Source: Planctomycetaceae bacterium
GTDB lineage: Bacteria > Planctomycetota > Planctomycetia > Planctomycetales > Planctomycetaceae
NCBI GenBank assembly: GCA_019636285.1
Contig: JAHBXV010000025.1
Span: 1 to 64,000, forward strand
DNA: 64,000 bases
Reading direction: 5' to 3'
The position numbers and the translations under genes are program-made. This document shows positions 1-64,000 of this stretch, piece after piece (within the stretch, counting starts at the first letter, position 1; each line of letters begins with the position of its first letter). The notes beneath the pieces are model-generated. The model was not told the origin of the DNA. It was given only the letters and a program-made list of their open reading frames with translations, and did no database searches.

Positions 1-8
1 GATGCTGG

Positions 9-446
9 GTGAAAGGATTCGCTCACGAATCTCCAATGTCACCCTGCCGCGAAAACCCACCTTGCCCCTGGCCGGGAATTCTGGGGACCGTACCCGCCGA
101 GTTCGAGGCGTGTCTCCGGGAGCCCGCTTTCAGTGTCGGGGATGTGACGTTCTGCATCTGGCGACTGTGCGGTGATCGTGGATGGCAATGTGGACCGGTG
201 GACTATCCGCCGGACCAGTCGGACCCGGACGGTTCCGAGGACTTGCTCTCTCCGCTGGATGGCCAGCCAGAGACATACCAGGCGTGGGCCGAGAACTACT
301 ACGAGCGGGAAGTCTCGCTAGAAACGGTTCAGCACATTTACGGGCATCGTCCGCTCACTGCCCCGGTCGTGAGTGGGCTCAATCCGGACGTTGATTTGGA
401 GGGATTGGAGTCGGAAATTCGCGAGATTGGTTATCCACAATCCTAA
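9..446 (+). CDS. hypothetical protein, possibly 5'-partial
   Basis: A 145-residue frame opens with GTG at 9 and ends with TAA at 444-446. The frame stays open to the left edge of the window, so the gene may start further upstream. ATG at 36 is an alternative start. The protein is acidic, with several Cys, Trp and Tyr residues and short charged segments near the C-terminus. I see no signal peptide, membrane segment or known domain. Amino-acid usage looks like a real soluble protein rather than a chance frame. No function can be assigned. It is followed by a 256-bp gap of hairpin repeats. Confidence 0.5.
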   Translation: MKGFAHESPMSPCRENPPCPWPGILGTVPAEFEACLREPAFSVGDVTFCIWRLCGDRGWQCGPVDYPPDQSDPDGSEDLLSPLDGQPETYQAWAENYYEREVSLETVQHIYGHRPLTAPVVSGLNPDVDLEGLESEIREIGYPQS

Positions 447-458
447 TCGCCTAAATTG

Positions 459-670
459 CACTGCTGGCAAGCCAGCAGTGGCACCCACGAGCCCCCACCG
501 GGCTGTCTGGCTGGAGCGAAAGTTTGATGGCGGGCACTCAACCGGCCGGGATTGCCCGGACTTGGCTCCCCTGCCGGGCAAGCCGGCAGGGGAGCAGTTG
601 GAAATCGGGACGGGATTCAGGGACGACCTCTAGCCGTCAAACTTTCCGTCCGGCGGGGCAAGCCCGCCGG
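459..670. repeat. three hairpin repeats, two with a GCAAG loop
   Basis: Three near-perfect palindromes sit in the gap between converging genes. They lie at 459-480 (10-bp stem, AA loop), 566-594 (12-bp stem, GCAAG loop) and 650-670 (8-bp stem, GCAAG loop). The second and third share the loop while their stems differ, and the first has the related GGCAAGCC core. This looks like a REP-like family. They may act as bidirectional terminators, but no T-run follows them. Confidence 0.75.
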
Positions 671-702
671 GGCGGTTGGGCATCGGGGCAGTTTCTCCAC
701 CA

Positions 703-1935
703 TCAGTCCATGATGAGCACGCGGTGCATTTCCTCGACCGTGGTCTGGCCCGCTAGCACTTTCTTCGCGGCCGACTGCTCGAGCGTGGCCATTCCCTGAC
801 TGGTCGCCATCGCCCGCAATTCGCTCGCCGATTTCCCGGCGAGAATCGCCTGACGAATGGAGGTGTCGACCGGCAGCACTTCGAAAACGCCGACCCTTCC
901 CAGATAGCCCGTGTGAAAATTGCAGTCGGCGGGAACTCCGCGCGACAGCGGATGCGTGTCCGCCTGGGCGGGGTCGATTCCGAGAACCCGGCACTCGGCT
1001 TCATCCGGTCGGTAGGTTTCGCGCGAGTGCTCGCAGACTTTCCGCATCAGGCGCTGCGCGATGATGCAATTGACGCTGTCCGCGATGAACATCGGCGGGA
1101 CTTCAAATTCCCGAAAGACATCGATCGTCGCCGCCGTATCGTTCGCGTGGAGCGTGCTGAGGACGCGAATCCCCGTCAGTCCGGCCCGAACCGCGATGTG
1201 GGCCGTTTCCGGATCGCGGATTTCTCCGACCATCACGACGTTGGGATCCTGCCGCAGAATTCCGCGCAGGGCCTCTACGAATGAAAAGCCGATTCGCGGA
1301 TCGATCTGGATCTGGGCAATGCCGTCGACGCGGCGTTCGACGGGGTCTTCGATCGTGACCAGGCTTCGTCCGGGATGATTGAGCAGCTCGAGGCAAGAGT
1401 ACATGGTCGTGCTCTTGCCGCTTCCCACCGGGCCGACACTCAAAACCATGCCATGCGGCCGCGCGAGCGATTTGCGGACGGCTTCCACCTCGGCGGGCTC
1501 GAGTCCCAGTTCATTGAGCTGCGAAAACTGACGGGAATCGGGCATCAGTCGCAGCACGATCCGCTCGCCATGAATTGTGGGACCGCTGCCGACGCGCACA
1601 TCGCGCTGATGGCGCAGCATGGCTCCGGTAATATGTCCGTCCTGTGCGAACCGGCGTTCGGTGATATCCATGCCCGACATCAGTTTGATGCGGCTGATGA
1701 CGGGCGAAGTCAGCTCGGCGGACAGCTCGAGAATGTCGTGCAGAATTCCATCCACGCGCAGCCGGACTCGCAAACCGGTCCGGGTCGGCTCGAAGTGAAT
1801 ATCGGTGGCCTGTAACTGAAACGCGCGTTCCAAAAGCAGGTCGACCAGCGGCGCGGGACCAACCACGTCGACCAGTTCGCGCAACTCTTCCTGCAAGGCT
1901 TTCTGGCGGGTTTCGGCGGGAACTCCAGAGCTCAT
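703..1935 (-). CDS. GspE/PilB/PilT-family secretion ATPase, stand-alone
   Basis: This 410-residue protein belongs to the type II secretion / type IV pilus ATPase family. Walker A is GPVGSGKST at about residues 168-176 and Walker B is VVMVGE at about 233-238, followed by the Asp and His box regions ([15 protein letters not shown]). The protein starts directly with the N2-like domain (ATDIHFEP), so it lacks the N-terminal MshEN/GSPII_E_N domain of full-length GspE. The C-terminal zinc-binding tetracysteine is degenerate: only one Cys of each CxxC pair is obvious (VCEH and DCNF), although [11 protein letters not shown] is retained. No pilin or secretin gene is nearby. It lies 83 bp downstream of the STAS-membrane gene on the same strand and may be co-transcribed with it. 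The family is certain; the exact role (pilus, secretion or regulatory) is open. Confidence 0.9.
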
Positions 1936-2018
1936 GGGCTGCGCCTTCTCGTGTGGGGCGGGTGACCGGCACTTCGGTCAGTGTCCTGTCGGGCGTGCGA
2001 TTGGTCCAGCGGGAGGCG

Positions 2019-2855
2019 CTAGTTCTCGGGATTCTCGGCCGAGGGAATCGCGGACTCGCTTTCGTCAGCGATGACGGTGGGGGAAGTCGCCTCCGTCGTT
2101 GCCGGAACATCGGCTTCGTGAGTCTCGGCTTCTCCCGTGTTTTCCACGGTGGACGACTCCGGCAGACCAATCGTGTTTGAAGGGCTGCCGCCGAGATCGA
2201 CCGATGGCATGTTATATTTCGACAGTTCGATACCGGCCCAACCTCCTAGAAGCGCGGCCAGCACGACGACCAGACCAGCCAGCTTGCGCAGTCCGCTTCC
2301 TCCCATGAAGGTCGCCACGGCCGCGAGCAACGAGAGAATGGAGAGGATTAAACAGGTGAGGAGCAAGCCCCAGGCGGCATTGCCTTCCAGGGCCGTGGCG
2401 AGTCCCGCCATCACGGTGGCAACCGCCAGGTGAATCAGCCCGACCGTCGTGAACACCGCCGCGCGCACGCGGCGGGCCGAGGCGCCGGCCTCTTCCGGGG
2501 CGAGTTTTCGCTTGCTGGCACGGGCGGGAACAATGGTCCACAATTTGGCGAGCCCGGTCAGTTGCAGCTCCTGGAGAACCAGCGGGTCGTTGCAAACCAC
2601 GACAAAGGTTCCCGATCGTTCCCGGACGGCCTTAAAAATTCGGACCAGAAGGGCGATCTTCGCCGAGCCCATATATTGGAGCGCCAGCAGGTCGACCAGG
2701 ACCGAGGGGCGTCCCGACTGACGGATTCGCTCCAGCAATTCGTTGCCGAGCTGCTCCAGCGAGGCCCAGTCGACGTCGTTCAGCGGCGGCAGCAATGTGA
2801 GCACGGTGTGCCGTCCCGGCTCGTCTTCGATACGGTACGCTTCGGAATTCGACAT
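2019..2855 (-). CDS. STAS-domain protein with C-terminal membrane segments
   Basis: This 278-residue protein has an N-terminal STAS domain at about residues 1-110, the anti-sigma-factor-antagonist fold. The loop QYMGSAKIALLV carries the Ser expected at the phosphoswitch position. After a short basic linker come about three hydrophobic segments (roughly 130-215), then an acidic Ser/Thr/Glu-rich tail of about 60 residues. A STAS domain tethered to the membrane suggests a partner-switching or localisation role, but no anti-sigma kinase or phosphatase gene is nearby. The ATG at 2853-2855 is well placed. It is divergent from the coiled-coil gene at 3253 and upstream of the GspE-like gene in the same direction. 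The domain assignment is by eye and fairly secure; the function is inferred. Confidence 0.8.
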   Translation of the reverse strand: MSNSEAYRIEDEPGRHTVLTLLPPLNDVDWASLEQLGNELLERIRQSGRPSVLVDLLALQYMGSAKIALLVRIFKAVRERSGTFVVVCNDPLVLQELQLTGLAKLWTIVPARASKRKLAPEEAGASARRVRAAVFTTVGLIHLAVATVMAGLATALEGNAAWGLLLTCLILSILSLLAAVATFMGGSGLRKLAGLVVVLAALLGGWAGIELSKYNMPSVDLGGSPSNTIGLPESSTVENTGEAETHEADVPATTEATSPTVIADESESAIPSAENPEN

Positions 2856-3252
2856 GGATTGGCCCGCCGACTAGTGGCCCGAAGTGACGGGTGGGAATGA
2901 GTAGAAACACGGTCTCGATACAATGAATCGACTGATGCCTCTGCCCATCGACACGTAGAGCCGGGAACCCGATCGTGGAAATGCGATTCTCCGCATCATC
3001 GGCCGGACCGTCAAAGACGGCAAGCCAGCGACAACCGGGAAATGCCGCGAAGTCGGCCAGTCGAGGGGGCGTCAAAACCGCTAATCCCTTGCCGTCCGTT
3101 GTTTGAGACGGAAGGAACTGATTGACACCCGTCTTTCGGCGGAGTTACGATTTCCGGATCGACGATAGTCTGACCAGGGATTGGTCGTTCCCGGCCAAGT
3201 GTGGGCGTCCGTTCCTGGCCCCGTTCTTTCCAGCGTCAGCGAATTCTGCGAC
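2856..3252. promoter_or_regulatory. divergent intergenic region upstream of the STAS and shape-block genes
   Basis: These 397 bp separate the minus-strand STAS gene from the plus-strand coiled-coil gene, so promoters for both should lie here. I see no convincing coding frame, RNA gene or strong hairpin, and I cannot assign -35/-10 boxes with confidence. Confidence 0.4.
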
Positions 3253-3945
3253 ATGAATAAAATCGCCAAACCGCTGGTGGTCTTCGTGGCGGCGGGCAGT
3301 CTCGCCTTCATGGCGTTTGCCATTGCCCTGACCGCCGGCGGCCCCGACTGGGATGTCATTTCCAAGTCGGAATCCTTCACGCGCGATTTCGTCCTCACCG
3401 TTTCGACGGGTGAGCAGACGACGTATGCGGTGCGCCATCGCCGGTCGGACCAGCAGGTGTCGTCGTCGCCGGTTCTCGCCGAAGTGGTTGTCGCCGCATT
3501 GCAGCGGCAGGCGCAGGATCTGCAAACTCAAGTCCAGCAGATTCAACAGGAAACCGAGCGAAAGGCGCCGCTGGTTCCCGAAATCACGCGGCTGAAAGAG
3601 CAGGATGAGAAAGCTCTCGCGGCTCGCTCGCAGGCGCTTGAGCAGGAGCTCACGAACCTTCGAACTCGCGAATCGCAGATGCTCGCCGCGCAGGCTGAAA
3701 AGGCCGCCGAGACCCAGTCCGTGATGCAGGTTGTCGTTGAGCGTCGCAACGAGGGGTTCCGCATGAAGAACCTCCTCGAACTGCTGCGGACCGATGCCTA
3801 CGTGGCCCAGGTTCAGAAGAAGGCTTTGGATGACGAATTGATTCGTCTGAAGGAAAATGTCCGGCGGCTGGAAAAGCGGAATCAGCAACTCAAAAAGACC
3901 ATTTCCACGACTTACGATCAGGACAAGGTTTCCAGTAATCCCTGA
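3253..3945 (+). CDS. membrane-anchored coiled-coil protein
   Basis: This 230-residue protein has one N-terminal membrane segment at about residues 5-28 (KPLVVFVAAGSLAFMAFAIA). A short soluble stretch follows, and then from about residue 80 a long coiled coil rich in Gln, Glu, Leu and Arg to the C-terminus. ATG at 3253 is preferred over upstream in-frame starts because it places the membrane anchor at the extreme N-terminus. It is the first gene of a plus-strand series (3253, 4031, 4866, 5269) leading into mreB. Its size and architecture parallel the next gene, so the two look like partners or distant paralogues. No enzymatic motif is present. A structural role in the envelope or elongation machinery is inferred from position only. 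Confidence 0.75.
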   Translation: MNKIAKPLVVFVAAGSLAFMAFAIALTAGGPDWDVISKSESFTRDFVLTVSTGEQTTYAVRHRRSDQQVSSSPVLAEVVVAALQRQAQDLQTQVQQIQQETERKAPLVPEITRLKEQDEKALAARSQALEQELTNLRTRESQMLAAQAEKAAETQSVMQVVVERRNEGFRMKNLLELLRTDAYVAQVQKKALDDELIRLKENVRRLEKRNQQLKKTISTTYDQDKVSSNP

Positions 3946-4030
3946 CGGATCCAGCCCCGCGCGGCTGGTGGAGTGATTGCGGACTCGGAAACAAGCTCGG
4001 GCGTGACCAACCCGGCAATGAGGGATAGAA

Positions 4031-4885
4031 ATGACTTTTGTCGGCAAAATCCTTGTCGTGATGCACCTGCTCTTCAGCGTGCTCTTCATGGCATTCGCGG
4101 GGGCGGTCTTCACCGCGCAAAAGAACTGGCGGGCCGATTCCGAGGCCAAGGCCACGCAGTTGGCGAAGGCCCAGGCCGATCTGCGCGACGCGTCGACGCA
4201 GTTGCAGGATCTGCAGAACCAGAAGGCCGCCACCGAAGCCGACTTGAACAATAAAATCACGCAGCTTTCGGGCGAAGCGACCAGCCTGCGGAACGAAAAT
4301 CAGTCGCTGGACGCGGAAAACAAGCAGCTTCTGGCCTCGCTCGATGCCGTGCGAACCCAGTCGCAGCTCTCCGCCGACGAAGCGGGCGAGCGCGTGCAGG
4401 AAGCCCAGTTGCAGCGTGAGCGTAACGCTGAACTGCGAACCTCCCGCGATCAGCAGGTGGAACAGGTTCGTAGCCTGGCCGACGAAGTCTTCGGGCTCAA
4501 CCTGCGGCTGACGGCAACTCGGGAACGCTATGAGGCGCTCCTCCGCGACAACGCCACGATGCGGTCTTTCCTGGCCTCGAAGGGCCTGCCCACCGATCCC
4601 AAGCAGATGGTCGTGAACACTCAGCCCGCTGAACCGTTGGTCGCCGTGGTCCTGGCTATCAGCCCCGGTGAGCGCGGTGCTTCGGAAATGGTGGAGATTT
4701 CGGCGGGAACCGACGATGGCCTGGAGATTGGTCATCGGCTGACGCTGTTCCGCGGTTCCAAGTATCTCGGACAGATTGAACTGACTTACGTCACTCCGGA
4801 CCTGGCGGTCGGCAGTGTGATTCCGGACCTCAAGGCGAAGAACGCCGTCATTCAGAAGGGTGACAATGCCACCACGAAGTTCTGA
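4031..4885 (+). CDS. membrane-anchored coiled-coil protein with C-terminal beta domain
   Basis: This 284-residue protein begins at ATG 4031, preceded by AGGGA at 4021-4025. An N-terminal membrane segment spans about residues 5-28. A coiled coil runs from about 35 to 175, rich in Ala, Gln and Glu. A compact C-terminal domain from about 195 to 284 carries Gly-turn/beta patterns (VEISAGTDDGLEIGHRLTLF, KYLGQIEL) that resemble the small beta-barrel seen at the end of MreC- or FlgT-like proteins. That resemblance is a visual impression, not a database match. Its 3' end overlaps the start of the next small gene by 20 bp, implying translational coupling. Its place upstream of mreB suggests an envelope scaffolding function. 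Confidence 0.8.
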   Translation: MTFVGKILVVMHLLFSVLFMAFAGAVFTAQKNWRADSEAKATQLAKAQADLRDASTQLQDLQNQKAATEADLNNKITQLSGEATSLRNENQSLDAENKQLLASLDAVRTQSQLSADEAGERVQEAQLQRERNAELRTSRDQQVEQVRSLADEVFGLNLRLTATRERYEALLRDNATMRSFLASKGLPTDPKQMVVNTQPAEPLVAVVLAISPGERGASEMVEISAGTDDGLEIGHRLTLFRGSKYLGQIELTYVTPDLAVGSVIPDLKAKNAVIQKGDNATTKF

Positions 4886-5009
4886 GAGTGGCAATCCCAC
4901 TCCCGATGCCTATGTCGGCCTGCTGTTCGTGTCGCTCGCCGCGCTGTTGACCGGCATCATCTTCCTGTTCCTGGAGCTCTCCGACTACGGCTTTAAGATC
5001 GCTCCGTAG
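4866..5009 (+). CDS. 47-residue single-pass membrane peptide
   Basis: A short frame starts with ATG at 4866 inside the end of the preceding gene (20-bp overlap) and ends with TAG at 5007-5009. The product has a polar Pro/Ser-rich N-terminus of about 15 residues. One strongly hydrophobic helix follows (about residues 16-38, containing VGLLFVSLAALLTGIIFLFL), then a short tail ELSDYGFKIAP. The tight overlap, clean membrane-helix composition and location between shape-related genes argue that it is real. It is too short for many gene finders. It probably acts as a small membrane partner of the adjacent coiled-coil proteins; that role is an inference. Confidence 0.75.
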   Translation: MPPRSSESGNPTPDAYVGLLFVSLAALLTGIIFLFLELSDYGFKIAP

Positions 5010-5038
5010 CGATGACGCGCCACGGAACACTTTCGAGC

Positions 5039-5110
5039 GTGTCGCTGGCTTTGTCAGTGCAACCTGTTTAGACCGAGCCGTTTAGGGCGCACTGGCAAAG
5101 CCAGTGACAC
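5039..5110. repeat. inverted pair of CACTGGC-type hairpin repeats
   Basis: A 22-bp segment at 5039-5060 and another at 5089-5110 are inverted copies of each other with two mismatches. Each forms its own hairpin (the second has a 7-bp stem and AAA loop), and the pair can form a larger stem around 28 bp. The same CACTGGC/GCCAGTG core recurs at 39307 and 39436, so this is a dispersed family in the genome. Confidence 0.7.
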
Positions 5111-5268
5111 CCGAATCGTTTGCAACTCGTTTCCTGAAAGCGAGTTGCGGCCGTCTTGCCCTCTTGCCGCCAATTGACTACAAGACCGGCTGTTTTTGCC
5201 GGTTTTTAATTGGCGCCCCCGCTCGCCGCGCTTTGGCGTTGCGCGGTGTCTGGCAAGGTCGGTTCGGA

Positions 5269-6318
5269 ATGTGGCATCGCTGGCGGTCCTGGTTGAACAC
5301 CGATTTGGCTGTCGATCTCGGCAGTTCAGCGGTCCGCATTGCCGTCCCCCGCGAAGGGGTCGTGCTGGACGAGCCGGCCGTGGTGGCCCTGCATCAGGGA
5401 ACTCGGCAGGTGCTGGGACGCGGCACAGCCGTGGGTCTCCTGGCTCGCCAGATGGTAGGGCGGACGCCCGATTCGATCAGTGCTCGCGCCCCCATCGAAC
5501 GGGGCGTGATCGCCGATTACGAACTGTGCGAAGCCATGCTTCGCTATTTCCTGAGGAAAACCGGACGTCTGGGGGCAATGGGACGTGCCCGGCTGGTGAT
5601 CCCGGTTCCGGGTCTGGCGACGGCAGTAGAACGGCGCGCGGTCTTTAACAGCATGGAGCGGGCCGGCGCGGGGCCGGTCTACCTGCTTCCCACGGCGAAA
5701 GCGGCCGCGATTGGTTGCGGCCTTCCCATTTCCGAACCCCTCGCCAGCCTGATCTGCCACATCGGAGCGGGATCGACCGAGATCGCCGTCTTCAGTCTTT
5801 CAGAGGTCGTGGCTTCCGAATCCCTGCGCTTCGGCGGACAGGACTTCGACACGGCCATCGTGGAACATCTGCGCGGCGTTCACTCGCTGAAAGTGGGCCT
5901 GGCGACTGCGGAACAGTTGAAGCTCCGAATCGGCTCGGCCTGGCCGCTGGATGCCGAATCGAGCGGCGAAGTCAGCGGACTGGACCTGCGCAGCGGCGTG
6001 CCGAGGAAGGGCCTCGTGACGACACGCGACGTGCAGGAGGCGTTTCGGCAGCCGCTCAATCTATTGTTGCGAGCAATCAAGCGGGTGATCGAACAGTGCC
6101 ATCCGGAGCTTGTCGGCGACCTGGCGGAAACGGGGCTGGTCCTTTCGGGCGGAGCCGCCTGTCTGACGGGGCTTGATCTGCTGCTCCAGGAGCAATTGGG
6201 GATTCCGGTGCGCCGGGCCGATCATCCCCGCCACGCCTCGATTCTGGGGGCCGCGATCTGCGCGGAACACCTGCGTCGTTTTCGTGACAGCCTGGAGAGC
6301 AGTGATCGCGCGGCTTAG
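5269..6318 (+). CDS. mreB: divergent MreB/actin-fold rod-shape protein
   Basis: With the start set at ATG 5269 the protein is 349 residues, the usual MreB length. Upstream in-frame codons run through the repeat region and are unlikely to be translated. Phosphate loop 1 is present as TDLAVDLGSS (about 11-20), and the C-terminal adenosine motif LSGGAACLTGL is clear. Two expected features are altered. The canonical LIEEPMAAAIG reads LLPTAKAAAIG here, so both Glu residues are lost. The phosphate-2 motif DIGGGTTE reads HIGAGSTE (His164), so the Asp is lost. By analogy with studied MreB proteins these residues support ATP hydrolysis and Mg binding, so this filament may bind nucleotide but hydrolyse poorly. 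It is followed by mreC after about 250 bp of repeats, then mreD and PBP2. Confidence 0.85.
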   Translation: MWHRWRSWLNTDLAVDLGSSAVRIAVPREGVVLDEPAVVALHQGTRQVLGRGTAVGLLARQMVGRTPDSISARAPIERGVIADYELCEAMLRYFLRKTGRLGAMGRARLVIPVPGLATAVERRAVFNSMERAGAGPVYLLPTAKAAAIGCGLPISEPLASLICHIGAGSTEIAVFSLSEVVASESLRFGGQDFDTAIVEHLRGVHSLKVGLATAEQLKLRIGSAWPLDAESSGEVSGLDLRSGVPRKGLVTTRDVQEAFRQPLNLLLRAIKRVIEQCHPELVGDLAETGLVLSGGAACLTGLDLLLQEQLGIPVRRADHPRHASILGAAICAEHLRRFRDSLESSDRAA

Positions 6319-6406
6319 AGACGAGTTTTTCAAAGGGGACAAGAGATATCTCGCATGCGACTCCATTGGGGATCACGCATTGTTTTTTACGGAATGCCAA
6401 CGAAAG

Positions 6407-6541
6407 GTAACCCGAAGCGTCAGCGAGGGCGGTCCGGTTCTCTCCCTCGCTGGCGCTACGGGTTACTAGATGATGTGGCTTGGCCGTGATGAATGAGGCG
6501 GAGCCTCGTTGGGGGGCGTTCCCAGGCGTAGCCTGGGAACG
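6407..6541. repeat. two inverted-repeat elements between mreB and mreC
   Basis: Arms at 6407-6429 and 6444-6466 are 23-bp inverted copies with two mismatches (core CCCTCGCTGGCGCTACGGG). A second, perfect 11-bp stem with a GTA loop lies at 6517-6541 (CGTTCCCAGGC / GCCTGGGAACG). Both look like dispersed intergenic hairpin families. They could attenuate read-through from mreB into mreC, though neither has a T-run. Confidence 0.7.
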
Positions 6542-6567
6542 AGATTATTAATCGCGAAGGGAATCGC

Positions 6568-7536
6568 GTGGGTCGGTCGTCCTGGATCGTCGAGTTCGCG
6601 TTGGTCGCAGCGGCAGCGAGTCTGTGCGCTGCCCCGTCGACCATGGTGACCAGACTCCGCGCGGCCGCGGTCGATCTGTTCCATCCGGGGGCGACGCTGG
6701 TTCAGGACGGATATCGCACGGTAGCAAACTGGATTGAAGCCCGAGAATCGAGCCGCGTGCAGGAGCTGGCCGCGCGCACGGCGGACCTTGAGGATCGCTT
6801 CAACGAAAGCGAGCGGCAGCGGCGGGCGCTGGAATCGCTCGTTGCGACGGCCGCCGAACGAATGTCTCTGCGTTATTTGCTGGCCCCCTCGGAACGGTCG
6901 CGCAACAACGAGCGATTGATCGACACGCAACTCGTCCGCGCCGCTGTTCTCGGGAAACCGCTCGCGGCGGGCTGGAAGTCGGGTCGGTTTCTGAAGTCGG
7001 GAAGTCAGGACGGACTGCGGGAATCGCTCGCGGTCGTGCGGGCCGAACTCCCGCTGATTGATCTGGGGGCGGACCACGGCCTGGAAGTCGAACAGCTCGC
7101 CGTGCTGGGGCGCACGATTGTCGGCGAGCTCGCGGAAGTCGGCCGGTGGAGCAGTGCCCTGCGGCTGGCGGATGATCCCGACTACCGGGCTCGCGGACAG
7201 CTCGCGCGGCAAACCGCGCAAGGACTGCAACTGGCGGCGGTGGGCATGGTGCATGGCGTCGGCGACGGCTGCTGCGAGTTACGCGGGGTCGATGCGACGG
7301 AGTTCGTCGAGGTGGGCGATCAGCTCTTCACGGCCGATCGCGACGGTGTCCTTCCGTTTCCGCTGTATTACGGGGAAGTGACCGAGGCTCACCTTGGGAG
7401 CGACGATCGGCACTGGAAGATCCGAGTCAAACTCGCGCCGCGTCCCGCTTGTCTCACTCAGGTCGACGTTCTTGTTCCGCGAGCCAATCCGGAACGCGAT
7501 CTCGCGCGAGTTTTCACTCAGGAGGCCACGCGATGA
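6568..7536 (+). CDS. mreC: MreC-like rod-shape-determining protein
   Basis: This 322-residue protein starts at GTG 6568, with GAAGG at 6556-6560 as ribosome-binding site. An N-terminal hydrophobic segment (about 5-22) is followed by a coiled coil at about residues 55-95. A beta-rich periplasmic domain follows with the MreC-like pattern (VRAAVLGKP, LGADHGLEVEQLAV, GELAEVGRWSSALRLADDP). MreC links cytoplasmic MreB filaments to the cell-wall elongation enzymes by binding PBP2 in the periplasm. Its stop overlaps the mreD start (ATGA at 7533-7536), the usual coupling in mre operons. The sequence is divergent, but order, topology and length support the call. Confidence 0.85.
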   Translation: MGRSSWIVEFALVAAAASLCAAPSTMVTRLRAAAVDLFHPGATLVQDGYRTVANWIEARESSRVQELAARTADLEDRFNESERQRRALESLVATAAERMSLRYLLAPSERSRNNERLIDTQLVRAAVLGKPLAAGWKSGRFLKSGSQDGLRESLAVVRAELPLIDLGADHGLEVEQLAVLGRTIVGELAEVGRWSSALRLADDPDYRARGQLARQTAQGLQLAAVGMVHGVGDGCCELRGVDATEFVEVGDQLFTADRDGVLPFPLYYGEVTEAHLGSDDRHWKIRVKLAPRPACLTQVDVLVPRANPERDLARVFTQEATR

Positions 7537-8054
7537 TGCGCTGTTGCTGGTTCCTGCTGTCGGTCTACGCGGCCGGGTCACTGCAGATCGGGATGCCGGA
7601 AGGATGGTTGATTGCCTGGTGGATCATTCCCGGGCTGCTCGCTCTGACGATGCTCCCGAAATCCTGGAAAGTGATCGGCACGTTTTCCGTCGGGTTCGCG
7701 GCCGATCTCATCAGCCAGGATCCCATGGGAATTCGGACCGTCGTCGCGACGGCCATCGCTTTGGCGATCGTCCACTTGGGAATGCTGCCGCGCCGCGGGA
7801 CTCTTCCCGGCGTCTCGGGATGGCTGGTCGCGATGTCGTGGCTGTGGATCGTACCGACCCGCTACGCGGTCGGAGCCTTGGCGGCTGAGCCGCTCGACGA
7901 TCGAGCGCTGCTCGTTGATGCTTCCATTTCTGCTCTCGCGACGGCCGGCGCGATGCTGGTCTGTTTCCTGATGTTGCGGCCGGTCATCAGGCTTCTGGGC
8001 CGCTGGGAGTCCCGTCCTTCGCTCACCAATCGCTGGTCGATGCTTGCCGAGTGA
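7533..8054 (+). CDS. mreD: MreD-like integral membrane protein
   Basis: This 173-residue, strongly hydrophobic protein has five to six predicted membrane helices, including LLSVYAAGSLQIG, WLIAWWIIPGLLALTML and AGAMLVCFLMLRPVIRLLG. The start at ATG 7533 overlaps the mreC stop in ATGA and has a GGAGG ribosome-binding site at 7521-7525. Its position between mreC and the PBP2 gene (3-bp gap to the next GTG) and its size match MreD, a membrane partner of the elongation complex. MreD sequences are poorly conserved, so topology and synteny carry most of the evidence. Confidence 0.8.
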   Translation: MMRCCWFLLSVYAAGSLQIGMPEGWLIAWWIIPGLLALTMLPKSWKVIGTFSVGFAADLISQDPMGIRTVVATAIALAIVHLGMLPRRGTLPGVSGWLVAMSWLWIVPTRYAVGALAAEPLDDRALLVDASISALATAGAMLVCFLMLRPVIRLLGRWESRPSLTNRWSMLAE

Positions 8055-8057
8055 CAC

Positions 8058-10310
8058 GTGCTCAATCGTCCGGGTGTATTCCTTGAACTGACGAACGGAA
8101 CCGGCGTTGGCCGCGGGACCGATGCGAATCCGTCCCTGCGGACCGGCTGGCTCTCGGCGTGTGTTCTAATTCCTCTTGTCGTGATCGCGGCGCGGGCCGC
8201 TTACTTGCAGTGCGCGATTGCCGATCGATTTCTCGTGGCGTTCACCTCGACCACCGAAGAATGGGAAGTCATCCCCGTCCGCGATGGCCGTATTCTCGCC
8301 GCGGATGGTTCGATCCTGGCGGGAGAAACCGAGCGGAATGAACTTCGCGTCCACTATCGCTGGTTGCAGGATCCCCCCGACGCAGAGTGGCTGAAGCGCC
8401 AAGCATGGCGGCGGCTGACGCGCGCTGAACGCCGCGATGACGAACTGGTTGCGATAGCCAAAGCCGAGGTGCTCAAGCAACACACACAATTGTGGCGCGA
8501 CCTTGAACGCCTCACGCGGCAATCGTCGGCCGATCTGTTGGCGCGTCGGCATGAAATTCAGCAGCGCGTCGAAGCGCTGGCCCAGCGCGTGAATCAGTCG
8601 GCCGCGAATCGACGAGTTCGGAATGCGGAAGGCGCGGACGACGGCCCAGCGGTCGAAAGCCCATTCTGGCGTCTGACGGGGGCAATCTGGGAAGAACTGA
8701 GAACGCCGCCGGAACGTCCGCGCGAGGAGCCGTTCGAAATCCTGGAACAGACCCAGTATCACGCCGTCATCGACAATCTCTCGCCCGAGTTGGCCACGGA
8801 GCTTGAGGCCGATCAAGGCCGATACCCCGGCGTTCGCGTCGCCGTCGAGTGGAAGCGAACGTATCCGCAGAACGACCTGGGAGCGCACTGGATCGGCACG
8901 CGCAAGCTGACGGTTGTCGATGAAAGCTCGGCTGAGAAAATCGCAAAGCATCCGGACCACATCGCGAACCAGACCACCGGGATCAGTGGTCTGGAACGCC
9001 AGTACAACGAGCATCTGAGCGGCGTTCGGGGTCTCAAGCGTCTCGTGCGGAACCGTCGAGGCGACGTCCTTCGTGAAGAAGTGCTCCGCGAACCGCGGCC
9101 GGGACGCGATCTCGTGCTGACCATTGATGCCGACCTGCAACGATTCGCCGAACGGCGGCTGGATATCGCTCTCAGCGGAGTTCCCGCCGGCGAAACGGAC
9201 AGCGAGGAATCAGCCTCGGTCGACGAGGCGGCGCGCGCACCGGTGGCACCTCCCCTGGGGGGAGTGCTCGCGGCGATCGACGTACGAACCGGGGCAATTC
9301 TGACGCTGGCCGCTTCACCCCGATACAACGCGAACCTCCTGTTGCGAGCCGAGGCGGCTGAATGGCAGGCGCTGCTTGACGATCCTCGTCGCCCGCTGTT
9401 TCCACGGACCACACAGATGGCGTTGCCGCCGGGCTCGGTCTTCAAGGCGATCTCTGCCATCGCCTGCACGCAAACGGGCGAACTCGATCCCAGCCGGGCC
9501 ATCTATTGCCAGGGGTTTCTCGACCGGCCGGAAGCCCATCGCTGCATGATCTTTCGCCACCATGGAATTGGCCACGGCGAAATGACGCTCGCGGAGGCGC
9601 TCGAACAATCGTGCAACGTCTACTTCTTTCAGGCGGCTCGCAAGGCGGGGCCGCGGCCGCTGGTTGAATGGGCCGATCGTCTGGGTGTTGGTCGTCCAAC
9701 CGGTGTCGATCTTCCCGATGAGGCGGGCGGAAACCTTCCGCGACCGGAGACCAGCCGTCATCGCTGGCACACGGCAGACACGCTGGGGCTGGCGATCGGC
9801 CAATCGACCGTGCTGGTCACGCCGCTGCAGATGGCGCGGGTGATGGCGGCCATTGCCAACGAGGGTTCGCTGGTGACGCCTCACTTCGCCTCGCAGCATG
9901 GTCCCCGGTATCTCGCGGACGACTTGGCCGAACCAACATCCGTGACAGGAGCCCCCGAGTTACGGCCGATTTCCGACCTGGACCGCGCGACACTGGCAGT
10001 GGTTCGCAAAGGATTGGAAGCCGTGGTGAACGATCCTCGCGGAACCGCTTATCGCACCGTGAGGCTGGACGAAAGCCGCATCGCGGGCAAGACGGGAACC
10101 GCCGAAGTCGCTGGGAAGCCGGACCATGCGTGGTTCGCGGGCTACGTCCCCGCCGACAGGCCCCGCATTGCCTTCTGCGTCGTATTGGAGCATGGTGGCA
10201 GCGGCAGCAAAGCCGCCGGCCCGGTCGCCCGCGACTATGTGATGCAGCTCGTCCGCACGGGCCTGATTCCGTCCGAAAGCCGTCTGGTTCAGCGTTCAGT
10301 GGCCGATTGA
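8058..10310 (+). CDS. mrdA: class B penicillin-binding protein 2 (peptidoglycan transpeptidase)
   Basis: This 750-residue protein starts at GTG 8058, three bases after the mreD stop. A membrane anchor lies at about residues 30-48. The transpeptidase domain has all three motifs: SxxK as PPGSVFKAI (Ser near 460), SxN as SCN near 520, and KTGTAE near 678. PBP2 cross-links peptidoglycan during elongation together with RodA and MreBCD. The protein is longer than typical PBP2 (about 630). A charged, probably coiled-coil insertion spans about residues 110-230 between the anchor-proximal part and the dimerisation domain, and an acidic insertion lies near 380-395. No rodA follows; the next gene is convergent. 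Confidence 0.93.
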   Translation: MLNRPGVFLELTNGTGVGRGTDANPSLRTGWLSACVLIPLVVIAARAAYLQCAIADRFLVAFTSTTEEWEVIPVRDGRILAADGSILAGETERNELRVHYRWLQDPPDAEWLKRQAWRRLTRAERRDDELVAIAKAEVLKQHTQLWRDLERLTRQSSADLLARRHEIQQRVEALAQRVNQSAANRRVRNAEGADDGPAVESPFWRLTGAIWEELRTPPERPREEPFEILEQTQYHAVIDNLSPELATELEADQGRYPGVRVAVEWKRTYPQNDLGAHWIGTRKLTVVDESSAEKIAKHPDHIANQTTGISGLERQYNEHLSGVRGLKRLVRNRRGDVLREEVLREPRPGRDLVLTIDADLQRFAERRLDIALSGVPAGETDSEESASVDEAARAPVAPPLGGVLAAIDVRTGAILTLAASPRYNANLLLRAEAAEWQALLDDPRRPLFPRTTQMALPPGSVFKAISAIACTQTGELDPSRAIYCQGFLDRPEAHRCMIFRHHGIGHGEMTLAEALEQSCNVYFFQAARKAGPRPLVEWADRLGVGRPTGVDLPDEAGGNLPRPETSRHRWHTADTLGLAIGQSTVLVTPLQMARVMAAIANEGSLVTPHFASQHGPRYLADDLAEPTSVTGAPELRPISDLDRATLAVVRKGLEAVVNDPRGTAYRTVRLDESRIAGKTGTAEVAGKPDHAWFAGYVPADRPRIAFCVVLEHGGSGSKAAGPVARDYVMQLVRTGLIPSESRLVQRSVAD

Positions 10311-10319
10311 GCGGAGTGA

Positions 10320-10338
10320 GGTTGCGTCTTGACGCACC
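10320..10338. terminator. hairpin between convergent genes
   Basis: GGTTGCGTC and GACGCACC flank a TT loop, giving an 8-bp stem with one G-T wobble. It lies in the 41-bp gap between the PBP2 gene and the convergent kinase gene. It may terminate transcription from both sides; the absence of a T-run makes this tentative. Confidence 0.4.
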
Positions 10339-10351
10339 CTACCGGATTGAA

Positions 10352-13300
10352 TCAGCGGCGATTGACGGCCGATTCTTTGACGACCTTTTCCGTGTCTCCG
10401 GCGGGATTGGCTTGCCAGTCGCTCGATGGCCAGACGACTGCCGTACCGTCGCGGCTGCCTGTCAGGACCAGGCGTCCGTCGCCCGAGAAGGCTACGCTGG
10501 TGACATCGCGTGCGTGGAGGGCGAGGGCGAGGACTTCCTTGCCGGTGGCCGGATCCCAGACGCGGGCCGATTCGTCGCTGCTGCCTGTCAGCAGGCGATC
10601 TCCCTTGGGCGAGAAGCAGACCGACGTGACGGCTGCGGAGTGTCCTTCGAGCACCTGACGGACCTCGCCGGTGGCCACATCCCAGACGCGGGCGGTTTTG
10701 TCGTCGCTGGCTGTTGCCAGCGCGGTGCCATCGTCCGAGAACGCCACCGAGAGAATGGCCCATTCGTGTCCGCGAAACTCACGAACGACCGATCGCGAGG
10801 CGACATCGATGAGGCGTGCGATACCGTCCTGGCAGCCCGTGGCCAGCGACTTGCCATCGCGGCTGTACTGCAGATGGCGAACACGGCCGGGATGGGTCAG
10901 GCGATCCAGTTCCTTCCCATCGGCCGCGCTCCAGAAAATCACCTGGCCGTCATCGCCGCCGGTGGCGATCTGCGAACCGTCTGGCGAGAACGCGACAGTG
11001 TTGATGGCGGCATCGTGGCCCCCTTCGAGTTTGAACTTCACCTTGCCGGTTTCGACGTTCCAGATCTTGGCCGAATTGTCCCAGCTCGCCGTGGCGACAA
11101 GATCGCCGGCGGGCGAAAAGCTGGCCGCTGCCACCACCGAGTGCGGACTGAAAGTCATCCGTTCGCGTCCGGTGCGGATTTCCCAGATGCGGGCATCGCT
11201 GCCGCCGACCGTGAGGACGTCCGTGCCGTCGGGGAGGTACATGGCCGACCACAACAGGCCATTGACGCGCCGCAGGTCGACGAGCGGCCCGCCACTTGTT
11301 GCCGAGACAAGTTCCCGACCGGTAGCCAGTTCCCACTGCCGCACGGTGCGCTCGTTGCCGTAGCAGGTCAGCAGTCGCTGACCGTCCGGCGAGAGATCGA
11401 ACGAGTAAACCGGCTCTGCGAACGGCGCCCAGACGGAGCGCGTGTCGGCGGTCTCGGCGTTCCAGATGCGCAAACGGTGGTCGCCACACGATGTGATAAT
11501 CGTTGATCCCTCGTCTGTCAGCTTGAGGGCGAGAACCGCGTCAGGATGTTTGAGGATGCGCGACTTGATCTCTGTCCCGGCCACGAGATCCCATTGGCCG
11601 ACGGTGTTGTCGGAACTCGCGGTCGCTGCCGTTTTCCCATCGGGAAAGACGACAATCTGATTGATCTTGCGCGTGTGCGAATCGAAGCGGTGTTTCAACT
11701 CGCCAGTCGCGAAGTCCCACACACACAGGCGACCACGGGCATCGCCAGACAGCAGAGACCTTCCCTCTTCAGCGAATGCCAACGCGGTGACTTCTTGAGT
11801 ATGGCCGCGTTCGGCCTTCACGACGCGCGTCCGTTCACCGGTGCGGGCGTTCCAGACCTGAATGACGCCGCCCGCGCCTCCCGTGACGATGGTTTCCTGA
11901 TCGGGTGAAACGGCGACGGCTGCCGCTCGTCCGGTTTTCTCGAGACGCAGCAGTTCCGCACCACTGGCGACATCCCAGATGCGTGCCGAGTTATCGACGG
12001 CGGCGGTCATCAGCCGGCGACCGTCGTCGAAGAGAACGGCCGAAGAGGCCAGGTAAGCGTGCCCTTCGCTGAGCCGCATCACTTCGCCACCCGTCGATGC
12101 ATCCCAGATGCGAGCCGTATGGTCGCGGCTGGCGGTGACGATGCGGGTGCGATCGGGCGAGAAGGACGCCGAGAGAATCCCGTCGGTGTGGCCATCCAGC
12201 ACCTGTCCGGCGAAGACCTGGAATTCTTCGCGCCCGGCCAGAGACCATTCGCGAACGGTGCGGTCATGCGAAGCCGACGCGACTCCGTGACCGCCATGAA
12301 TAAACCGGGCCGAGCGGACCCAGCCGCCATGGCCGCGCAGAGTGGTCATCAGTTCGCCGCTGTCGACCCGCCACAATTTGACGGTGTTGTCCTGCGAGGC
12401 CGATAGCAGCGTCTGACCGTCCGGCGCGAAGTCGAGATCGCGAACGCTGCCGGAATGGCCAATGAATGCGTGCGAGGGAACCATCTGCCGCACCGAGGTT
12501 GCTCCGGCTTCCGTGAGGGCCTGGTAATCGATCGGCCGGAGGTCGGCCGGATGCCACGCGAGGATGCGGCGATCGTAGCCTGCAGAGGCGATTGTCTTCC
12601 CATCGGGCGAGAATGTGGCGGCGTAGACCGGTCCCTGGTGTCCGGTAAAGGGTGGGCCGTGCGACACATTGGCGACGTTCCAGACCCGGACGGTCCCATC
12701 CTGGCTCGCCGTGACGATCTCCGATTCATCGCTTGAGAACCGGGCCGACCAGACCCACCACGTGTGACCCCGGAACGATGCGATCTGTCGGCCGGTGGCG
12801 GTCTCCCACAACCGGGCGGTTCCATCGTACGAAGCGCTCAGGATCCTGGAGCCATCGCGTGAGAAACTGACGGCCGTGATGGCGTCTTCGTGCCCGTCGA
12901 ACTGTCGAATTTTCTCACCGGTCTCCATGGAATAGAGCTGCAATCCGCCCGATCGCAGGTCGCTGCCGGTCAGCAGGGTCTGGCCATCCGGCGACAGTGC
13001 GACGGAGAACACGTAGTTGCCGCCGGGAGTCACTTCCCGCACCACCTTGCCGGTCTCTCGATTCCAGACAACGGCTTTGCCGTCCCAACCGCCGGCCGCG
13101 ACCAGATTGGCATGTTCGTTGATGGCCAGCCCATCAAGCGGGCCAGCCGCCGAAAAGGCGCGCTGACTGCGCGAGCACAAATACTCAAGACGGCCCCATT
13201 CCCAGCGGCGAAGCTCGGGCTTGCAACCGGCCAGCACTTCTCGCGCGGCATCGAATGAGTTTTCGGAGATCTTCGCCGACGCGAGCCCGATGCGAGCAAT

Positions 13301-15487
13301 GTAGGCTTCGTATTCTTCGGCCTGCTTGGCGAGTTCCGCGGCCTGGCGAGCGGCATCAGCCGCCATTCGCTGTCGCTCGGCCTCGTTCCGTTCGTTGACG
13401 GCGATCATCTGCTGGCGTTCGGCTTCAGCCTTCTGCGTGAGGGCCTCGGTCTCCGCTGCACGGGCTTTCTTCTCTTCCGCCACGGCGATCCCGCGTTGTT
13501 CATCGGCGGCTTTTCGCTCGCGGACGGCGATCTTCTCCTGTTCGACGGCGTTGTCACGTTCTTTGACAGCCGTCTTCTCGGCCGCTTCGGCCTTCCCCTT
13601 TTCGATGTAGATGAGGACCGCCGCGGTGGAAACGACACCCAGGAACAAAGCTGCCGCGACGCGCAACATCCGCCGCTGGGCCTGCAACCGCTGCTGCCGC
13701 GCATCGCGTTCGGCCTGGGAGGCACGCAGTTCGCGGCGAACATCGGCATGCGTCGGCTCGTCGTCGGTGGTGATCGACAGCCCCAGGTCAAAGTCTCCCT
13801 TCGCGAGGGCTGACTGCGCGTAGGCGAGCCGGGTTTCAATCGCCCCGGCAGCGGCAGAGCGGTTCCCCGACCACAGTTCCGCGGCTTCCTCGAACCCGAA
13901 CAGGGCTCGGGCGAAGTCCTGGTAGTTGTCGCTCTTACGAGCCGTATTCAAATCCTCGACCGCGCGAGACGAGAGGAACACGCTTTCCGAGTGCGATTGA
14001 TAGTCGCGGATCGCGGCCTGGAATGCGGGAACCGTTGCCGGGCGCTCGGCGGGATCGGTGGCCATCGCTCGTCGCGCGATGTCCATCAGTTCGCCGCTGA
14101 CTTCGGTCGGAATGATTTCGTTACGGGCGGCGGCCATCAGACACTTCATGGCCGTCTTGCCGGTGTGGGGTGGCCGTCCGGTCAGAATCTCGAACAGGAT
14201 GGCCCCCAGAAGGTAAACATCGCTGGCAATCGAGATCTTTTCGAGCGGACCGGTCGCCATTTCCGGCGCCATATAGGCCGGAGTCCCCCCCATGCTGGTG
14301 GTGTCTGCGAGCGTACCCCGTTTGCGAAAGGCTGGCAGCAGGAGCGCCAGACCCCAGTCCATCACGAGGACTTCTCCGAACGACCCGAGCATGATGTTTT
14401 CGGGCTTCAGGTCGCGATGAACGACGCCTCGGGCGTGCGCGAAGGCGATGGCATCGGCCACCTTCATCAGGATTTCGAGGTTTTCGACAAGCGACTTCTC
14501 GGCGATGGCGTCCGACCAGGGCGTCCCCTCGACCCGCTTCATCGAATAGAACAGAAAGCCCTGGTCGTTCCGGCCGACGTCGTAAATCGGGACGATGTTC
14601 GGGTGATCGAGATCGCCCGTGACGACGGCTTCGGCGACGAACTTCTGCCGCTGTTTTTCGTTCGAGGCGGTATCGGCCTTGAGCATCTTGACGGCGACAT
14701 CGCGATCGATGCTGGTCTGCCGCGCCGTATAGACAACGCCCATACCCCCTTCGCCGAGAACTTTGAGCAGCTCGTACTCGGGATCGTCCCCCGAGGGGCC
14801 GGGCTGCGTTGGCAGGTTGCGAAACTGGCGTTCCTTGATGACCAGGGTGCTTTTGGGGCTTTTGAGACGGTCCGTCTCGCGACCGCGCATCGTCATCTGC
14901 GTCTGGATCGCCCCTTCATCTTCATCTCCCCAATGCGACTGAATCGTTTTCTGCAAATCGTTCGCTTCGTCCGAGACGAACGTTTTCGCGATGGAATCGT
15001 CGGCGGAATCCGAGACCAGCGACGAATCCTGCAACGTGGCGAATTGTGCCTGCGGGTCTCCCGACGACACGTCGATCGATTCGTCGGTCACGAATGTCTT
15101 GGCGATTGTCGCGGGGTTGTCGATCGAATCGGCCGTCGCGGTGGCGACTTCGGGGAACTCATCGGAAATAAAGGTCTGTTGGGTGGCCGAGGCGGCCTCG
15201 ACGTCATCCGCCGTGGGTTGATCATCGGGACCGGGACCGGGGGTCGAGAGCGAGACAACAAGCGTTCCCTTGCCCACACTGCGGTCGTCGTCGGAAGCGT
15301 CACCGACGGTCGACGGATCGGACGAAGCAACGTCCTCGTCTCCCGAAACGAACTGGTCGGAAATCATCGTGGCGTCGACGAGCGATGAGTCTCCGCTCCC
15401 AGTCAGTTTCCGGGAACACTTCGAGCACACCCCGGCGACGAGATCTTCGCCGCTGATTCGCACTCCGCAATTTGGGCACGTCAACAT
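10352..15487 (-). CDS. Ser/Thr protein kinase fused to a 21-repeat WD40 array
   Basis: This 1711-residue protein has the following parts in order. A zinc-ribbon has Cys4, 7, 21 and 24. An acidic, probably disordered region of about 210 residues repeats TF[IV][ST]DE three times. A kinase domain spans about 238-495: GEGGMGVVY loop, Lys267, HRD at 357-359, and DWG in place of DFG at 377-379. A membrane helix lies at about 608-628, a charged coiled coil at about 630-745, and the WD40 array from about 790 to the end. I count 21 repeat ends of the VWD type, consistent with three seven-bladed propellers. The topology puts the kinase in the cytoplasm and the propellers across the membrane. This architecture is common in planctomycetes; substrates are unknown. 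It lies 140 bp downstream of the giant surface-protein gene on the same strand. Confidence 0.93.
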   Translation of the reverse strand: MLTCPNCGVRISGEDLVAGVCSKCSRKLTGSGDSSLVDATMISDQFVSGDEDVASSDPSTVGDASDDDRSVGKGTLVVSLSTPGPGPDDQPTADDVEAASATQQTFISDEFPEVATATADSIDNPATIAKTFVTDESIDVSSGDPQAQFATLQDSSLVSDSADDSIAKTFVSDEANDLQKTIQSHWGDEDEGAIQTQMTMRGRETDRLKSPKSTLVIKERQFRNLPTQPGPSGDDPEYELLKVLGEGGMGVVYTARQTSIDRDVAVKMLKADTASNEKQRQKFVAEAVVTGDLDHPNIVPIYDVGRNDQGFLFYSMKRVEGTPWSDAIAEKSLVENLEILMKVADAIAFAHARGVVHRDLKPENIMLGSFGEVLVMDWGLALLLPAFRKRGTLADTTSMGGTPAYMAPEMATGPLEKISIASDVYLLGAILFEILTGRPPHTGKTAMKCLMAAARNEIIPTEVSGELMDIARRAMATDPAERPATVPAFQAAIRDYQSHSESVFLSSRAVEDLNTARKSDNYQDFARALFGFEEAAELWSGNRSAAAGAIETRLAYAQSALAKGDFDLGLSITTDDEPTHADVRRELRASQAERDARQQRLQAQRRMLRVAAALFLGVVSTAAVLIYIEKGKAEAAEKTAVKERDNAVEQEKIAVRERKAADEQRGIAVAEEKKARAAETEALTQKAEAERQQMIAVNERNEAERQRMAADAARQAAELAKQAEEYEAYIARIGLASAKISENSFDAAREVLAGCKPELRRWEWGRLEYLCSRSQRAFSAAGPLDGLAINEHANLVAAGGWDGKAVVWNRETGKVVREVTPGGNYVFSVALSPDGQTLLTGSDLRSGGLQLYSMETGEKIRQFDGHEDAITAVSFSRDGSRILSASYDGTARLWETATGRQIASFRGHTWWVWSARFSSDESEIVTASQDGTVRVWNVANVSHGPPFTGHQGPVYAATFSPDGKTIASAGYDRRILAWHPADLRPIDYQALTEAGATSVRQMVPSHAFIGHSGSVRDLDFAPDGQTLLSASQDNTVKLWRVDSGELMTTLRGHGGWVRSARFIHGGHGVASASHDRTVREWSLAGREEFQVFAGQVLDGHTDGILSASFSPDRTRIVTASRDHTARIWDASTGGEVMRLSEGHAYLASSAVLFDDGRRLMTAAVDNSARIWDVASGAELLRLEKTGRAAAVAVSPDQETIVTGGAGGVIQVWNARTGERTRVVKAERGHTQEVTALAFAEEGRSLLSGDARGRLCVWDFATGELKHRFDSHTRKINQIVVFPDGKTAATASSDNTVGQWDLVAGTEIKSRILKHPDAVLALKLTDEGSTIITSCGDHRLRIWNAETADTRSVWAPFAEPVYSFDLSPDGQRLLTCYGNERTVRQWELATGRELVSATSGGPLVDLRRVNGLLWSAMYLPDGTDVLTVGGSDARIWEIRTGRERMTFSPHSVVAAASFSPAGDLVATASWDNSAKIWNVETGKVKFKLEGGHDAAINTVAFSPDGSQIATGGDDGQVIFWSAADGKELDRLTHPGRVRHLQYSRDGKSLATGCQDGIARLIDVASRSVVREFRGHEWAILSVAFSDDGTALATASDDKTARVWDVATGEVRQVLEGHSAAVTSVCFSPKGDRLLTGSSDESARVWDPATGKEVLALALHARDVTSVAFSGDGRLVLTGSRDGTAVVWPSSDWQANPAGDTEKVVKESAVNRR

Positions 15488-15627
15488 GGTCGAGAACCTT
15501 GCATGTCGCCGAGACGAGACGTTCGCCCGGCGGCTCCTTTTCGACTCGAGGTGGTCTCACGACCCTCTGGACATTATCGGCTTCAACACGATTCGGTGTG
15601 TTGTGGATGTGGGCCTGCGAACTGGTT

Positions 15628-18600
15628 TCAGGAATTGCTCGACACGAGTTGGTCGGACGACTTATCGACGGCGGGGACCACGTTGCGACGGCGGAGCGCA
15701 CGGACCGCACGGCTGAACCGGCGACGGGGATCAGCCGCCATCGTCGCGACCGTCGCCACCACGCCGGACGCTGCCATCTCCGTCGAGGTCTCGGTCCCGT
15801 CTTGAGTGTCGCCGCGCGAACTGTCAGCAGCTTCGTGGCGCTGAATCGCCAGTCGCAACCGCGCGGCGGCCCAGGTCGGCACGGTGGCTGTCACGGTCAC
15901 ATCGTCGTTTGCGGCTTCGAGCGCGGCGTTCTCGGGATCGAGCGCGTCGGCCGGGGCGGCTTCGTTCGGCATCATGTTGCCAGGGAGGTCGAGCGAGGGG
16001 GGGCGGTCGCCGTCAAAATCATGCCCGGCGGAAATGCGTCCGTTGCGAGTCGTGAACTCGTAGACCAGACGGCCCTGCTGTTCGCCCGGTTCCACCAGCA
16101 GCAAGCGATAAGTGCCATCCGGAAGTTTGCTGGTCAGTTCATCGAACTGGTCGAGCGCATCAACCGGAAGATTCACTTCGTCCACGACGCTGCCATCGAG
16201 ATCCAGAATCTGGAGCCGCAGCGTTCGCTCGCCGACGCCCGAGGCATCGGATGCCAGCTCGAGGAGAACGTCGTTCAGCCCCTGGTCAACGAACGGCGTC
16301 ACGGCCAGCAGCGAGGGATCGAACCGCGGCGGTTCCGGGAAGATCAGATTCGATTCCAACGGCGTGATCTCGAACGGGAATGAGCCGATCCCGTCGCCCG
16401 GCACTGGCGCGAGCGAGAACGTCGAGTACGAATTCAGGTCGTAGACCACGCCCGGGATTTCCGGGAGTGGCTGGCCCTGCGTGAAAACGATATTCGGGTC
16501 GTGCGTGACCGTGATGCCGATCTGAATATCGGCTGCCTGGTTTTCGGCGTTCGGGTTGGCCGTGTAGACATGGTCGTACGTGAAATCGACCGGGCTGTTG
16601 GGATCTTGCTCGATGTTGCGCGGGTCGCCCGGCTCGACGTACTGATCGTTGACCGACGGGTCGAACTCGTCCCAGTTGACCTGCACCTGGAGGTTCGTGT
16701 CATAGGTTCGTCCCATCTGGCCGGAAATGGTTGCCGTCCCCGTGGCCCCGACCTGTGGTGTTGAGAGATCGGCCAGGTACGGAATGACCTGCGTGACCGA
16801 TCCCGTGCTGCTGCGGACGATCACGTTGGGGCCAATCACCACTTCACGACCGGCGTTGCCCTCAACCTTTCCTGCCCTGCTGAGGACGATATCGCCGCTG
16901 CTCGCGCTGCCGTTATCGACATCGTCGGTGTCGTTAATGACCAGGTCGCGGCCAGCCGTCAGCACGATACCCCCCGATTGCGAAGCATTCCCGAGTGCCG
17001 AGACCTGCTGATTGATGACCAGATCGGAACCGGCGCCGTTGGCGGTCAGGACGATGTTGCCATTGGCGGGCCGGCTGGTGACATCGTCGTTCACGCGAAT
17101 CGTTCCGGCGTTGATGACTTCGATGCTCCCAGCCGTATTGATGCCCGAGATTCCCCCCGTGGTACCGATGGTCAAGGTGCCCGACCCGACGGTGTTATTC
17201 ACGCGAATCGAGCCGTTGTCGTTCTCGGCCGCGAGAACGGTGGTCGCCAGCTCCAGCGGGTTGGCGGCCCCGATGCCGGTCGATGCCTTGAGCGCGACGG
17301 TGGGGGCCGTAATGTCGATGCCCGTGCCATTGTCGGCATCCAGAATGGCACCCGTCGTGGAATCGACGATCACCGCCGATCCGCTGGCATTCGTGCTGCG
17401 GATATCGCTGACCGTGATTGAATTGCGGGCCAGCAGCCGAACCGTTCCCGCGCCGGCGTCGACCAGCGACGTGTCGACCAGCGTGATGGCTCCATTTTGC
17501 GAAGTGGCCGCGAGCGCCCCTCCCGCGGTTGTCCAGCGTGCGCCGGCCGCGAGCAGGACATCATTCCCCGAAAGAATCGTCAGCTTGCCGCCGGTCGTGT
17601 CGACTCGCGACTGAGCGAGGTATTGCTGCGTGCCGGAAGTCGTCGTAATGGCGACTTCCCCACCCTGCGACAGGATCTGTCCGCTGGTTCCCAACTGGAA
17701 GTTGTTGCCGGCCAGCAGCGTGATCTTCGCGGCTTGCGTCCGAATGAGAGACGCATCGCCAATCGTCAGGTTGTTGCCAGCCTTCACGCTGATACTCGCC
17801 GCCGAATTGGACGTGGTCCACTGGCTCGACGCGCCGATGGAGACATTGTTTCCCGCGACGACAACGATTGTTCCCGTGGTGGTGGTCAGAATGCTCCGCA
17901 ACCCCGTGGTCAGGCTGCCGCCGACATCGAAATCCAGGTCACCGGAGGTCGTCGTCATGCGAAGATCGTTGCCGAACGCCGCATTGCCGGTTGTGCTGAA
18001 GGATTGATCTCCCGTGCCCGTATTGAGCGTCGCGTTCGGACCGACGTTCAAGTTGCCGGTGACGTCGACCGTCAGTTCACCGCCTGACGTTGTCACCGAC
18101 CATTGGTTGCCGATCGTCGCGTTTCCGCCAGTCGTGATCGCCACATCGCCGCCGGCGGTCGAGAACATCGCCGCGTTGCCGACCAGTAGTTGCGTGCCGA
18201 TGGTCCAATCAACGTCTGCGTTCTGAGTCGTGACTTTCAGGTTGTCGCCAATCGTCGCGCTGCCAGTGGTCGTGAAGATCTGATTCCCGGCAGCCGTATT
18301 GAGCGTGGCATTCGGACCGACATTCAAGTTGCCGGTAACGTCGACTGTCAATTCGCCGCCCGCCGTGGTCACGGACCACAGATTGCCAATCGTGGCGTTG
18401 CCGCCAGTCGTAATGTCCAGATCACCGCCGCCGGTGGTGAACATTGCCGCGTTGCCGACCAGCAACTGCGTGCCGATGGTCCAAGCGACGTCGCCGTTCA
18501 GCGTCGTCACTTTCAGGTTGTCGCCGAAGGTCGCGCTGCCCGTGGTGGTGATCGACTGATTTCCCGCGCTGCTATTGAGAGTGGCGTTCGGGCCGACATT

Positions 18601-21600
18601 CAGGTTGCCGGTGACGTCGACCGTCAACTCTCCACCGGCAGTCGTCACCGACCACAGATTACCAATCGTCGCATTTCCGCCCGTGGTGATGTCCACATCG
18701 CCGCCGCTGGTCGAAAACATGGCCGTGTTGCCAACGAGCAACTGGGTACCGATCAACCAGTCGACGTTGCCGTTCAGCGTCGTGACCTTCAGGTTGTCTC
18801 CGAAAGCCGCGCTGCCAGTGGTCGTGACGAACTGATTCCCCGCGCCGCTGGTGAGCGTAGCATTCGCTCCCACATTCAAGTTGCCGTCGACATCAACGGT
18901 CAACATTCCGCCGGCTGTGTTCACGGTCCACTGAGTGCCGACCGTGGCGTTGTTACCGGTCAAGATTGTCACATCACCACCGCTCGTGGTGATCGTCGCG
19001 AGGTTTCCGACCTGCAGCAGTTCGCCAATCGTCCAGTCAACGTCGGCGTTCTGCGTGGTTACCTGGAGGTTGCTACCAAACGTCGCGTTGCCGGTCGTGG
19101 TGACAGACTGATTTCCGGAACCACTATTGAGCGTGGCGTTGGGGCCGACGTTCAGGTTGCCTGTGACGTCGACCGTCAATTCGCCGCCAGCCGTTGTCAC
19201 GGACCACAGATTGCCAATCGTCGTGTTGCCACCCGTGGTGATGTCCACATCGCCGCCATTGGTCGTGAACATGGCCGTATTGCCGACCAACAGTTGTGTG
19301 CCAATGTTCCAGTCCACGTCGCCGTTTAGCGACATTACCTTCAGCGTGTCGCCGAAGGTGGCACTTCCCGTTGTGGTGACGGACTGATTTCCGGCACCAC
19401 TGTTGAGCGTCGCGTTCGGACCGACGCTCAAGTTGCCGGTGACGTCGACGTTCAGTTCACCGCCTGACGTTGTCACGGACCACAGATTGCCGACCGTCGC
19501 GTTGCCACCCGTGGTGATGTCCACGTCGCCGCCGCTGGTCGTAAACATGGCCGAATTGCCGACCAGCAACTGAGTGCCGATATTCCAGTCGACGTCGCCG
19601 TTCAGCGTGGTGACCTTCAGATTGTCGCCAAAGGTCGCGCTGCCGGTGGTCGTTACGAACTGACTTCCCGCACCGCTGGTGAGCGTTGCACTGGCACCAA
19701 CATTCAGGTTGCCGGTCACGTCGACCGCCAGTTCTCCACCGGCTGTGTTCACGACCAGTTGCGTTCCGAAGTCCGCGTTGTTGCCCGTAGTGACGGTGAC
19801 GTTTCCACCGTTGGACAGAATGGTTGCGACATTGCCCACGTCCAGGAGGCCATTGATCTGCCAGTCCACATCACCCGACTGCGTCGTCACTTCGAGGTTG
19901 TTCCCGAAGCTGGCGTTACCGGTCGAATCAACGAACTGATCGCCGCTCTCTGTCGACAGAACCACGCGATCGCCCGCAGTCAGCGAACCGCCAGCCGTGA
20001 TCGTTCCCGTGTGCAGAGTCAGCGTACCTGCGGACTTGGTCGAGACTTCGACATCGTCGCCGAAGAGCATGTCGCGGCCTGACTCGAGAAGCACGGAGCC
20101 GCCCTGCGACGTCACGGTGACCGCGTCTTCCAGAGTGATGTCGCGTCCGGCGTCGAGGGTGAGGTCTTTCGTCAGATTGCTGATCGCGATGCCAGTCCGA
20201 ACGACGATGTCCGAATTGGTTCCGGCGGACAGCGTGATGGCTCCATCGCCGGCCGTCACGTCGCGCGTCACGTCGAGCAGCAGCGAATCGACATGAATGT
20301 CGATCGTCCCGTCATTGGTGATGACGCCCGTCGTGGCGATGAAGCAGGAGTTGGCCGAGACTTCGCCGATCACCAGGTCGTCAATGTCGCGGAAGAGAAT
20401 CTGGCCGCCGCTGGCGGTGTTCTGGGCGGCAAGCGTGTTGACGTCGTTGGCCGCTTGCAGGGAAATATCGCCCGTGGTCGTGCGGATGCCGAAGACGTCG
20501 GCGGTAATCACGCCGTCCGCGGTTTGGGTCACGGTCCCGTTCGCGTCAATCCGTAGGGTTCCGCCGACGGTCATCGCGTTCGAGATCGTTAGCCCGCCGT
20601 TGAGACACAGCGTGAAGTCCCCACCCACCGTCACGCCGACGATGTCGGTCGCGAGGCATTCATCGGCCGTGATCGTGCCGATCGTGAAGCCGTCAATGTC
20701 GTCGAAGTGGAGCGAACCGCCCACATCCGCGGCAAAGAGTTCAACGTCGTTGTCCGCGTCGAGATCGACTTCTCCCGCGGCTCGCACGCCAAATCCCTGA
20801 GCGGTGATGGTGCCGACCGCCGTCTGTGTGACCGATCCATCCGTCCGGACTCGCAGTGTTCCCAGCCCGAGATCGATCGATTTTTCGAGATGGACATCAC
20901 CATCCACGCACAGCGTGACGTCGCCATCCGCCGACTGAAGTCCCACGGCGGGTCCGGCGACTTCGCCAACCGTCAGGTCGCCGCCAACTTCCAGAACGAC
21001 CTTGTCGGTCGAATTCTGCACGAGTTGCCGAAGGATCAGGTCGTCCACTTCCGCGATGCGAACTTCACCGGTCTGGTTGACGAGATCGAGCCGGTCGATC
21101 TGGGTTTCCAGCGGGTTTGCCGTGTCACCGGGATTCGTCGGTTCCACACCGGCTCCGGTCCGAATGGTGACCAGCGCCCCGGCGGAATTCGCGACGATGT
21201 CGAGCCCGCCATTGGTGTCGGAATCGAGCAGCCGTCCCGTGGTCGACTCGATCCGGATGGCATTGTCGGTCGCGTTGGTGGTCTTCAGGAAGGCGATCGC
21301 GATGTCTTCATGGGCGAACAGGTCGATCTCGCCCGATCCCGCGTCGATGACACTGCCGTCGACCTGCACGAACTGTCCGCCGGTCGCCGTCAGCGAAATG
21401 TTGCCATTCTGGCTGAACAGGTTGCCGACAGCGTTGAGCACGATGTCGTCGCCCGCCGAAATGGTGATGTCTCCGCCGGGCGTCGTCAGCGTCGACAGGA
21501 TCAGGACATCGGAGTTCGTGTTTGTCGCGGTGAGCGCGATATTGGCGGCCTGGATCGGCCCGCGAGTGACGACGCTGCCCCCCATGGTAACCGTCACATC

Positions 21601-24600
21601 GCCAGTCGCCTGGATGAACGAACCGCCCGAGGACATGTCGAAGTTGCCCCCCCCGGTCGCGACGAAATTGCCGGTGGTCGTCACGTCGTCGACGCGAATC
21701 AGGCCGTTGGCGGTGTTCGCGGACGTCAGCAGAATGTCGCCATTGGTCGCGGTGAGCGTGCCGGAAATGAAGTCGATTCCGCCATCGCTGTTGATGGTCA
21801 GGTTCCCATCGCGGGCGGTGATGTCACCCGCGGGCGTCGAGCGGACGGCGTTGATGTTCGTCGCGTGCGAGGTGATGGTGACGGCATCGGCTTCCATGAT
21901 GCCGCGAACCGTGACGACACCGTTATGTTCGATCTCGATATTCCCCTGGGCGACGATCGACGAGGCCGTCGAATTCATGTCGAATGTTCCCGTCCCGGTC
22001 GAGATAAAGTCTCCACCAGCCTGAACGGTTTCAACGCGGGCGAAGGTGCCGCTCGACAGAACCACGTCGTTCGAGGCGATCAGCGTGCTGCTGATGAAAT
22101 CGACGCTGCGCGAACTGGTCAGCGTGATATCGCCACCGGTGGCTGCCAGGACTGTCGGGTTGGTGCCCGAAATGCCGCTCGACGCACTTCCGCTGGAATC
22201 CACGGTGATGTTCTTCCCGGTGACGGCCCCGCGGAAAGTGACCGACCCCGTATGGGTGATCTCGACGTCGCCGGTTGCCTGGATGTTCGATCCGGTGCCA
22301 GCGGTGTCAAAGAATCCGCCGCCCATCGAGACAAAGTCGTTCCCGGCCGTCGCCTTGTTGACCCGCACGAAGTCGCCGCTGGTCAGGATGATGTCATGCG
22401 AGGCGACCAGCACGCCGCTGATGAAATCGACGTCGTCGCTCGTTGTCAGTTCGACATTGCCGTTCGTCGCTTCGACCGTGGCGCCGCCAACTGCGAGAAT
22501 GCCGGGAGTCGCTCCGCCGTTCGAGTCGGCGTAGACATTCGCGCCCTTTACCGTACCGCGGAACGTGATTGTGTTCTGATGATTGAGATCCACGTCGCCA
22601 GCCGCCTCGATCAGGGTGCCGGCCGTGGTATTGAAGAACCCGCCGCCGTTGCTTTCGACATTCGTGCCGGCCGAGATGTTGCCGACATTCATATTGCCAG
22701 CCGCGGTCAGCAGCACGTTTCCGGTCTGAGCGGCAACTGACGAAGCGATGACGTTGATGCCGCCCGCGCTCACGAGTTCGACGTCGCCCGTGCGTGCCGT
22801 CAGGCTGGCGGGTGCCCCGGCAGCCAAAAGGGCGTTCGTGCCGTTCGACCCCGTCTTGATGAAGACGTCGTCCCCTTCGATGGCTCCGCGAAACGTCACC
22901 GTCCCCGCATGATCGATGACAACATTGTCGCCCGCCAGAATCGAAGTTCCTAAAGTCGCCGTATCGAACGTGCCGTTGCCGAGCGACTGGAAGTCGCTGC
23001 CCGCGACCACCGTCTTCACGGTGGTTGTCGTCTGCGACTGGAGAAGGACGTCGCCCTGTGTCGCCTGAAGATGCGCGACCCCGAATCCGATGCCGCCATT
23101 GGTGGCCGTCAGTTGCAGGTTCCCCGTCGTGGCGATCACCTGCGTGGTCGCCGTGCTGGCGGAAATGGCGGTGGTGAGAGTCGAGCCGGACGTGACAGTC
23201 ACGTTCGCACCCTGAGTGATCCCGTCGAAGGCGACCGAGCCGGCATGGTCGATAACCACGTCTCCCTGGGCCGTGAGGCTCGCCCCCGCCACGAGATCGA
23301 AGTTGCCGATCCCGGTCGACTCGATGTTGTCGGTTGCGGTCACGGTTTTCAGACGGGTCAGCTGCGCTCCAGAGGTCAACAGGACCGATCCGCCGTTGGC
23401 GTGCAGTTCGCCGGCACCAAAGTTGATGCCGCCAGCCGAGGTGATGGTCAGGTCGCCAGCGGTTGTCGTCAGGACCGCGCTCGAAGTCGCGGCGAAGATG
23501 GCGTTGGCGGCGGTCGAATCGGAGTTGAGCGTGATCGATTGGCCGATCACCGGGCCACGGAAGCTCACCGTTCCCGCGTGGTCAATGTCCACATTGCCGG
23601 TGGCTTGAATCGATCCATTGGTGACCACTTCAAAAGTGCCATCACCATTTGAAATCACGTTCCCGGTCGCCGTAACGGCCTTGACCGTCACCGCCTGCGC
23701 GCCGGAGGTCAAGACAACCGATCCACCTACTGCATGCAGGTCGCCCGCCGCGAAGTTGATTCCGCCGGCCGAGGTAATTGTCAGGTCGCCTCCGCTCGTG
23801 GCCAGAATGGCGGCACCGGTGGTGGCGAAGACGGCGTTGGCGCTGGTCGCGTCGGAATCGATGGAAATCGATTGGCCGAAGACCGGTCCCCGGAAGGTGA
23901 TAGCTCCCACATGGTCGATCACCACGTCGCCCGTGGCGTCGATCACGCCTCCCGTCACCAGTTCGAACGTCCCGGCTCCGGTCGATTCGACATTGCCCGT
24001 CGCGGTCACGGTTTTCACCGTCACGGCCTGCGGGCCCGCCGTCAGCAGGACCGAACCCCCCGTGGCATGCAGTTCGCCCGCCGTGAAATTGATCCCGCCG
24101 GCACTGGTGAGGGTCAGATCGCCGCCCGTCGTATTCAGAATGACCGAGGCCGTCGTGGCAAAGATGGCCGTGCCGGCGGTAGACGCCGAATCAACGGTGA
24201 TTGATTTCCCGGTGATCGTACCGCGTAGCGTGATATTGCCATCGTGATCGACCAGGACATTACCGAGCGTGTTGATGTTGCCGCCGGTGACCAGTTCAAA
24301 AGTCCCCGTGCCGGTTGATGTGAAGTCGATTCCGGCGCTCGCTTGCCCGATTGTCACGGCGTTCCCGGCCATCAGGGTGATGTTTCCCATCGGAGCCTGG
24401 AGCGTTCCCGAGCCGAAATCGATGCCGCCCGCGCTGGTCATCGTCAGATCGCCGCTCGTGGCCGTCAGAACCGTCCCCGACGTGACCGCTTGAATCGCCC
24501 CGGCCAACGGTGAGTTCGACGTCACGGAAATATCCGCCGCGTTCACCGTGGAATTGAAACTGACCGTGCCATCGTGCGTGATGGTCGCGGAGCCAGTCGC

Positions 24601-27600
24601 GGCGATCGACCCGCTGGCGGCCAGCGAGAAACTACCTCCTCCGAGAGACTCGAACACGCCGCCGGCTGTCGTCGCCGCGCCGAGGGAAACGGTCCCCTGG
24701 TGATTCAGCCGCACGTCGTTGTCGGCGGTGATGATCGCGCCGCTGCTCTGTGTGAAGCTTCCCAGCCCCGACGATCGGACATCGTTTCCGGCATCGACCG
24801 AACCCGAGAGCGTCACGGCTCCGTCATGCAGCAGGACGACGTCGTTGTCTGCGTTGATAAACCCGCCGGCAATCAGCGTGAACCCACTGGCCCCGCTCGA
24901 CTCGAAATTGGTTCCCGCGGTTGCTTCCTTGACCACCACGAGCTGCGCGCCGGCGGACAGGTCGATGGTTCCCAGCGTGGCGTGCAGCGCCCCCTGGTCG
25001 ATGCTGATACCGCCGCTGCTGGTGATTTCCAGGTTGCCGGTCGTCGCCGTGATAACGGCGTTCGTCGAAGAATCGCTGATGGCCAACGAAGAGGTCGAGG
25101 TCGATGTGATCGCGACACTGGCGGCTGTCAGCGAATCGGCGAGGGTGACCGTTCCCTGGTGATTGATGGTTGCAGTGGTGACTGCCGTGATGTCGCCATT
25201 CGCGTTCAGGGCGAATGTTCCCGCGCCGATGGACGAGAACGAAGTCCCTGCGTCAATGGGACCGGAGAGACTCACCGCGCCGTTGTGCGTCAACGCGACA
25301 TGACCATCGACGTCGAGGCTGCCCGTCGACGTGACGGTGAAGCCGCCCGCGCCGCCGGACTCGAAATCCCCGCTGAGCACGACCGCCGTGTTGATGGTGA
25401 CGGCTCCCGTGTGCGCGAGAATGACACTCGCCGCGTCGATCAATGTTCCCGTGGTCGTGCTGAACGTCCCCCCACCCGACGAGCTGAACGTGCCGGGAGT
25501 TGTCACATCTCCCACGATCGTCGGCTGCGCCCCGGAAATCAGCGAGATGTTGCCCGTGGTGGCAATCAGGTCGCCCGCGGCGAAACTGATACCGCCAGCC
25601 GTCACGATGTCGAGATCACCCGTGGTCGCGGTGACAAGGGCTCCCGAGGTCACGGCTCGCACCGCCAGCGACGAGGTGCTGTCGCTTTGCAGGAAGACCG
25701 TGGCTCCGGTGATGGGACCGGAGAGCGAGATTTCACCCGTGTGATGCACGGTCACCTCATCTCCTGCCACGACCGAGCCGCCCGCGGCAACCGCGAACGT
25801 ACTATTTCCCGTAGAGGTGAAGTCGAGGTCGGTCGCGACCGCCCCTGCCAGGGACACCGCGCCGTTATGCGTCAGGACGACATCTTCGGCGAGGATCGAT
25901 GCCCCGCTCGACAGTGTCAAACCGCCCGCTCCGCCCGAAGCAAACTCGCCATCGGCGTCGACGGTTCCCGAAATCGTCACCAGGCCACCGCGTACGATCG
26001 CCACGTCTCCGCCGACATCGACGAGCACGCCGCTCGAGACCGTGAGGGCTCCGGTCCCGGTCGATCGAAGATCTCCGGTCACCGTGACGGGGCGAGCCAG
26101 TGTGACCAGGCCATTCGCATTCAAGACGGCATCGTTACCAACCGTCAGGCTGCCACCCGTCCCGATATCGAACGCCCCCCCCGCCGAAACGGTGAAGTCG
26201 TCCTGCGTCTGAACCTGTCGCACGGCCACGTTGGACGTCGCCGCCGGTCCGGCCGTCAGCGAGACTGCTCCCGAAGCCGCGAGGAGATTGGCGGTCGTGA
26301 GATTGATCCCCCCGGCTGACTCGACGTTGATGTCGCCGCCAGTCGCCGTGAGTGAAATCACGCCGCTGCTGAGTACCGCGTTCGCCGTGGTCGAAGCCGT
26401 CTTGAGCGTGACGTTGTCTCCCGTCACCGCATCCCGCAATGTGATCGTACCGCCGTGGTCGACGAGCACATCGCCGACAACCTGGATCTGCCCGCCCAGC
26501 GTCTGGCTGAACGTACCGCCGCCCGTCGACGTGAACCCGCCGGCCGTGTTCGTGGTGATGTCGTTGACGGTCACGTTCGCGCCGGCCGTCAGAACAATCG
26601 GCCCGTTGTCGGAGACAAGGCTGCCGTTGGTGAGGCTGATTGAACCTGTCGCGTTGCTCGCCGTCAGTTTCAGGCTGCCATCGGCCATGATGTTCGTGGA
26701 CGCGACCGACCCGGTGATGGCCGTCCCCGTCGCGGCGGACGAAACATCGACCGTCCCGCCGTCGATGAGGCCGGACAGCGTGACCACCCCGCCATGATGA
26801 ATGTCAACGCTTGTGGTACCCGTCACCGATCCCGTCGCGGCGAGAGTGAACGTGCCGGTCCCGTCGGAACTCACGACGTTGCCCGACACGGTGCCATTGA
26901 TGGCGACCGCCCCGTTGTGGTCGAGGTCGATCACCCCGGTCGATTGCAGCAGACCCCCAGATGCCACGGTCAATCCGCCGTTTCCGGACGAACTGAAGTT
27001 GCCGGTCAGGTTCGCCTGGCCGTTGATCGCAACGGCTCCGTTGTGCGTGAGGACCGTTCCTCCGGCGAATCCGGTCAGCGTTCCGCCTGTGGCCAGCGTG
27101 AAGCCACCTGCTCCCGTGGAGGTCAGGCTGCTGCCGGAGGAAGCCCCATTGAGCGTGACCAGGCCCACGTGATTGAGCGCTATCCCGCCCGCACCCGCGG
27201 TCATCGACTTACCGGCGGCTTGCGTAAAGGTGCCTCCCCCGGTCGACTGGATCGTCACGGCCGCAAGGTTTCCGACAGCGATCGGCTGCCCGGCCGCGCC
27301 GAGGGCGATCGTTCCATTGGTGGCCGACAGCGATCCGTCAACAGTGTCGATGCCGCCATTCGTTGCGGTGACGTTCAGGTTCGTCCCCAGCGCGGTCACA
27401 GTCCCGTTCACATGGACGGCGGCCGCGTCGGTGCTGCCGGAAGTGATGGCCACCGTGCTATCACCCAGAATCGTGCCGTCGATCAGCACGATCCCGCCAT
27501 GATTCACCGTCACGTTGCCGGGGACATCGATCAGGCCGGTTCCGGTCACGGTGAACGTCCCGGTGCCGGTCGAGTTGAACACGTCGCCGGAAGTCGTCGT

Positions 27601-30600
27601 GCCGGAAAGTGAAACGGCCCCATTGTGCCCCAGCGTGACGTTCGCCGCGTTGACGAGCGCTCCGGCACCCTGCGTGAAGGTACTCGCCCCATGGGAGGTA
27701 AAGTCGCCGTCAGCCTGCACGTTGCCATTGAGCGCCACCGCGCCGTTGTGATCCAGGTCGACCTTGCCGGTCACATCAAGCAGCGTCGAAGCTGCCTGAG
27801 TGAAGCCACCCGCTCCGCCCGAAATGAAATCGCCACCGACGCTCGTCAGGCTGTTGAGCGTCACCGTCCCCGCATGCGCGAGCGTCACGTCGGTGCCGAT
27901 GTTGAGCGCCTTTCCGGCCGTCGTCGCGAAGGATGACCCGCCGGTCGAGGAGAGATCACCCGAGGTCGTGATAACACCGACCACAACCGCCTGATTGCCG
28001 GAATTCAGAACGACATCCGACGCGGCGCCGTTCCCGTTGAGCGTGGCATTGCCGAGTGCCATCCCACCGGCGCTGGTGAGGTTGAGATTTCCCGTCGTGG
28101 CCGTCAGCACGGCCGCTGACGACGTCGCATTGATCGCCGTCGCGGTTGTGGCTCCGGACTGGAGAGACACCGAGGAACCCTCGATACCACCTGCCAGCGT
28201 GATTGCCCCAGTGTGATTGATGCCAACCGCGCCCACCGCATCAATGGTGCCACCGGTAGCGACGGCGAATGTCCCAGCGCCGCCTGAGTTGAAGACACCG
28301 GCGGTTGTCGTCGTTCCGCCGAGTGAAACAGCCCCGCCATGCCCGAGCGTCACGTTCGCGGCGTCGAGGAGCCCGGCACCCTTGGTGAAGCTTCCGGTTC
28401 CATGCGAGGTAAAGTCGCCATCGGCCTGCACATTGCCGTTGAGCGCCACCGCGCCGTTGTGATCCAGGTCGACCTTGCCAGTGACATCGAGCAGCGTCGA
28501 GGTAGCCTGGGTGAAGCCGCCGGCCCCGCCCGAAACGAAGTCACCACCGACTGTCGCGTTGCTGTTCAGCGTCACCGTGCCAGCATGCGCGAGCGTGACA
28601 TCGGTGCCGATGTTGAGCGCCTTGCTGGCGGTCGTCGCGAAAGTCGACCCGCCCGTCGACGAGAAGTCGCCTGTCGTCGTCACCACGCCCACAGTCACGG
28701 CCTGGTTGCCGGAATTCAGGATGACATCGGACGCAGCGCCATTCCCATTGAGCGTGGCGTTCGCGAGAGCCATGCCGCCGGCGCTGGTCAGCGTGAGATT
28801 GCCCGTCGTTGCCGTGAGAATGGCTGCGGCTGAGGTGGCATCGATTGCCGCCGCGACGTTGGCCCCCGTCTGCAGCGCCACCGAGGAACCCTCGATGCCA
28901 CCGGCAAGAGTGATCGCTCCCGTGTGATTGACGCTGACCGCTCCCACCGCGTCGATGCTGCCGCCGGTAGCGACGGCGAACGTCCCCGCACCCGTTGAGT
29001 TGAAGACATTATCCGAGGTCGTGGTTCCGGCCAGCGAAACGGCCCCGCCATGTCCAAGCGTGACATTCGCGGCGTCGAGCAGCGCGCCTGTCCCCTGTGT
29101 GAACGTTCCGGAACCATGCGAGGTGAAATCGCCGTCGACCTGCACACTGCCATTGAGGGCCACGGCTCCATTGTGATCCAGATCCACGATGCCTGTCACG
29201 TCGAGCAACGTCGAAGCAACCTGAGTGAATCCGCCCGCTCCACCGGAGATAAAATTGATGCCGACGATTGCGTCGCTATTGAGCGTTACGGTGCCGGTAT
29301 GTGACAGGTTAGCACTACCGCCGGCTGTTATCGTCTTTCCGGCCGTGGTCGCGAAAGTTGACCCGCCAGTCGAGGAGAGATCATCCGAGGTCGTGACGAC
29401 GCCTACCGTGACGGCCTGATTACCGGATTGAAGGATGACATCGGACGCAGCGCCATTTCCGTTGAGCGTCGCGTTGGCGAGCGACATTCCCCCGGCGCTG
29501 GTGAACTCGATGTTTCCCGAGGTGGCCGTGATCACGGCTGCGGTCGAGGTGGCGTTGATCGCCCCGGCGGTCGTGGAATCGGTCTGCAAGGTGACGAACG
29601 AACCTTCGATGCCCCCGGCCAGTGTGATCGCCCCCGAATGATGAATGACGACGGCACCCACGGCGTCGATGCTTCCCCCAGCGACGACGGCAAATGTGCC
29701 AGTGCCATTAGAAGAGAAATTATCGTCAGCCTGAACAGTTCCGGCGAGGCTGACCGCGCCGTTGTGATCCAGGTCCACCTTACCCGTGGCATCGATCAAC
29801 GTCGAAGCAGCCTGAGTGAATCCACCCGCTCCTTCGGAGACGAAATGGAGGCCGACGATTGCATTGCTGTTGAGCGTTACCGTGCCGGCATGTGACAGGT
29901 ATACAGTACCGCCGGTTGTTATCGTCTTGCCGGCCGTGGTCGCGAAAGTCGATCCGCCGATCGACCCGAAGTTGCCCGCCGCAGTCACGACACCGACCTC
30001 GACTGCCTGGTTACCCGACTGCAGAATGATGTCAGACGCAGCGCTATTAGTTTGCAGAGTTGCGTTGGCGAGCGACATTCCCCCGGCACTGGTGAACTCG
30101 ATGTTTCCAGAAGTGGCCGTGATCACGGCTGCGGCCGAGGTGGCGTTGATCGCGGTGGCGGTCGTGGCATCGGTCTGCAAAGTGACAAAGGAACCTTCAA
30201 TGCCACCGGCCAGCGTAATTGCCCCAACGTGATCGATATCGACCGCTCCCCCAGCGTCGATACTGCCGCCCGCGGCGATGGCGAACGTCCCGGTTCCATG
30301 GGACGAGAAGCTATCAACGGCCTGCACCTGCCCGGCAAGGCTGACTGCCCCGTCGTGGTCCAGATCCACTTTTCCCGCCGCGTCGATCAATGTCGAGGCA
30401 GCCTGAGTGAATCCACCCGACCCACCCGAGACGAAGTTGGTTCCGACGGTGGCATTGCTGTTCAATGTGACCGTACCGGCATGCAAAAGAGTCAATTCGC
30501 CGTCGACGTTGATCGCCTTCCCATTCGTTGTCGCGAAAGTCGACCCGCCGAAGGAAGAGAAGGCGCCCGTTGTCGTCACAACGCCAACCGTAACCGCTTG

Positions 30601-33600
30601 GTTACCGGACTGCAGAATCACATCGGATGCAGCGCCATTCCCGTTGAGTGTCGCGTTGCCGAGTGTCATTCCTCCGGCGCTGGTGACCGTCAGATTACCC
30701 GTCGTGGCCGTGAGCACGGCTGCCGACGACGTGGCATTGATCGCCCCCGCTGCTGTCGCACCCGTCTGGAGCGCGACCGAGGAACCTTCGATACCGCCGG
30801 CCAGCGTGATCGCGCCGGTGTGATTGATGCCGACCGTCCCGACCGCATCGACGCTGCCGCCAGTGGCGATGGCGAAGGTTCCCGCGCCCGTCGAGCTGAA
30901 AGCGTTGTCAGACGTCGTTGCACCACCAAGCGACACTGCCGCGCCATGCCCGAGCGTCACATTCGCGGCGTCGAGGAGCCCGGCACCCTTGGTGAAGCTT
31001 CCGGTTCCATGCGAGGTGAAGTCGCCATCGGCCTGCACATTGCCGTTGAGCGCCACCGCGCCGTTGTGATCCAGGTCGACCTTGCCGGTGACATCGAGCA
31101 ACGTCGACCCGGCCTGGGTGAAGCCACCTGCTCCACCGGAGACGAAGTCGGCACCAACAGTTGCATTGCTGTTCAGCGTCACAGTCCCGGTATGCGCGAG
31201 AGTCATGCCGCCGTCGATCGTCAAATTCTTCCCGGCTGTCGTGGCGAAGGTCGATCCGCCAGTCGACGAGAAGTCGCCGTTCGCCGTGACAAGACCAACC
31301 ACAACAGCCTGATTGCCAGATTGCAGAATGACATCGGAAGCAGCGCCGTTCCCTTGAAGGGTCGCGTTGGCGAGCGTCATGCCTCCCGCGCTGGTGAGCG
31401 TGAGGTCGCCCGTGGTCGCCGTCAGCACGGCTGCCGTCGACGTCGCATCAATTGCCCCCGCTGCTGTCGCGCCCGTCTGAAGCGAGACCGAAGAACCTTC
31501 GATGCCGCCGGCCAGCGTAATCGCTCCGGTGTGATTGATGCCGACCGTGCCTACCGCATCGATGCTGCCGCCAGTCGCGACGGCGAATGTCCCCGCGCCT
31601 GTCGAACTGAAGACATCAGCCGAGGTCGTCGTCCCTGCGAATGAAACGGCTCCGCCATGCCCAAGCGTGACGTTCGCCGCGTCGAGTTGAGAACCCGCGC
31701 TCTGCGTGAAGGTGCTCGTTCCATTCGAGGTGAAGTCCAAATCGGCCTGCACGTTGCCGTTGAGAGCCACGGCGCCGTTATGGTCCAGATCGACCTTGCC
31801 CGTCACGTCGAGCAGCGTGGACGCCGCCTGGGTGAAGCCACCCGCTCCGCCGGAGACGAAGTCGGCTCCCACGGTGGTATTGCTGTTCAATGTCACCGTA
31901 CTGGCATGCGCGAGCGTCATGCCGCCATCGATGTTAATCGCTTTGCCCGTGGTCGTCGCGAAGGTCAATCCGCCGGTGGACGAGAAGTCGCCCGTGGTCG
32001 TCACCACGCCCACCGTCACGGCCTGGTTGCCGGATTGCAAAATCACATCGGACGCTACGCCATTCCCATTGAGCGTCGCATTGCCAAGCGTCATTCCCCC
32101 GGCGCTGGTCAGCGAAAGATCGCCAGTCGTGGCCGTCAGCACCGCTGCCGCAGTGGTCGCGTTAATCGCGGTGGCCGTCGTGGCTCCCGTCTGGAGAGAA
32201 ACCGAAGAGCCCTCGATGCCGCCGGTCAGGGTGATGGCCCCGGTGTGGTTGATGCCGACCGCTCCCCCGGCGTCGATGCTTCCACCAGCCGCGACGGCAA
32301 ACGTGCCATTGCCACTGGAGGAGAAGCTATCAACGACCTGGACCGGTCCGGCAAGGCTCACCGCGCCGGCATGCGTGAGCGTCGCCGAATTGGCAATCAA
32401 GGTTCCCGTCGTCGCCTGCGTGAAGCCACCCGCCCCACCGGATGCGATATTGCCAACCGCATCGAGAGTCCCAGCGAGTGTGACCAATCCGCCGCGAGTG
32501 AGCGTGACATCTCCGCCGACATCGACAAGAACGCCGCTGGAAATCGTAAGTGCCCCGGCACCGTTCGAAGTCAGGTTGCCATCGACCGTCACCGCCTGCC
32601 CGAGCGTCACGGCTCCCTGGGCATTCAGGGCTGCATCGCCATCGATATTCAACAGTCCGCCGGTCGCCATGGAGAACGCCCCGCCGGCCGTCACCGTCAG
32701 ATCATCGCCCGCATGAACCTGGCGAACGGCGACGGCTGAGGTGGCCAGAGTACCAGCCGTCAAAGTCACGTCGCCGGTTCCCGCCGTGGTGGCCGAGAAG
32801 TCGGTCGTGGTGAGGTTGATCGCACCGGCAGTCACCACTTCGATTTTGCCGGTGTCCGCGGTGATCGTGAAGCTGCCGCTCGACAGGATTGAGTTGGTGC
32901 TCGTCGAATCCGATTCAATACGGACGTTCGCGCCGGAAATGTCGGAGCGCAGCGTGATGGTGCCGACATGATCGATGAGCACATCCCCCACGACATCGAT
33001 CGAAGAACCCGCGGTCTGGCTGAATGTTCCGCCGCCGGTCGCCTGGAAGCCGCCAGACGTGGTGGTCGTGACACCGCGCACGGTAATGTTGCTGCCTGCC
33101 TGCACGGTCACGTTGCCCGTGGTTGCCGCCAGGCTTCCGGCCGTGAAATTGACGCTGCCACCAGCATGCGAGGCAACCAGCATCACGCCGTTTGCACCGA
33201 GAATCGAAGCCGCGGCGACGTTGCCCAGAATCGCATTCGCTGAGTTCGCTGCTGAAGTGATCGACACCATGTCGTCGGCGATCACCCCGGCCGCGATCGT
33301 CACGGTCCCGCCATGGTTGATGATGACATCGCCCGCCGTATGAATCGAACCGCCCGCGACGAGGCTGAACGTCCCACCGGCGTTCGAGGTGAAGTCGCCG
33401 CCACTGGTGGTCGTGACCGTTCCAACCGTGACATTGGTAGCCGCGTCGAGGTCAACCGTGCCTGCGGCGATGAGCGTCCCGCTGCCAAAACTGACTGCCC
33501 CGACAGTAGCGTTCAGATCGATGTCGCCGGCGGTCGCCGTCAGCACGGCGTTGGTCGTAGCCGCCGAGATGGCACTCGCCCCGGCGGCATCTGAGATCAT

Positions 33601-35310
33601 TTCAATGAAGCTGCCCGTGACGGCTTCGCGAATCGTGATCGTGCCGCCGTGATCGAGGACCACGCCATCGACGACATTGATCGATCCGCCAGTGGCCAGA
33701 AGAAATGTTCCGCCAGCCGTCGATGAAAACCCGCCCGATCCCGTCGTGGTCACCGTCGAAACAGTGACGTTGTTGTTGGCGACGATCTCGACGTTGCCGT
33801 TCGTTGCCGCAAGTGTGCCGGAGGTGAAGTTCACGCTCCCCTGCGTGGCTGTCAGCGAAACATCGCCACCCGTCGATTGAAACGCGCCGGCGGCCGTCCC
33901 CGCGAAAATGGCATTCGTGCTCGTTGAATTCGAAGTCACCGCGACCGAAGAACCTTCCACCGTTCCGCGAACCGTGACCGTTCCCCCGTGGTCGATCACC
34001 ACGGCTTCGTCGGCGAGCAGATTGCGGCCCGCCGTTGGCATGTTGAACGTCCCGGTCCCCGTGGACGAGAACCCACCCCCCAGGTCCACGTTCTGCGACA
34101 CGCTCACGTTGCCGCCGGTGACGGCGAGGCTCGCGGTCGTCAGCGTGATGGTGTTTGATCCGCCCAGCGTGATCGTGTCGGCCGCTTGTCCCTGAATGGT
34201 GAGCGAACCCGTCGGGTCGGCGAACGTCGTGTTCTCGATTGTCGTCCCGGCGAGCGTCATCATTCCCGCGCCGTTGTCGCTCAGCGTGACGGAGTCGGTC
34301 GTCGTCGGCAGTACGAAAACGATATTGGCCGAAGTTCCCGTGTTGGTAATCGGCTCGAGCCCGGCGAACGTGACGACCTGCGAATCGAGATCGATGGTTC
34401 CCGAACTGGCGTTGACGAACGTGTAGGTCGTGGTGGTGTGGTTGCCCCCCTCCAGGAACAGGCTGTCGCTTCCCGTGCCCCCCAGCCCGTCGAACGACAC
34501 GCCCCCTGTCGGAATCGGCGAACCGCCGCTGAAGTCGACCGTCAGTGAATCGCTGCTGTTCGTCGCCCCATCGATGTCCAGCAGGTTCGTGTTCGCGATG
34601 TTGTGCCGACCCACCAGGATGCCGTTCCGCGTGACATCGAAGTAGTCGTCGCTGGTATCCATCGGCGTACCGTTGTCGTCGGCCGTCAACTCATAGTGCC
34701 CGGCTCCCGCGAACGTGACGTTGCCGCCTGGCGTGATTCCCACGTTCAGCGCGGGTTGCGCGCCACCCGGCGCGCTGCCATTGAGGTACAGTCCCTTCGA
34801 CGCTGATAGCCCTGCGTCATCGCCGAACGTCACCGTTGTTAAACCGCCGCCCCCTTCGACATGAATCACATCACTCGCGGCAATCCGGCTGTCGAAGACC
34901 ACTCCTTCAATGGTGTCGTCGACGAATACCTTCGTGACTGACATCGGGTCGGGGTTCTCGAACGACACCGTCTGGACATCGCCATCGCCGATGATGTTGA
35001 TCTTCAGCGATGAATTCAGCGCCGTCGTGAAATCGACGGTTCCGATGGTTTCCATGCTGTCGATGGTCAGGTTACCGCTGTCGACCGAGACGATTACCGT
35101 GTCGTTGCCGGTGACGGTCACGTCCAGTTGATTCGGGTCTACCGCATTCGGAACGACGCTCACCGACAGCACTCGCCGGTCTTCCAACCGACGTGGTTTC
35201 AATCGCGGCGTCGCGCGCGATGCCGTCGAGCGCTGACGTTCGCGGTCCTGCAGCGACGACCACAACCAGTCGCTGAGTTGCGAACGGGGGGAAGAGTCCC
35301 TGGAACTCAT
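15628..35310 (-). CDS. giant repetitive beta-helix-like surface protein (about 6560 aa)
   Basis: One uninterrupted frame of 6560 codons from ATG 35310; another in-frame ATG at 35352 would add 14 residues. The basic N-terminus contains RRLEDRRVLSV, a variant of the planctomycete LEPR-XLL motif found at the start of exported repeat proteins. The body is Gly/Thr/Ala/Ser/Val-rich, with short repeats of the type DHxGxVTLxG and GGTFSxxxGxSI, as in haemagglutinin- or adhesin-like parallel beta-helices. Residues about 990-2430 hold seven long repeats (711/714 or 591 bp), and about 5140-5790 hold seven 276-bp repeats. The last 400 residues are non-repetitive and acidic, with Ig- or calcium-binding-like patches, ending in a basic, Ser-rich tail. 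No autotransporter barrel, TPS domain, LPXTG or C-terminal anchor is seen. Cys is nearly absent. Adhesion or surface-layer function is inferred. Confidence 0.9.
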   Translation of the reverse strand: MSSRDSSPRSQLSDWLWSSLQDRERQRSTASRATPRLKPRRLEDRRVLSVSVVPNAVDPNQLDVTVTGNDTVIVSVDSGNLTIDSMETIGTVDFTTALNSSLKINIIGDGDVQTVSFENPDPMSVTKVFVDDTIEGVVFDSRIAASDVIHVEGGGGLTTVTFGDDAGLSASKGLYLNGSAPGGAQPALNVGITPGGNVTFAGAGHYELTADDNGTPMDTSDDYFDVTRNGILVGRHNIANTNLLDIDGATNSSDSLTVDFSGGSPIPTGGVSFDGLGGTGSDSLFLEGGNHTTTTYTFVNASSGTIDLDSQVVTFAGLEPITNTGTSANIVFVLPTTTDSVTLSDNGAGMMTLAGTTIENTTFADPTGSLTIQGQAADTITLGGSNTITLTTASLAVTGGNVSVSQNVDLGGGFSSTGTGTFNMPTAGRNLLADEAVVIDHGGTVTVRGTVEGSSVAVTSNSTSTNAIFAGTAAGAFQSTGGDVSLTATQGSVNFTSGTLAATNGNVEIVANNNVTVSTVTTTGSGGFSSTAGGTFLLATGGSINVVDGVVLDHGGTITIREAVTGSFIEMISDAAGASAISAATTNAVLTATAGDIDLNATVGAVSFGSGTLIAAGTVDLDAATNVTVGTVTTTSGGDFTSNAGGTFSLVAGGSIHTAGDVIINHGGTVTIAAGVIADDMVSITSAANSANAILGNVAAASILGANGVMLVASHAGGSVNFTAGSLAATTGNVTVQAGSNITVRGVTTTTSGGFQATGGGTFSQTAGSSIDVVGDVLIDHVGTITLRSDISGANVRIESDSTSTNSILSSGSFTITADTGKIEVVTAGAINLTTTDFSATTAGTGDVTLTAGTLATSAVAVRQVHAGDDLTVTAGGAFSMATGGLLNIDGDAALNAQGAVTLGQAVTVDGNLTSNGAGALTISSGVLVDVGGDVTLTRGGLVTLAGTLDAVGNIASGGAGGFTQATTGTLIANSATLTHAGAVSLAGPVQVVDSFSSSGNGTFAVAAGGSIDAGGAVGINHTGAITLTGGIEGSSVSLQTGATTATAINATTAAAVLTATTGDLSLTSAGGMTLGNATLNGNGVASDVILQSGNQAVTVGVVTTTGDFSSTGGLTFATTTGKAINIDGGMTLAHASTVTLNSNTTVGADFVSGGAGGFTQAASTLLDVTGKVDLDHNGAVALNGNVQADLDFTSNGTSTFTQSAGSQLDAANVTLGHGGAVSFAGTTTSADVFSSTGAGTFAVATGGSIDAVGTVGINHTGAITLAGGIEGSSVSLQTGATAAGAIDATSTAAVLTATTGDLTLTSAGGMTLANATLQGNGAASDVILQSGNQAVVVGLVTANGDFSSTGGSTFATTAGKNLTIDGGMTLAHTGTVTLNSNATVGADFVSGGAGGFTQAGSTLLDVTGKVDLDHNGAVALNGNVQADGDFTSHGTGSFTKGAGLLDAANVTLGHGAAVSLGGATTSDNAFSSTGAGTFAIATGGSVDAVGTVGINHTGAITLAGGIEGSSVALQTGATAAGAINATSSAAVLTATTGNLTVTSAGGMTLGNATLNGNGAASDVILQSGNQAVTVGVVTTTGAFSSFGGSTFATTNGKAINVDGELTLLHAGTVTLNSNATVGTNFVSGGSGGFTQAASTLIDAAGKVDLDHDGAVSLAGQVQAVDSFSSHGTGTFAIAAGGSIDAGGAVDIDHVGAITLAGGIEGSFVTLQTDATTATAINATSAAAVITATSGNIEFTSAGGMSLANATLQTNSAASDIILQSGNQAVEVGVVTAAGNFGSIGGSTFATTAGKTITTGGTVYLSHAGTVTLNSNAIVGLHFVSEGAGGFTQAASTLIDATGKVDLDHNGAVSLAGTVQADDNFSSNGTGTFAVVAGGSIDAVGAVVIHHSGAITLAGGIEGSFVTLQTDSTTAGAINATSTAAVITATSGNIEFTSAGGMSLANATLNGNGAASDVILQSGNQAVTVGVVTTSDDLSSTGGSTFATTAGKTITAGGSANLSHTGTVTLNSDAIVGINFISGGAGGFTQVASTLLDVTGIVDLDHNGAVALNGSVQVDGDFTSHGSGTFTQGTGALLDAANVTLGHGGAVSLAGTTTSDNVFNSTGAGTFAVATGGSIDAVGAVSVNHTGAITLAGGIEGSSVALQTGANVAAAIDATSAAAILTATTGNLTLTSAGGMALANATLNGNGAASDVILNSGNQAVTVGVVTTTGDFSSTGGSTFATTASKALNIGTDVTLAHAGTVTLNSNATVGGDFVSGGAGGFTQATSTLLDVTGKVDLDHNGAVALNGNVQADGDFTSHGTGSFTKGAGLLDAANVTLGHGGAVSLGGTTTTAGVFNSGGAGTFAVATGGTIDAVGAVGINHTGAITLAGGIEGSSVSLQSGATTATAINATSSAAVLTATTGNLNLTSAGGMALGNATLNGNGAASDVVLNSGNQAVVVGVITTSGDLSSTGGSSFATTAGKALNIGTDVTLAHAGTVTLNSLTSVGGDFISGGAGGFTQAASTLLDVTGKVDLDHNGAVALNGNVQADGDFTSHGASTFTQGAGALVNAANVTLGHNGAVSLSGTTTSGDVFNSTGTGTFTVTGTGLIDVPGNVTVNHGGIVLIDGTILGDSTVAITSGSTDAAAVHVNGTVTALGTNLNVTATNGGIDTVDGSLSATNGTIALGAAGQPIAVGNLAAVTIQSTGGGTFTQAAGKSMTAGAGGIALNHVGLVTLNGASSGSSLTSTGAGGFTLATGGTLTGFAGGTVLTHNGAVAINGQANLTGNFSSSGNGGLTVASGGLLQSTGVIDLDHNGAVAINGTVSGNVVSSDGTGTFTLAATGSVTGTTSVDIHHGGVVTLSGLIDGGTVDVSSAATGTAITGSVASTNIMADGSLKLTASNATGSISLTNGSLVSDNGPIVLTAGANVTVNDITTNTAGGFTSTGGGTFSQTLGGQIQVVGDVLVDHGGTITLRDAVTGDNVTLKTASTTANAVLSSGVISLTATGGDINVESAGGINLTTANLLAASGAVSLTAGPAATSNVAVRQVQTQDDFTVSAGGAFDIGTGGSLTVGNDAVLNANGLVTLARPVTVTGDLRSTGTGALTVSSGVLVDVGGDVAIVRGGLVTISGTVDADGEFASGGAGGLTLSSGASILAEDVVLTHNGAVSLAGAVATDLDFTSTGNSTFAVAAGGSVVAGDEVTVHHTGEISLSGPITGATVFLQSDSTSSLAVRAVTSGALVTATTGDLDIVTAGGISFAAGDLIATTGNISLISGAQPTIVGDVTTPGTFSSSGGGTFSTTTGTLIDAASVILAHTGAVTINTAVVLSGDFESGGAGGFTVTSTGSLDVDGHVALTHNGAVSLSGPIDAGTSFSSIGAGTFALNANGDITAVTTATINHQGTVTLADSLTAASVAITSTSTSSLAISDSSTNAVITATTGNLEITSSGGISIDQGALHATLGTIDLSAGAQLVVVKEATAGTNFESSGASGFTLIAGGFINADNDVVLLHDGAVTLSGSVDAGNDVRSSGLGSFTQSSGAIITADNDVRLNHQGTVSLGAATTAGGVFESLGGGSFSLAASGSIAATGSATITHDGTVSFNSTVNAADISVTSNSPLAGAIQAVTSGTVLTATSGDLTMTSAGGIDFGSGTLQAPMGNITLMAGNAVTIGQASAGIDFTSTGTGTFELVTGGNINTLGNVLVDHDGNITLRGTITGKSITVDSASTAGTAIFATTASVILNTTGGDLTLTSAGGINFTAGELHATGGSVLLTAGPQAVTVKTVTATGNVESTGAGTFELVTGGVIDATGDVVIDHVGAITFRGPVFGQSISIDSDATSANAVFATTGAAILATSGGDLTITSAGGINFAAGDLHAVGGSVVLTSGAQAVTVKAVTATGNVISNGDGTFEVVTNGSIQATGNVDIDHAGTVSFRGPVIGQSITLNSDSTAANAIFAATSSAVLTTTAGDLTITSAGGINFGAGELHANGGSVLLTSGAQLTRLKTVTATDNIESTGIGNFDLVAGASLTAQGDVVIDHAGSVAFDGITQGANVTVTSGSTLTTAISASTATTQVIATTGNLQLTATNGGIGFGVAHLQATQGDVLLQSQTTTTVKTVVAGSDFQSLGNGTFDTATLGTSILAGDNVVIDHAGTVTFRGAIEGDDVFIKTGSNGTNALLAAGAPASLTARTGDVELVSAGGINVIASSVAAQTGNVLLTAAGNMNVGNISAGTNVESNGGGFFNTTAGTLIEAAGDVDLNHQNTITFRGTVKGANVYADSNGGATPGILAVGGATVEATNGNVELTTSDDVDFISGVLVASHDIILTSGDFVRVNKATAGNDFVSMGGGFFDTAGTGSNIQATGDVEITHTGSVTFRGAVTGKNITVDSSGSASSGISGTNPTVLAATGGDITLTSSRSVDFISSTLIASNDVVLSSGTFARVETVQAGGDFISTGTGTFDMNSTASSIVAQGNIEIEHNGVVTVRGIMEADAVTITSHATNINAVRSTPAGDITARDGNLTINSDGGIDFISGTLTATNGDILLTSANTANGLIRVDDVTTTGNFVATGGGNFDMSSGGSFIQATGDVTVTMGGSVVTRGPIQAANIALTATNTNSDVLILSTLTTPGGDITISAGDDIVLNAVGNLFSQNGNISLTATGGQFVQVDGSVIDAGSGEIDLFAHEDIAIAFLKTTNATDNAIRIESTTGRLLDSDTNGGLDIVANSAGALVTIRTGAGVEPTNPGDTANPLETQIDRLDLVNQTGEVRIAEVDDLILRQLVQNSTDKVVLEVGGDLTVGEVAGPAVGLQSADGDVTLCVDGDVHLEKSIDLGLGTLRVRTDGSVTQTAVGTITAQGFGVRAAGEVDLDADNDVELFAADVGGSLHFDDIDGFTIGTITADECLATDIVGVTVGGDFTLCLNGGLTISNAMTVGGTLRIDANGTVTQTADGVITADVFGIRTTTGDISLQAANDVNTLAAQNTASGGQILFRDIDDLVIGEVSANSCFIATTGVITNDGTIDIHVDSLLLDVTRDVTAGDGAITLSAGTNSDIVVRTGIAISNLTKDLTLDAGRDITLEDAVTVTSQGGSVLLESGRDMLFGDDVEVSTKSAGTLTLHTGTITAGGSLTAGDRVVLSTESGDQFVDSTGNASFGNNLEVTTQSGDVDWQINGLLDVGNVATILSNGGNVTVTTGNNADFGTQLVVNTAGGELAVDVTGNLNVGASATLTSGAGSQFVTTTGSATFGDNLKVTTLNGDVDWNIGTQLLVGNSAMFTTSGGDVDITTGGNATVGNLWSVTTSGGELNVDVTGNLSVGPNATLNSGAGNQSVTTTGSATFGDTLKVMSLNGDVDWNIGTQLLVGNTAMFTTNGGDVDITTGGNTTIGNLWSVTTAGGELTVDVTGNLNVGPNATLNSGSGNQSVTTTGNATFGSNLQVTTQNADVDWTIGELLQVGNLATITTSGGDVTILTGNNATVGTQWTVNTAGGMLTVDVDGNLNVGANATLTSGAGNQFVTTTGSAAFGDNLKVTTLNGNVDWLIGTQLLVGNTAMFSTSGGDVDITTGGNATIGNLWSVTTAGGELTVDVTGNLNVGPNATLNSSAGNQSITTTGSATFGDNLKVTTLNGDVAWTIGTQLLVGNAAMFTTGGGDLDITTGGNATIGNLWSVTTAGGELTVDVTGNLNVGPNATLNTAAGNQIFTTTGSATIGDNLKVTTQNADVDWTIGTQLLVGNAAMFSTAGGDVAITTGGNATIGNQWSVTTSGGELTVDVTGNLNVGPNATLNTGTGDQSFSTTGNAAFGNDLRMTTTSGDLDFDVGGSLTTGLRSILTTTTGTIVVVAGNNVSIGASSQWTTSNSAASISVKAGNNLTIGDASLIRTQAAKITLLAGNNFQLGTSGQILSQGGEVAITTTSGTQQYLAQSRVDTTGGKLTILSGNDVLLAAGARWTTAGGALAATSQNGAITLVDTSLVDAGAGTVRLLARNSITVSDIRSTNASGSAVIVDSTTGAILDADNGTGIDITAPTVALKASTGIGAANPLELATTVLAAENDNGSIRVNNTVGSGTLTIGTTGGISGINTAGSIEVINAGTIRVNDDVTSRPANGNIVLTANGAGSDLVINQQVSALGNASQSGGIVLTAGRDLVINDTDDVDNGSASSGDIVLSRAGKVEGNAGREVVIGPNVIVRSSTGSVTQVIPYLADLSTPQVGATGTATISGQMGRTYDTNLQVQVNWDEFDPSVNDQYVEPGDPRNIEQDPNSPVDFTYDHVYTANPNAENQAADIQIGITVTHDPNIVFTQGQPLPEIPGVVYDLNSYSTFSLAPVPGDGIGSFPFEITPLESNLIFPEPPRFDPSLLAVTPFVDQGLNDVLLELASDASGVGERTLRLQILDLDGSVVDEVNLPVDALDQFDELTSKLPDGTYRLLLVEPGEQQGRLVYEFTTRNGRISAGHDFDGDRPPSLDLPGNMMPNEAAPADALDPENAALEAANDDVTVTATVPTWAAARLRLAIQRHEAADSSRGDTQDGTETSTEMAASGVVATVATMAADPRRRFSRAVRALRRRNVVPAVDKSSDQLVSSNS
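17980..19930 (-). repeat. seven tandem 276-bp in-frame repeats
   Basis: Inside the giant gene the same site recurs at 18105, 18381, 18657, 18933, 19209, 19485 and about 19761, always exactly 276 bp apart (92 codons). Each unit encodes an ELTVDVTGNLNVGPNATL, then a GNQSVTTTGSATFGDNLKV, then a DWxIGTQLLVGN element. Length is rigidly kept while sequence varies, which fits three beta-helix rungs per unit. Confidence 0.9.
28100..32400 (-). repeat. seven long in-frame repeats of 711/714 and 591 bp
   Basis: The coding element for HTGAITLAGGIEGSS recurs at 28211, 28922, 29636, 30227, 30818, 31529 and 32243. The spacings are 711, 714, 591, 591, 711 and 714 bp. The short units lack about 40 codons, the LDAANVTLGHGGAVSL element. 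Some units are nearly identical at the DNA level, for example around 28341-28500 and 30950-31110. Confidence 0.9.
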
Positions 35311-35352
35311 GGCGCGTCTCGCGAGGACGGTGGGTGGCGGAACGTGCGGCAT

Positions 35353-35752
35353 ATGTGCTCAAAACTGAGCACGGCTCACAATCCGCGAATCCATCCAAAA
35401 GGGCGGAAAAATGGCAAAAGTCCGTCAAAGAGTCTAAAGCCGCCGGATTCGCGTTGTCCAGACGCCACGTCCATTTGTTCACCGGATAACGTCTTTTTAT
35501 CCAAGTACTTAGCCGCTTCTCCCGCCTCTCCCCGATGTGCGCCGATGTTGCGGCTGGGAAACGGGTTGCTGGCAAACAACAACAGCAACCCCCCCTCGCC
35601 TTGTCCGCTCGCGACGGCTTGTCTCAAGATGCCGACTTTAACGGCTGCGCTAGCTATGACCTGTACACCGGTTTTTCGAGTCTTGCCCCCGCCTGGGCGT
35701 CGATAGACCGAACGATTCGGGACTTTGTTTTGGTACCCACGGAGGGGCGATC
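35353..35752. promoter_or_regulatory. divergent intergenic region between giant gene and secreted protein gene
   Basis: These 400 bp lie between two divergent starts and should hold promoters for both. The stretch includes an AT-richer patch near 35500 (GTCTTTTTATCCAAG) and a strong GGAGGGG ribosome-binding site at 35741-35747 for the plus-strand gene. No RNA gene or convincing extra coding frame is seen. Confidence 0.4.
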
Positions 35753-36376
35753 GTGCGGCTTCACCTATCCACTTGCGCGACGCTCGCCCTGCTGGTGCCG
35801 GTGTCGCTCGCCGTCGCGCAAGACGTCCCGCCCGCACCAGATAACGCTTCCACCAGCCCGAATTCCGCGGCCGCGCTCCCCGACCAGTTGCAGGAAGCCG
35901 TCGATCCGGTCGCGATTCCCGGCATTCAGACATTGACGGCCAGTTCCCGCATTCCAGCTGGCCTGTTACCCGAAAACCGGGCTCGCAAGCCGCTCATCCA
36001 GGCGGCTGCCATGGAAGCCGAAGTCGATTGTCCCCAGCGCGGGCTGATCCTCGTCGAAAAGCAGTGGCGGGCGCCAGCGATGCGGCACCTCCCGCTGTTG
36101 TTCGAGGAGCCCAACCTCGAGCGCAACGGCTGGGAACGCGGCTGCCGACCCACCGTGATGGCCAACTGCCACCCGGCCGCTCACCAAAGCCTGGTCCAGC
36201 CGTTCGTGTCGGCTGGCCACTTCTTCGGCCGCATTCCGCTCGTGATTCTGACCGTGGCCGATTCCGAGCCCTGCGTGCCGATCTATACGTTCGGCGACGA
36301 TGTTCCCAACAGCCCCGAATGCTACCGTCGCTACGGGCTGTTCCAGATTAAGGACCGCGACTGGTGGCATGACTGA
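35753..36376 (+). CDS. secreted cysteine-containing planctomycete protein of unknown function
   Basis: This 207-residue protein starts at GTG 35753, six bases after a GGAGGGG ribosome-binding site. A signal peptide covers about residues 1-22, ending VSLAVAQ before DVPP. A Pro/Ser/Ala linker follows. The C-terminal part (about 85-205) contains several Cys residues and the motifs PLLFEEPNLERNGW and FVSAGHFFGRIPLV. I associate these with a conserved secreted domain of planctomycetes of unknown role, from memory rather than a search. Cys pairs suggest disulfides outside the cytoplasm. It is divergent from the giant surface protein and convergent with the methyltransferase gene, 23 bp away. Confidence 0.8.
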   Translation: MRLHLSTCATLALLVPVSLAVAQDVPPAPDNASTSPNSAAALPDQLQEAVDPVAIPGIQTLTASSRIPAGLLPENRARKPLIQAAAMEAEVDCPQRGLILVEKQWRAPAMRHLPLLFEEPNLERNGWERGCRPTVMANCHPAAHQSLVQPFVSAGHFFGRIPLVILTVADSEPCVPIYTFGDDVPNSPECYRRYGLFQIKDRDWWHD

Positions 36377-36399
36377 TCGCCGCCGGGCGCGATCACGCG

Positions 36400-37779
36400 T
36401 CACTCGACGCGCAGCCACAGCGCTTTCAGGTAGTCCGACTCCAGGCAGTTCGCCGCCACTGGATGATCGCCCGCAGCGCCGCTGCGATCGAACAGCCGCA
36501 CCGATCGGCCGACGTTGTTCGCCGCTCCCATCACCAGCCGCGTGAACTCGTCGCTGCTCATCCGTCCCGAACAACTGCACGTCAGGATGAGCGCCCCCGG
36601 CGCCGCCAGTTGAAACGCCAGCCGGTTGAGGTCGAAGTACTTCCCCCGCGCTTCGCCCATTTCTTCGCTGGTCCGGATCAGTTTTGGCGGATCGACGACA
36701 ATCGCGTCAAACTGCCGCTCGTTCCGCAGCATGTCGCGGGCGTAGGTAAACGCGTCAGCCTGCACGAACTGCACGTTCGCCGCTTTGTTCAGCTTGGCAT
36801 TCTGCCGGGCCAGTTCCGTCGCCTGCTCGTCTAGCTCCACCCCAATCACATTGCGCGCCTGGCCCAGCACCTTGCTCTGCACGGCGAATCCCCCCGTATA
36901 GCAGCACAGGTCGAGCACCCGCGCATTCGAGCAAAAGCCCGCGAATCGCCGCCGGTTCTCCCGCTGGTCGCAATAGAACCCCGTCTTATGACCCCCGGAG
37001 AAGTCGACGCGAAACCGCGTGCCGAACTCGCGCACCGTCACCTTTTCGGGCAGCTTCTCCGAACCGATCGGATCGGCCGTGAAGCCTTCGTGCTCCAATG
37101 TTTGCGGCGCGGGACGTAGCAGACCATGCGTCGTCTCGCACAGCGGCGTCAGGATGTCCAGAATCGCCTCGGCTCGCTGGTACATTCCCAGCGAATATGC
37201 CTCGACCACCAGCACATCCGCCAGACGATCAACGATCAGGCCCGAGAGCCCATCCCCCTCAGCATGCACCACGCGGTACGCGTCGGTCACCGCGTCGAGT
37301 CCCAGAAACTCACGGCGGAACATCACCGCCCGCGCCAGTTGCCGTTCCCACCAGTCGGGGTCCGGCACCTGCTCGCCCCATGTCAACTGGCGAACCGTCA
37401 TCTCCGCCCGCGAGTTGAACAACCCGTACCCGTGGGTCTCGCCGCTCGACGTCTCCAGCCGGACCAGATCCCCTGGCTGAGCCGTCCGCTCATAGTGCCC
37501 CAGCCGCTTGCGGAAGACAAACGGATGCCCCGTCGGGCTGCGAACCTCGAACCGCGGCGGCTCTCGCTCGCTCGAAATGTCGAGCGGTCGCTGCAGCAGA
37601 CAATCCGGCCCCAACGGCAACCGGGCACGCTCCGGCCGCGATGGCCCTCGCGCAGGGCCTCGTCGTTGGTCGGGCCCCGGGCGGTCGTTGCCGGCTTGGT
37701 CTGCTCTGGGGCGATCAGCTCCGGGGCGCGGCGGTCGCGGGCGATTGTCAGGTCGGCGGCTAGTCGGTCGCTTTTTCAT
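36400..37779 (-). CDS. rlmI: RlmI-like class I SAM-dependent rRNA methyltransferase
   Basis: This 459-residue protein matches the RlmI/YccW family, which methylates a cytosine C5 in 23S rRNA. After a disordered Arg/Pro/Asp-rich extension (about 1-55) comes a PUA-like domain (about 75-155), then a central domain with GDGLSGLIVDRLADVLVVE. The Rossmann methyltransferase follows with VLDLCCYTGGFAV for SAM binding, GVELDE, and the catalytic-type VDPPKL motif. The C-terminal TCSCSGRM holds the conserved Cys region. Length without the extension is close to RlmI (about 396). The long basic N-terminal tail is unusual and may add RNA contacts. Start at ATG 37779. The rRNA target is inferred from the family. 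Confidence 0.88.
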   Translation of the reverse strand: MKKRPTSRRPDNRPRPPRPGADRPRADQAGNDRPGPDQRRGPARGPSRPERARLPLGPDCLLQRPLDISSEREPPRFEVRSPTGHPFVFRKRLGHYERTAQPGDLVRLETSSGETHGYGLFNSRAEMTVRQLTWGEQVPDPDWWERQLARAVMFRREFLGLDAVTDAYRVVHAEGDGLSGLIVDRLADVLVVEAYSLGMYQRAEAILDILTPLCETTHGLLRPAPQTLEHEGFTADPIGSEKLPEKVTVREFGTRFRVDFSGGHKTGFYCDQRENRRRFAGFCSNARVLDLCCYTGGFAVQSKVLGQARNVIGVELDEQATELARQNAKLNKAANVQFVQADAFTYARDMLRNERQFDAIVVDPPKLIRTSEEMGEARGKYFDLNRLAFQLAAPGALILTCSCSGRMSSDEFTRLVMGAANNVGRSVRLFDRSGAAGDHPVAANCLESDYLKALWLRVE

Positions 37780-37966
37780 GGCCGCCAGATCGTAACGCGA
37801 CGAGAACCCATGTCGAGCGTCCCGTGTCCCGTGTCGAGAGAAGATGTCCGTTTTCCAGGGTTTTCCGTCTTGCCCTCAACCATCAACCATCGACCGTTGT
37901 CCCCCCCGACGCTATCGTCTCCACTGGTCCTTGATCGCTCCTTTTACGCTTCCCCGAGCTACCCCC

Positions 37967-39169
37967 ATGACCATCCTGTGTCCGCTTCCCGCTGGTTTTC
38001 AAACGGCTGCGACCGCTTGCGGCGTCAAAAATGCCGGTTCCGATAAGCTCGACCTCGCGCTGTTCGTCTCCGACCGGCCCGCGACCGCTGCCGGCGTGTT
38101 CACCACGAATCTGGTCTGCGGTGCGCCGGTCAAGGTCTCGCGCGAACGCCTCCCCCGTCCCACCGCCCGGGCCGTCGTCATCAACTCGGGCAACTCCAAC
38201 GCCTGCACTGGCGACCAGGGTCTCGCCGATGCCCGCGCCATGACCGAGCGCGTCGCGAAACATCTCGGCTGCGCCGGCGAAGACGTTCTCGTCTGCTCGA
38301 CAGGCGTGATCGGCCGGCCGCTGCCGATGGATCGCCTCAATAAGGGAATCGATGTCGCCGCGCCGAAGTTGTCTTCGTCGGCCGAAGACTTTCTGCGAGC
38401 CGCCCAGGCCATGATGACGACCGACACCGTCTCCAAGCAGGCGCACCGCCTGGTGATGGTGGGGGGCAAAAGCGTTCATGTCAGCGGCGTCTGCAAGGGA
38501 GCCGCCATGATCGCTCCGAACATGGCCACCATGCTCGGCGTCATCATGACCGACGCCCGCCTGACGACAGACGATGCCGCCCGCATCCTCCGCGCCGCCG
38601 TCGCCGACAGCTTCAACTGCATCAGCGTCGATGGCCACGAAAGCACCAGCGATTCGGTCATCCTCCTGGCCAACGGAGCCGCGGGCGTGGAGCCCGAGCA
38701 CTTCGGAGACCGGCAGGCCTTTGAGCAGGCCGTCACCGAGGTCGCCGCCGAACTCGCCCAGGCCATCATTCGCGACGCCGAAGGGGCCAGCCATTTTGTG
38801 ACGATCGACGTGCAGGGCGCCCGCTCGCGCGAAGAAGCCCACCGCATCGCCAAATCGGTCGCCGACAGCCCCCTCGTGAAGACCGCCATCTGCGGAGCCG
38901 ACCCCAACTGGGGCCGCATCGTCTCCGCCGTCGGCTACGCCGGCATCCCCATGCGGGAAGAAGACATCTCGCTGACAGTCAACGGCATCTCCCTCTACGA
39001 ACGCGGCCAGCCCGTCCCGTTCGACGAAAAAGCCGCCTCCACCTCAATGCGCTCCCGCCGCGAAGTCGACATCGTCCTCACCCTGACATTGGGCGAAGCC
39101 AGCATCCGCTACTGGACCAGCGACCTCACCAAAGAATACGTCGAACTCAACGCCGACTACACGACGTAG
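37967..39169 (+). CDS. argJ: bifunctional ornithine acetyltransferase / N-acetylglutamate synthase
   Basis: This 400-residue ArgJ moves the acetyl group from N-acetylornithine to glutamate and can also use acetyl-CoA, closing the cyclic arginine pathway. The self-cleavage site is intact in [14 protein letters not shown]; Thr188 becomes the nucleophile and N-terminus of the beta chain. Other family motifs are [30 protein letters not shown] and [19 protein letters not shown] 37967 gives the normal length; in-frame codons upstream to 37844 do not resemble the family. No other arg gene is in the window, although a tRNA-Arg lies 0.9 kb downstream, probably by chance. Confidence 0.96.
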
Positions 39170-39172
39170 CGA

Positions 39173-39462
39173 AGAGCCGCCAGCCGCGAGCGGCCAGCAC
39201 CCAGCCAGGAGCAAGAGCTGGGTGCGACAGCCTCCGGGGTGATGGTCTTCGTGCGCAGCGTCTCGTGTACAATGTTTCGTGTACAGCGTCTTGCTCATTC
39301 GTGTGCCACTGGCTCCGCCAGTGCGCCTTCGCCTTCTCCAACTCATTCCCACACTCCGCGTGAGAACACCTCTCCCCCTGAGGCTCCGCCTCCCCCCTCT
39401 CTTCGCTGGCCGCTGGTAGCTGGCTGCTGGTGTGCCACTGGCTCCGCCAGTGTGCCTTTGTC
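39173..39462. repeat. intergenic repeats: GCCACTGGC hairpins and GGCCAGC-type repeats
   Basis: Two identical hairpins, CACTGGC-TCC-GCCAGTG, lie at 39307-39323 and 39436-39452, each preceded by GTGTGC. Stretches made of AGC-GGCCAGC-CCAGC words occur at about 39180-39215, and the same type recurs near 39885-40012, 46205-46240 and 60070-60103. No gene is seen in these 290 bp. Confidence 0.65.
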
Positions 39463-39867
39463 TTACCGCTCCCCCGCCGCCACCCGCGCAACCATCTCCC
39501 GATACGCCGCCACAATCAGCCCCCGCAGCGCCGCCGTGTCAACCGCCCGGCCCGGCCGCAGCTTCACATGCCGCATGAACTTCCCGGTCCCCTCCAACAG
39601 CCCGGCCGGGTCCGCGAGCGACGCCCCCTGGAAAAAGCCGACGTTGCAGTGAGCCGTGAAGACGTTCACATACGCAAACGCCGCATCGCCGACACATGCG
39701 GTCGGGCAGCCATCGTGCATCACCTCCCGCACATCGGCCCCGCACTCCCGAATCCGCCCGAACCACTCGCGAGCGAGCCCCCCCAACTCCCCCGGCCGCC
39801 CCTCCAGCCAGACTTCCACCGCCGGATCACGCGGAACAGCCCCATTCAAGCGAAACAGCGCAGCCAC
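39463..39867 (-). CDS. DUF1801 (YdhG-like) domain protein
   Basis: This product of about 134 residues carries the DUF1801 pattern: an N-terminal helix region, then YVNVFTAHCNVGFFQGASL, DPAGLLEGTGKFMRHVKL, and a C-terminal helix ending VAAYREMVAR. DUF1801 proteins are small iron-chaperone-like or YdhG-fold proteins of unclear role. I chose GTG 39867 because AAGGA lies seven bases upstream. A TTG at 39915 would extend the frame into the GGCCAGC repeat, which is unlikely to be coding. It is convergent with argJ across a repeat-filled gap. Confidence 0.65.
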   Translation of the reverse strand: MAALFRLNGAVPRDPAVEVWLEGRPGELGGLAREWFGRIRECGADVREVMHDGCPTACVGDAAFAYVNVFTAHCNVGFFQGASLADPAGLLEGTGKFMRHVKLRPGRAVDTAALRGLIVAAYREMVARVAAGER

Positions 39868-40036
39868 GGCAGGATCCTTGTCAGCGGTGAGCGACCAGCG
39901 ACCAGCGGCCAGCAACCAGCCGCCAGCAAAACAGCCAGGACCAGAAAGCGACCAGCATAACGCCGCCTCTTCAGTCTTTGCTGGCCGCTCGCCGCTGGCT
40001 GCTGGCCGCTTCTTCCCGTAGACTACTCCGACCGCT

Positions 40037-40110
40037 GTTCCCGTAGCTCAGCTGGATAGAGCGACGGTTTCCTAAACCGTAGGTCGCAGGTTCGAATCCC
40101 GCCGGGAACA
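40037..40110 (+). tRNA. tRNA-Arg (anticodon CCT)
   Basis: A 74-base cloverleaf is complete. The acceptor stem is GTTCCCG/CGGGAAC. The D-arm is GCTC/GAGC, the anticodon stem ACGGT/ACCGT with loop TTCCTAA, and the T-arm GCAGG-TTCGAAT-CCCGC. The anticodon CCT at 40071-40073 reads AGG. The discriminator base is A110. CCA is not encoded and must be added. It is flanked by repeat-rich and accessory DNA, so it may be a historical integration site. Confidence 0.97.
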
Positions 40111-40546
40111 CTCTCTCACACGCCACCGCCCCGGCTGCCCTCCACCGGGGATAAAATGAATCCACCGGTGACGAAACGGCATATCATGAAAAGCCCTCGA
40201 CAGTCTTCCGACCCCTCCACCACGCGCCACAATGCGGCCCGGAATTCGTGAGCGCGACCCGGGGAAGGAGGTCGTTTCTCGTAGTTGACCACCGAATGCC
40301 CCGACGCAGGTGACGACCGACGCCGGTCGCTGTCGCTCAGATCGGAGCATCCCGTCGTGATGCCGGATGCCTTGGCTCGGCGAGCCGTGTTTTGGTTCAA
40401 AAGTGTCGCCAATTCAGTAGGGCTAGCAACCCAGCGCGTCGGGATTCATCGGTGATCTGATCGATTCGACATAACTGCAACGTGTCGTACGACTTACGGA
40501 GCTTGGGCACTCAAATTCCGAATCATCCAGGGAATCGACCAGAGAT
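40111..40546. other. intergenic stretch without recognised gene
   Basis: These 436 bp follow the tRNA. They contain short chance frames on both strands and a GC-rich segment with weak palindromes (for example around 40120-40140 and 40230-40265). No RNA fold, promoter or att-like repeat of the tRNA 3' end was found by eye. Confidence 0.4.
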
Positions 40547-41371
40547 TCACGAAGCGGTACTTGAGACGAAGAGACAATTCCCGGAAGCGGCGATTTTCCT
40601 CAACGGTCCCGCAGCACGAATCTTATCCCAAGCCCTCTCTGAGCGCCACTTCCAAATCTCACCATTATACTTAGTCTGAAAAATCCCACTCACCGAGACA
40701 GTGATATTAGCTGCGTTGCCAGGGTTATCGATTTTTTCCCAAGCTTCTGGGCTTCCAAGCCAACGCCAGACTTCCCCGTTGTCCTTCTTCAAGACCAAGT
40801 TGCCACCACCCGCCGCGATCTGAACATTATTCCCAGAGGCCGTGATCTTCTCCCATGCCTCTGGTCCACCAAGCCATCGCCAGATCTCGCTCGGACCGTT
40901 GGAGTCTTTGAGAAGTGCCAATAAGTCGTTGTCGGCAACTATGTCAACATTGTTTCCGGAGGCTGTAATCTTCTCCCAAGCCAACGGCCCGCCAAGCCAT
41001 CGCCAGATCTCTCGCTGTGGTGGGCGCTTCAGCAGATACAGATGTCCTCCCGAAGCCGCAATGGACGAGACGTTTCCCGAATTGTCAATCACCTGCCACT
41101 CATGCACCCAATTAATGGTTCTGCTGATCTTACTCTGACCATCGTGGAGAGCATAAATGACGCCACCATCGACTGTCATGTCGTTGACCTGAATGGGAAC
41201 TTCAGTGTGATTCCAATGCCGAGCTGCGATGTCGTACCAGAATATCTTACCTCGATCTATGGGGAGCATCCCCATCCCAATTAGGATCTGGCCATCGGTG
41301 CACAATTGCTGCAATGGCTTATCAAGTAATGTCTTCCATTGAAAAGGCTCGTCTTCGTACTGTTCGATCAT
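40547..41371 (-). CDS. tectonin/WD-like beta-propeller repeat protein, hypothetical
   Basis: This 274-residue protein (from ATG 41371, with GGGGA nine bases upstream; ATG 41467 is an alternative) contains at least three repeats of about 40-45 residues. Each repeat has EIWRWLGGPEAWEKI followed by TASGNNV and a hydrophobic strand. The Trp-rich, regularly spaced strands suggest a beta-propeller of tectonin type. No signal peptide is seen with the chosen start. Base composition is clearly more AT-rich than the neighbours and codon use differs, suggesting horizontal acquisition next to the tRNA-Arg gene. No function can be assigned. Confidence 0.65.
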   Translation of the reverse strand: MIEQYEDEPFQWKTLLDKPLQQLCTDGQILIGMGMLPIDRGKIFWYDIAARHWNHTEVPIQVNDMTVDGGVIYALHDGQSKISRTINWVHEWQVIDNSGNVSSIAASGGHLYLLKRPPQREIWRWLGGPLAWEKITASGNNVDIVADNDLLALLKDSNGPSEIWRWLGGPEAWEKITASGNNVQIAAGGGNLVLKKDNGEVWRWLGSPEAWEKIDNPGNAANITVSVSGIFQTKYNGEIWKWRSERAWDKIRAAGPLRKIAASGNCLFVSSTAS

Positions 41372-41951
41372 GGTTGTCAGTCCCCAGAGATAGAAAGAAT
41401 CGAATCTGAGCAGATGTTCTACCAGTAAGGCGTGGCAGAGATTTACCGCATTTTGGCGAAGTCGCATGGATTGGTCAACATCGATGTATCAATGCAGGAA
41501 GGAGTATGCGACGAGGGATTGGTCAGATGCTTATGCTAAACCGCACTCTTGATAATTTCGAGGTCCATCCACCTGGTGACCGGTGGACCATTAGCTTGCC
41601 GTCCCACGTTGATGGCGATGCGACCCATATGTCCACTGACGGCGATAGGGGTAGTACCAACAGAAGCGGGTTCGTCAGTTAGCCTGTACGATTCGCACGA
41701 TCTCTTGTTGTGTCGTTTTCGGAATGCGAGGCAAGGAAGACAAGCTCGAGCAAGATGGCGTTGTCTGGAGGCTGTACCGCTTTGTGCAGCGCCTCGGCGA
41801 TGCGCGGGACACAGGTCGTTCTGGGTCAGCTCGTTTGGGTGACTCGCTCGAATCTCGCCAGAAACACTTTTCGTTCAGATCGTCGTGGAATGCCATGGGT
41901 TGATTGCAACCTGCGAAACGGTTCCTCAGGAAAAGCCGTCGACGGTCTTCG
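41372..41951. other. no intact gene; possible decayed coding remnants on minus strand
   Basis: These 580 bp hold no complete gene. On the minus strand, fragments in different frames look protein-like, including one ending near 41538 with SVGTTPIAVSGHMGRIAINV and then WMDLEIIKSAV. They are broken by frame changes and stops. I read this as a degraded gene, but cannot name the family. Confidence 0.3.
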
Positions 41952-42278
41952 CTACCCTACCACCCCAACCGGCAACTTCTCCCGACCATTCCGCGTAATC
42001 ACCGCATGCACGAACGCCGGGTTTGCGTCGGGGCGGATGAAGCGGTAGCCGTCGCGGAAGAGACTCCGCAAGCGGGCCGGCTACGTCGGGTCGTAGAGGA
42101 TTCGTTCCGGCTTCGTCCAGGTGACAGGGTCGCCCGCTTCCACTGACAGCAGCGTATGCTCCAAACCGTCGGGGAAATCTTCAGGAATCCGCAGCCCCTC
42201 CCGGCCCTCGAACGCGGCTCCCGGCCCGTGCAGCACCCGGATCACCGTATGATTCGGGGGCACCTCTGACGCGATACG
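41952..42278 (-). pseudogene. 3' remnant of a DUF1559 (prepilin-like) gene with in-frame stop
   Basis: Read on the minus strand from 42278 to the TAG at 41952-41954, the frame encodes the C-terminal part of a DUF1559 protein: VLHGPGAAFEGREGLRIP, then SVEAGDPVTWTKPE, then LFRDGYRFIRPDANPAF and VITRNGREKLP. An in-frame TAG at 42081-42083 interrupts it right after YDPT, and homology-like sequence continues in the same frame beyond it. The N-terminal pilin-like helix and most of the domain are missing. DUF1559 genes occur in large families in planctomycetes, so loss of one copy is plausible. Confidence 0.7.
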
Positions 42279-42716
42279 TCATCTGGCATTCGGCCCCTTC
42301 GCCGGCGAATCCTTCAGCACGCGCTTCTTCGGCCCTCCCTTTTTGAAATCCTCTTCCACTACCGCGATCGCCTGGCGCATCGCGGGAAAATCGCGGGCGG
42401 TGATCTGGTAACCCTCCGCGACCTTGGGGAATCCATCCTTCGGTTCGCTGATCCGGTAAACCAGATCGGGATTCGCGGGGTCGTCATCCAGATAGCACAC
42501 GAACACGATGTGCCAGTCCGAAACGTCCGAATTGAGATGGGCCTTCGTCAGCCGCTCGCCAATCTCCTGCTGCTGTTTCGCATCCAGAACACTCTTGTGC
42601 CCGGCCGGCCGGTAAACAAACAGCACCCAGCACTGCCCCACATCGGCCGCTGCCGTGCTACCAAGACTCGCCAGAACGAGGAACATCCCCATCAGCCGTG
42701 AACAATATACGAGCAT
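42279..42716 (-). CDS. small secreted hypothetical protein
   Basis: This 145-residue protein has an N-terminal hydrophobic signal-like stretch (about residues 9-24, MGMFLVLASLGSTAAA) followed by ADVGQCWVLFVYRP. The mature part is mixed alpha/beta with a Lys/Gly-rich tail. Met9 at 42692 is an alternative start that gives a cleaner signal peptide. Its stop immediately precedes the DUF1559 remnant in the same frame. I recognise no family. Confidence 0.55.
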   Translation of the reverse strand: MLVYCSRLMGMFLVLASLGSTAAADVGQCWVLFVYRPAGHKSVLDAKQQQEIGERLTKAHLNSDVSDWHIVFVCYLDDDPANPDLVYRISEPKDGFPKVAEGYQITARDFPAMRQAIAVVEEDFKKGGPKKRVLKDSPAKGPNAR

Positions 42717-42787
42717 GCGATTGTTCCTCTTCGGAAAAGACCAGCAGCGATCGTCGAAACCAATCCACGAACGCTCCCTGCGTAGCC

Positions 42788-43096
42788 CTAATCGGTCGAT
42801 GGCCCGGAGATCGCTTCAGCACCCACAGCCGAAGCCGAAGGCCGCGAGCGTAGCTGTGACGAAAGAATCACCGTGGCCAGCAGAATGGCCGAGACGATGG
42901 AAACGACCGGCGCAAATGGAATCCCCAGGAGAGTCAGCGAGGCAAACACCACAATCGGAAAGGCAGGCCGGTTCCGGTACCAGCAGACGGCAACGACGAT
43001 GAGAACAGGCACCAGGACGACGAAAGTCGCGAGACTCCACAAAGCCAGATCAGACTTAAACTCAAGGGGTGGTATCTCGTCATGGACTTCGGGCAT
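42788..43096 (-). CDS. small membrane protein, hypothetical
   Basis: This 102-residue protein has about three hydrophobic helices (ALWSLATFVVLVPVLIVVAVC, FPIVVFASLTLLGIPFAPV, SIVSAILLATVIL) between a short acidic N-terminus and a polar Ser/Ala-rich tail. Composition is typical of a real membrane protein. It lies 71 bp upstream of the secreted-protein gene on the same strand. No family recognised. Confidence 0.55.
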   Translation of the reverse strand: MPEVHDEIPPLEFKSDLALWSLATFVVLVPVLIVVAVCWYRNRPAFPIVVFASLTLLGIPFAPVVSIVSAILLATVILSSQLRSRPSASAVGAEAISGPSTD

Positions 43097-43149
43097 GGAG
43101 TGTCCTTCGCAGTGGGTGCCAGTCCTCGTCAGATTCAGCGTACGTGTGC

Positions 43150-43285
43150 CACGGCTCTGCGAGCCGTGCTCTTGGTCTTATGGTCTCGAAACACCAGCAA
43201 GTCTAACGACCATCGCAATCAAGGTCAGGATCGATCCGGCCGATCTCGTATCTTTGTCGCATCCCGCACGGCTCGCAGAGCCGTG
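43150..43285. repeat. inverted pair of GTGCCACGGCTC hairpins (REP doublet)
   Basis: The hairpin CACGGCTC-TGC-GAGCCGTG at 43150-43168 recurs as its reverse complement at 43267-43285, about 100 bp apart. Both are flanked by a conserved GTGTGC or GCACAC on the outer side. The geometry, two inverted REPs around a short spacer, is that of a REPIN/BIME-like element. Confidence 0.75.
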
Positions 43286-43308
43286 GCACACGCCCGGAAC
43301 TTCCCGCG

Positions 43309-43725
43309 TTAGAGCACGGTCATCTCGTACCCCAGCACATCGGCAACGCGTTTTGTGAGGGCTGTTACGACGGCCTCGTGCCGTGGAGTGGCATAGCCCA
43401 TGATGATGTCCTCGCCGGGAACCAGGTTGAAGCTGATGCGGCGATCGTCATCGCTTTCGTCGTTCGCCAGCGTGATGAAAGCCGCCTGCTCGCGCAGACT
43501 TTCGAAGCGCGCGATCAGGGCATCGATCTCAGCCGCTTGCGGCGGCGGAGTCTTCCACCGCGAGTAGCCGTCTTTGACCTTCAGAAAGTGCGCGATCATG
43601 TCGCCAACAATCGCGCTCCCCTTCTCGGCATCGGCCTCCACCAGCGCAAACGCCCCACGCAGCGAATCGACCAGGTCGTCCAGATGACGACTCGCTCGCT
43701 CTGTCGGCTTCAATCGATGTCCCAT
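43309..43725 (-). CDS. hypothetical protein
   Basis: This product of about 138 residues from ATG 43725 (an upstream GTG at 43770 lies next to a repeat and is less likely) is mostly helical and charged in its first 90 residues. It then carries FNLVPGEDIIMGYATPRHE and ends VADVLGYEMTVL. There is no signal peptide or membrane helix. Its gene sits exactly between two REP doublets (43150-43285 and 43768-43900). I do not recognise a family. Confidence 0.55.
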   Translation of the reverse strand: MGHRLKPTERASRHLDDLVDSLRGAFALVEADAEKGSAIVGDMIAHFLKVKDGYSRWKTPPPQAAEIDALIARFESLREQAAFITLANDESDDDRRISFNLVPGEDIIMGYATPRHEAVVTALTKRVADVLGYEMTVL

Positions 43726-43767
43726 GGGACGAGCGCCACGAATGGATATGGACTCAAAAAAGTGTGC

Positions 43768-43900
43768 CACGGCTCTGCGAGCCGTGCTCTTGTTGAGATG
43801 GCACCGATACCTTAGCGAGCCTACCGCCCAGCGGTCTGCGGTTCATCAGTAATTTCGTCAACGCGTCGCCACCACACTTCGCACGGCTCGCAGAGCCGTG
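43768..43900. repeat. second inverted pair of GTGCCACGGCTC hairpins
   Basis: The same 19-bp hairpin as at 43150 occurs at 43768-43786 and, inverted, at 43882-43900. The spacer is about 95 bp and differs from that of the first doublet. This supports a mobile, two-ended element rather than a single terminator. Confidence 0.75.
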
Positions 43901-44061
43901 GCACGCGGCGTCCCGCTCAACGGGGTCCCTCCACCGCACCCCGCGCCAAAATCGCGACTCCCCCTCCTTTTCCCGTCTTCCCCCGTGGTCTACAATTCGG
44001 GGCTGGGATGAGTTCCCGGCACTTCGTTTTGCACCCGACCTGCCTGGACTTTGGAACTGAC

Positions 44062-44427
44062 ATGATCGAACGCAACGCCTCCTCGGGATCGTCTGCCTTG
44101 TCGGAATTCGTCGAACCGTTGGGGAAGCGGATTCTGATCCGCAAGGATGAAAGTCGGCATCAGACCCGCGGGGGGATCGTCCTTCCCGACAAGGCCGAGA
44201 TTCCGACCATCACCGGTCGTGTCGTCGAAATTAGCGTCCAGATCGAACGCGACTCGGACTTTCCGGTCAAGAAGTACGACAAAGTTCTGTTCCACCCCAA
44301 GAACGCCATCCCCGTCGATCTGGAACCGGACAACGTCCTCTTCGTCGTCCCGATCGAGGACGTGGTCGCCGTCTTCCGCCGGAACACGCGCTCCCGCAAG
44401 GCCAAGACCGAAGAGACCGAAGAGTAG
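44062..44427 (+). CDS. GroES-like co-chaperonin (Cpn10)
   Basis: This 121-residue protein from ATG 44062 matches the Cpn10 fold: FVEPLGKRILIRKDES corresponds to the N-terminal strand, followed by the mobile loop region (HQTRGGIVLPDKAEIPT), GRVVEISV, and a final strand VVPIEDVVAVF. GroES caps GroEL and closes the folding chamber. It differs from canonical GroES in a longer N-terminus, an acidic/basic tail (RKAKTEETEE), and the absence of groEL next to it. It therefore looks like an additional planctomycete GroES paralogue rather than the main groESL operon. It is followed by the UbiB-family gene, 24 bp away, in the same direction. Confidence 0.85.
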   Translation: MIERNASSGSSALSEFVEPLGKRILIRKDESRHQTRGGIVLPDKAEIPTITGRVVEISVQIERDSDFPVKKYDKVLFHPKNAIPVDLEPDNVLFVVPIEDVVAVFRRNTRSRKAKTEETEE

Positions 44428-44451
44428 GCGGCCGGCCGGAGAAAGACCCCT

Positions 44452-46122
44452 GTGGAAGCCCATCCGTTTCGACTGCTGCGCAATCTCGGACGGACGCGCG
44501 AAATCATGGTGGTCTTGCTGAACCACGGGTTCGGCGACGTCGTTGACCGGGTCGGCCTCTCGACCTACTGGCGGCGGATGAAGCGGCTGGTCTCGCGCAA
44601 GCCGCTCGACGCCCCGCCGAAGCTAAAGGCCGTCGAGCGCATCCGCCTGTCGCTCGAAGCCCTCGGGCCGACCTACATCAAGTTCGGCCAGGTCATGAGC
44701 ACCCGCCCGGACCTGATTCCCGCCGGCATGATCGCCGAACTCGCGCGTCTCCAGGAACACGTCCCCCCCTTTCCCGCCGAAGAAGCCGTCGAAATCCTGG
44801 AATGCGAGCTGGGGGCACCGATCAGCCGGTTGTTCGCGGCCTTTGACCGCGTGCCCATCGCCGCGGGCTCGCTGGCCCAGGTCCACAAGGCGGTCCACCA
44901 CGACGGCACCGCGCTCGCCATCAAGATTCGCCGCCCCAATGCCGAGCGGAACATCGAACGCGATCTGTCGCTGATGGTGGAACTGGCGGCTCTGGCGGAA
45001 AAGCACATCGCCGAGTCGAAGGTGTTCGACCCCTGCGGCCTCGTCGCCCACTTCGCGCGGACCATTCGCCGGGAACTCAACTTCGCCCGCGAAGCCCGGA
45101 CGATGGAAGACTTCCGCCGGATGTTCCGCAACGACGCCACGCTGCGCATCCCCCAGGTCTACCCCGATCTGGTCACCGAATCGGTCCTGACGATGGAGTT
45201 CGTCGACGGCTACCGGATCGACGATTATATGCAGTTGGGTTGCCCGCCCTGTCCCCCCGCCGAGGTGGCGCGTAACGGCGCGCGAATCTTCATGAAGATG
45301 GCGATCGAATTCGGCATCTTCCATGGCGACCCGCATCCCGGCAACCTGCGAATCACGCCGGACGGAACCGTCTGCCTGCTCGACTTCGGCATGGTGGGCA
45401 TTCTGGAAGAACGCACCCGCGAGCAGATTGTCGACCTGTTACAGGCCGTCAATTCCCGCGATGTCGAGGCCGCCGTGAACGTCGTCCTCACCCTGGGCGA
45501 ACCTTTCCGGTCGGTCGAGTACGGCCTGCTGCGGATCGACATTCAGGATTTCCTGGCCAACTACTACGGAGTCGAACTGGAGCGGATGCACGTTGCCCAG
45601 ATGTTGACGGACTTCGTCGCCATCCTCTCGGCTCATGGCCTCCGGTGTCCCCCGTCGGTGATGCTGCTGGTCCGCGTGCTGGTCACGCTCGACGGCGTCG
45701 GAAGACGGCTCGACCCCGGTTTCAACCTGGCCACCGAGTTGCAGCCCTTCATCGAACGCCTGGTGCGCGACCGCTACCGCCCCGGTCGCATCGCGCATCG
45801 CCTGGCGGTCGATGGCCAGCGCCTTCTGGGAGCCGCCCGCGAACTCCCGATTCAGATCAACTCGACGCTCAAGAAACTTAACAACGACAGCTTACAGGTC
45901 CACCTCGACCACCAGGGACTCGACCACTTCACGCTGGAAGTCGAACGGTCGAGCAACCGGCTGGTCGTCGGCATGATCGTCGCCGCCCTCATCCTGGCCT
46001 CGGCCCTCATCCTCCCTCGCGGCGGCACCAACACCTTCTGGTTCAGCCTGCCGGTGTACCTCTTATCGAGCCTCCTGGGCGTCTGGCTGATCTACGGCAT
46101 CTTCCGCAGCGGAAGATTGTGA
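44452..46122 (+). CDS. UbiB/AarF (ABC1/ADCK) family atypical kinase
   Basis: This 556-residue protein starts at GTG 44452. It has the family hallmarks: KFGQVMSTRPDLIP (KxGQ motif at 77-80), the Ala-rich loop AAGSLAQVH, the Lys in LAIKIRRP, HGDPHPGNL as catalytic loop, and LLDFGMVG as metal-binding DFG. Two hydrophobic segments at the C-terminus (about 505-550) anchor it in the membrane. UbiB-type proteins are ATPases or kinases that support isoprenoid-quinone synthesis or lipid handling. This organism probably uses menaquinone, so the exact substrate is uncertain. It follows the GroES-like gene closely, suggesting co-transcription. Confidence 0.9.
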   Translation: MEAHPFRLLRNLGRTREIMVVLLNHGFGDVVDRVGLSTYWRRMKRLVSRKPLDAPPKLKAVERIRLSLEALGPTYIKFGQVMSTRPDLIPAGMIAELARLQEHVPPFPAEEAVEILECELGAPISRLFAAFDRVPIAAGSLAQVHKAVHHDGTALAIKIRRPNAERNIERDLSLMVELAALAEKHIAESKVFDPCGLVAHFARTIRRELNFAREARTMEDFRRMFRNDATLRIPQVYPDLVTESVLTMEFVDGYRIDDYMQLGCPPCPPAEVARNGARIFMKMAIEFGIFHGDPHPGNLRITPDGTVCLLDFGMVGILEERTREQIVDLLQAVNSRDVEAAVNVVLTLGEPFRSVEYGLLRIDIQDFLANYYGVELERMHVAQMLTDFVAILSAHGLRCPPSVMLLVRVLVTLDGVGRRLDPGFNLATELQPFIERLVRDRYRPGRIAHRLAVDGQRLLGAARELPIQINSTLKKLNNDSLQVHLDHQGLDHFTLEVERSSNRLVVGMIVAALILASALILPRGGTNTFWFSLPVYLLSSLLGVWLIYGIFRSGRL

Positions 46123-46241
46123 GCGGCAGGAGTCGAGGGTCCAGAGTCCAGAGCAAGAATCAGCCGCTCTCTCATAGCTGAACGCTGATTCCTGATTCCT
46201 CTTCCTGCTCGCCGCTGGTTGCTGGCGGCTGGCCGCTACTC
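46123..46241. repeat. short intergenic repeat between convergent genes
   Basis: Contains GGTCCAGAGTCCAGAG and a CGCTGG-TTGCTGG-CGGCTGGCCGC stretch like those near 39.9 kb and 60.1 kb. No gene seen. Confidence 0.45.
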
Positions 46242-47642
46242 CTACTCCTTCCCCCGCCCTGGCTCGCGGACGCCTTTACCTATCTGCTTCGTCAGTTGAT
46301 CGCCGAGGTCTTTCCGGGCTTCGTCAGCAAGAGATGTCAGCATGCGCACGACGTCGCCATGCTCGTTGGCCACATTCCTGGACTCGCCGATGTCTTCCAC
46401 GAGGTCGTAGAGGGCCAGTTCGGTCTTTTCCTGGCGGTAGGGGCCAGGCTGGCCATCCTTGCCGGGTTCGCCGTCCAGCGTGCGATAAGTATGCGGGAAG
46501 TGCAGCTTCCAGCGGCCGTTGCGAATGGCGTGCAGCTCATTCCCCCAATAAAACAGCAGCGATTCATGCGGCGACGGCCCATTCACCGAGCCCAGCAGCA
46601 CGTCGCTGGCATCGACGCCATCAATTCGCTTGGGGGGGAGCGGGGCTCCCGCCAGTTTCGCGACCGTCGGCAGCACGTCGATCGTCATCCACGGCGTTGA
46701 CGACACCGTTCCGGCAGGAATCTTGCCGGGCCACCGCGCCACGCACGGCACGCGCACGCCGCCATCCCACGCGGTCCCTTTTCCTTCGCGAAGCGGAGCG
46801 GCGGAGCCCGCATGATTGCCGTACGACAGCCAGGGACCATTGTCCGACGTGAAGATCACCAGCGTCCGGTCATCGAGCTTGAGACGTTCGAGCGCTTCCA
46901 GGATCTGGCCGACCGACCAGTCGATCTCTTCAACGACGTCGCCGAACAGGCCTCGCTTCGTCTTGCCGGCGAACTTGTCCGAAACAAACAACGGCACGTG
47001 CGGCATCGCATGCGCCACATACAGAAAGAATGGCTTGTCGCGATTTGTTTCGATGAACTTGACCGCATGCTCGGCGTAGCAGGTCGTCAGTTGTGTCTGA
47101 TCGGGATTGAGGGCGACCGTCTCTTCGCCACTCACCAGCGGCAGATCGGGAAACTTGGCCGTGGGATGGTGCGGCCACATGTCATTCGAATACGGCAATC
47201 CAAAGTAGTCGTCGAACCCATGCCGTTGCGGAAGGAACTCCGGCAGGTGTCCCAGGTGCCACTTGCCGTAGATCGCAGTGGCGTAACCTTTGGTTTTCAA
47301 CGTCTCGGCGATCGTCGTCTCATCCGCATGAATGCCGATCTGGCTGGCGGGCCCGAGCGCTCCATTGATGCCGATTCGGTTCGGATAACACCCCGTCAAC
47401 AAACCAGCCCGCGAGGCACTGCAAACCGCCTGGGTCACATAGAAGTCCGTGAAGCGACGGCCTTCCTTCGCCAGCCGATCGATGTGCGGCGTCTGGTATC
47501 CCTGTGCCCCAAAACAGCCGATGTCGGCATACGCCAGGTCGTCCGCGAAGACGATCACCACGTTGGGCGGCGTCTGGGCGACCAGCAATCGCGGTCCAAT
47601 CGTCAGCGCGAGAACCATCGCAAGGGAAGCGACAAATCGCAT
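46242..47642 (-). CDS. secreted arylsulfatase
   Basis: This 466-residue protein from ATG 47642 has a signal peptide (about 1-24, ending LLVAQ). It has the sulfatase domain with the metal site [15 protein letters not shown] and the formylglycine signature [11 protein letters not shown], with Cys74 as the residue converted to formylglycine. [20 protein letters not shown] and [17 protein letters not shown] supply further active-site residues. A C-terminal sulfatase subdomain contains [12 protein letters not shown]. Sulfatases remove sulfate from polysaccharides and are greatly expanded in planctomycetes. The substrate is unknown. Confidence 0.93.
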
Positions 47643-48007
47643 GGCCGGGTGCCTCCGCAAATCAAGAAGTATGGTCCCAGATAGCTCCGTCAAAACCCGG
47701 TTGGCGGCTCAAAGCCCCCTGCAAGTCCATGTGTGTTTCGGGTGTCTAGAGGGTTTTGACGGTAAGACAAAGCGGTGATCTACCTTCGACCCTCGCCTCG
47801 TGAAACGCAAGCCGCCCGCGAGAGAAACCGTGAAACGGTGGCGTGACGGGAGCAGGCAAACTCCTTTTGACAGGAATCGACGCGAAAGCTAGATTTCCGA
47901 CCCCGGTCGACCCGCAGGAATTGCCGGTTGGCGGGAGCAAGCAGCAGACGATGGACGCCCCGGTTTGGGAACGTCCATGGCCCAGCGTCCCCGGAAAGGA
48001 CTCCGCG

Positions 48008-48337
48008 GTGCAGCCGAAACGCATCCTGGTCATTGATCGCACGCCCGACACCCAAGCCGTCCTGCAAGCCGTGCTGGAACCAGCCGGGACCGTCGTCGAA
48101 CATGCGCGCACGCTGAATGCTGCCGCCACACGATTGACCGCTGCCGAGGTCGTGGTTATCGACTCCGAAGAATCGTTCTCGGATGACGACTGCTGGGACG
48201 ACTACGCGGGCTCGCGCGTTGTCCTGGGCACCCGCACGAATGGCCGCGCCGCCCCCGGCGAACGCTTTCTCGAAAAGCCCTTCGAATACCCCGACCTCGT
48301 CCGCACGATTCGCGAACTCCTCGATCACGGCGCATAA
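48008..48337 (+). CDS. stand-alone response-regulator receiver domain
   Basis: This product of about 109 residues starts at GTG 48008, preceded by GGAAAGGA with seven-base spacing; in-frame starts at 47951 (ATG) and 47843 would add an unmatched N-terminus. The fold matches a CheY-like receiver: acidic residue in RILVIDRTP, acceptor Asp in VVVIDSEES, Thr in VVLGTRTN, and conserved Lys in FLEKPFEYPD. One acidic residue of the usual N-terminal pair is missing (IDRT rather than DD), so phosphorylation efficiency is uncertain. No output domain and no histidine kinase gene are nearby. Confidence 0.7.
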   Translation: MQPKRILVIDRTPDTQAVLQAVLEPAGTVVEHARTLNAAATRLTAAEVVVIDSEESFSDDDCWDDYAGSRVVLGTRTNGRAAPGERFLEKPFEYPDLVRTIRELLDHGA

Positions 48338-48430
48338 CGCAATTCCGTCGATGTCGCACGCGGCGTTGGCGATGTTCCGCCGGGCCGGTACGCTGGGGGA
48401 TTGACAATCCTCCACCATCCGGCCCGTACC

Positions 48431-49387
48431 ATGGATACCACGCTCGATCCCCTGTCGATGTTGCGTCCGAAGCGCGCCATTCGCGGTTACTCGGCCATTC
48501 TCCTGCCTCTTCTCGATGACGATTCGGTCGATTGGCCATCGTTCGAGGCCCATGTCGCGCGGACAGCCGGGTCGGGGCTGGTTCCAGCCGTCAACATGGA
48601 CACGGGCTACGTCAATCTCATCGACAATGCCCTGCAGGACGAAGTCCTCGATCGCACACGCGCTGTCCTCGACGACGGCCCGTTCGTGGCCGGGGCCTTT
48701 GTTGGCGATCGGGAAGGGGACCGCTTTCAGCCCGACGCCTATGCAAGACGGATGGACGCGATTCAGGCGCGCGGCGGCACGCCTGTCATCTTCCAGAGTT
48801 ACGGACTGACGCGGCAGCCCGGTCCGGAAATTGTCGCGGCGTACCGCGAACTGGCGAAATACGCGGACGAATACATCGGCTTCGAGCTGATGCCCGAGTT
48901 GGCTCCCTTCGGAGCCGTGTATGACCTCGAAACCTACGAAGGGATGCTCTCGGTGCCGCAGTGCATCGGCGCCAAACATTCCTCGTTCCGTCGCGAGCCC
49001 GAGTGGGAACGCCTGCAACTCCGCGATCGCGTTCGTCCCGACTTTCGTGTGATGACCGGGAACGACTTCGGGATCGACATGGTCATGTACGGCAGCGACT
49101 ACCTCCTAGGACTGTCGACCTTCGCTCCCGATCTGTTCGCCCTGCGCGACACCTACTGGGAGGCGGGCGATCCCCGGTTCTATGAACTCAATGACCAGTT
49201 GCAGTACCTGGGGTTCTTTGCCTTTCGGCGGCCTTCGCCCGCGTACAAGCATACGGCGGCTCAGTTCTTGAAGCTCCGCGGCTGGACCACCACCTCGCGT
49301 ACGCACCCCAACAGCCCGAAACGATCCGAGAGCGATGTTCCCATTCTGCTGGAACTGGGGAACCGTCTCGGCGTTGTCGAACCGTAA
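48431..49387 (+). CDS. DapA/DHDPS-family aldolase or lyase
   Basis: This 318-residue protein resembles the dihydrodipicolinate synthase superfamily, TIM-barrel enzymes that form a Schiff base with pyruvate or related keto acids. The candidate Schiff-base Lys is Lys182 in QCIGAKHSSF. SAILLPL at the N-terminus and VMTGNDFGIDMVMYGSDYLL near the C-terminus fit the barrel. The usual GTTGE motif is replaced by VNMDTGYVN, so it is unlikely to be the lysine-pathway DapA. ATG 48431 is preferred over a TTG at 48401. It is followed 16 bp later by a rhodanese gene. Substrate unknown. Confidence 0.75.
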   Translation: MDTTLDPLSMLRPKRAIRGYSAILLPLLDDDSVDWPSFEAHVARTAGSGLVPAVNMDTGYVNLIDNALQDEVLDRTRAVLDDGPFVAGAFVGDREGDRFQPDAYARRMDAIQARGGTPVIFQSYGLTRQPGPEIVAAYRELAKYADEYIGFELMPELAPFGAVYDLETYEGMLSVPQCIGAKHSSFRREPEWERLQLRDRVRPDFRVMTGNDFGIDMVMYGSDYLLGLSTFAPDLFALRDTYWEAGDPRFYELNDQLQYLGFFAFRRPSPAYKHTAAQFLKLRGWTTTSRTHPNSPKRSESDVPILLELGNRLGVVEP

Positions 49388-49403
49388 ACCGGGAACCTAC
49401 ACC

Positions 49404-49736
49404 ATGTCCGTCCCGATGGAAGTCACCTGCCGCGATGTCAAAGACATGCTCGATCGCGGCGACAGTTTTCTATTGCTCGATTGCCGCGAACGCGAGGAAT
49501 ACACCACCGCGCACATTACCGCCGCGGAACTGCTTCCCATGAGCGAGATCGTCGATCGCGTCGGCGAACTCGAGCCTCACCGCGGCAAGACGATCGTCGT
49601 CCATTGCCATCACGGCGGACGCAGTCTGCGGGTCGCCAACTGGCTCCGTGGCCAAGGCTACGACACAGCATGCAGCATGGCCGGCGGCATTGATGACTGG
49701 TCGCAAACCATCGATGCCACCGTCCCTCGCTATTAA
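49404..49736 (+). CDS. single-domain rhodanese (sulfurtransferase)
   Basis: This 110-residue protein from ATG 49404 is a single rhodanese domain: LLLDCREREEYTTAHI near the start, and the active-site loop VVHCHHGGRSLRVA with Cys68 as sulfur-carrying residue. It ends with the typical AGGIDDW. Such proteins move sulfur as persulfide to thiol acceptors. It lies 16 bp after the aldolase-like gene and is probably co-transcribed. Confidence 0.9.
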   Translation: MSVPMEVTCRDVKDMLDRGDSFLLLDCREREEYTTAHITAAELLPMSEIVDRVGELEPHRGKTIVVHCHHGGRSLRVANWLRGQGYDTACSMAGGIDDWSQTIDATVPRY

Positions 49737-49885
49737 GAGATTCTAACACAACCTCCGTGCAATGCGGTGCTTGCCTGGTATTCCACGGTTTCCGACAGGC
49801 ACAACCGGTTGTGTTGGGGGCTCTAACACAATAGCTGCCCGGCGGCTGGCGCGTCCTGCGGAGCTGGAGAACAATTGCCAAACGC

Positions 49886-49931
49886 CAATGGTCCGCAGTT
49901 CTCGCATGGCTTGCGAGAACCCGGACCATTG
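49886..49931. terminator. long hairpin between convergent genes
   Basis: CAATGGTCCG with AGTTCTCGCA and its complementary half TTGCGAGAAC with CGGACCATTG form two stacked stems of about 10 bp each, separated by a small internal bulge, with a short loop at TGGC. It sits between the 3' ends of the rhodanese and lipoprotein genes and probably terminates both. No strong T-run follows. Repeated TCTAACACAA words lie just upstream (49741, 49832). Confidence 0.55.
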
Positions 49932-49960
49932 ATTGGGCAAACTTGAGGTCGACGAAAACG

Positions 49961-51250
49961 TCAGTTCGCGTCGGGCTTCAATTCGAGTTCGATGAGCTTT
50001 TTCTCGGCGTTGACCGACTTGACCTTCGCGAAGTCGATTTTGGACGCGAACTCGGTGATGTTCGGCACGGGAGCCAGCATGATCGTGGTCACGCCGCCGC
50101 TGGAACTGGCCGAGAATTCCGCGTTGGCATCGTCCGCGAGCAGATCGTTGAGTTTGTCGAAGATCATTTCCTGCTGTTCGTCGGTCAGTTCGCCCGTCAC
50201 GCGCACTTCGATCTGGTCTTCCTGCGACGGAGCGGCCGGCTGATTGAACTGCATCGCCATCATCGATGCCTGCATGACGATCGGGAAGACCGCCTGATTG
50301 AATTCCTCGGCGTTCTTCGCGGCCAGGAGACCATCGAGCGTCGCGTCCACGCCCTTGATCTGCGCCAGAACCTGCCCCTTCGCGGCGGCAATCGCCTCGG
50401 CATCAACGCTCGCGAGCTGTTCCTTCACCTTCGCGACCTGTTCGGCCCAACCCTCGGCGAGCGACTTGGGGATCCATTTTTCTTCGACGAGCGTCAGTTC
50501 GACGGTCTCGGGCTCTTCGTCATCGGGCTTGGTAATTTCCACCACGGCCGATTGATCGTCGTGGCTAATCAGTTTGACCTTGACCTCGCTGAGCTTGGCG
50601 AACGGATTGACTTCGCCCGCCTGCCCCAGTTCCTTGAGCTGGCCGACAATCTTGTTGCCCGTTGTCGAAACAAAGGCGCTGACGTTGGCCGACTTCATTT
50701 TTTCGAGATCGGAAAGATCGCTTTCGGCGATCGTCTTCAGAACGCTGACCAGGCCGTTCCAGCCCTTGCGGACTTCCTCCGGCGACGACGTCGCGGCCGC
50801 CTGCTGAAAGATGGGCATCGCCAGGATGACGTCGGCCTTGGTTTCAAGAACCTGAATCGCCTTCTTCAGAACACCAAACGACGCATTCCAGATCTCCGGG
50901 TCCATCTTGGCCGAAAAGTCGCGAATGATCGTCTCGATATCGGCCTGATAAGAGGCTGGCAACATTTGCCAGGCAGGGTCCAGCTTGCCATTCTCAAGCC
51001 CCACGAACACCGACTGAACGGCACCAGCCGGACCATCGGCGACAACAGTGACCTCGGTCGGAGCGGTTTTGGGTTCAGCCGTGGTCATCGGCGGTTCCGC
51101 CGACTGAATCGGCGGCGTCGTGGACACGGCCTCTTCCGGCGCGACCGCAGCCGGTTGATCGGCCATCGGCTTGGCCGCTTCTTTACCGCATCCGGTCAGC
51201 CCCCCGAGCAGGGCGAACAGACTCATCAAAACCACGATTGGTTGTTTCAT
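49961..51250 (-). CDS. lipoprotein of unknown function
   Basis: This 429-residue protein has a lipoprotein signal peptide: hydrophobic stretch, then lipobox LTGC with Cys21, so it is lipidated and exported. A Pro/Thr/Ala-rich linker follows (about 25-70), then a mostly helical, acidic region to the end. That region has a central charged part (EITKPDDEEPETVELTLVEE) and a C-terminal part with an ACT-like alternation of strands. No known enzymatic motif was found. Start at ATG 51250. It is probably an envelope-associated protein; role unknown. Confidence 0.8.
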   Translation of the reverse strand: MKQPIVVLMSLFALLGGLTGCGKEAAKPMADQPAAVAPEEAVSTTPPIQSAEPPMTTAEPKTAPTEVTVVADGPAGAVQSVFVGLENGKLDPAWQMLPASYQADIETIIRDFSAKMDPEIWNASFGVLKKAIQVLETKADVILAMPIFQQAAATSSPEEVRKGWNGLVSVLKTIAESDLSDLEKMKSANVSAFVSTTGNKIVGQLKELGQAGEVNPFAKLSEVKVKLISHDDQSAVVEITKPDDEEPETVELTLVEEKWIPKSLAEGWAEQVAKVKEQLASVDAEAIAAAKGQVLAQIKGVDATLDGLLAAKNAEEFNQAVFPIVMQASMMAMQFNQPAAPSQEDQIEVRVTGELTDEQQEMIFDKLNDLLADDANAEFSASSSGGVTTIMLAPVPNITEFASKIDFAKVKSVNAEKKLIELELKPDAN

Positions 51251-51417
51251 GAAACCAGTCCTTGAGAAGGAAGAATGTTCGTCCTGTCAGCCGCCACAAT
51301 GTTACCGTTATACGGTCAAATTGGCGAGACGCTGGACCGCCACATCAGGGTCATTGTCAGGTCGAGAGAGTCGCGCTCCCCTGCGGGTCGCGGCTAAAAG
51401 CCGTGATGCCGATTGCC

Positions 51418-52242
51418 TTAGCGTTTTTCGTGTGCCGCTGTCGCCAGATCGACGGCGGCCGCGCGAACCGCCGCGACAGCCCGTTCGACCGATTCGGGAG
51501 AGCCGTCGATTCCGTCGAGATGTCGCACAAGCGCTGATCCGACAATCGCGCCGTCGGCTCGTCCGTGCAGTTCGCGCACCTGCTCGGGTCGGCTGAGACC
51601 AAAGCCCACGGCCAGCGGAAGCTCGGTTCGCTGGCGCAGTTCGCTGAGCATTTCCTGAAGACTCGTCGCCACGGCTTCGCGAACGCCAGTCGTTCCGGCG
51701 ACGGCGATGCAATACACAAAGCCCGAGCCGTTCTTGAGGATGCGAGTCATCCGCTCTTCGGGAGTCGTCGGTGCGACCAGTTGAATCAGGTCGAGGCCGC
51801 GCTCGCGCACCAGCGCGGCGAACTCGTCCGCTTCATCGCCGGGAAGATCGGGAACAATCAGTCCGCGAAAACCAGACTCGGCCGCACGATCCAGAAACGC
51901 CGCGTTGCCGGTTCGGAAAATGAGCGCGTACGAGACCATCGCCACCAGCGGAGCCGAGATTTTCGCCGACCACTCGGCTGCGGCGCTGAAGATCTGACTC
52001 AGCCGAACATGCTTCCCAAGCGCCCTGGTGTAGGACGCCTGAATGACCGGGCCGTCGGCGATCGGGTCGCTGTAGGGGAAACCGATTTCAATCAGGTCGG
52101 CTCCCGCTTCGTCGAGAGCGGCGACCAGCCGCCCTGTCACGTCGAGGTCGGGATCGCCAGCCGTGACGAACGGAATGAATGCCAACTGACCGGCGGCTTG
52201 CCGCCGGGAAAACACGTCGCTGATGGAAGAGTTTGCGGTCAC
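51418..52242 (-). CDS. trpA: tryptophan synthase alpha subunit
   Basis: This 274-residue protein from GTG 52242 is of normal TrpA length. It cleaves indole-3-glycerol phosphate to indole and glyceraldehyde-3-phosphate; indole passes to TrpB. The catalytic Glu52 and Asp63 are visible in DLIEIGFPYSDPIADGP. AFIPFVTAGDPD, IVPDLPGDEADEF, GFVYCIAVAGTTG and VGFGLSRPEQV are further family motifs. Codons upstream of 52242 do not resemble the family. No trpB is adjacent, so the trp genes appear dispersed in this genome. Confidence 0.95.
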   Translation of the reverse strand: MTANSSISDVFSRRQAAGQLAFIPFVTAGDPDLDVTGRLVAALDEAGADLIEIGFPYSDPIADGPVIQASYTRALGKHVRLSQIFSAAAEWSAKISAPLVAMVSYALIFRTGNAAFLDRAAESGFRGLIVPDLPGDEADEFAALVRERGLDLIQLVAPTTPEERMTRILKNGSGFVYCIAVAGTTGVREAVATSLQEMLSELRQRTELPLAVGFGLSRPEQVRELHGRADGAIVGSALVRHLDGIDGSPESVERAVAAVRAAAVDLATAAHEKR

Positions 52243-52427
52243 GAAAATTTCGCCGAAAATACCGGTGTGTTCTGCCGCGAGCGTATTTACTCGCTCGCGA
52301 ATTGCCGTCACGTTACGCCGTTCCCCGGCCATTGAAAAGCGACCGTTCGAGTCGCCCTCTTAGCCGCGACCCAAAGGGGAGCGATGCCTTTGCTACAATC
52401 GCCCTCAAACCCCCCAGGAGAGACCCC

Positions 52428-53903
52428 ATGAACAGACATCCGTTTTGGCTGCTTCTCGGCATGATCCTGTCAGCAGGCTCTGGGGTGGCAGCCGATCGAC
52501 CGAACATTCTCTTCATCGCCGTCGACGACCTGCGTCCGGAGCTGGGGTGTTACGGAGTCGAGCACATTCAATCGCCGCGGATCGATGCCTTCGCGAAGAC
52601 GGCGGTGACGTTTCGCCGGGCGTACTGCCAGCAAGCCGTCTGTTCGCCGTCGCGGACCAGCCTGCTTACCGGTCTGCGGCCAGACACCACGCGGGTCTAT
52701 GACCTGGAAACTCACTTTCGGAAAACGATTCCCGATGTGGTGACGCTGCCACAGCGATTTCAACAGGCGGGCTATCACACAGTGGGCATGGGAAAGATCT
52801 ATCACGGCGGACTCGACGACCCGGCATCCTGGTCGGAACCCTGGAGCACGGTGAACCGCCCGGCTTACGCCTCGGCTGAGTCGATGGAGCGGATCCGGCT
52901 GAAGCAGCAGCAGGCGAAAGCGAAGGGCTTGAAAGGAAAGGCTGCCAGCCGGGCGGCGCGTGGTCCGGTCCTGGAGGCGGGAGACGTCGAAGACAATTTC
53001 TATACCGATGGGGCGCTGGCCGAGAAGGCGGTTGCTCGCATGGAACAACTGGCCGGGGGAGACCAGCCCTTCTTTCTCGCCGTCGGTTTTCTCAAGCCCC
53101 ATCTGCCGTTCATCGCGCCGCGGCGATATTTCGATCTCTATCCGCTCCAATCGATTTCACTGGCCGACAATCCGTTCCATCCGCATGGCGCGCCCCCCTT
53201 CGCCCTGACGAACTCCGGCGAGATGCGGGTCTACGACGGGATTCCCAAGTCTGGCCCTGTTGATGACGAAACCGCGAGGCGATTGCGGCAGGCGTACTAC
53301 GCCTGTGTCAGCTACACCGATGCGAACATTGGACGATTGCTCGACGGTCTCGAGCGGCTGAAGCTGAGCGAATCAACCATCGTGGTCCTGTGGGGCGACC
53401 ACGGCTGGAAGCTGGGCGAGCATGGCGAATGGTGCAAGCACTCGACCGTGGAGAACGACACGCACGTGGTGTTGATGATGCGCGCGCCGGGTCGCCAGGG
53501 GATGGGTCAGTCGAGCGACGCGCTGGTGGAGTTCGTCGACATCTATCCCACGCTTTGCGAACTCGCAAAGATCGATGCGTCCAAAGAACTCGAAGGAACG
53601 AGCTTCGCGCGGCTGCTGGATGATCCCACGCGCGACTGGAAGACGGCGGCTTTCAGCCAGTACCCGCGCACGCATGAAGGAGTGGGTCTGATGGGTTACT
53701 CGCTACGGACGGACAAGTTCCGTTACACGCGCTGGGTGGAAAGGCGCGACCCGTCGAAAGTCGTCGCGGAAGAACTCTACGACGAACAAACCGATCCCGC
53801 AGAGAACGAGAACATCGCAGAGAAGGACGAGTTCGCGAAGACGCTGGCGACATTGCGCGAACAGATGGACGCCGGCTGGCGGGGAGCACGACCACGTGAG
53901 TGA
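52428..53903 (+). CDS. secreted iduronate-2-sulfatase-like sulfatase
   Basis: This 491-residue protein starts at ATG 52428 with AGGAG at 52416-52420. A signal peptide covers about residues 1-22. The sulfatase core has NILFIAVDDLRPELGCYG for metal binding and the formylglycine signature VCSPSRTSLLTG (Cys72). GKIYHGGLDDPASWSEPW, FFLAVGFLKPHLPF and LWGDHGWKLGEHGEWCKHS match the iduronate-2-sulfatase branch (IDS-like) common in planctomycetes. It likely desulfates a glycan outside the cytoplasm. It is divergent from trpA. Confidence 0.93.
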   Translation: MNRHPFWLLLGMILSAGSGVAADRPNILFIAVDDLRPELGCYGVEHIQSPRIDAFAKTAVTFRRAYCQQAVCSPSRTSLLTGLRPDTTRVYDLETHFRKTIPDVVTLPQRFQQAGYHTVGMGKIYHGGLDDPASWSEPWSTVNRPAYASAESMERIRLKQQQAKAKGLKGKAASRAARGPVLEAGDVEDNFYTDGALAEKAVARMEQLAGGDQPFFLAVGFLKPHLPFIAPRRYFDLYPLQSISLADNPFHPHGAPPFALTNSGEMRVYDGIPKSGPVDDETARRLRQAYYACVSYTDANIGRLLDGLERLKLSESTIVVLWGDHGWKLGEHGEWCKHSTVENDTHVVLMMRAPGRQGMGQSSDALVEFVDIYPTLCELAKIDASKELEGTSFARLLDDPTRDWKTAAFSQYPRTHEGVGLMGYSLRTDKFRYTRWVERRDPSKVVAEELYDEQTDPAENENIAEKDEFAKTLATLREQMDAGWRGARPRE

Positions 53904-54395
53904 GGCCGTGTCGGCCGTACTGCGCGGATCGATGGACAACGCTCTTCTTCCGTTTCGGAAATGGCGGATGGGCAAACCCACGCCGTTCTGCAAAGCCGTC
54001 AGGACATGCCCTCGACCGCCAGGCAGAATTGACTGATGGAGTCCTCACAAAGCCACTAAGGCACGGAGAAAATCCGTCGGAACATATCCCATCCGCTGGT
54101 CATGATTTGTCTTGGCCACTCCTTGTCTTGGTCACTCTCGGTGCCTTCGTGCCTTAGTGAGGGCCATAGTCTTCGCCCACGACAAACGCGTCAGAGCCAG
54201 GTCGGTGGCGCGCCCCATGAGGTCTTCGGGGGGCGTGACGTAGAGGCAAAACCCAACGAACAGTCCCTGTATTTGCGACGTCGAGAGGGATTCGACGCCT
54301 TCTTCTCTCGCGTCGAAACCGGTTGGCAGCCCATCGACTTGCGAATGGTTCCCGCGCTCACGATATCCAGAGATTTCGACGCCCCTAAGAACGAA
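53904..54395. other. intergenic stretch with an inverted repeat, no recognised gene
   Basis: About 490 bp without a convincing gene. Arms at 54054-54068 (CACTAAGGCACGGAG) and 54145-54159 are inverted copies (14 of 15 match). The rest holds weak frames on both strands that I judge to be chance. Confidence 0.45.
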
Positions 54396-54428
54396 AAGAA
54401 GCGGCCGGTACGGGACCGACCGCTTCTT
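54396..54428 (-). terminator. intrinsic terminator of the histone-like gene
   Basis: Read on the minus strand, AAGAAGCGG pairs with CCGCTTCTT, followed by four more pairs with one mismatch and a five-base loop. A T-rich tail (TTTTCGTTCTT overall) comes next. It lies about 83 bp downstream of the stop codon at 54511 and fits a rho-independent terminator on that strand. Confidence 0.65.
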
Positions 54429-54510
54429 GAATTGTTGTAGTACGAGGTTCTTGCACCAGCGAATTGGGCGTGAAGATGTTTCACAAGCGGTGGAGACCAC
54501 CGCCGGCAAA

Positions 54511-54639
54511 CTACATCTTCTTGACGGCCTTCTTGGTCGTCTTCTTGACGGCCTTCTTCGCCGTCTTCTTCACGGCCTTCTTCGTGGCTTTCTTGACGGC
54601 CTTCTTGACGGCCTTCTTGGCTGCTTTCTTCTTGGCCAC
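54511..54639 (-). CDS. 42-residue lysine/alanine-repeat histone-like DNA-binding peptide
   Basis: A minus-strand frame starts with GTG at 54639, with a strong GGAAGGAGG just upstream (seven-base spacing), and ends with TAG at 54511-54513. The product is almost wholly made of Lys, Ala, Thr and Val as AKKAVKK / AKKTxKK repeats. This is the pattern of the C-terminal domain of histone H1 and of bacterial histone-H1-like proteins. Such tails bind DNA without sequence preference and help compact it. Unlike most bacterial H1-like proteins there is no separate globular or SWIB-like part. A good ribosome-binding site and a terminator 83 bp downstream support a real, monocistronic gene. Planctomycetes keep a condensed nucleoid, which fits. 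Confidence 0.8.
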   Translation of the reverse strand: MAKKKAAKKAVKKAVKKATKKAVKKTAKKAVKKTTKKAVKKM

Positions 54640-55065
54640 CTTCAGTCCTCCTTCCAGAGAGACATACGTGTGACCGTCGGGGCCGCCGGCTTACCGGGCT
54701 GAACGTTGCGGCACGAACGCGTCACACAACCGAATCCTTTCCGACCTGCCAACCTTGACAAGTCGCGTGACAAGCACATGGATCATGGTCTTGTCTTGAG
54801 CACGTTGCAGAGCGGCAGACTCTTCAACGCACGCTTGACAGACCGGTCATCACCATCACTTGTCACAGAACTGGGCGTAATCGTACGAATTTCTAAAAAG
54901 ACTTCAAGCCATTTGTTGAGTGACTTGAAAGAAATCGCGCGCTTTGCTCGCGCTTCAAGGCAGCGAACATCGCGATTCATGTCGTCGCGTTGACATCGTA
55001 ACCGGTCATCTCGCGATCATGCGCGAGCCTTCCACATCGCGATCTCGCATCGACCGATCATCTCC
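54640..55065. promoter_or_regulatory. upstream region of the histone-like gene
   Basis: These 426 bp lie between the histone-like gene and the stop of the next minus-strand gene. The stretch is more AT-rich than its surroundings. It holds several TGACAAG words or complements (54756, 54768, 54859) plus CTTGTC at 54790. These could be operator-like repeats, or chance. No other gene is convincing here. Confidence 0.4.
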
Positions 55066-56589
55066 TCAACGCGCGATCGTCGAAGGGACATGTCGATACG
55101 GCGTCTCCAACAACAGCACGCACAAACACGTGATGTAAAGACGACCCGCATTGTCGGCGAACTCTTCGACCGTGCCGCGCGGTTGCGTGGGATGCCAGCT
55201 TCCACGAATGTCGGCCGAACCACGCGAAGCCTGCTGAGAAACCACGAGATCACGCACTTTGGGAAACCATTCCGCGAATGCAGTCTGATCGTATTGATTG
55301 AGAAACTCGGCCACGAACAGCCACGCGACCACATTGCGGCGACCGGTCGTCCAATCAGGTTGTCTCTCGCTCTCGAGCAGCAGTTCCGCGCCGCGACGCA
55401 GTGAGGGATGGTCGGCTGGCCAGCCCATCCACAACCGCGCGAGCAGAGCCTGCGAGGTGAGCGCGCTGGTGGCGGCATCGGCGTTCGATGACGGCTGATA
55501 GCGATAGCGAACGCCGCCATCTTGTTGAACGCGATCCAAGAACCCCGAGGCTCGCGCGAAGTCATCCAGAGAGACGTCGACTCCCGCCAGCCGAGCCGAG
55601 TGGAGTGCCACCAGTGCCAGGCCGGTGACGGACGTGTCGGCTTCCATGAGCGGCGTCATGGGGCGGTACCGCCAGCCCCCGAACTTCGGATGCTGGGCAT
55701 TGAGCAGATGGCTCACCGCCCGTTCCAAAGGAGCGCGCAGGGTCTCATCATCCGTCATGGCGAGCGCTTCCGCCAGTACCAGGGTGCCGGTCGCATGCGC
55801 GTAGAATGTCGTATAGCGTCCCTGGTCGAAACGAATGTCGTGCAGATCACCGGTCTCGGGATCCTGCTGGCCAATCAGCCATTTCAAACCGCGGTCGACG
55901 GCTTCACGATGCGTCCCGCGTTCGTGAGTTTGGCCTGCCCCCAGGAAGGCGAGTAGCGCGAGGGCCGTTGCTCCCGAATCGGTCCGCAGCGTGGAGAGCG
56001 CCGCATCGGGGTAACCCTCGTGGAGCTGCCAGCGGCCATCGCTTAGCTGATGACGGGCCAGCCACGAGAGCCCGGCTTCCACCGCGCGCTCGGCCGCGGC
56101 GATCTTAGGATCATTCTGAACGGCTGACTCGCGCAGAGTGGGATCACGACCATCAAGCAAGCCGCGCAACGGAATGAACGTGGGGGCGAGTCCCGTTTCT
56201 TCCGTCGTTCCTCCCGTCGCCGCGCTGGCCGCCACTTTGGGCGCGCTCTCTGAGGCGGGCCGCGACAAGTCCCACAATTGAACCGGGACGCGTTCACTGG
56301 CTGCGTCGCCGGGTGAAGAGAGACTGCCCGGAGGCACCCAACCGACGAGTATCGGATCGAGGTCGCGAGTCGACCGGATTTGATAAACGATGACCGCGAA
56401 CACCAGCAGCACGACCGCGTGAAAGGCCCCACTGGCCGCCAGTCCCTTCCAGCCGCTTGCCACATCGCGACGAATGCGCTCGAAGACGCTCACTCGATGC
56501 CAATGCTGGTCCGCATCTGAAACCTGCAAGCGGAACCGGGCGCGCGAACCCGGCAGACGGGGAGGTCGTCCCGGCGAGTCTTGAGGCAT
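55066..56589 (-). CDS. membrane-anchored prenyltransferase/squalene-cyclase-fold protein
   Basis: This 507-residue protein from ATG 56589 (GGAGCG six bases upstream) has a Pro/Arg-rich cytoplasmic N-terminus and one membrane helix at about residues 49-68. A linker follows, then an alpha/alpha-toroid region from about 165 to the end with repeated motifs such as GLSWLARHQLSDGRW, GLKWLIGQQDPETGD and LLNAQHPKFGGWRYRP. These resemble the QW repeats of the squalene-hopene cyclase and prenyltransferase fold. The catalytic DxDD of cyclases is not evident, so enzymatic activity is doubtful. In planctomycetes such proteins are frequent and uncharacterised. It follows the LamG-DUF1549-DUF1553 gene by 61 bp, probably as an operon. 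Confidence 0.8.
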   Translation of the reverse strand: MPQDSPGRPPRLPGSRARFRLQVSDADQHWHRVSVFERIRRDVASGWKGLAASGAFHAVVLLVFAVIVYQIRSTRDLDPILVGWVPPGSLSSPGDAASERVPVQLWDLSRPASESAPKVAASAATGGTTEETGLAPTFIPLRGLLDGRDPTLRESAVQNDPKIAAAERAVEAGLSWLARHQLSDGRWQLHEGYPDAALSTLRTDSGATALALLAFLGAGQTHERGTHREAVDRGLKWLIGQQDPETGDLHDIRFDQGRYTTFYAHATGTLVLAEALAMTDDETLRAPLERAVSHLLNAQHPKFGGWRYRPMTPLMEADTSVTGLALVALHSARLAGVDVSLDDFARASGFLDRVQQDGGVRYRYQPSSNADAATSALTSQALLARLWMGWPADHPSLRRGAELLLESERQPDWTTGRRNVVAWLFVAEFLNQYDQTAFAEWFPKVRDLVVSQQASRGSADIRGSWHPTQPRGTVEEFADNAGRLYITCLCVLLLETPYRHVPSTIAR

Positions 56590-56650
56590 GTTCGCTCCAC
56601 GGCGTTTTGGGCGGTCGCCACGATCGACGACACTACCCACGCCGGTTACG

Positions 56651-59600
56651 TCAGGGGACGAACACGAATTCCGGTGAGTTGATTAAGACCCAGACCAGGT
56701 CTTCGGCCGCTTCGCGCCAGGCCGGTGTTAGCCGAGCCGTCGCGGGGTCGCCTCGTTCCACCGCCTCCGCATACGCGATCTTTCGGTCGTTGGCTTCCGG
56801 CTGAAGATGGTTCGTCCAACTGACGCCGGTCGCACGCGGACGAAGAATCGGCTGTCGCGGCTGATCCAGACGTCGCCGTGTCTCGAAACCCGCGGACAAC
56901 AGTCCCGCAGCAGCGGACTTTTCGTCGTCCGTCGGTCGACGGGTCAACACGGCCAGGTAGGTCTGTTCGACAAACTGATCGAGCGACACGTCTTCCAGGG
57001 CCAGATCGGTGAAGCGGCTATCATCGGAAAGCTGGGTCGTTCGGCGAGCGACCGCGCCGTTCGCGAGAATGGCCGGCTGCAACACGGTGGTTTCGTTCGG
57101 GCGCGCCGAGCGAGGATCTGGACGATTCGGCCGCCAGCCAAACGTCTCCAGCACGTCAGCCAACGCTTGAATGCCGGGCAGCGAGAGACTGGGGCGATCT
57201 CGCTCATTGGAGAGGGCTCCCAACTGCCACGCGCGCCGCGGCGTTCCCAGGTTGAGCGAGCTCTTGTAACTTCGCAGACCATCCACATCGATGTTGAGAT
57301 CTTCCGTGCGGAACGATTTGCCGGAGACCACGAACAACGAATCGAGGAGTTGCTCCGCCGAGAGACGTCGCGGCATGGCAGCCGCGAACATTTCCGCGTG
57401 CGGTCCCGCGGCTCCCTCGGGGTCGACTTGCCGCCGATACGCGTCCGTCAGCACCATGAGGCGCGCCATGTGCTTGAGGTCGTAGCCACAACGAACCAGT
57501 TCGCGCGAGAGGTCGGCGAGCAGTTCGGGATGCGAAGGCTTGGCGTGCTCCCAATCGGCGATCGGTTCCACCAGCCCTCGGCCGAAGTAACGCTGCCACA
57601 GCCGATTGACGGCGACGTCCGCGAATCGTGTGTTGAAGGGGGACGTGACCCGCGCCGCGAGTTGCTCGCGCGTGTCGCCGGGTTTCTCGAACCAGCTTTC
57701 GGGTAACTCCTGGGATGCGAGTTCGGCGAATGGCCAAGCGGGTGGAACGGGGACGCCGGGTCGTAGGGTCACCTTGACCAGCAACGACGCCTGTGCCTCG
57801 GGATCGCCGGGAATGGTGCTTGTCTTCGGCACCGATTCGGCATCGCGCTTGAGCATCGCGGCGAGGCTGAACAGATCTTGTTGCGAGAAATCGTGGAAGG
57901 GCGCGTCGTGGCACCGCGCGCAGGTCATCTCCATTCCGAGAAACGCCTGAGCGAGCACATGGGCCTTGGCGGCCATCGGAGCATCGTTCTGTGTCGCCAG
58001 TTCAAACCCGGCCGGACCGCCGTAATGCGTACTCCCTTCCATCAGAATCAGTTCGGTCACGAACCGGTCGAGCGGTTTGTTATCGAGGAACGACTCTTCG
58101 ATCCAGAACCGGAAGGGTCCGGTGTTGTTGAGCGTCGGATTGACGACGTTTGGGTTCTCACCAAGCACGTCCTGCCAATAGCCGATCCAGTGATCGGCCC
58201 AGCCCCGATCGGCCAGCAGCCGATCGACGGCGCGCTCGCGACGCGATTCCGGGGGATCCTGCTCGAAGGCCGCGATCTGTTCCGGCGACGGAACCGTTCC
58301 CACAAGATCGAGCGTTACACGCCGCAGGAAGGCCAGATCGCTGATCGGACCGAGCGGCTGCACGCCCGCAGATTCGATGGCCACGTTCAGTCGTCCGTCA
58401 ATCGCCGAACTCGTGAGCGCAGGCACATCGTCGAGGCCGAGCAGCTTGCGGGCGTCTTGATGACGGCGTTCCCAGAACTGATCGTAAGCCGTGGAAGCGA
58501 CCCGGCGACGTTGCTGGTTCTCCCACGTTAGTCGCTCAGCTTCTCGCTCGGCCCAGGCTTCCCAGTCGACATCGGTCAGCGGCAGGTCAGACGGCGACCC
58601 GAGAACCTGAAACTGATCGGGACTCGTCTCGAAAGCGAGGCAGGTCTCTCCCGTTTCGGGACGACGTTCGCGACCCCCCAGGATCAGGTCGAGCGAAATG
58701 ACGTGTTCCTGACCGTCCCCTTCAAACGAAACCACCGTCTCGTGATCGCCGGGCTGCGGCGGGCGAATCGTTGATGAGACTTCACTCTTCAAGTCGTAGA
58801 GAGTGCCATGCGCGTCGCTCGTCCGTGTCGGATAGTCCAACTCCGCCACGATCTCGCCATCGATTCGCAGAATGGCCGCACTTCGGGCTCGCACCAGAAT
58901 GCGAAACGGGCCGCTCGGTAGGGCGCGTCGCCCCGACATCCGCACCAACAGCGGGTTGCCGCGATCGGCCTGCACGCCATGCGGCGTGTAGAACCGGGGC
59001 AGTTCCGTGATTGCCCACATCGATTGCGTGAACCGTTCCATGGGTTCGGGAATTGGGAACTTCCACCCCTTCTTCTCCGGAATTCGCGTCATCACCTCGA
59101 TCAGGACGGAATCGCCTGCGATTAGCTCTGACGGTGTCTCGTACGACGGCGGCAGAATACGCTCATACCGCGAGGCGATGGTTTCCGGCGACAGAATCGT
59201 CCGATAGATGGCGACTTCGTCGATCGCTCCATCCAGAGACGATCCAGCGCTCAGGCCCATCGATGAGCCAATCCAGAGTTCATCATCGTCGACGACGGGA
59301 GGCTCTTCGGTCGGCCCGCCATACCCGGTCCATTTTCCGGCAACCGAGGCGCCATCGACGTAGGCCCGGATCGAATCGGGCTTGCCGAACTCGTAGGTCA
59401 ACGCGACATGATGCCAGTCACCATCGGGCGTGAATCCTTCGGTGGCATCCCAGCGATGCCAGTCGGTGATTTCACCGGGGCGATTGTCGGCATCGCGGAA
59501 AAGAAAACCGGGAACGGCCTGGCCGTTTGTCCCGACGAGTCGCAGCCCATAGTTCTGGTTGTCGCTGGCAAACCCTTTATTTCCAGTTCGGCCTTTACCA

Positions 59601-59986
59601 ATCAGGTAGACGGTCTGCCCGCCACTCAGCTTATCGAGTTGCACCCAGGCTTCCAGGGTCATGGAATCGCCATTGGTGAAGTCGAGGGGGCTGCCGGTCC
59701 CCGTGTCGGGCACCTTCAGGGCCGACTTGCCGCGTAACCGCAGGGCATGATTGTCTTTGGGAAGCCGGGGAAACTCCGGCGGGCGCGGCCCCTCGGCCGA
59801 GGTGTCGAGTTCGCCGGCCGGTCGGTCGCTGTCATTCGCCGCAGTCGCCGGCTCACTACCGGTCGGCTCGAACGTCCACCGCGCGACAGGTTTGTCGGCA
59901 AGAATCCGCTCATTCCAGTCCATCTTGTTGGCGTCGGCAGCCAACACGGACGTCGCCACGAGTATCCACGCGGAACTGGCAAACAT
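56651..59986 (-). CDS. secreted LamG-DUF1549-DUF1553 protein
   Basis: This 1111-residue protein from ATG 59986 has a signal peptide (about 1-17, ending VLAA). A LamG/concanavalin-like domain lies at about 75-285 (SMTLEAWVQLDKLSGGQTV, DGDWHHVALTYEFG, AIDEVAIY). A middle beta region comes next. DUF1549 follows (from about 570, LRRVTLDLVGTVPSPEQIAA), with a heme-binding-like CARCH near residue 685. DUF1553 (about 790-1090, FADVAVNRLWQRYFGRGLVE) follows, and NSPEFVF lies at the very end. This architecture is a planctomycete hallmark. It is often proposed to take part in extracellular polysaccharide or sulfated-glycan degradation, but no activity is established. The CxxCH may hold heme. It lies next to sulfatases and a cyclase-fold partner. 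Confidence 0.93.
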   Translation of the reverse strand: MFASSAWILVATSVLAADANKMDWNERILADKPVARWTFEPTGSEPATAANDSDRPAGELDTSAEGPRPPEFPRLPKDNHALRLRGKSALKVPDTGTGSPLDFTNGDSMTLEAWVQLDKLSGGQTVYLIGKGRTGNKGFASDNQNYGLRLVGTNGQAVPGFLFRDADNRPGEITDWHRWDATEGFTPDGDWHHVALTYEFGKPDSIRAYVDGASVAGKWTGYGGPTEEPPVVDDDELWIGSSMGLSAGSSLDGAIDEVAIYRTILSPETIASRYERILPPSYETPSELIAGDSVLIEVMTRIPEKKGWKFPIPEPMERFTQSMWAITELPRFYTPHGVQADRGNPLLVRMSGRRALPSGPFRILVRARSAAILRIDGEIVAELDYPTRTSDAHGTLYDLKSEVSSTIRPPQPGDHETVVSFEGDGQEHVISLDLILGGRERRPETGETCLAFETSPDQFQVLGSPSDLPLTDVDWEAWAEREAERLTWENQQRRRVASTAYDQFWERRHQDARKLLGLDDVPALTSSAIDGRLNVAIESAGVQPLGPISDLAFLRRVTLDLVGTVPSPEQIAAFEQDPPESRRERAVDRLLADRGWADHWIGYWQDVLGENPNVVNPTLNNTGPFRFWIEESFLDNKPLDRFVTELILMEGSTHYGGPAGFELATQNDAPMAAKAHVLAQAFLGMEMTCARCHDAPFHDFSQQDLFSLAAMLKRDAESVPKTSTIPGDPEAQASLLVKVTLRPGVPVPPAWPFAELASQELPESWFEKPGDTREQLAARVTSPFNTRFADVAVNRLWQRYFGRGLVEPIADWEHAKPSHPELLADLSRELVRCGYDLKHMARLMVLTDAYRRQVDPEGAAGPHAEMFAAAMPRRLSAEQLLDSLFVVSGKSFRTEDLNIDVDGLRSYKSSLNLGTPRRAWQLGALSNERDRPSLSLPGIQALADVLETFGWRPNRPDPRSARPNETTVLQPAILANGAVARRTTQLSDDSRFTDLALEDVSLDQFVEQTYLAVLTRRPTDDEKSAAAGLLSAGFETRRRLDQPRQPILRPRATGVSWTNHLQPEANDRKIAYAEAVERGDPATARLTPAWREAAEDLVWVLINSPEFVFVP

Positions 59987-60430
59987 GGGGCAAACTTCCT
60001 CTCGCGTGTCGAATCGACCGAACACCGCAGTTTAACAAGTCGCGGAAGCAGCTCGCAATGCGTCAGAAGCCGCGAGCGGCCAGCCACCAGCAGCCAGCGA
60101 ATGTGCATGGGATCCACGCGGCAGCGCTGAGCTACGTGGCGCGGCTGATTTCTGTGCGAATTGCGTGGAACTTGAGTCGCCTGCCGGTTTTTTCAGCGGT
60201 CTGTTAGACCGGACGCGGCCCGAGGGCTATCATTCGGGGTCCAGCCGGATTCCCGACCTTCGAGTGCCAGCCTGTCGCCGACCGCGCGAAGACCCTTGGC
60301 GGTTCGGCGTCGTTGATAAACAGCACGGTTTTGACAGTCAGCCCGTGTCTTGCGGACCATGAACGATTCTGGATGGCAGCCGTCGTCCCGCAAATCTTGA
60401 AACCCCATTTCAGACGCGATTGAGTCACTT
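59987..60430. other. divergent intergenic region upstream of sucC
   Basis: These 444 bp hold the promoters for the LamG gene (minus) and sucC (plus). A GGCCAGC-type repeat lies at 60070-60103 (AGCGGCCAGCCACCAGC). No RNA gene or good coding frame was found. The sucC start has no strong ribosome-binding site. Confidence 0.4.
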
Positions 60431-61618
60431 ATGAAGATTCATGAATTCCAGGCCAAGGAACTGTTCGCGAAGTCCGGCGTCAAGGTGCCGCGCGGCATCG
60501 TTGCCAAGACAGCCGATGAAGCGGCTGCCGCCTTCGGCACGCTGGGCGGCTCTCTCGCGGTTGTGAAGTCGCAGATTCATGCTGGCGGCCGCGGCAAAGG
60601 GCGCTTTCAGGAACATCCCGAACAGGCTGGAGTGGTCCTGGTGAAATCGGCCGACGACGCGAAGGCGAACGCCGCGCGCATGCTTGGCAGCACGCTGGTC
60701 ACGATTCAGACCGGCGAGGAAGGGAAGCAGGTCAACACGCTGCTGGTCGAAGAGGGCCTCAACATCGCCCGCGAGCTCTACCTGGGGATCGTGGTTGATC
60801 GCGAAGCCGGCGGCCCGGTGATGATCGCCTCAACCGAAGGGGGCATGGAGATCGAAAAGGTCGCCCATGACACCCCCGAGAAGATTTTGCACGAACCCTT
60901 CGATGTCGATGCCGGGCTGTTCCCTTATCAGGCCCGCAAACTGGCGTTCGCGCTGGGTCTTGAAGGAGCCGCGCTGCGAAACGCCGAGACGTTCCTGCGC
61001 CAGGTGGCGAAGTTCTTTGTCGACCACGATTGCAGCATGGCAGAGATCAATCCGCTGGTCGTGACGAAGGAAGGGGACCTCGTCGCCCTCGATGGCAAGG
61101 TGACGTTCGACGACAACGCCTTGTTCCGCCACAAAGACCTGGAAGCCTATCGCGACCTGACCGAAGAAGAGCCGATGGAAGTCGCCGCCCAGAAGGCCGG
61201 GCTGAGCTTCGTGAAGCTCGACGGCAACCTGGGCTGCCTCGTTAACGGGGCGGGTCTGGCCATGAGCACGATGGACCTCATCAAGCTGCACGGGGGCGAA
61301 CCGGCGAACTTCCTCGACGTGGGGGGCGGCGCGAATGTCGATCAGGTGACGGAGGCCTTCCGTATCATTCTGACCGATCCCAACGTGAAGGGGATTCTGG
61401 TCAACATCTTCGGCGGCATCATGAACTGCGAAACGATCGCCGATGCGTTGCTGGCGGCTTACGACCGCATCGGCATCAAGGTGCCGCTGGTGGTGCGCCT
61501 GGAAGGAAACAACGTGGAAGCGGCCCGCAATAAGCTCGCCGCGAGCGGCAAGAACTTCATCCGCGCCGAAAACCTGACCGACGCCGCCCAGAAAGCCGTG
61601 GCGTCGATCGTGGCGTAG
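60431..61618 (+). CDS. sucC: succinyl-CoA synthetase beta subunit (ADP-forming type)
   Basis: This 395-residue SucC starts at ATG 60431. It couples succinyl-CoA cleavage to ATP or GTP synthesis in the citric acid cycle, together with SucD. The ATP-grasp domain is clear: [12 protein letters not shown] at the start, [32 protein letters not shown] and [10 protein letters not shown]. The C-terminal ligase domain has [28 protein letters not shown], and [10 protein letters not shown] at the nucleotide/CoA interface. Its partner sucD lies downstream but is separated from it by three other genes, which is unusual. Confidence 0.97.
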
Positions 61619-61724
61619 GGAGAGGACATAAACTTGCGGCTCCACCAAATTCTTGGATTGGATCGGGAAGTCGATACCATTGAAAAGAATGAAGGGGGAA
61701 CTGGGTGAGTTGGAGGGGACTAAG

Positions 61725-61970
61725 ATGACGTCGTTGACGGTCGAATTGGAAGATTCCTTGTACCAAAAGCTGCAATCGGTTGCGAAATCGAGACAGTTGA
61801 CTGCGGCGGAGATGGTTCATGACCTTGTCGCGCAATTGGAGCTTCCTTCGACGACGAGTCCTGGTAAGCGTCTCGGCGAGATAGAACCATTTTCCGTGGG
61901 TGCGATCCTGAGGCCCCTTTCTCCGGAAGACGACCTTATGGAAGAGATGCTCGGTGACAAGCTCTTCTGA
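61725..61970 (+). CDS. VapB-like antitoxin
   Basis: This 81-residue protein from ATG 61725 has GGAGG at 61712-61716 upstream. Its N-terminus MTSLTVELEDSLYQKL looks like a ribbon-helix-helix DNA-binding start, followed by a helix and an acidic C-terminal half suited to binding a toxin. It overlaps the PIN-domain gene by 17 bp, the classical VapBC arrangement. As in other TA pairs it should repress its own operon. The earlier in-frame ATG at 61653 gives a non-matching extension. Confidence 0.75.
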   Translation: MTSLTVELEDSLYQKLQSVAKSRQLTAAEMVHDLVAQLELPSTTSPGKRLGEIEPFSVGAILRPLSPEDDLMEEMLGDKLF

Positions 61971-62394
61971 TTTGATTGGCGTCGATACGACCTGGCTGGT
62001 CGCGAGAATTATCTCGGAACATCCAGGTCATGTCGCGGCTCTTGAGATTTCGGAAAGGCTACTCCAATCCGGCAGCCGTTTCGCAATCGTCCCGATGGTT
62101 CTGTTTGAACTCGTTCATGTCGTGACAGATTCCCGAAGATTTGCGAATCCCGTGGAGATGCAACGAGCGTTGGACATGGTGAAAGAAATTTCGGACTCGC
62201 CCGATACGGTCTTCCTCCAACCGACAGAGGAGTCCATCAACCTGGCATGGGATTGGATGCGGAACTATCAATTGGGACGAAAGCGAATTCTTGACACACA
62301 ACTGGCGGCAACTTTCCACATGAATGGTGTCCATCGCATCCTGACGGCGAATCCCTCCGACTTCGCGATCTTCAAGATCTTTGAGTTTATTTAA
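61954..62394 (+). CDS. VapC-like PIN-domain toxin (ribonuclease)
   Basis: This 146-residue protein begins at GTG 61954, inside the end of the antitoxin gene. It is a PIN domain with the acidic metal-binding set: Asp11 in LIGVDTTWL, Glu52 in LFELVHVV, Asp114 in RILDTQLAAT and Asp136 in TANPSDF. VapC toxins cut tRNA or rRNA and are neutralised by VapB. The gene lies between sucC and sucD, so the pair probably inserted into an ancestral sucCD operon. Activity and RNA target are not predictable. Confidence 0.85.
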   Translation: MTSSSDLIGVDTTWLVARIISEHPGHVAALEISERLLQSGSRFAIVPMVLFELVHVVTDSRRFANPVEMQRALDMVKEISDSPDTVFLQPTEESINLAWDWMRNYQLGRKRILDTQLAATFHMNGVHRILTANPSDFAIFKIFEFI

Positions 62395-62410
62395 CGCGAA
62401 GGTCGACCAA

Positions 62411-63325
62411 ATGGACTCCGTGGTTCACCCCGATCTTCGCTCTCCCTGGTTTGCACCGAGTTTTAAATGCCGTGATCTCCATGCTTCTCACTCCTTTTCA
62501 CCAACCGTGGGATCGTATTGGCCGGAAGAGCCTGCGCCATCAATCGGCTATCGTGGCTCGGCTGGATGGTTCAAGATGCTCCTAGACCACTTTCATGGCG
62601 AGCTCGCGCGTCGGCGTGATTGGCATGGGTTCCACCAGACGTGGGCCATTATGCTGGCCGCCGATTTGAATCGACGCCTGCCTGATGGATGGTTTGCCGA
62701 GCCGAACGTGCAGTTTCATGTGGAAATCGACGTGGCCGCGCTGGAGTCGCATCCGACCAAGAGCGGCCACGAACAGGCCGTTTCGCGAGTCGAGGGGCAA
62801 GACCTCTCTCTGGATTGGTCGCCCACTCCCCCAACCGCTGTTCTGGAAGTCCCCGCGTGGAATGACACGGTCGCTGTCGAGATTTACTCTCCCGAGAGTC
62901 CGCGCCATCTCGCGGGCGCCATCGAGTTGGTCAGCCCCTCGAATAAAGACCGTCCGGACAGCCGCGAACGATTTGTCGCCAAGTGCGAACGGTATCTGCA
63001 GACGGGGGTTGGGCTGGTCGTGGTGGATGTCGTGACCGACCGCCATGCCGACCTGCACGGCTTGCTTCTCGAACGGATGGATCCGGAATCGTCGCAACAG
63101 TCCGAACCGTCAGGTCACGGTTGTGACGAACTCTTCGCCTGCTCCTACCAGCCGGTCATTCGCCAGGACAGCTTGCGGCTGGAAATGTGGCTCGCAGAGT
63201 TAGTTGTGGGGAAACCGCTGCCGACGACTCCGTTGTTTCTGAAAAACGGTCCGGTGTTGCCCGTGGATTTGAACGCCTCGTATCTTGAGTCCTGCGCGCT
63301 GCTGCGTCTTCCGAATTCTCACTGA
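62411..63325 (+). CDS. DUF4058-like protein
   Basis: This 304-residue protein from ATG 62411 (AAGG nine bases upstream) has the DUF4058 signature region, including GAIELVSPSNK, RERFVAKCERYL and GLVVVDVVTD. The early part contains HPDLRSPWF and a long helix before DRRDWHGF-like sequence. DUF4058 proteins occur widely in planctomycetes and cyanobacteria and have an endonuclease-like fold by some predictions, but no known function. Its C-terminus is charged and non-repetitive. It lies in the same direction as the TA pair and sucD (51-bp gap to sucD). Confidence 0.75.
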   Translation: MDSVVHPDLRSPWFAPSFKCRDLHASHSFSPTVGSYWPEEPAPSIGYRGSAGWFKMLLDHFHGELARRRDWHGFHQTWAIMLAADLNRRLPDGWFAEPNVQFHVEIDVAALESHPTKSGHEQAVSRVEGQDLSLDWSPTPPTAVLEVPAWNDTVAVEIYSPESPRHLAGAIELVSPSNKDRPDSRERFVAKCERYLQTGVGLVVVDVVTDRHADLHGLLLERMDPESSQQSEPSGHGCDELFACSYQPVIRQDSLRLEMWLAELVVGKPLPTTPLFLKNGPVLPVDLNASYLESCALLRLPNSH

Positions 63326-63375
63326 ACTGTCTGGCCGAATTGATTCGGCCTTCCTGCTGAAAGCACACTCCGCAA

Positions 63376-64000
<625 letters not shown>

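Follow-up and report, generated by a model that had tools for sequence, protein, structure and literature searches.

A sole MreB without the catalytic glutamate in a planctomycete, and repeated change of this residue within its family

The mreB locus

The window, as we call the whole stretch of 64,000 nucleotides analysed, carries an intact mreBCD-pbp2 unit (Table 1), in agreement with the mre block recognised in the original prediction. MreC and PBP2 are identified by profile matches and MreD by its position and membrane character, the MreD-like protein having returned no family match in the profile libraries searched. In PBP2, the SxxK, SxN and KTG motifs are all intact (SVFK, SCN and KTG), and the mreB frame contains neither a frameshift nor an internal stop.

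The host genome (6.37 Mb, 99.8% complete, 113 contigs) was searched for a second, canonical MreB, and none was found; the loss of hydrolysis residues described below therefore affects its sole MreB. The next-best matches, at 22 - 58 bits in open frames of 519 - 1015 residues, are presumably what HSP70/FtsA-type relatives would give. FtsZ was looked for in the same genome and is absent; FtsW/RodA proteins number two.

The small single-transmembrane protein encoded upstream of mreB (MPPRSSESGNPTPDAYVGLLFVSLAALLTGIIFLFLELSDYGFKIAP) is a candidate MreB partner, with 37 matches near mreB genes of the family, duplicate loci among them. In families f5, f13 and f14 of the class, too, the neighbouring coiled-coil gene is found close to mreB. 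The two imperfect palindromes that flank mreB are possibly mobile REP-like elements.

Table 1. Features of the mreB region, with positions in the window
Feature	Position	Strand	Remarks
PilT/GspE-like ATPase	703..1935	-	Syntenic with mreB in several divergent relatives
Further coiled-coil protein	3181..3945	+	Syntenic with mreB in several divergent relatives
Coiled-coil protein	4031..4885	+	Synteny with mreB extends to other families of the class
Small single-transmembrane protein	4866..5009	+	47 aa; directly 5' of mreB; conserved in the family
Imperfect palindrome	5039..5110		27-nt arms
mreB	5269..6318	+	ORF of 349 aa; relatives have a similar N-terminal M-[LF]-H-x-[IL]-R-x-W helix
Phosphate-1 loop VDLGSS	5311..5328	+	Asp16 retained; without variation in the family sequences read
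Arg at the Asp78 position	5500..5502	+	From sequence alignment; role of the site from PMC9195046
Pro-Thr in place of Glu142-Glu143	5689..5694	+	Codon ACG (Thr) at the catalytic position
Phosphate-2 motif CHIGAGSTE	5755..5781	+	His at Asp165, Ser at Thr170, Glu172 kept
Imperfect palindrome	6407..6466		23-nt arms
mreC	6568..7536	+	Pfam PF04085, 53 bits
mreD-like membrane protein	7533..8054	+	By position and hydrophobic sequence; ATGA overlap with mreC
pbp2 (mrdA-like)	8058..10310	+	TIGR03423, 400 bits; Pfam transpeptidase, 199 bits
Protein of 1711 aa	10352..15487	-	Ser/Thr kinase-like N-terminal part; numerous WD40-like repeats

Identity and predicted fold

The window encodes a true MreB. The protein matches Pfam MreB_Mbl (PF06723) with 328 bits (E 5.8e-98, profile positions 2 - 324 of 327) and PRK13927 with 326 bits, above its cut-off of 293; the 309 bits obtained with TIGR00904 lie below the curated cut-off of 365.75. 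Its top solved relative is Caulobacter MreB (CcMreB, PDB 4czf, E 1.9e-75). The AlphaFold model (pLDDT 92.3, pTM 0.89) was compared with known folds, yielding Z 43 - 45 at 1.4 - 1.6 Å for T. maritima and Caulobacter MreB and Z 37 for Spiroplasma MreB3. Full-length family profile and actin fold are thus accompanied by the phosphate-1 Asp16, the phosphate-2 Gly167 and a neighbourhood of mreC, mreD (by position only) and pbp2. The E...T-x-[DE] hydrolysis motif departs from the family pattern and reads Thr...Ser-x-Glu here. This motif is present in 95.8% of non-Spiroplasma MreBs (PMC9597168), but is typical of MreB rather than definitional, as the motif-less Spiroplasma MreB3 is still filed as MreB.

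Fold, phosphate-1 Asp, inter-protofilament Val, amphipathic N-terminus (MWHRWRSWL) and mreBCD-pbp2 operon are all shared with Caulobacter (PDB 4cze-4czm) and E. coli MreB, the identity to CcMreB being 42 - 44%. Unlike these proteins, the window MreB has neither the catalytic Glu nor the Mg-shell Asp nor Asp78. The kept Val121 and Asp285, together with the N-terminal helix, are consistent with antiparallel double filaments on the membrane; in E. coli MreB, the exchange V121E abolishes protofilament pairing and function (PMC4051119).

Active-site residues

Residues are numbered after E. coli MreB unless a window residue is stated; the letters of the reference used for this numbering match the alignment of solved MreBs. 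The window protein aligns to 4czf without gaps in both critical stretches (gpvyLLPTAKAAAIG / arrvgLIDEPMAAAIG and ICHIGAGSTE / VVDIGGGTTE). The catalytic Glu143 is replaced by Thr (window residue 142; CcMreB E140) and the Mg-coordinating Asp165 by His (window residue 164; ScMreB5 Asp156), so that neither site holds a Glu or Asp. As the region is free of gaps, the letters and the by-eye placement of the original prediction are correct. It had treated both Glu residues of the motif as important: the second is indeed the catalytic one (CcMreB E140; PMC4051119), whereas the first is variable and non-catalytic: many MreBs with Glu143 intact carry S, L, D, K, Q, P, A, N or T there. This variability and the gapless alignment also rule out a shift that would place Glu142 at the catalytic site.

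Two further changes had been overlooked, Asp78 to Arg (ScMreB5 Asp70; actin His73) and Thr170 to Ser (CcMreB T167), while Glu172 (CcMreB E169) and Asp16 are retained. In ScMreB5, the Spiroplasma MreB5 in which Asp156 holds the Mg water shell, kobs falls from 0.15/min to 0.01 in E134A, 0.08 in D156A and 0.05 in D70A; filaments are still made by E134A, though they are laterally less well organised (PMC9195046). In S. eriocheiris MreB3 and MreB5, separate roles are assigned to the Thr-x-Asp/Glu pair and to the Glu (PMC9597168). The replacement of Asp165 by His could itself weaken Mg-nucleotide binding, and Ser170 with Glu172 might sustain residual hydrolysis. Thus, the claim that the residues for ATP hydrolysis are lost holds for Glu143 and Asp165; with Glu172 and the hydroxyl of Ser170 remaining, 'strongly reduced' is the better description of the site.

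Distribution and repeated change of Glu143

MreB was found in 62 of 198 genomes of the class, 51 of them belonging to the host's family, and outside this family in 11 of about 147. The 101 family genomes first sampled never hold more than one copy; MreC was found in 97 and RodA/FtsW in all 101 of them, and among the 20 family loci with the lowest scores, mreC adjoins mreB in 19. Members of the window organism's genus, or other closer relatives, were not found among 170 family genomes, and the nearest entries in a named genome collection are four relatives at 57 - 60%.

For residue counts, 127 MreB sequences of the family were aligned. Of these, 83 have Glu143 and 44 a substitute, namely Lys (21), Asp (9), Ser (5), Gln (3), Ala (2), Val (2), Thr (1) or His (1); residues other than Glu, Gln or Asp are found there in 16 of 58 genera. 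Sixteen sequences lack Asp165, and 12 of these lack Glu143 as well. Position 170 is Thr in 124 and Ser in 2, and position 172 Glu in 95 and Asp in 30. Asp16 (126 of 126 readable sequences), Gly167, Val121 and Asp285 are never replaced. Elsewhere in the phylum, Glu143 is retained in 60 and Asp165 in all of 69 MreBs, a set in which 30 were picked as low-scoring and 30 as best-scoring and which serves as a contrast, not as a random sample. The alignment with planctomycete MreBs proposed at the outset thus shows that the replacements are not due to chance. Gln is the usual substitute there (7 of the 30 low-scoring MreBs). Gln is also the residue of actin at this position.

Ten MreBs from other families of the class were read: Glu143 is present in four, families f9, f13 and f14 retaining both Glu143 and Asp165, and Arg, Leu or Lys occupies the position in six (f5, f6 and f7). 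Four f5 relatives (L164, L166, L168 and L170) are still further degenerate, with Arg143, Glu165 and a broken phosphate-2 motif, and neither mreC nor pbp2 was detected within 5 kb of their mreB genes.

A maximum-likelihood tree of MreBs was built without the columns under study. On this quick tree, which has some long branches, the label Glu143 kept or lost requires 10 changes, at least 8 of them forced by well-supported branches; a stricter label (not Glu, Gln or Asp) likewise requires 10, with at least 7 forced by supported branches, changes being counted in either direction, as losses or gains. While their exact number is unsure, their plurality is certain. Raw counts also associate the loss of Glu143 with that of Asp78 (Fisher p 5e-11) and Asp165 (p 5e-4), but only 8 independent pairs are available and significance is gone once phylogeny is taken into account; we therefore claim no such correlation.

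Selection on the altered genes

For close pairs of relatives without Glu143, dN/dS is 0.020 - 0.088 (median 0.052, 13 pairs), as against 0.005 - 0.060 (median 0.021, 19 pairs) for pairs with Glu143, and a second method likewise gave values far below 1; individual values are rough, synonymous change being near saturation in some pairs. The Glu143-less genes of the relatives are thus under strong purifying selection that is relaxed about 2.5-fold (Mann-Whitney p 0.002). Tree paths are also longer where Glu143 was lost, which together with the raised dN/dS is a sign of relaxed constraint.

These pairs cover relatives, the branch of the window MreB being about 0.8 changes per site long and without a close relative. 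The window MreB itself retains 80 of 96 sites conserved in the phylum and in Glu143-bearing family members, and its retention is 81% at the most conserved sites vs 33% at weakly conserved ones, which points to selection rather than drift. A pseudogene is ruled out by dN/dS in the relatives and by the open frame and conserved-site retention in the window. The release from constraint is specific as to site. For 100 positions that are invariant in E. coli and outside the class, the median replacement frequency within the family is 3%; Glu143 reaches 35%, whereas Asp16, Gly167, Val121 and Asp285 stay untouched. About a dozen other positions of the 100 change at least as often as Glu143, which is therefore one of a set.

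A probable slowly hydrolysing scaffold and its alternatives

In our judgement, the window MreB is probably a single-copy, nucleotide-binding and slowly hydrolysing protein forming a long-lived membrane scaffold, with hydrolysis largely given up. It would fold, bind nucleotide via Asp16, pair into antiparallel protofilaments and sit on the membrane, the hydrolytic step being largely abandoned through the changes Glu143 to Thr, Asp165 to His and Asp78 to Arg. With these three positions altered and Ser-x-Glu kept, binding and polymerisation with slow hydrolysis are to be expected. Because MreB polymerisation follows nucleotide binding, and in S. eriocheiris MreB3 and MreB5 is driven by binding and not by hydrolysis (PMC9597168), the resulting filaments would be long-lived and turn over slowly; as the operon suggests, they may support the MreCD-PBP2-RodA wall-building complex as a static scaffold. 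The slow-cycling scaffold imagined in the original prediction would, as far as sequence can tell, fit the kept Asp16, the filament interfaces, the amphipathic N-terminus and the purifying selection in relatives.

Two precedents come close. The nearest, Spiroplasma MreB3 (PDB 7e1g), is a natural MreB without the E...T-x-[DE] motif, which polymerises into static filaments and releases Pi slowly (PMC9597168). With Asp147, Lys174 and Ser176 it has also lost the T-x-E half of the motif, whereas the window MreB keeps Ser-x-Glu; where the MreB3 type has Asp/Lys at E140/T167 and Ser/Thr at E169, the window has Thr, Ser and Glu. Moreover, MreB3 shares its wall-less, swimming cell with four paralogues, while the window MreB is the sole one, beside MreC, an MreD-like protein and PBP2. 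The window MreB may therefore act like MreB3, yet does not belong to its type. The ATPase-deficient mutants E134A and D156A of ScMreB5 are altered at two positions that are both changed in the window MreB; they are laboratory-made, whereas the changes here are natural, combined and recurrent across genera.

The main rival, which we consider unlikely but by no means negligible, is a relaxed remnant: MreB would be disappearing from the class, the elongasome dispensable, hydrolysis the first property lost, and the protein would do little. Most families of the class lack MreB, Planctopirus limnophila is viable without mreB, rodA or pbp2 (PMC6952346, PMC10632474), and the relaxed constraint and the f5 relatives point the same way. 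Against this stand dN/dS values that never exceed 0.088, intact frames, the near-constant presence of mreC, the invariance of Asp16, Val121, Gly167 and Asp285, and the maintenance of the altered site across species in several genera; the purifying selection speaks for a protein that is still of importance to the family.

Less probable again is hydrolysis at a useful rate via a rearranged site, in which Ser170-x-Glu172 activates the water and Thr142 and His164, or water-mediated contacts, replace the carboxylates. Nearly all family members do have Thr/Ser170 and Asp/Glu172, Pi release by MreB3 rose once the Thr-x-Asp/Glu pair was restored (PMC9597168), and Gln at position 143 is found in actin and elsewhere in the phylum. 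However, E134A by itself makes ScMreB5 about 15 times less active (PMC9195046), water is unlikely to be positioned by Thr, Lys, Ser, Ala or Val as it is by Glu or Gln, and the window MreB carries three further changes. An artefact of assembly, frameshift or alignment, for which the 113 contigs of the host assembly might speak, is practically excluded and for the family already refuted, since independent programs align the protein gaplessly, the predicted fold is of high confidence and like changes occur in dozens of genomes, single-contig ones (G007, G013, G032 and G047) included.

The supposed tie to division without FtsZ is not supported: relatives with canonical MreB are abundant though all Planctomycetes lack ftsZ (PMC10632474), and deletion of mreB in P. 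limnophila leaves budding, shape and growth without phenotype (PMC6952346). That organism resembles the host as a planctomycete with an mreBCD unit and no FtsZ.

What is new here is a sole MreB, encoded with a wall-synthesis operon, that lacks the catalytic Glu, and the recurrence of this state within a family; we found no earlier report of a Glu143-less sole MreB in planctomycetes, in a search falling short of most subscription journals. More tentatively than for the window protein itself, we suggest that the sole functional MreB of a walled family has repeatedly and independently shed hydrolysis, keeping binding, interfaces and elongasome operon, so that a filament without hydrolysis can serve wall synthesis. 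Lys143, which recurs, may even be a selected lock on the ATP state.

In model rods, MreCD-PBP2-RodA draws its movement from the synthesis of wall, not from the MreB ATPase. Since nucleotide binding suffices for polymerisation and it is wall synthesis that moves the filaments, the question arises whether MreB needs ATP hydrolysis for its task, and the family may be nature's own experiment on it: Glu143 has changed many times beside close relatives that bear it, even within a genus. In this genus (g5), two members have Lys (L061 and L200) and four Glu (L068, L069, L201 and L202), and the codons at position 143 are AAA or AAG for Lys and GAA for Glu.
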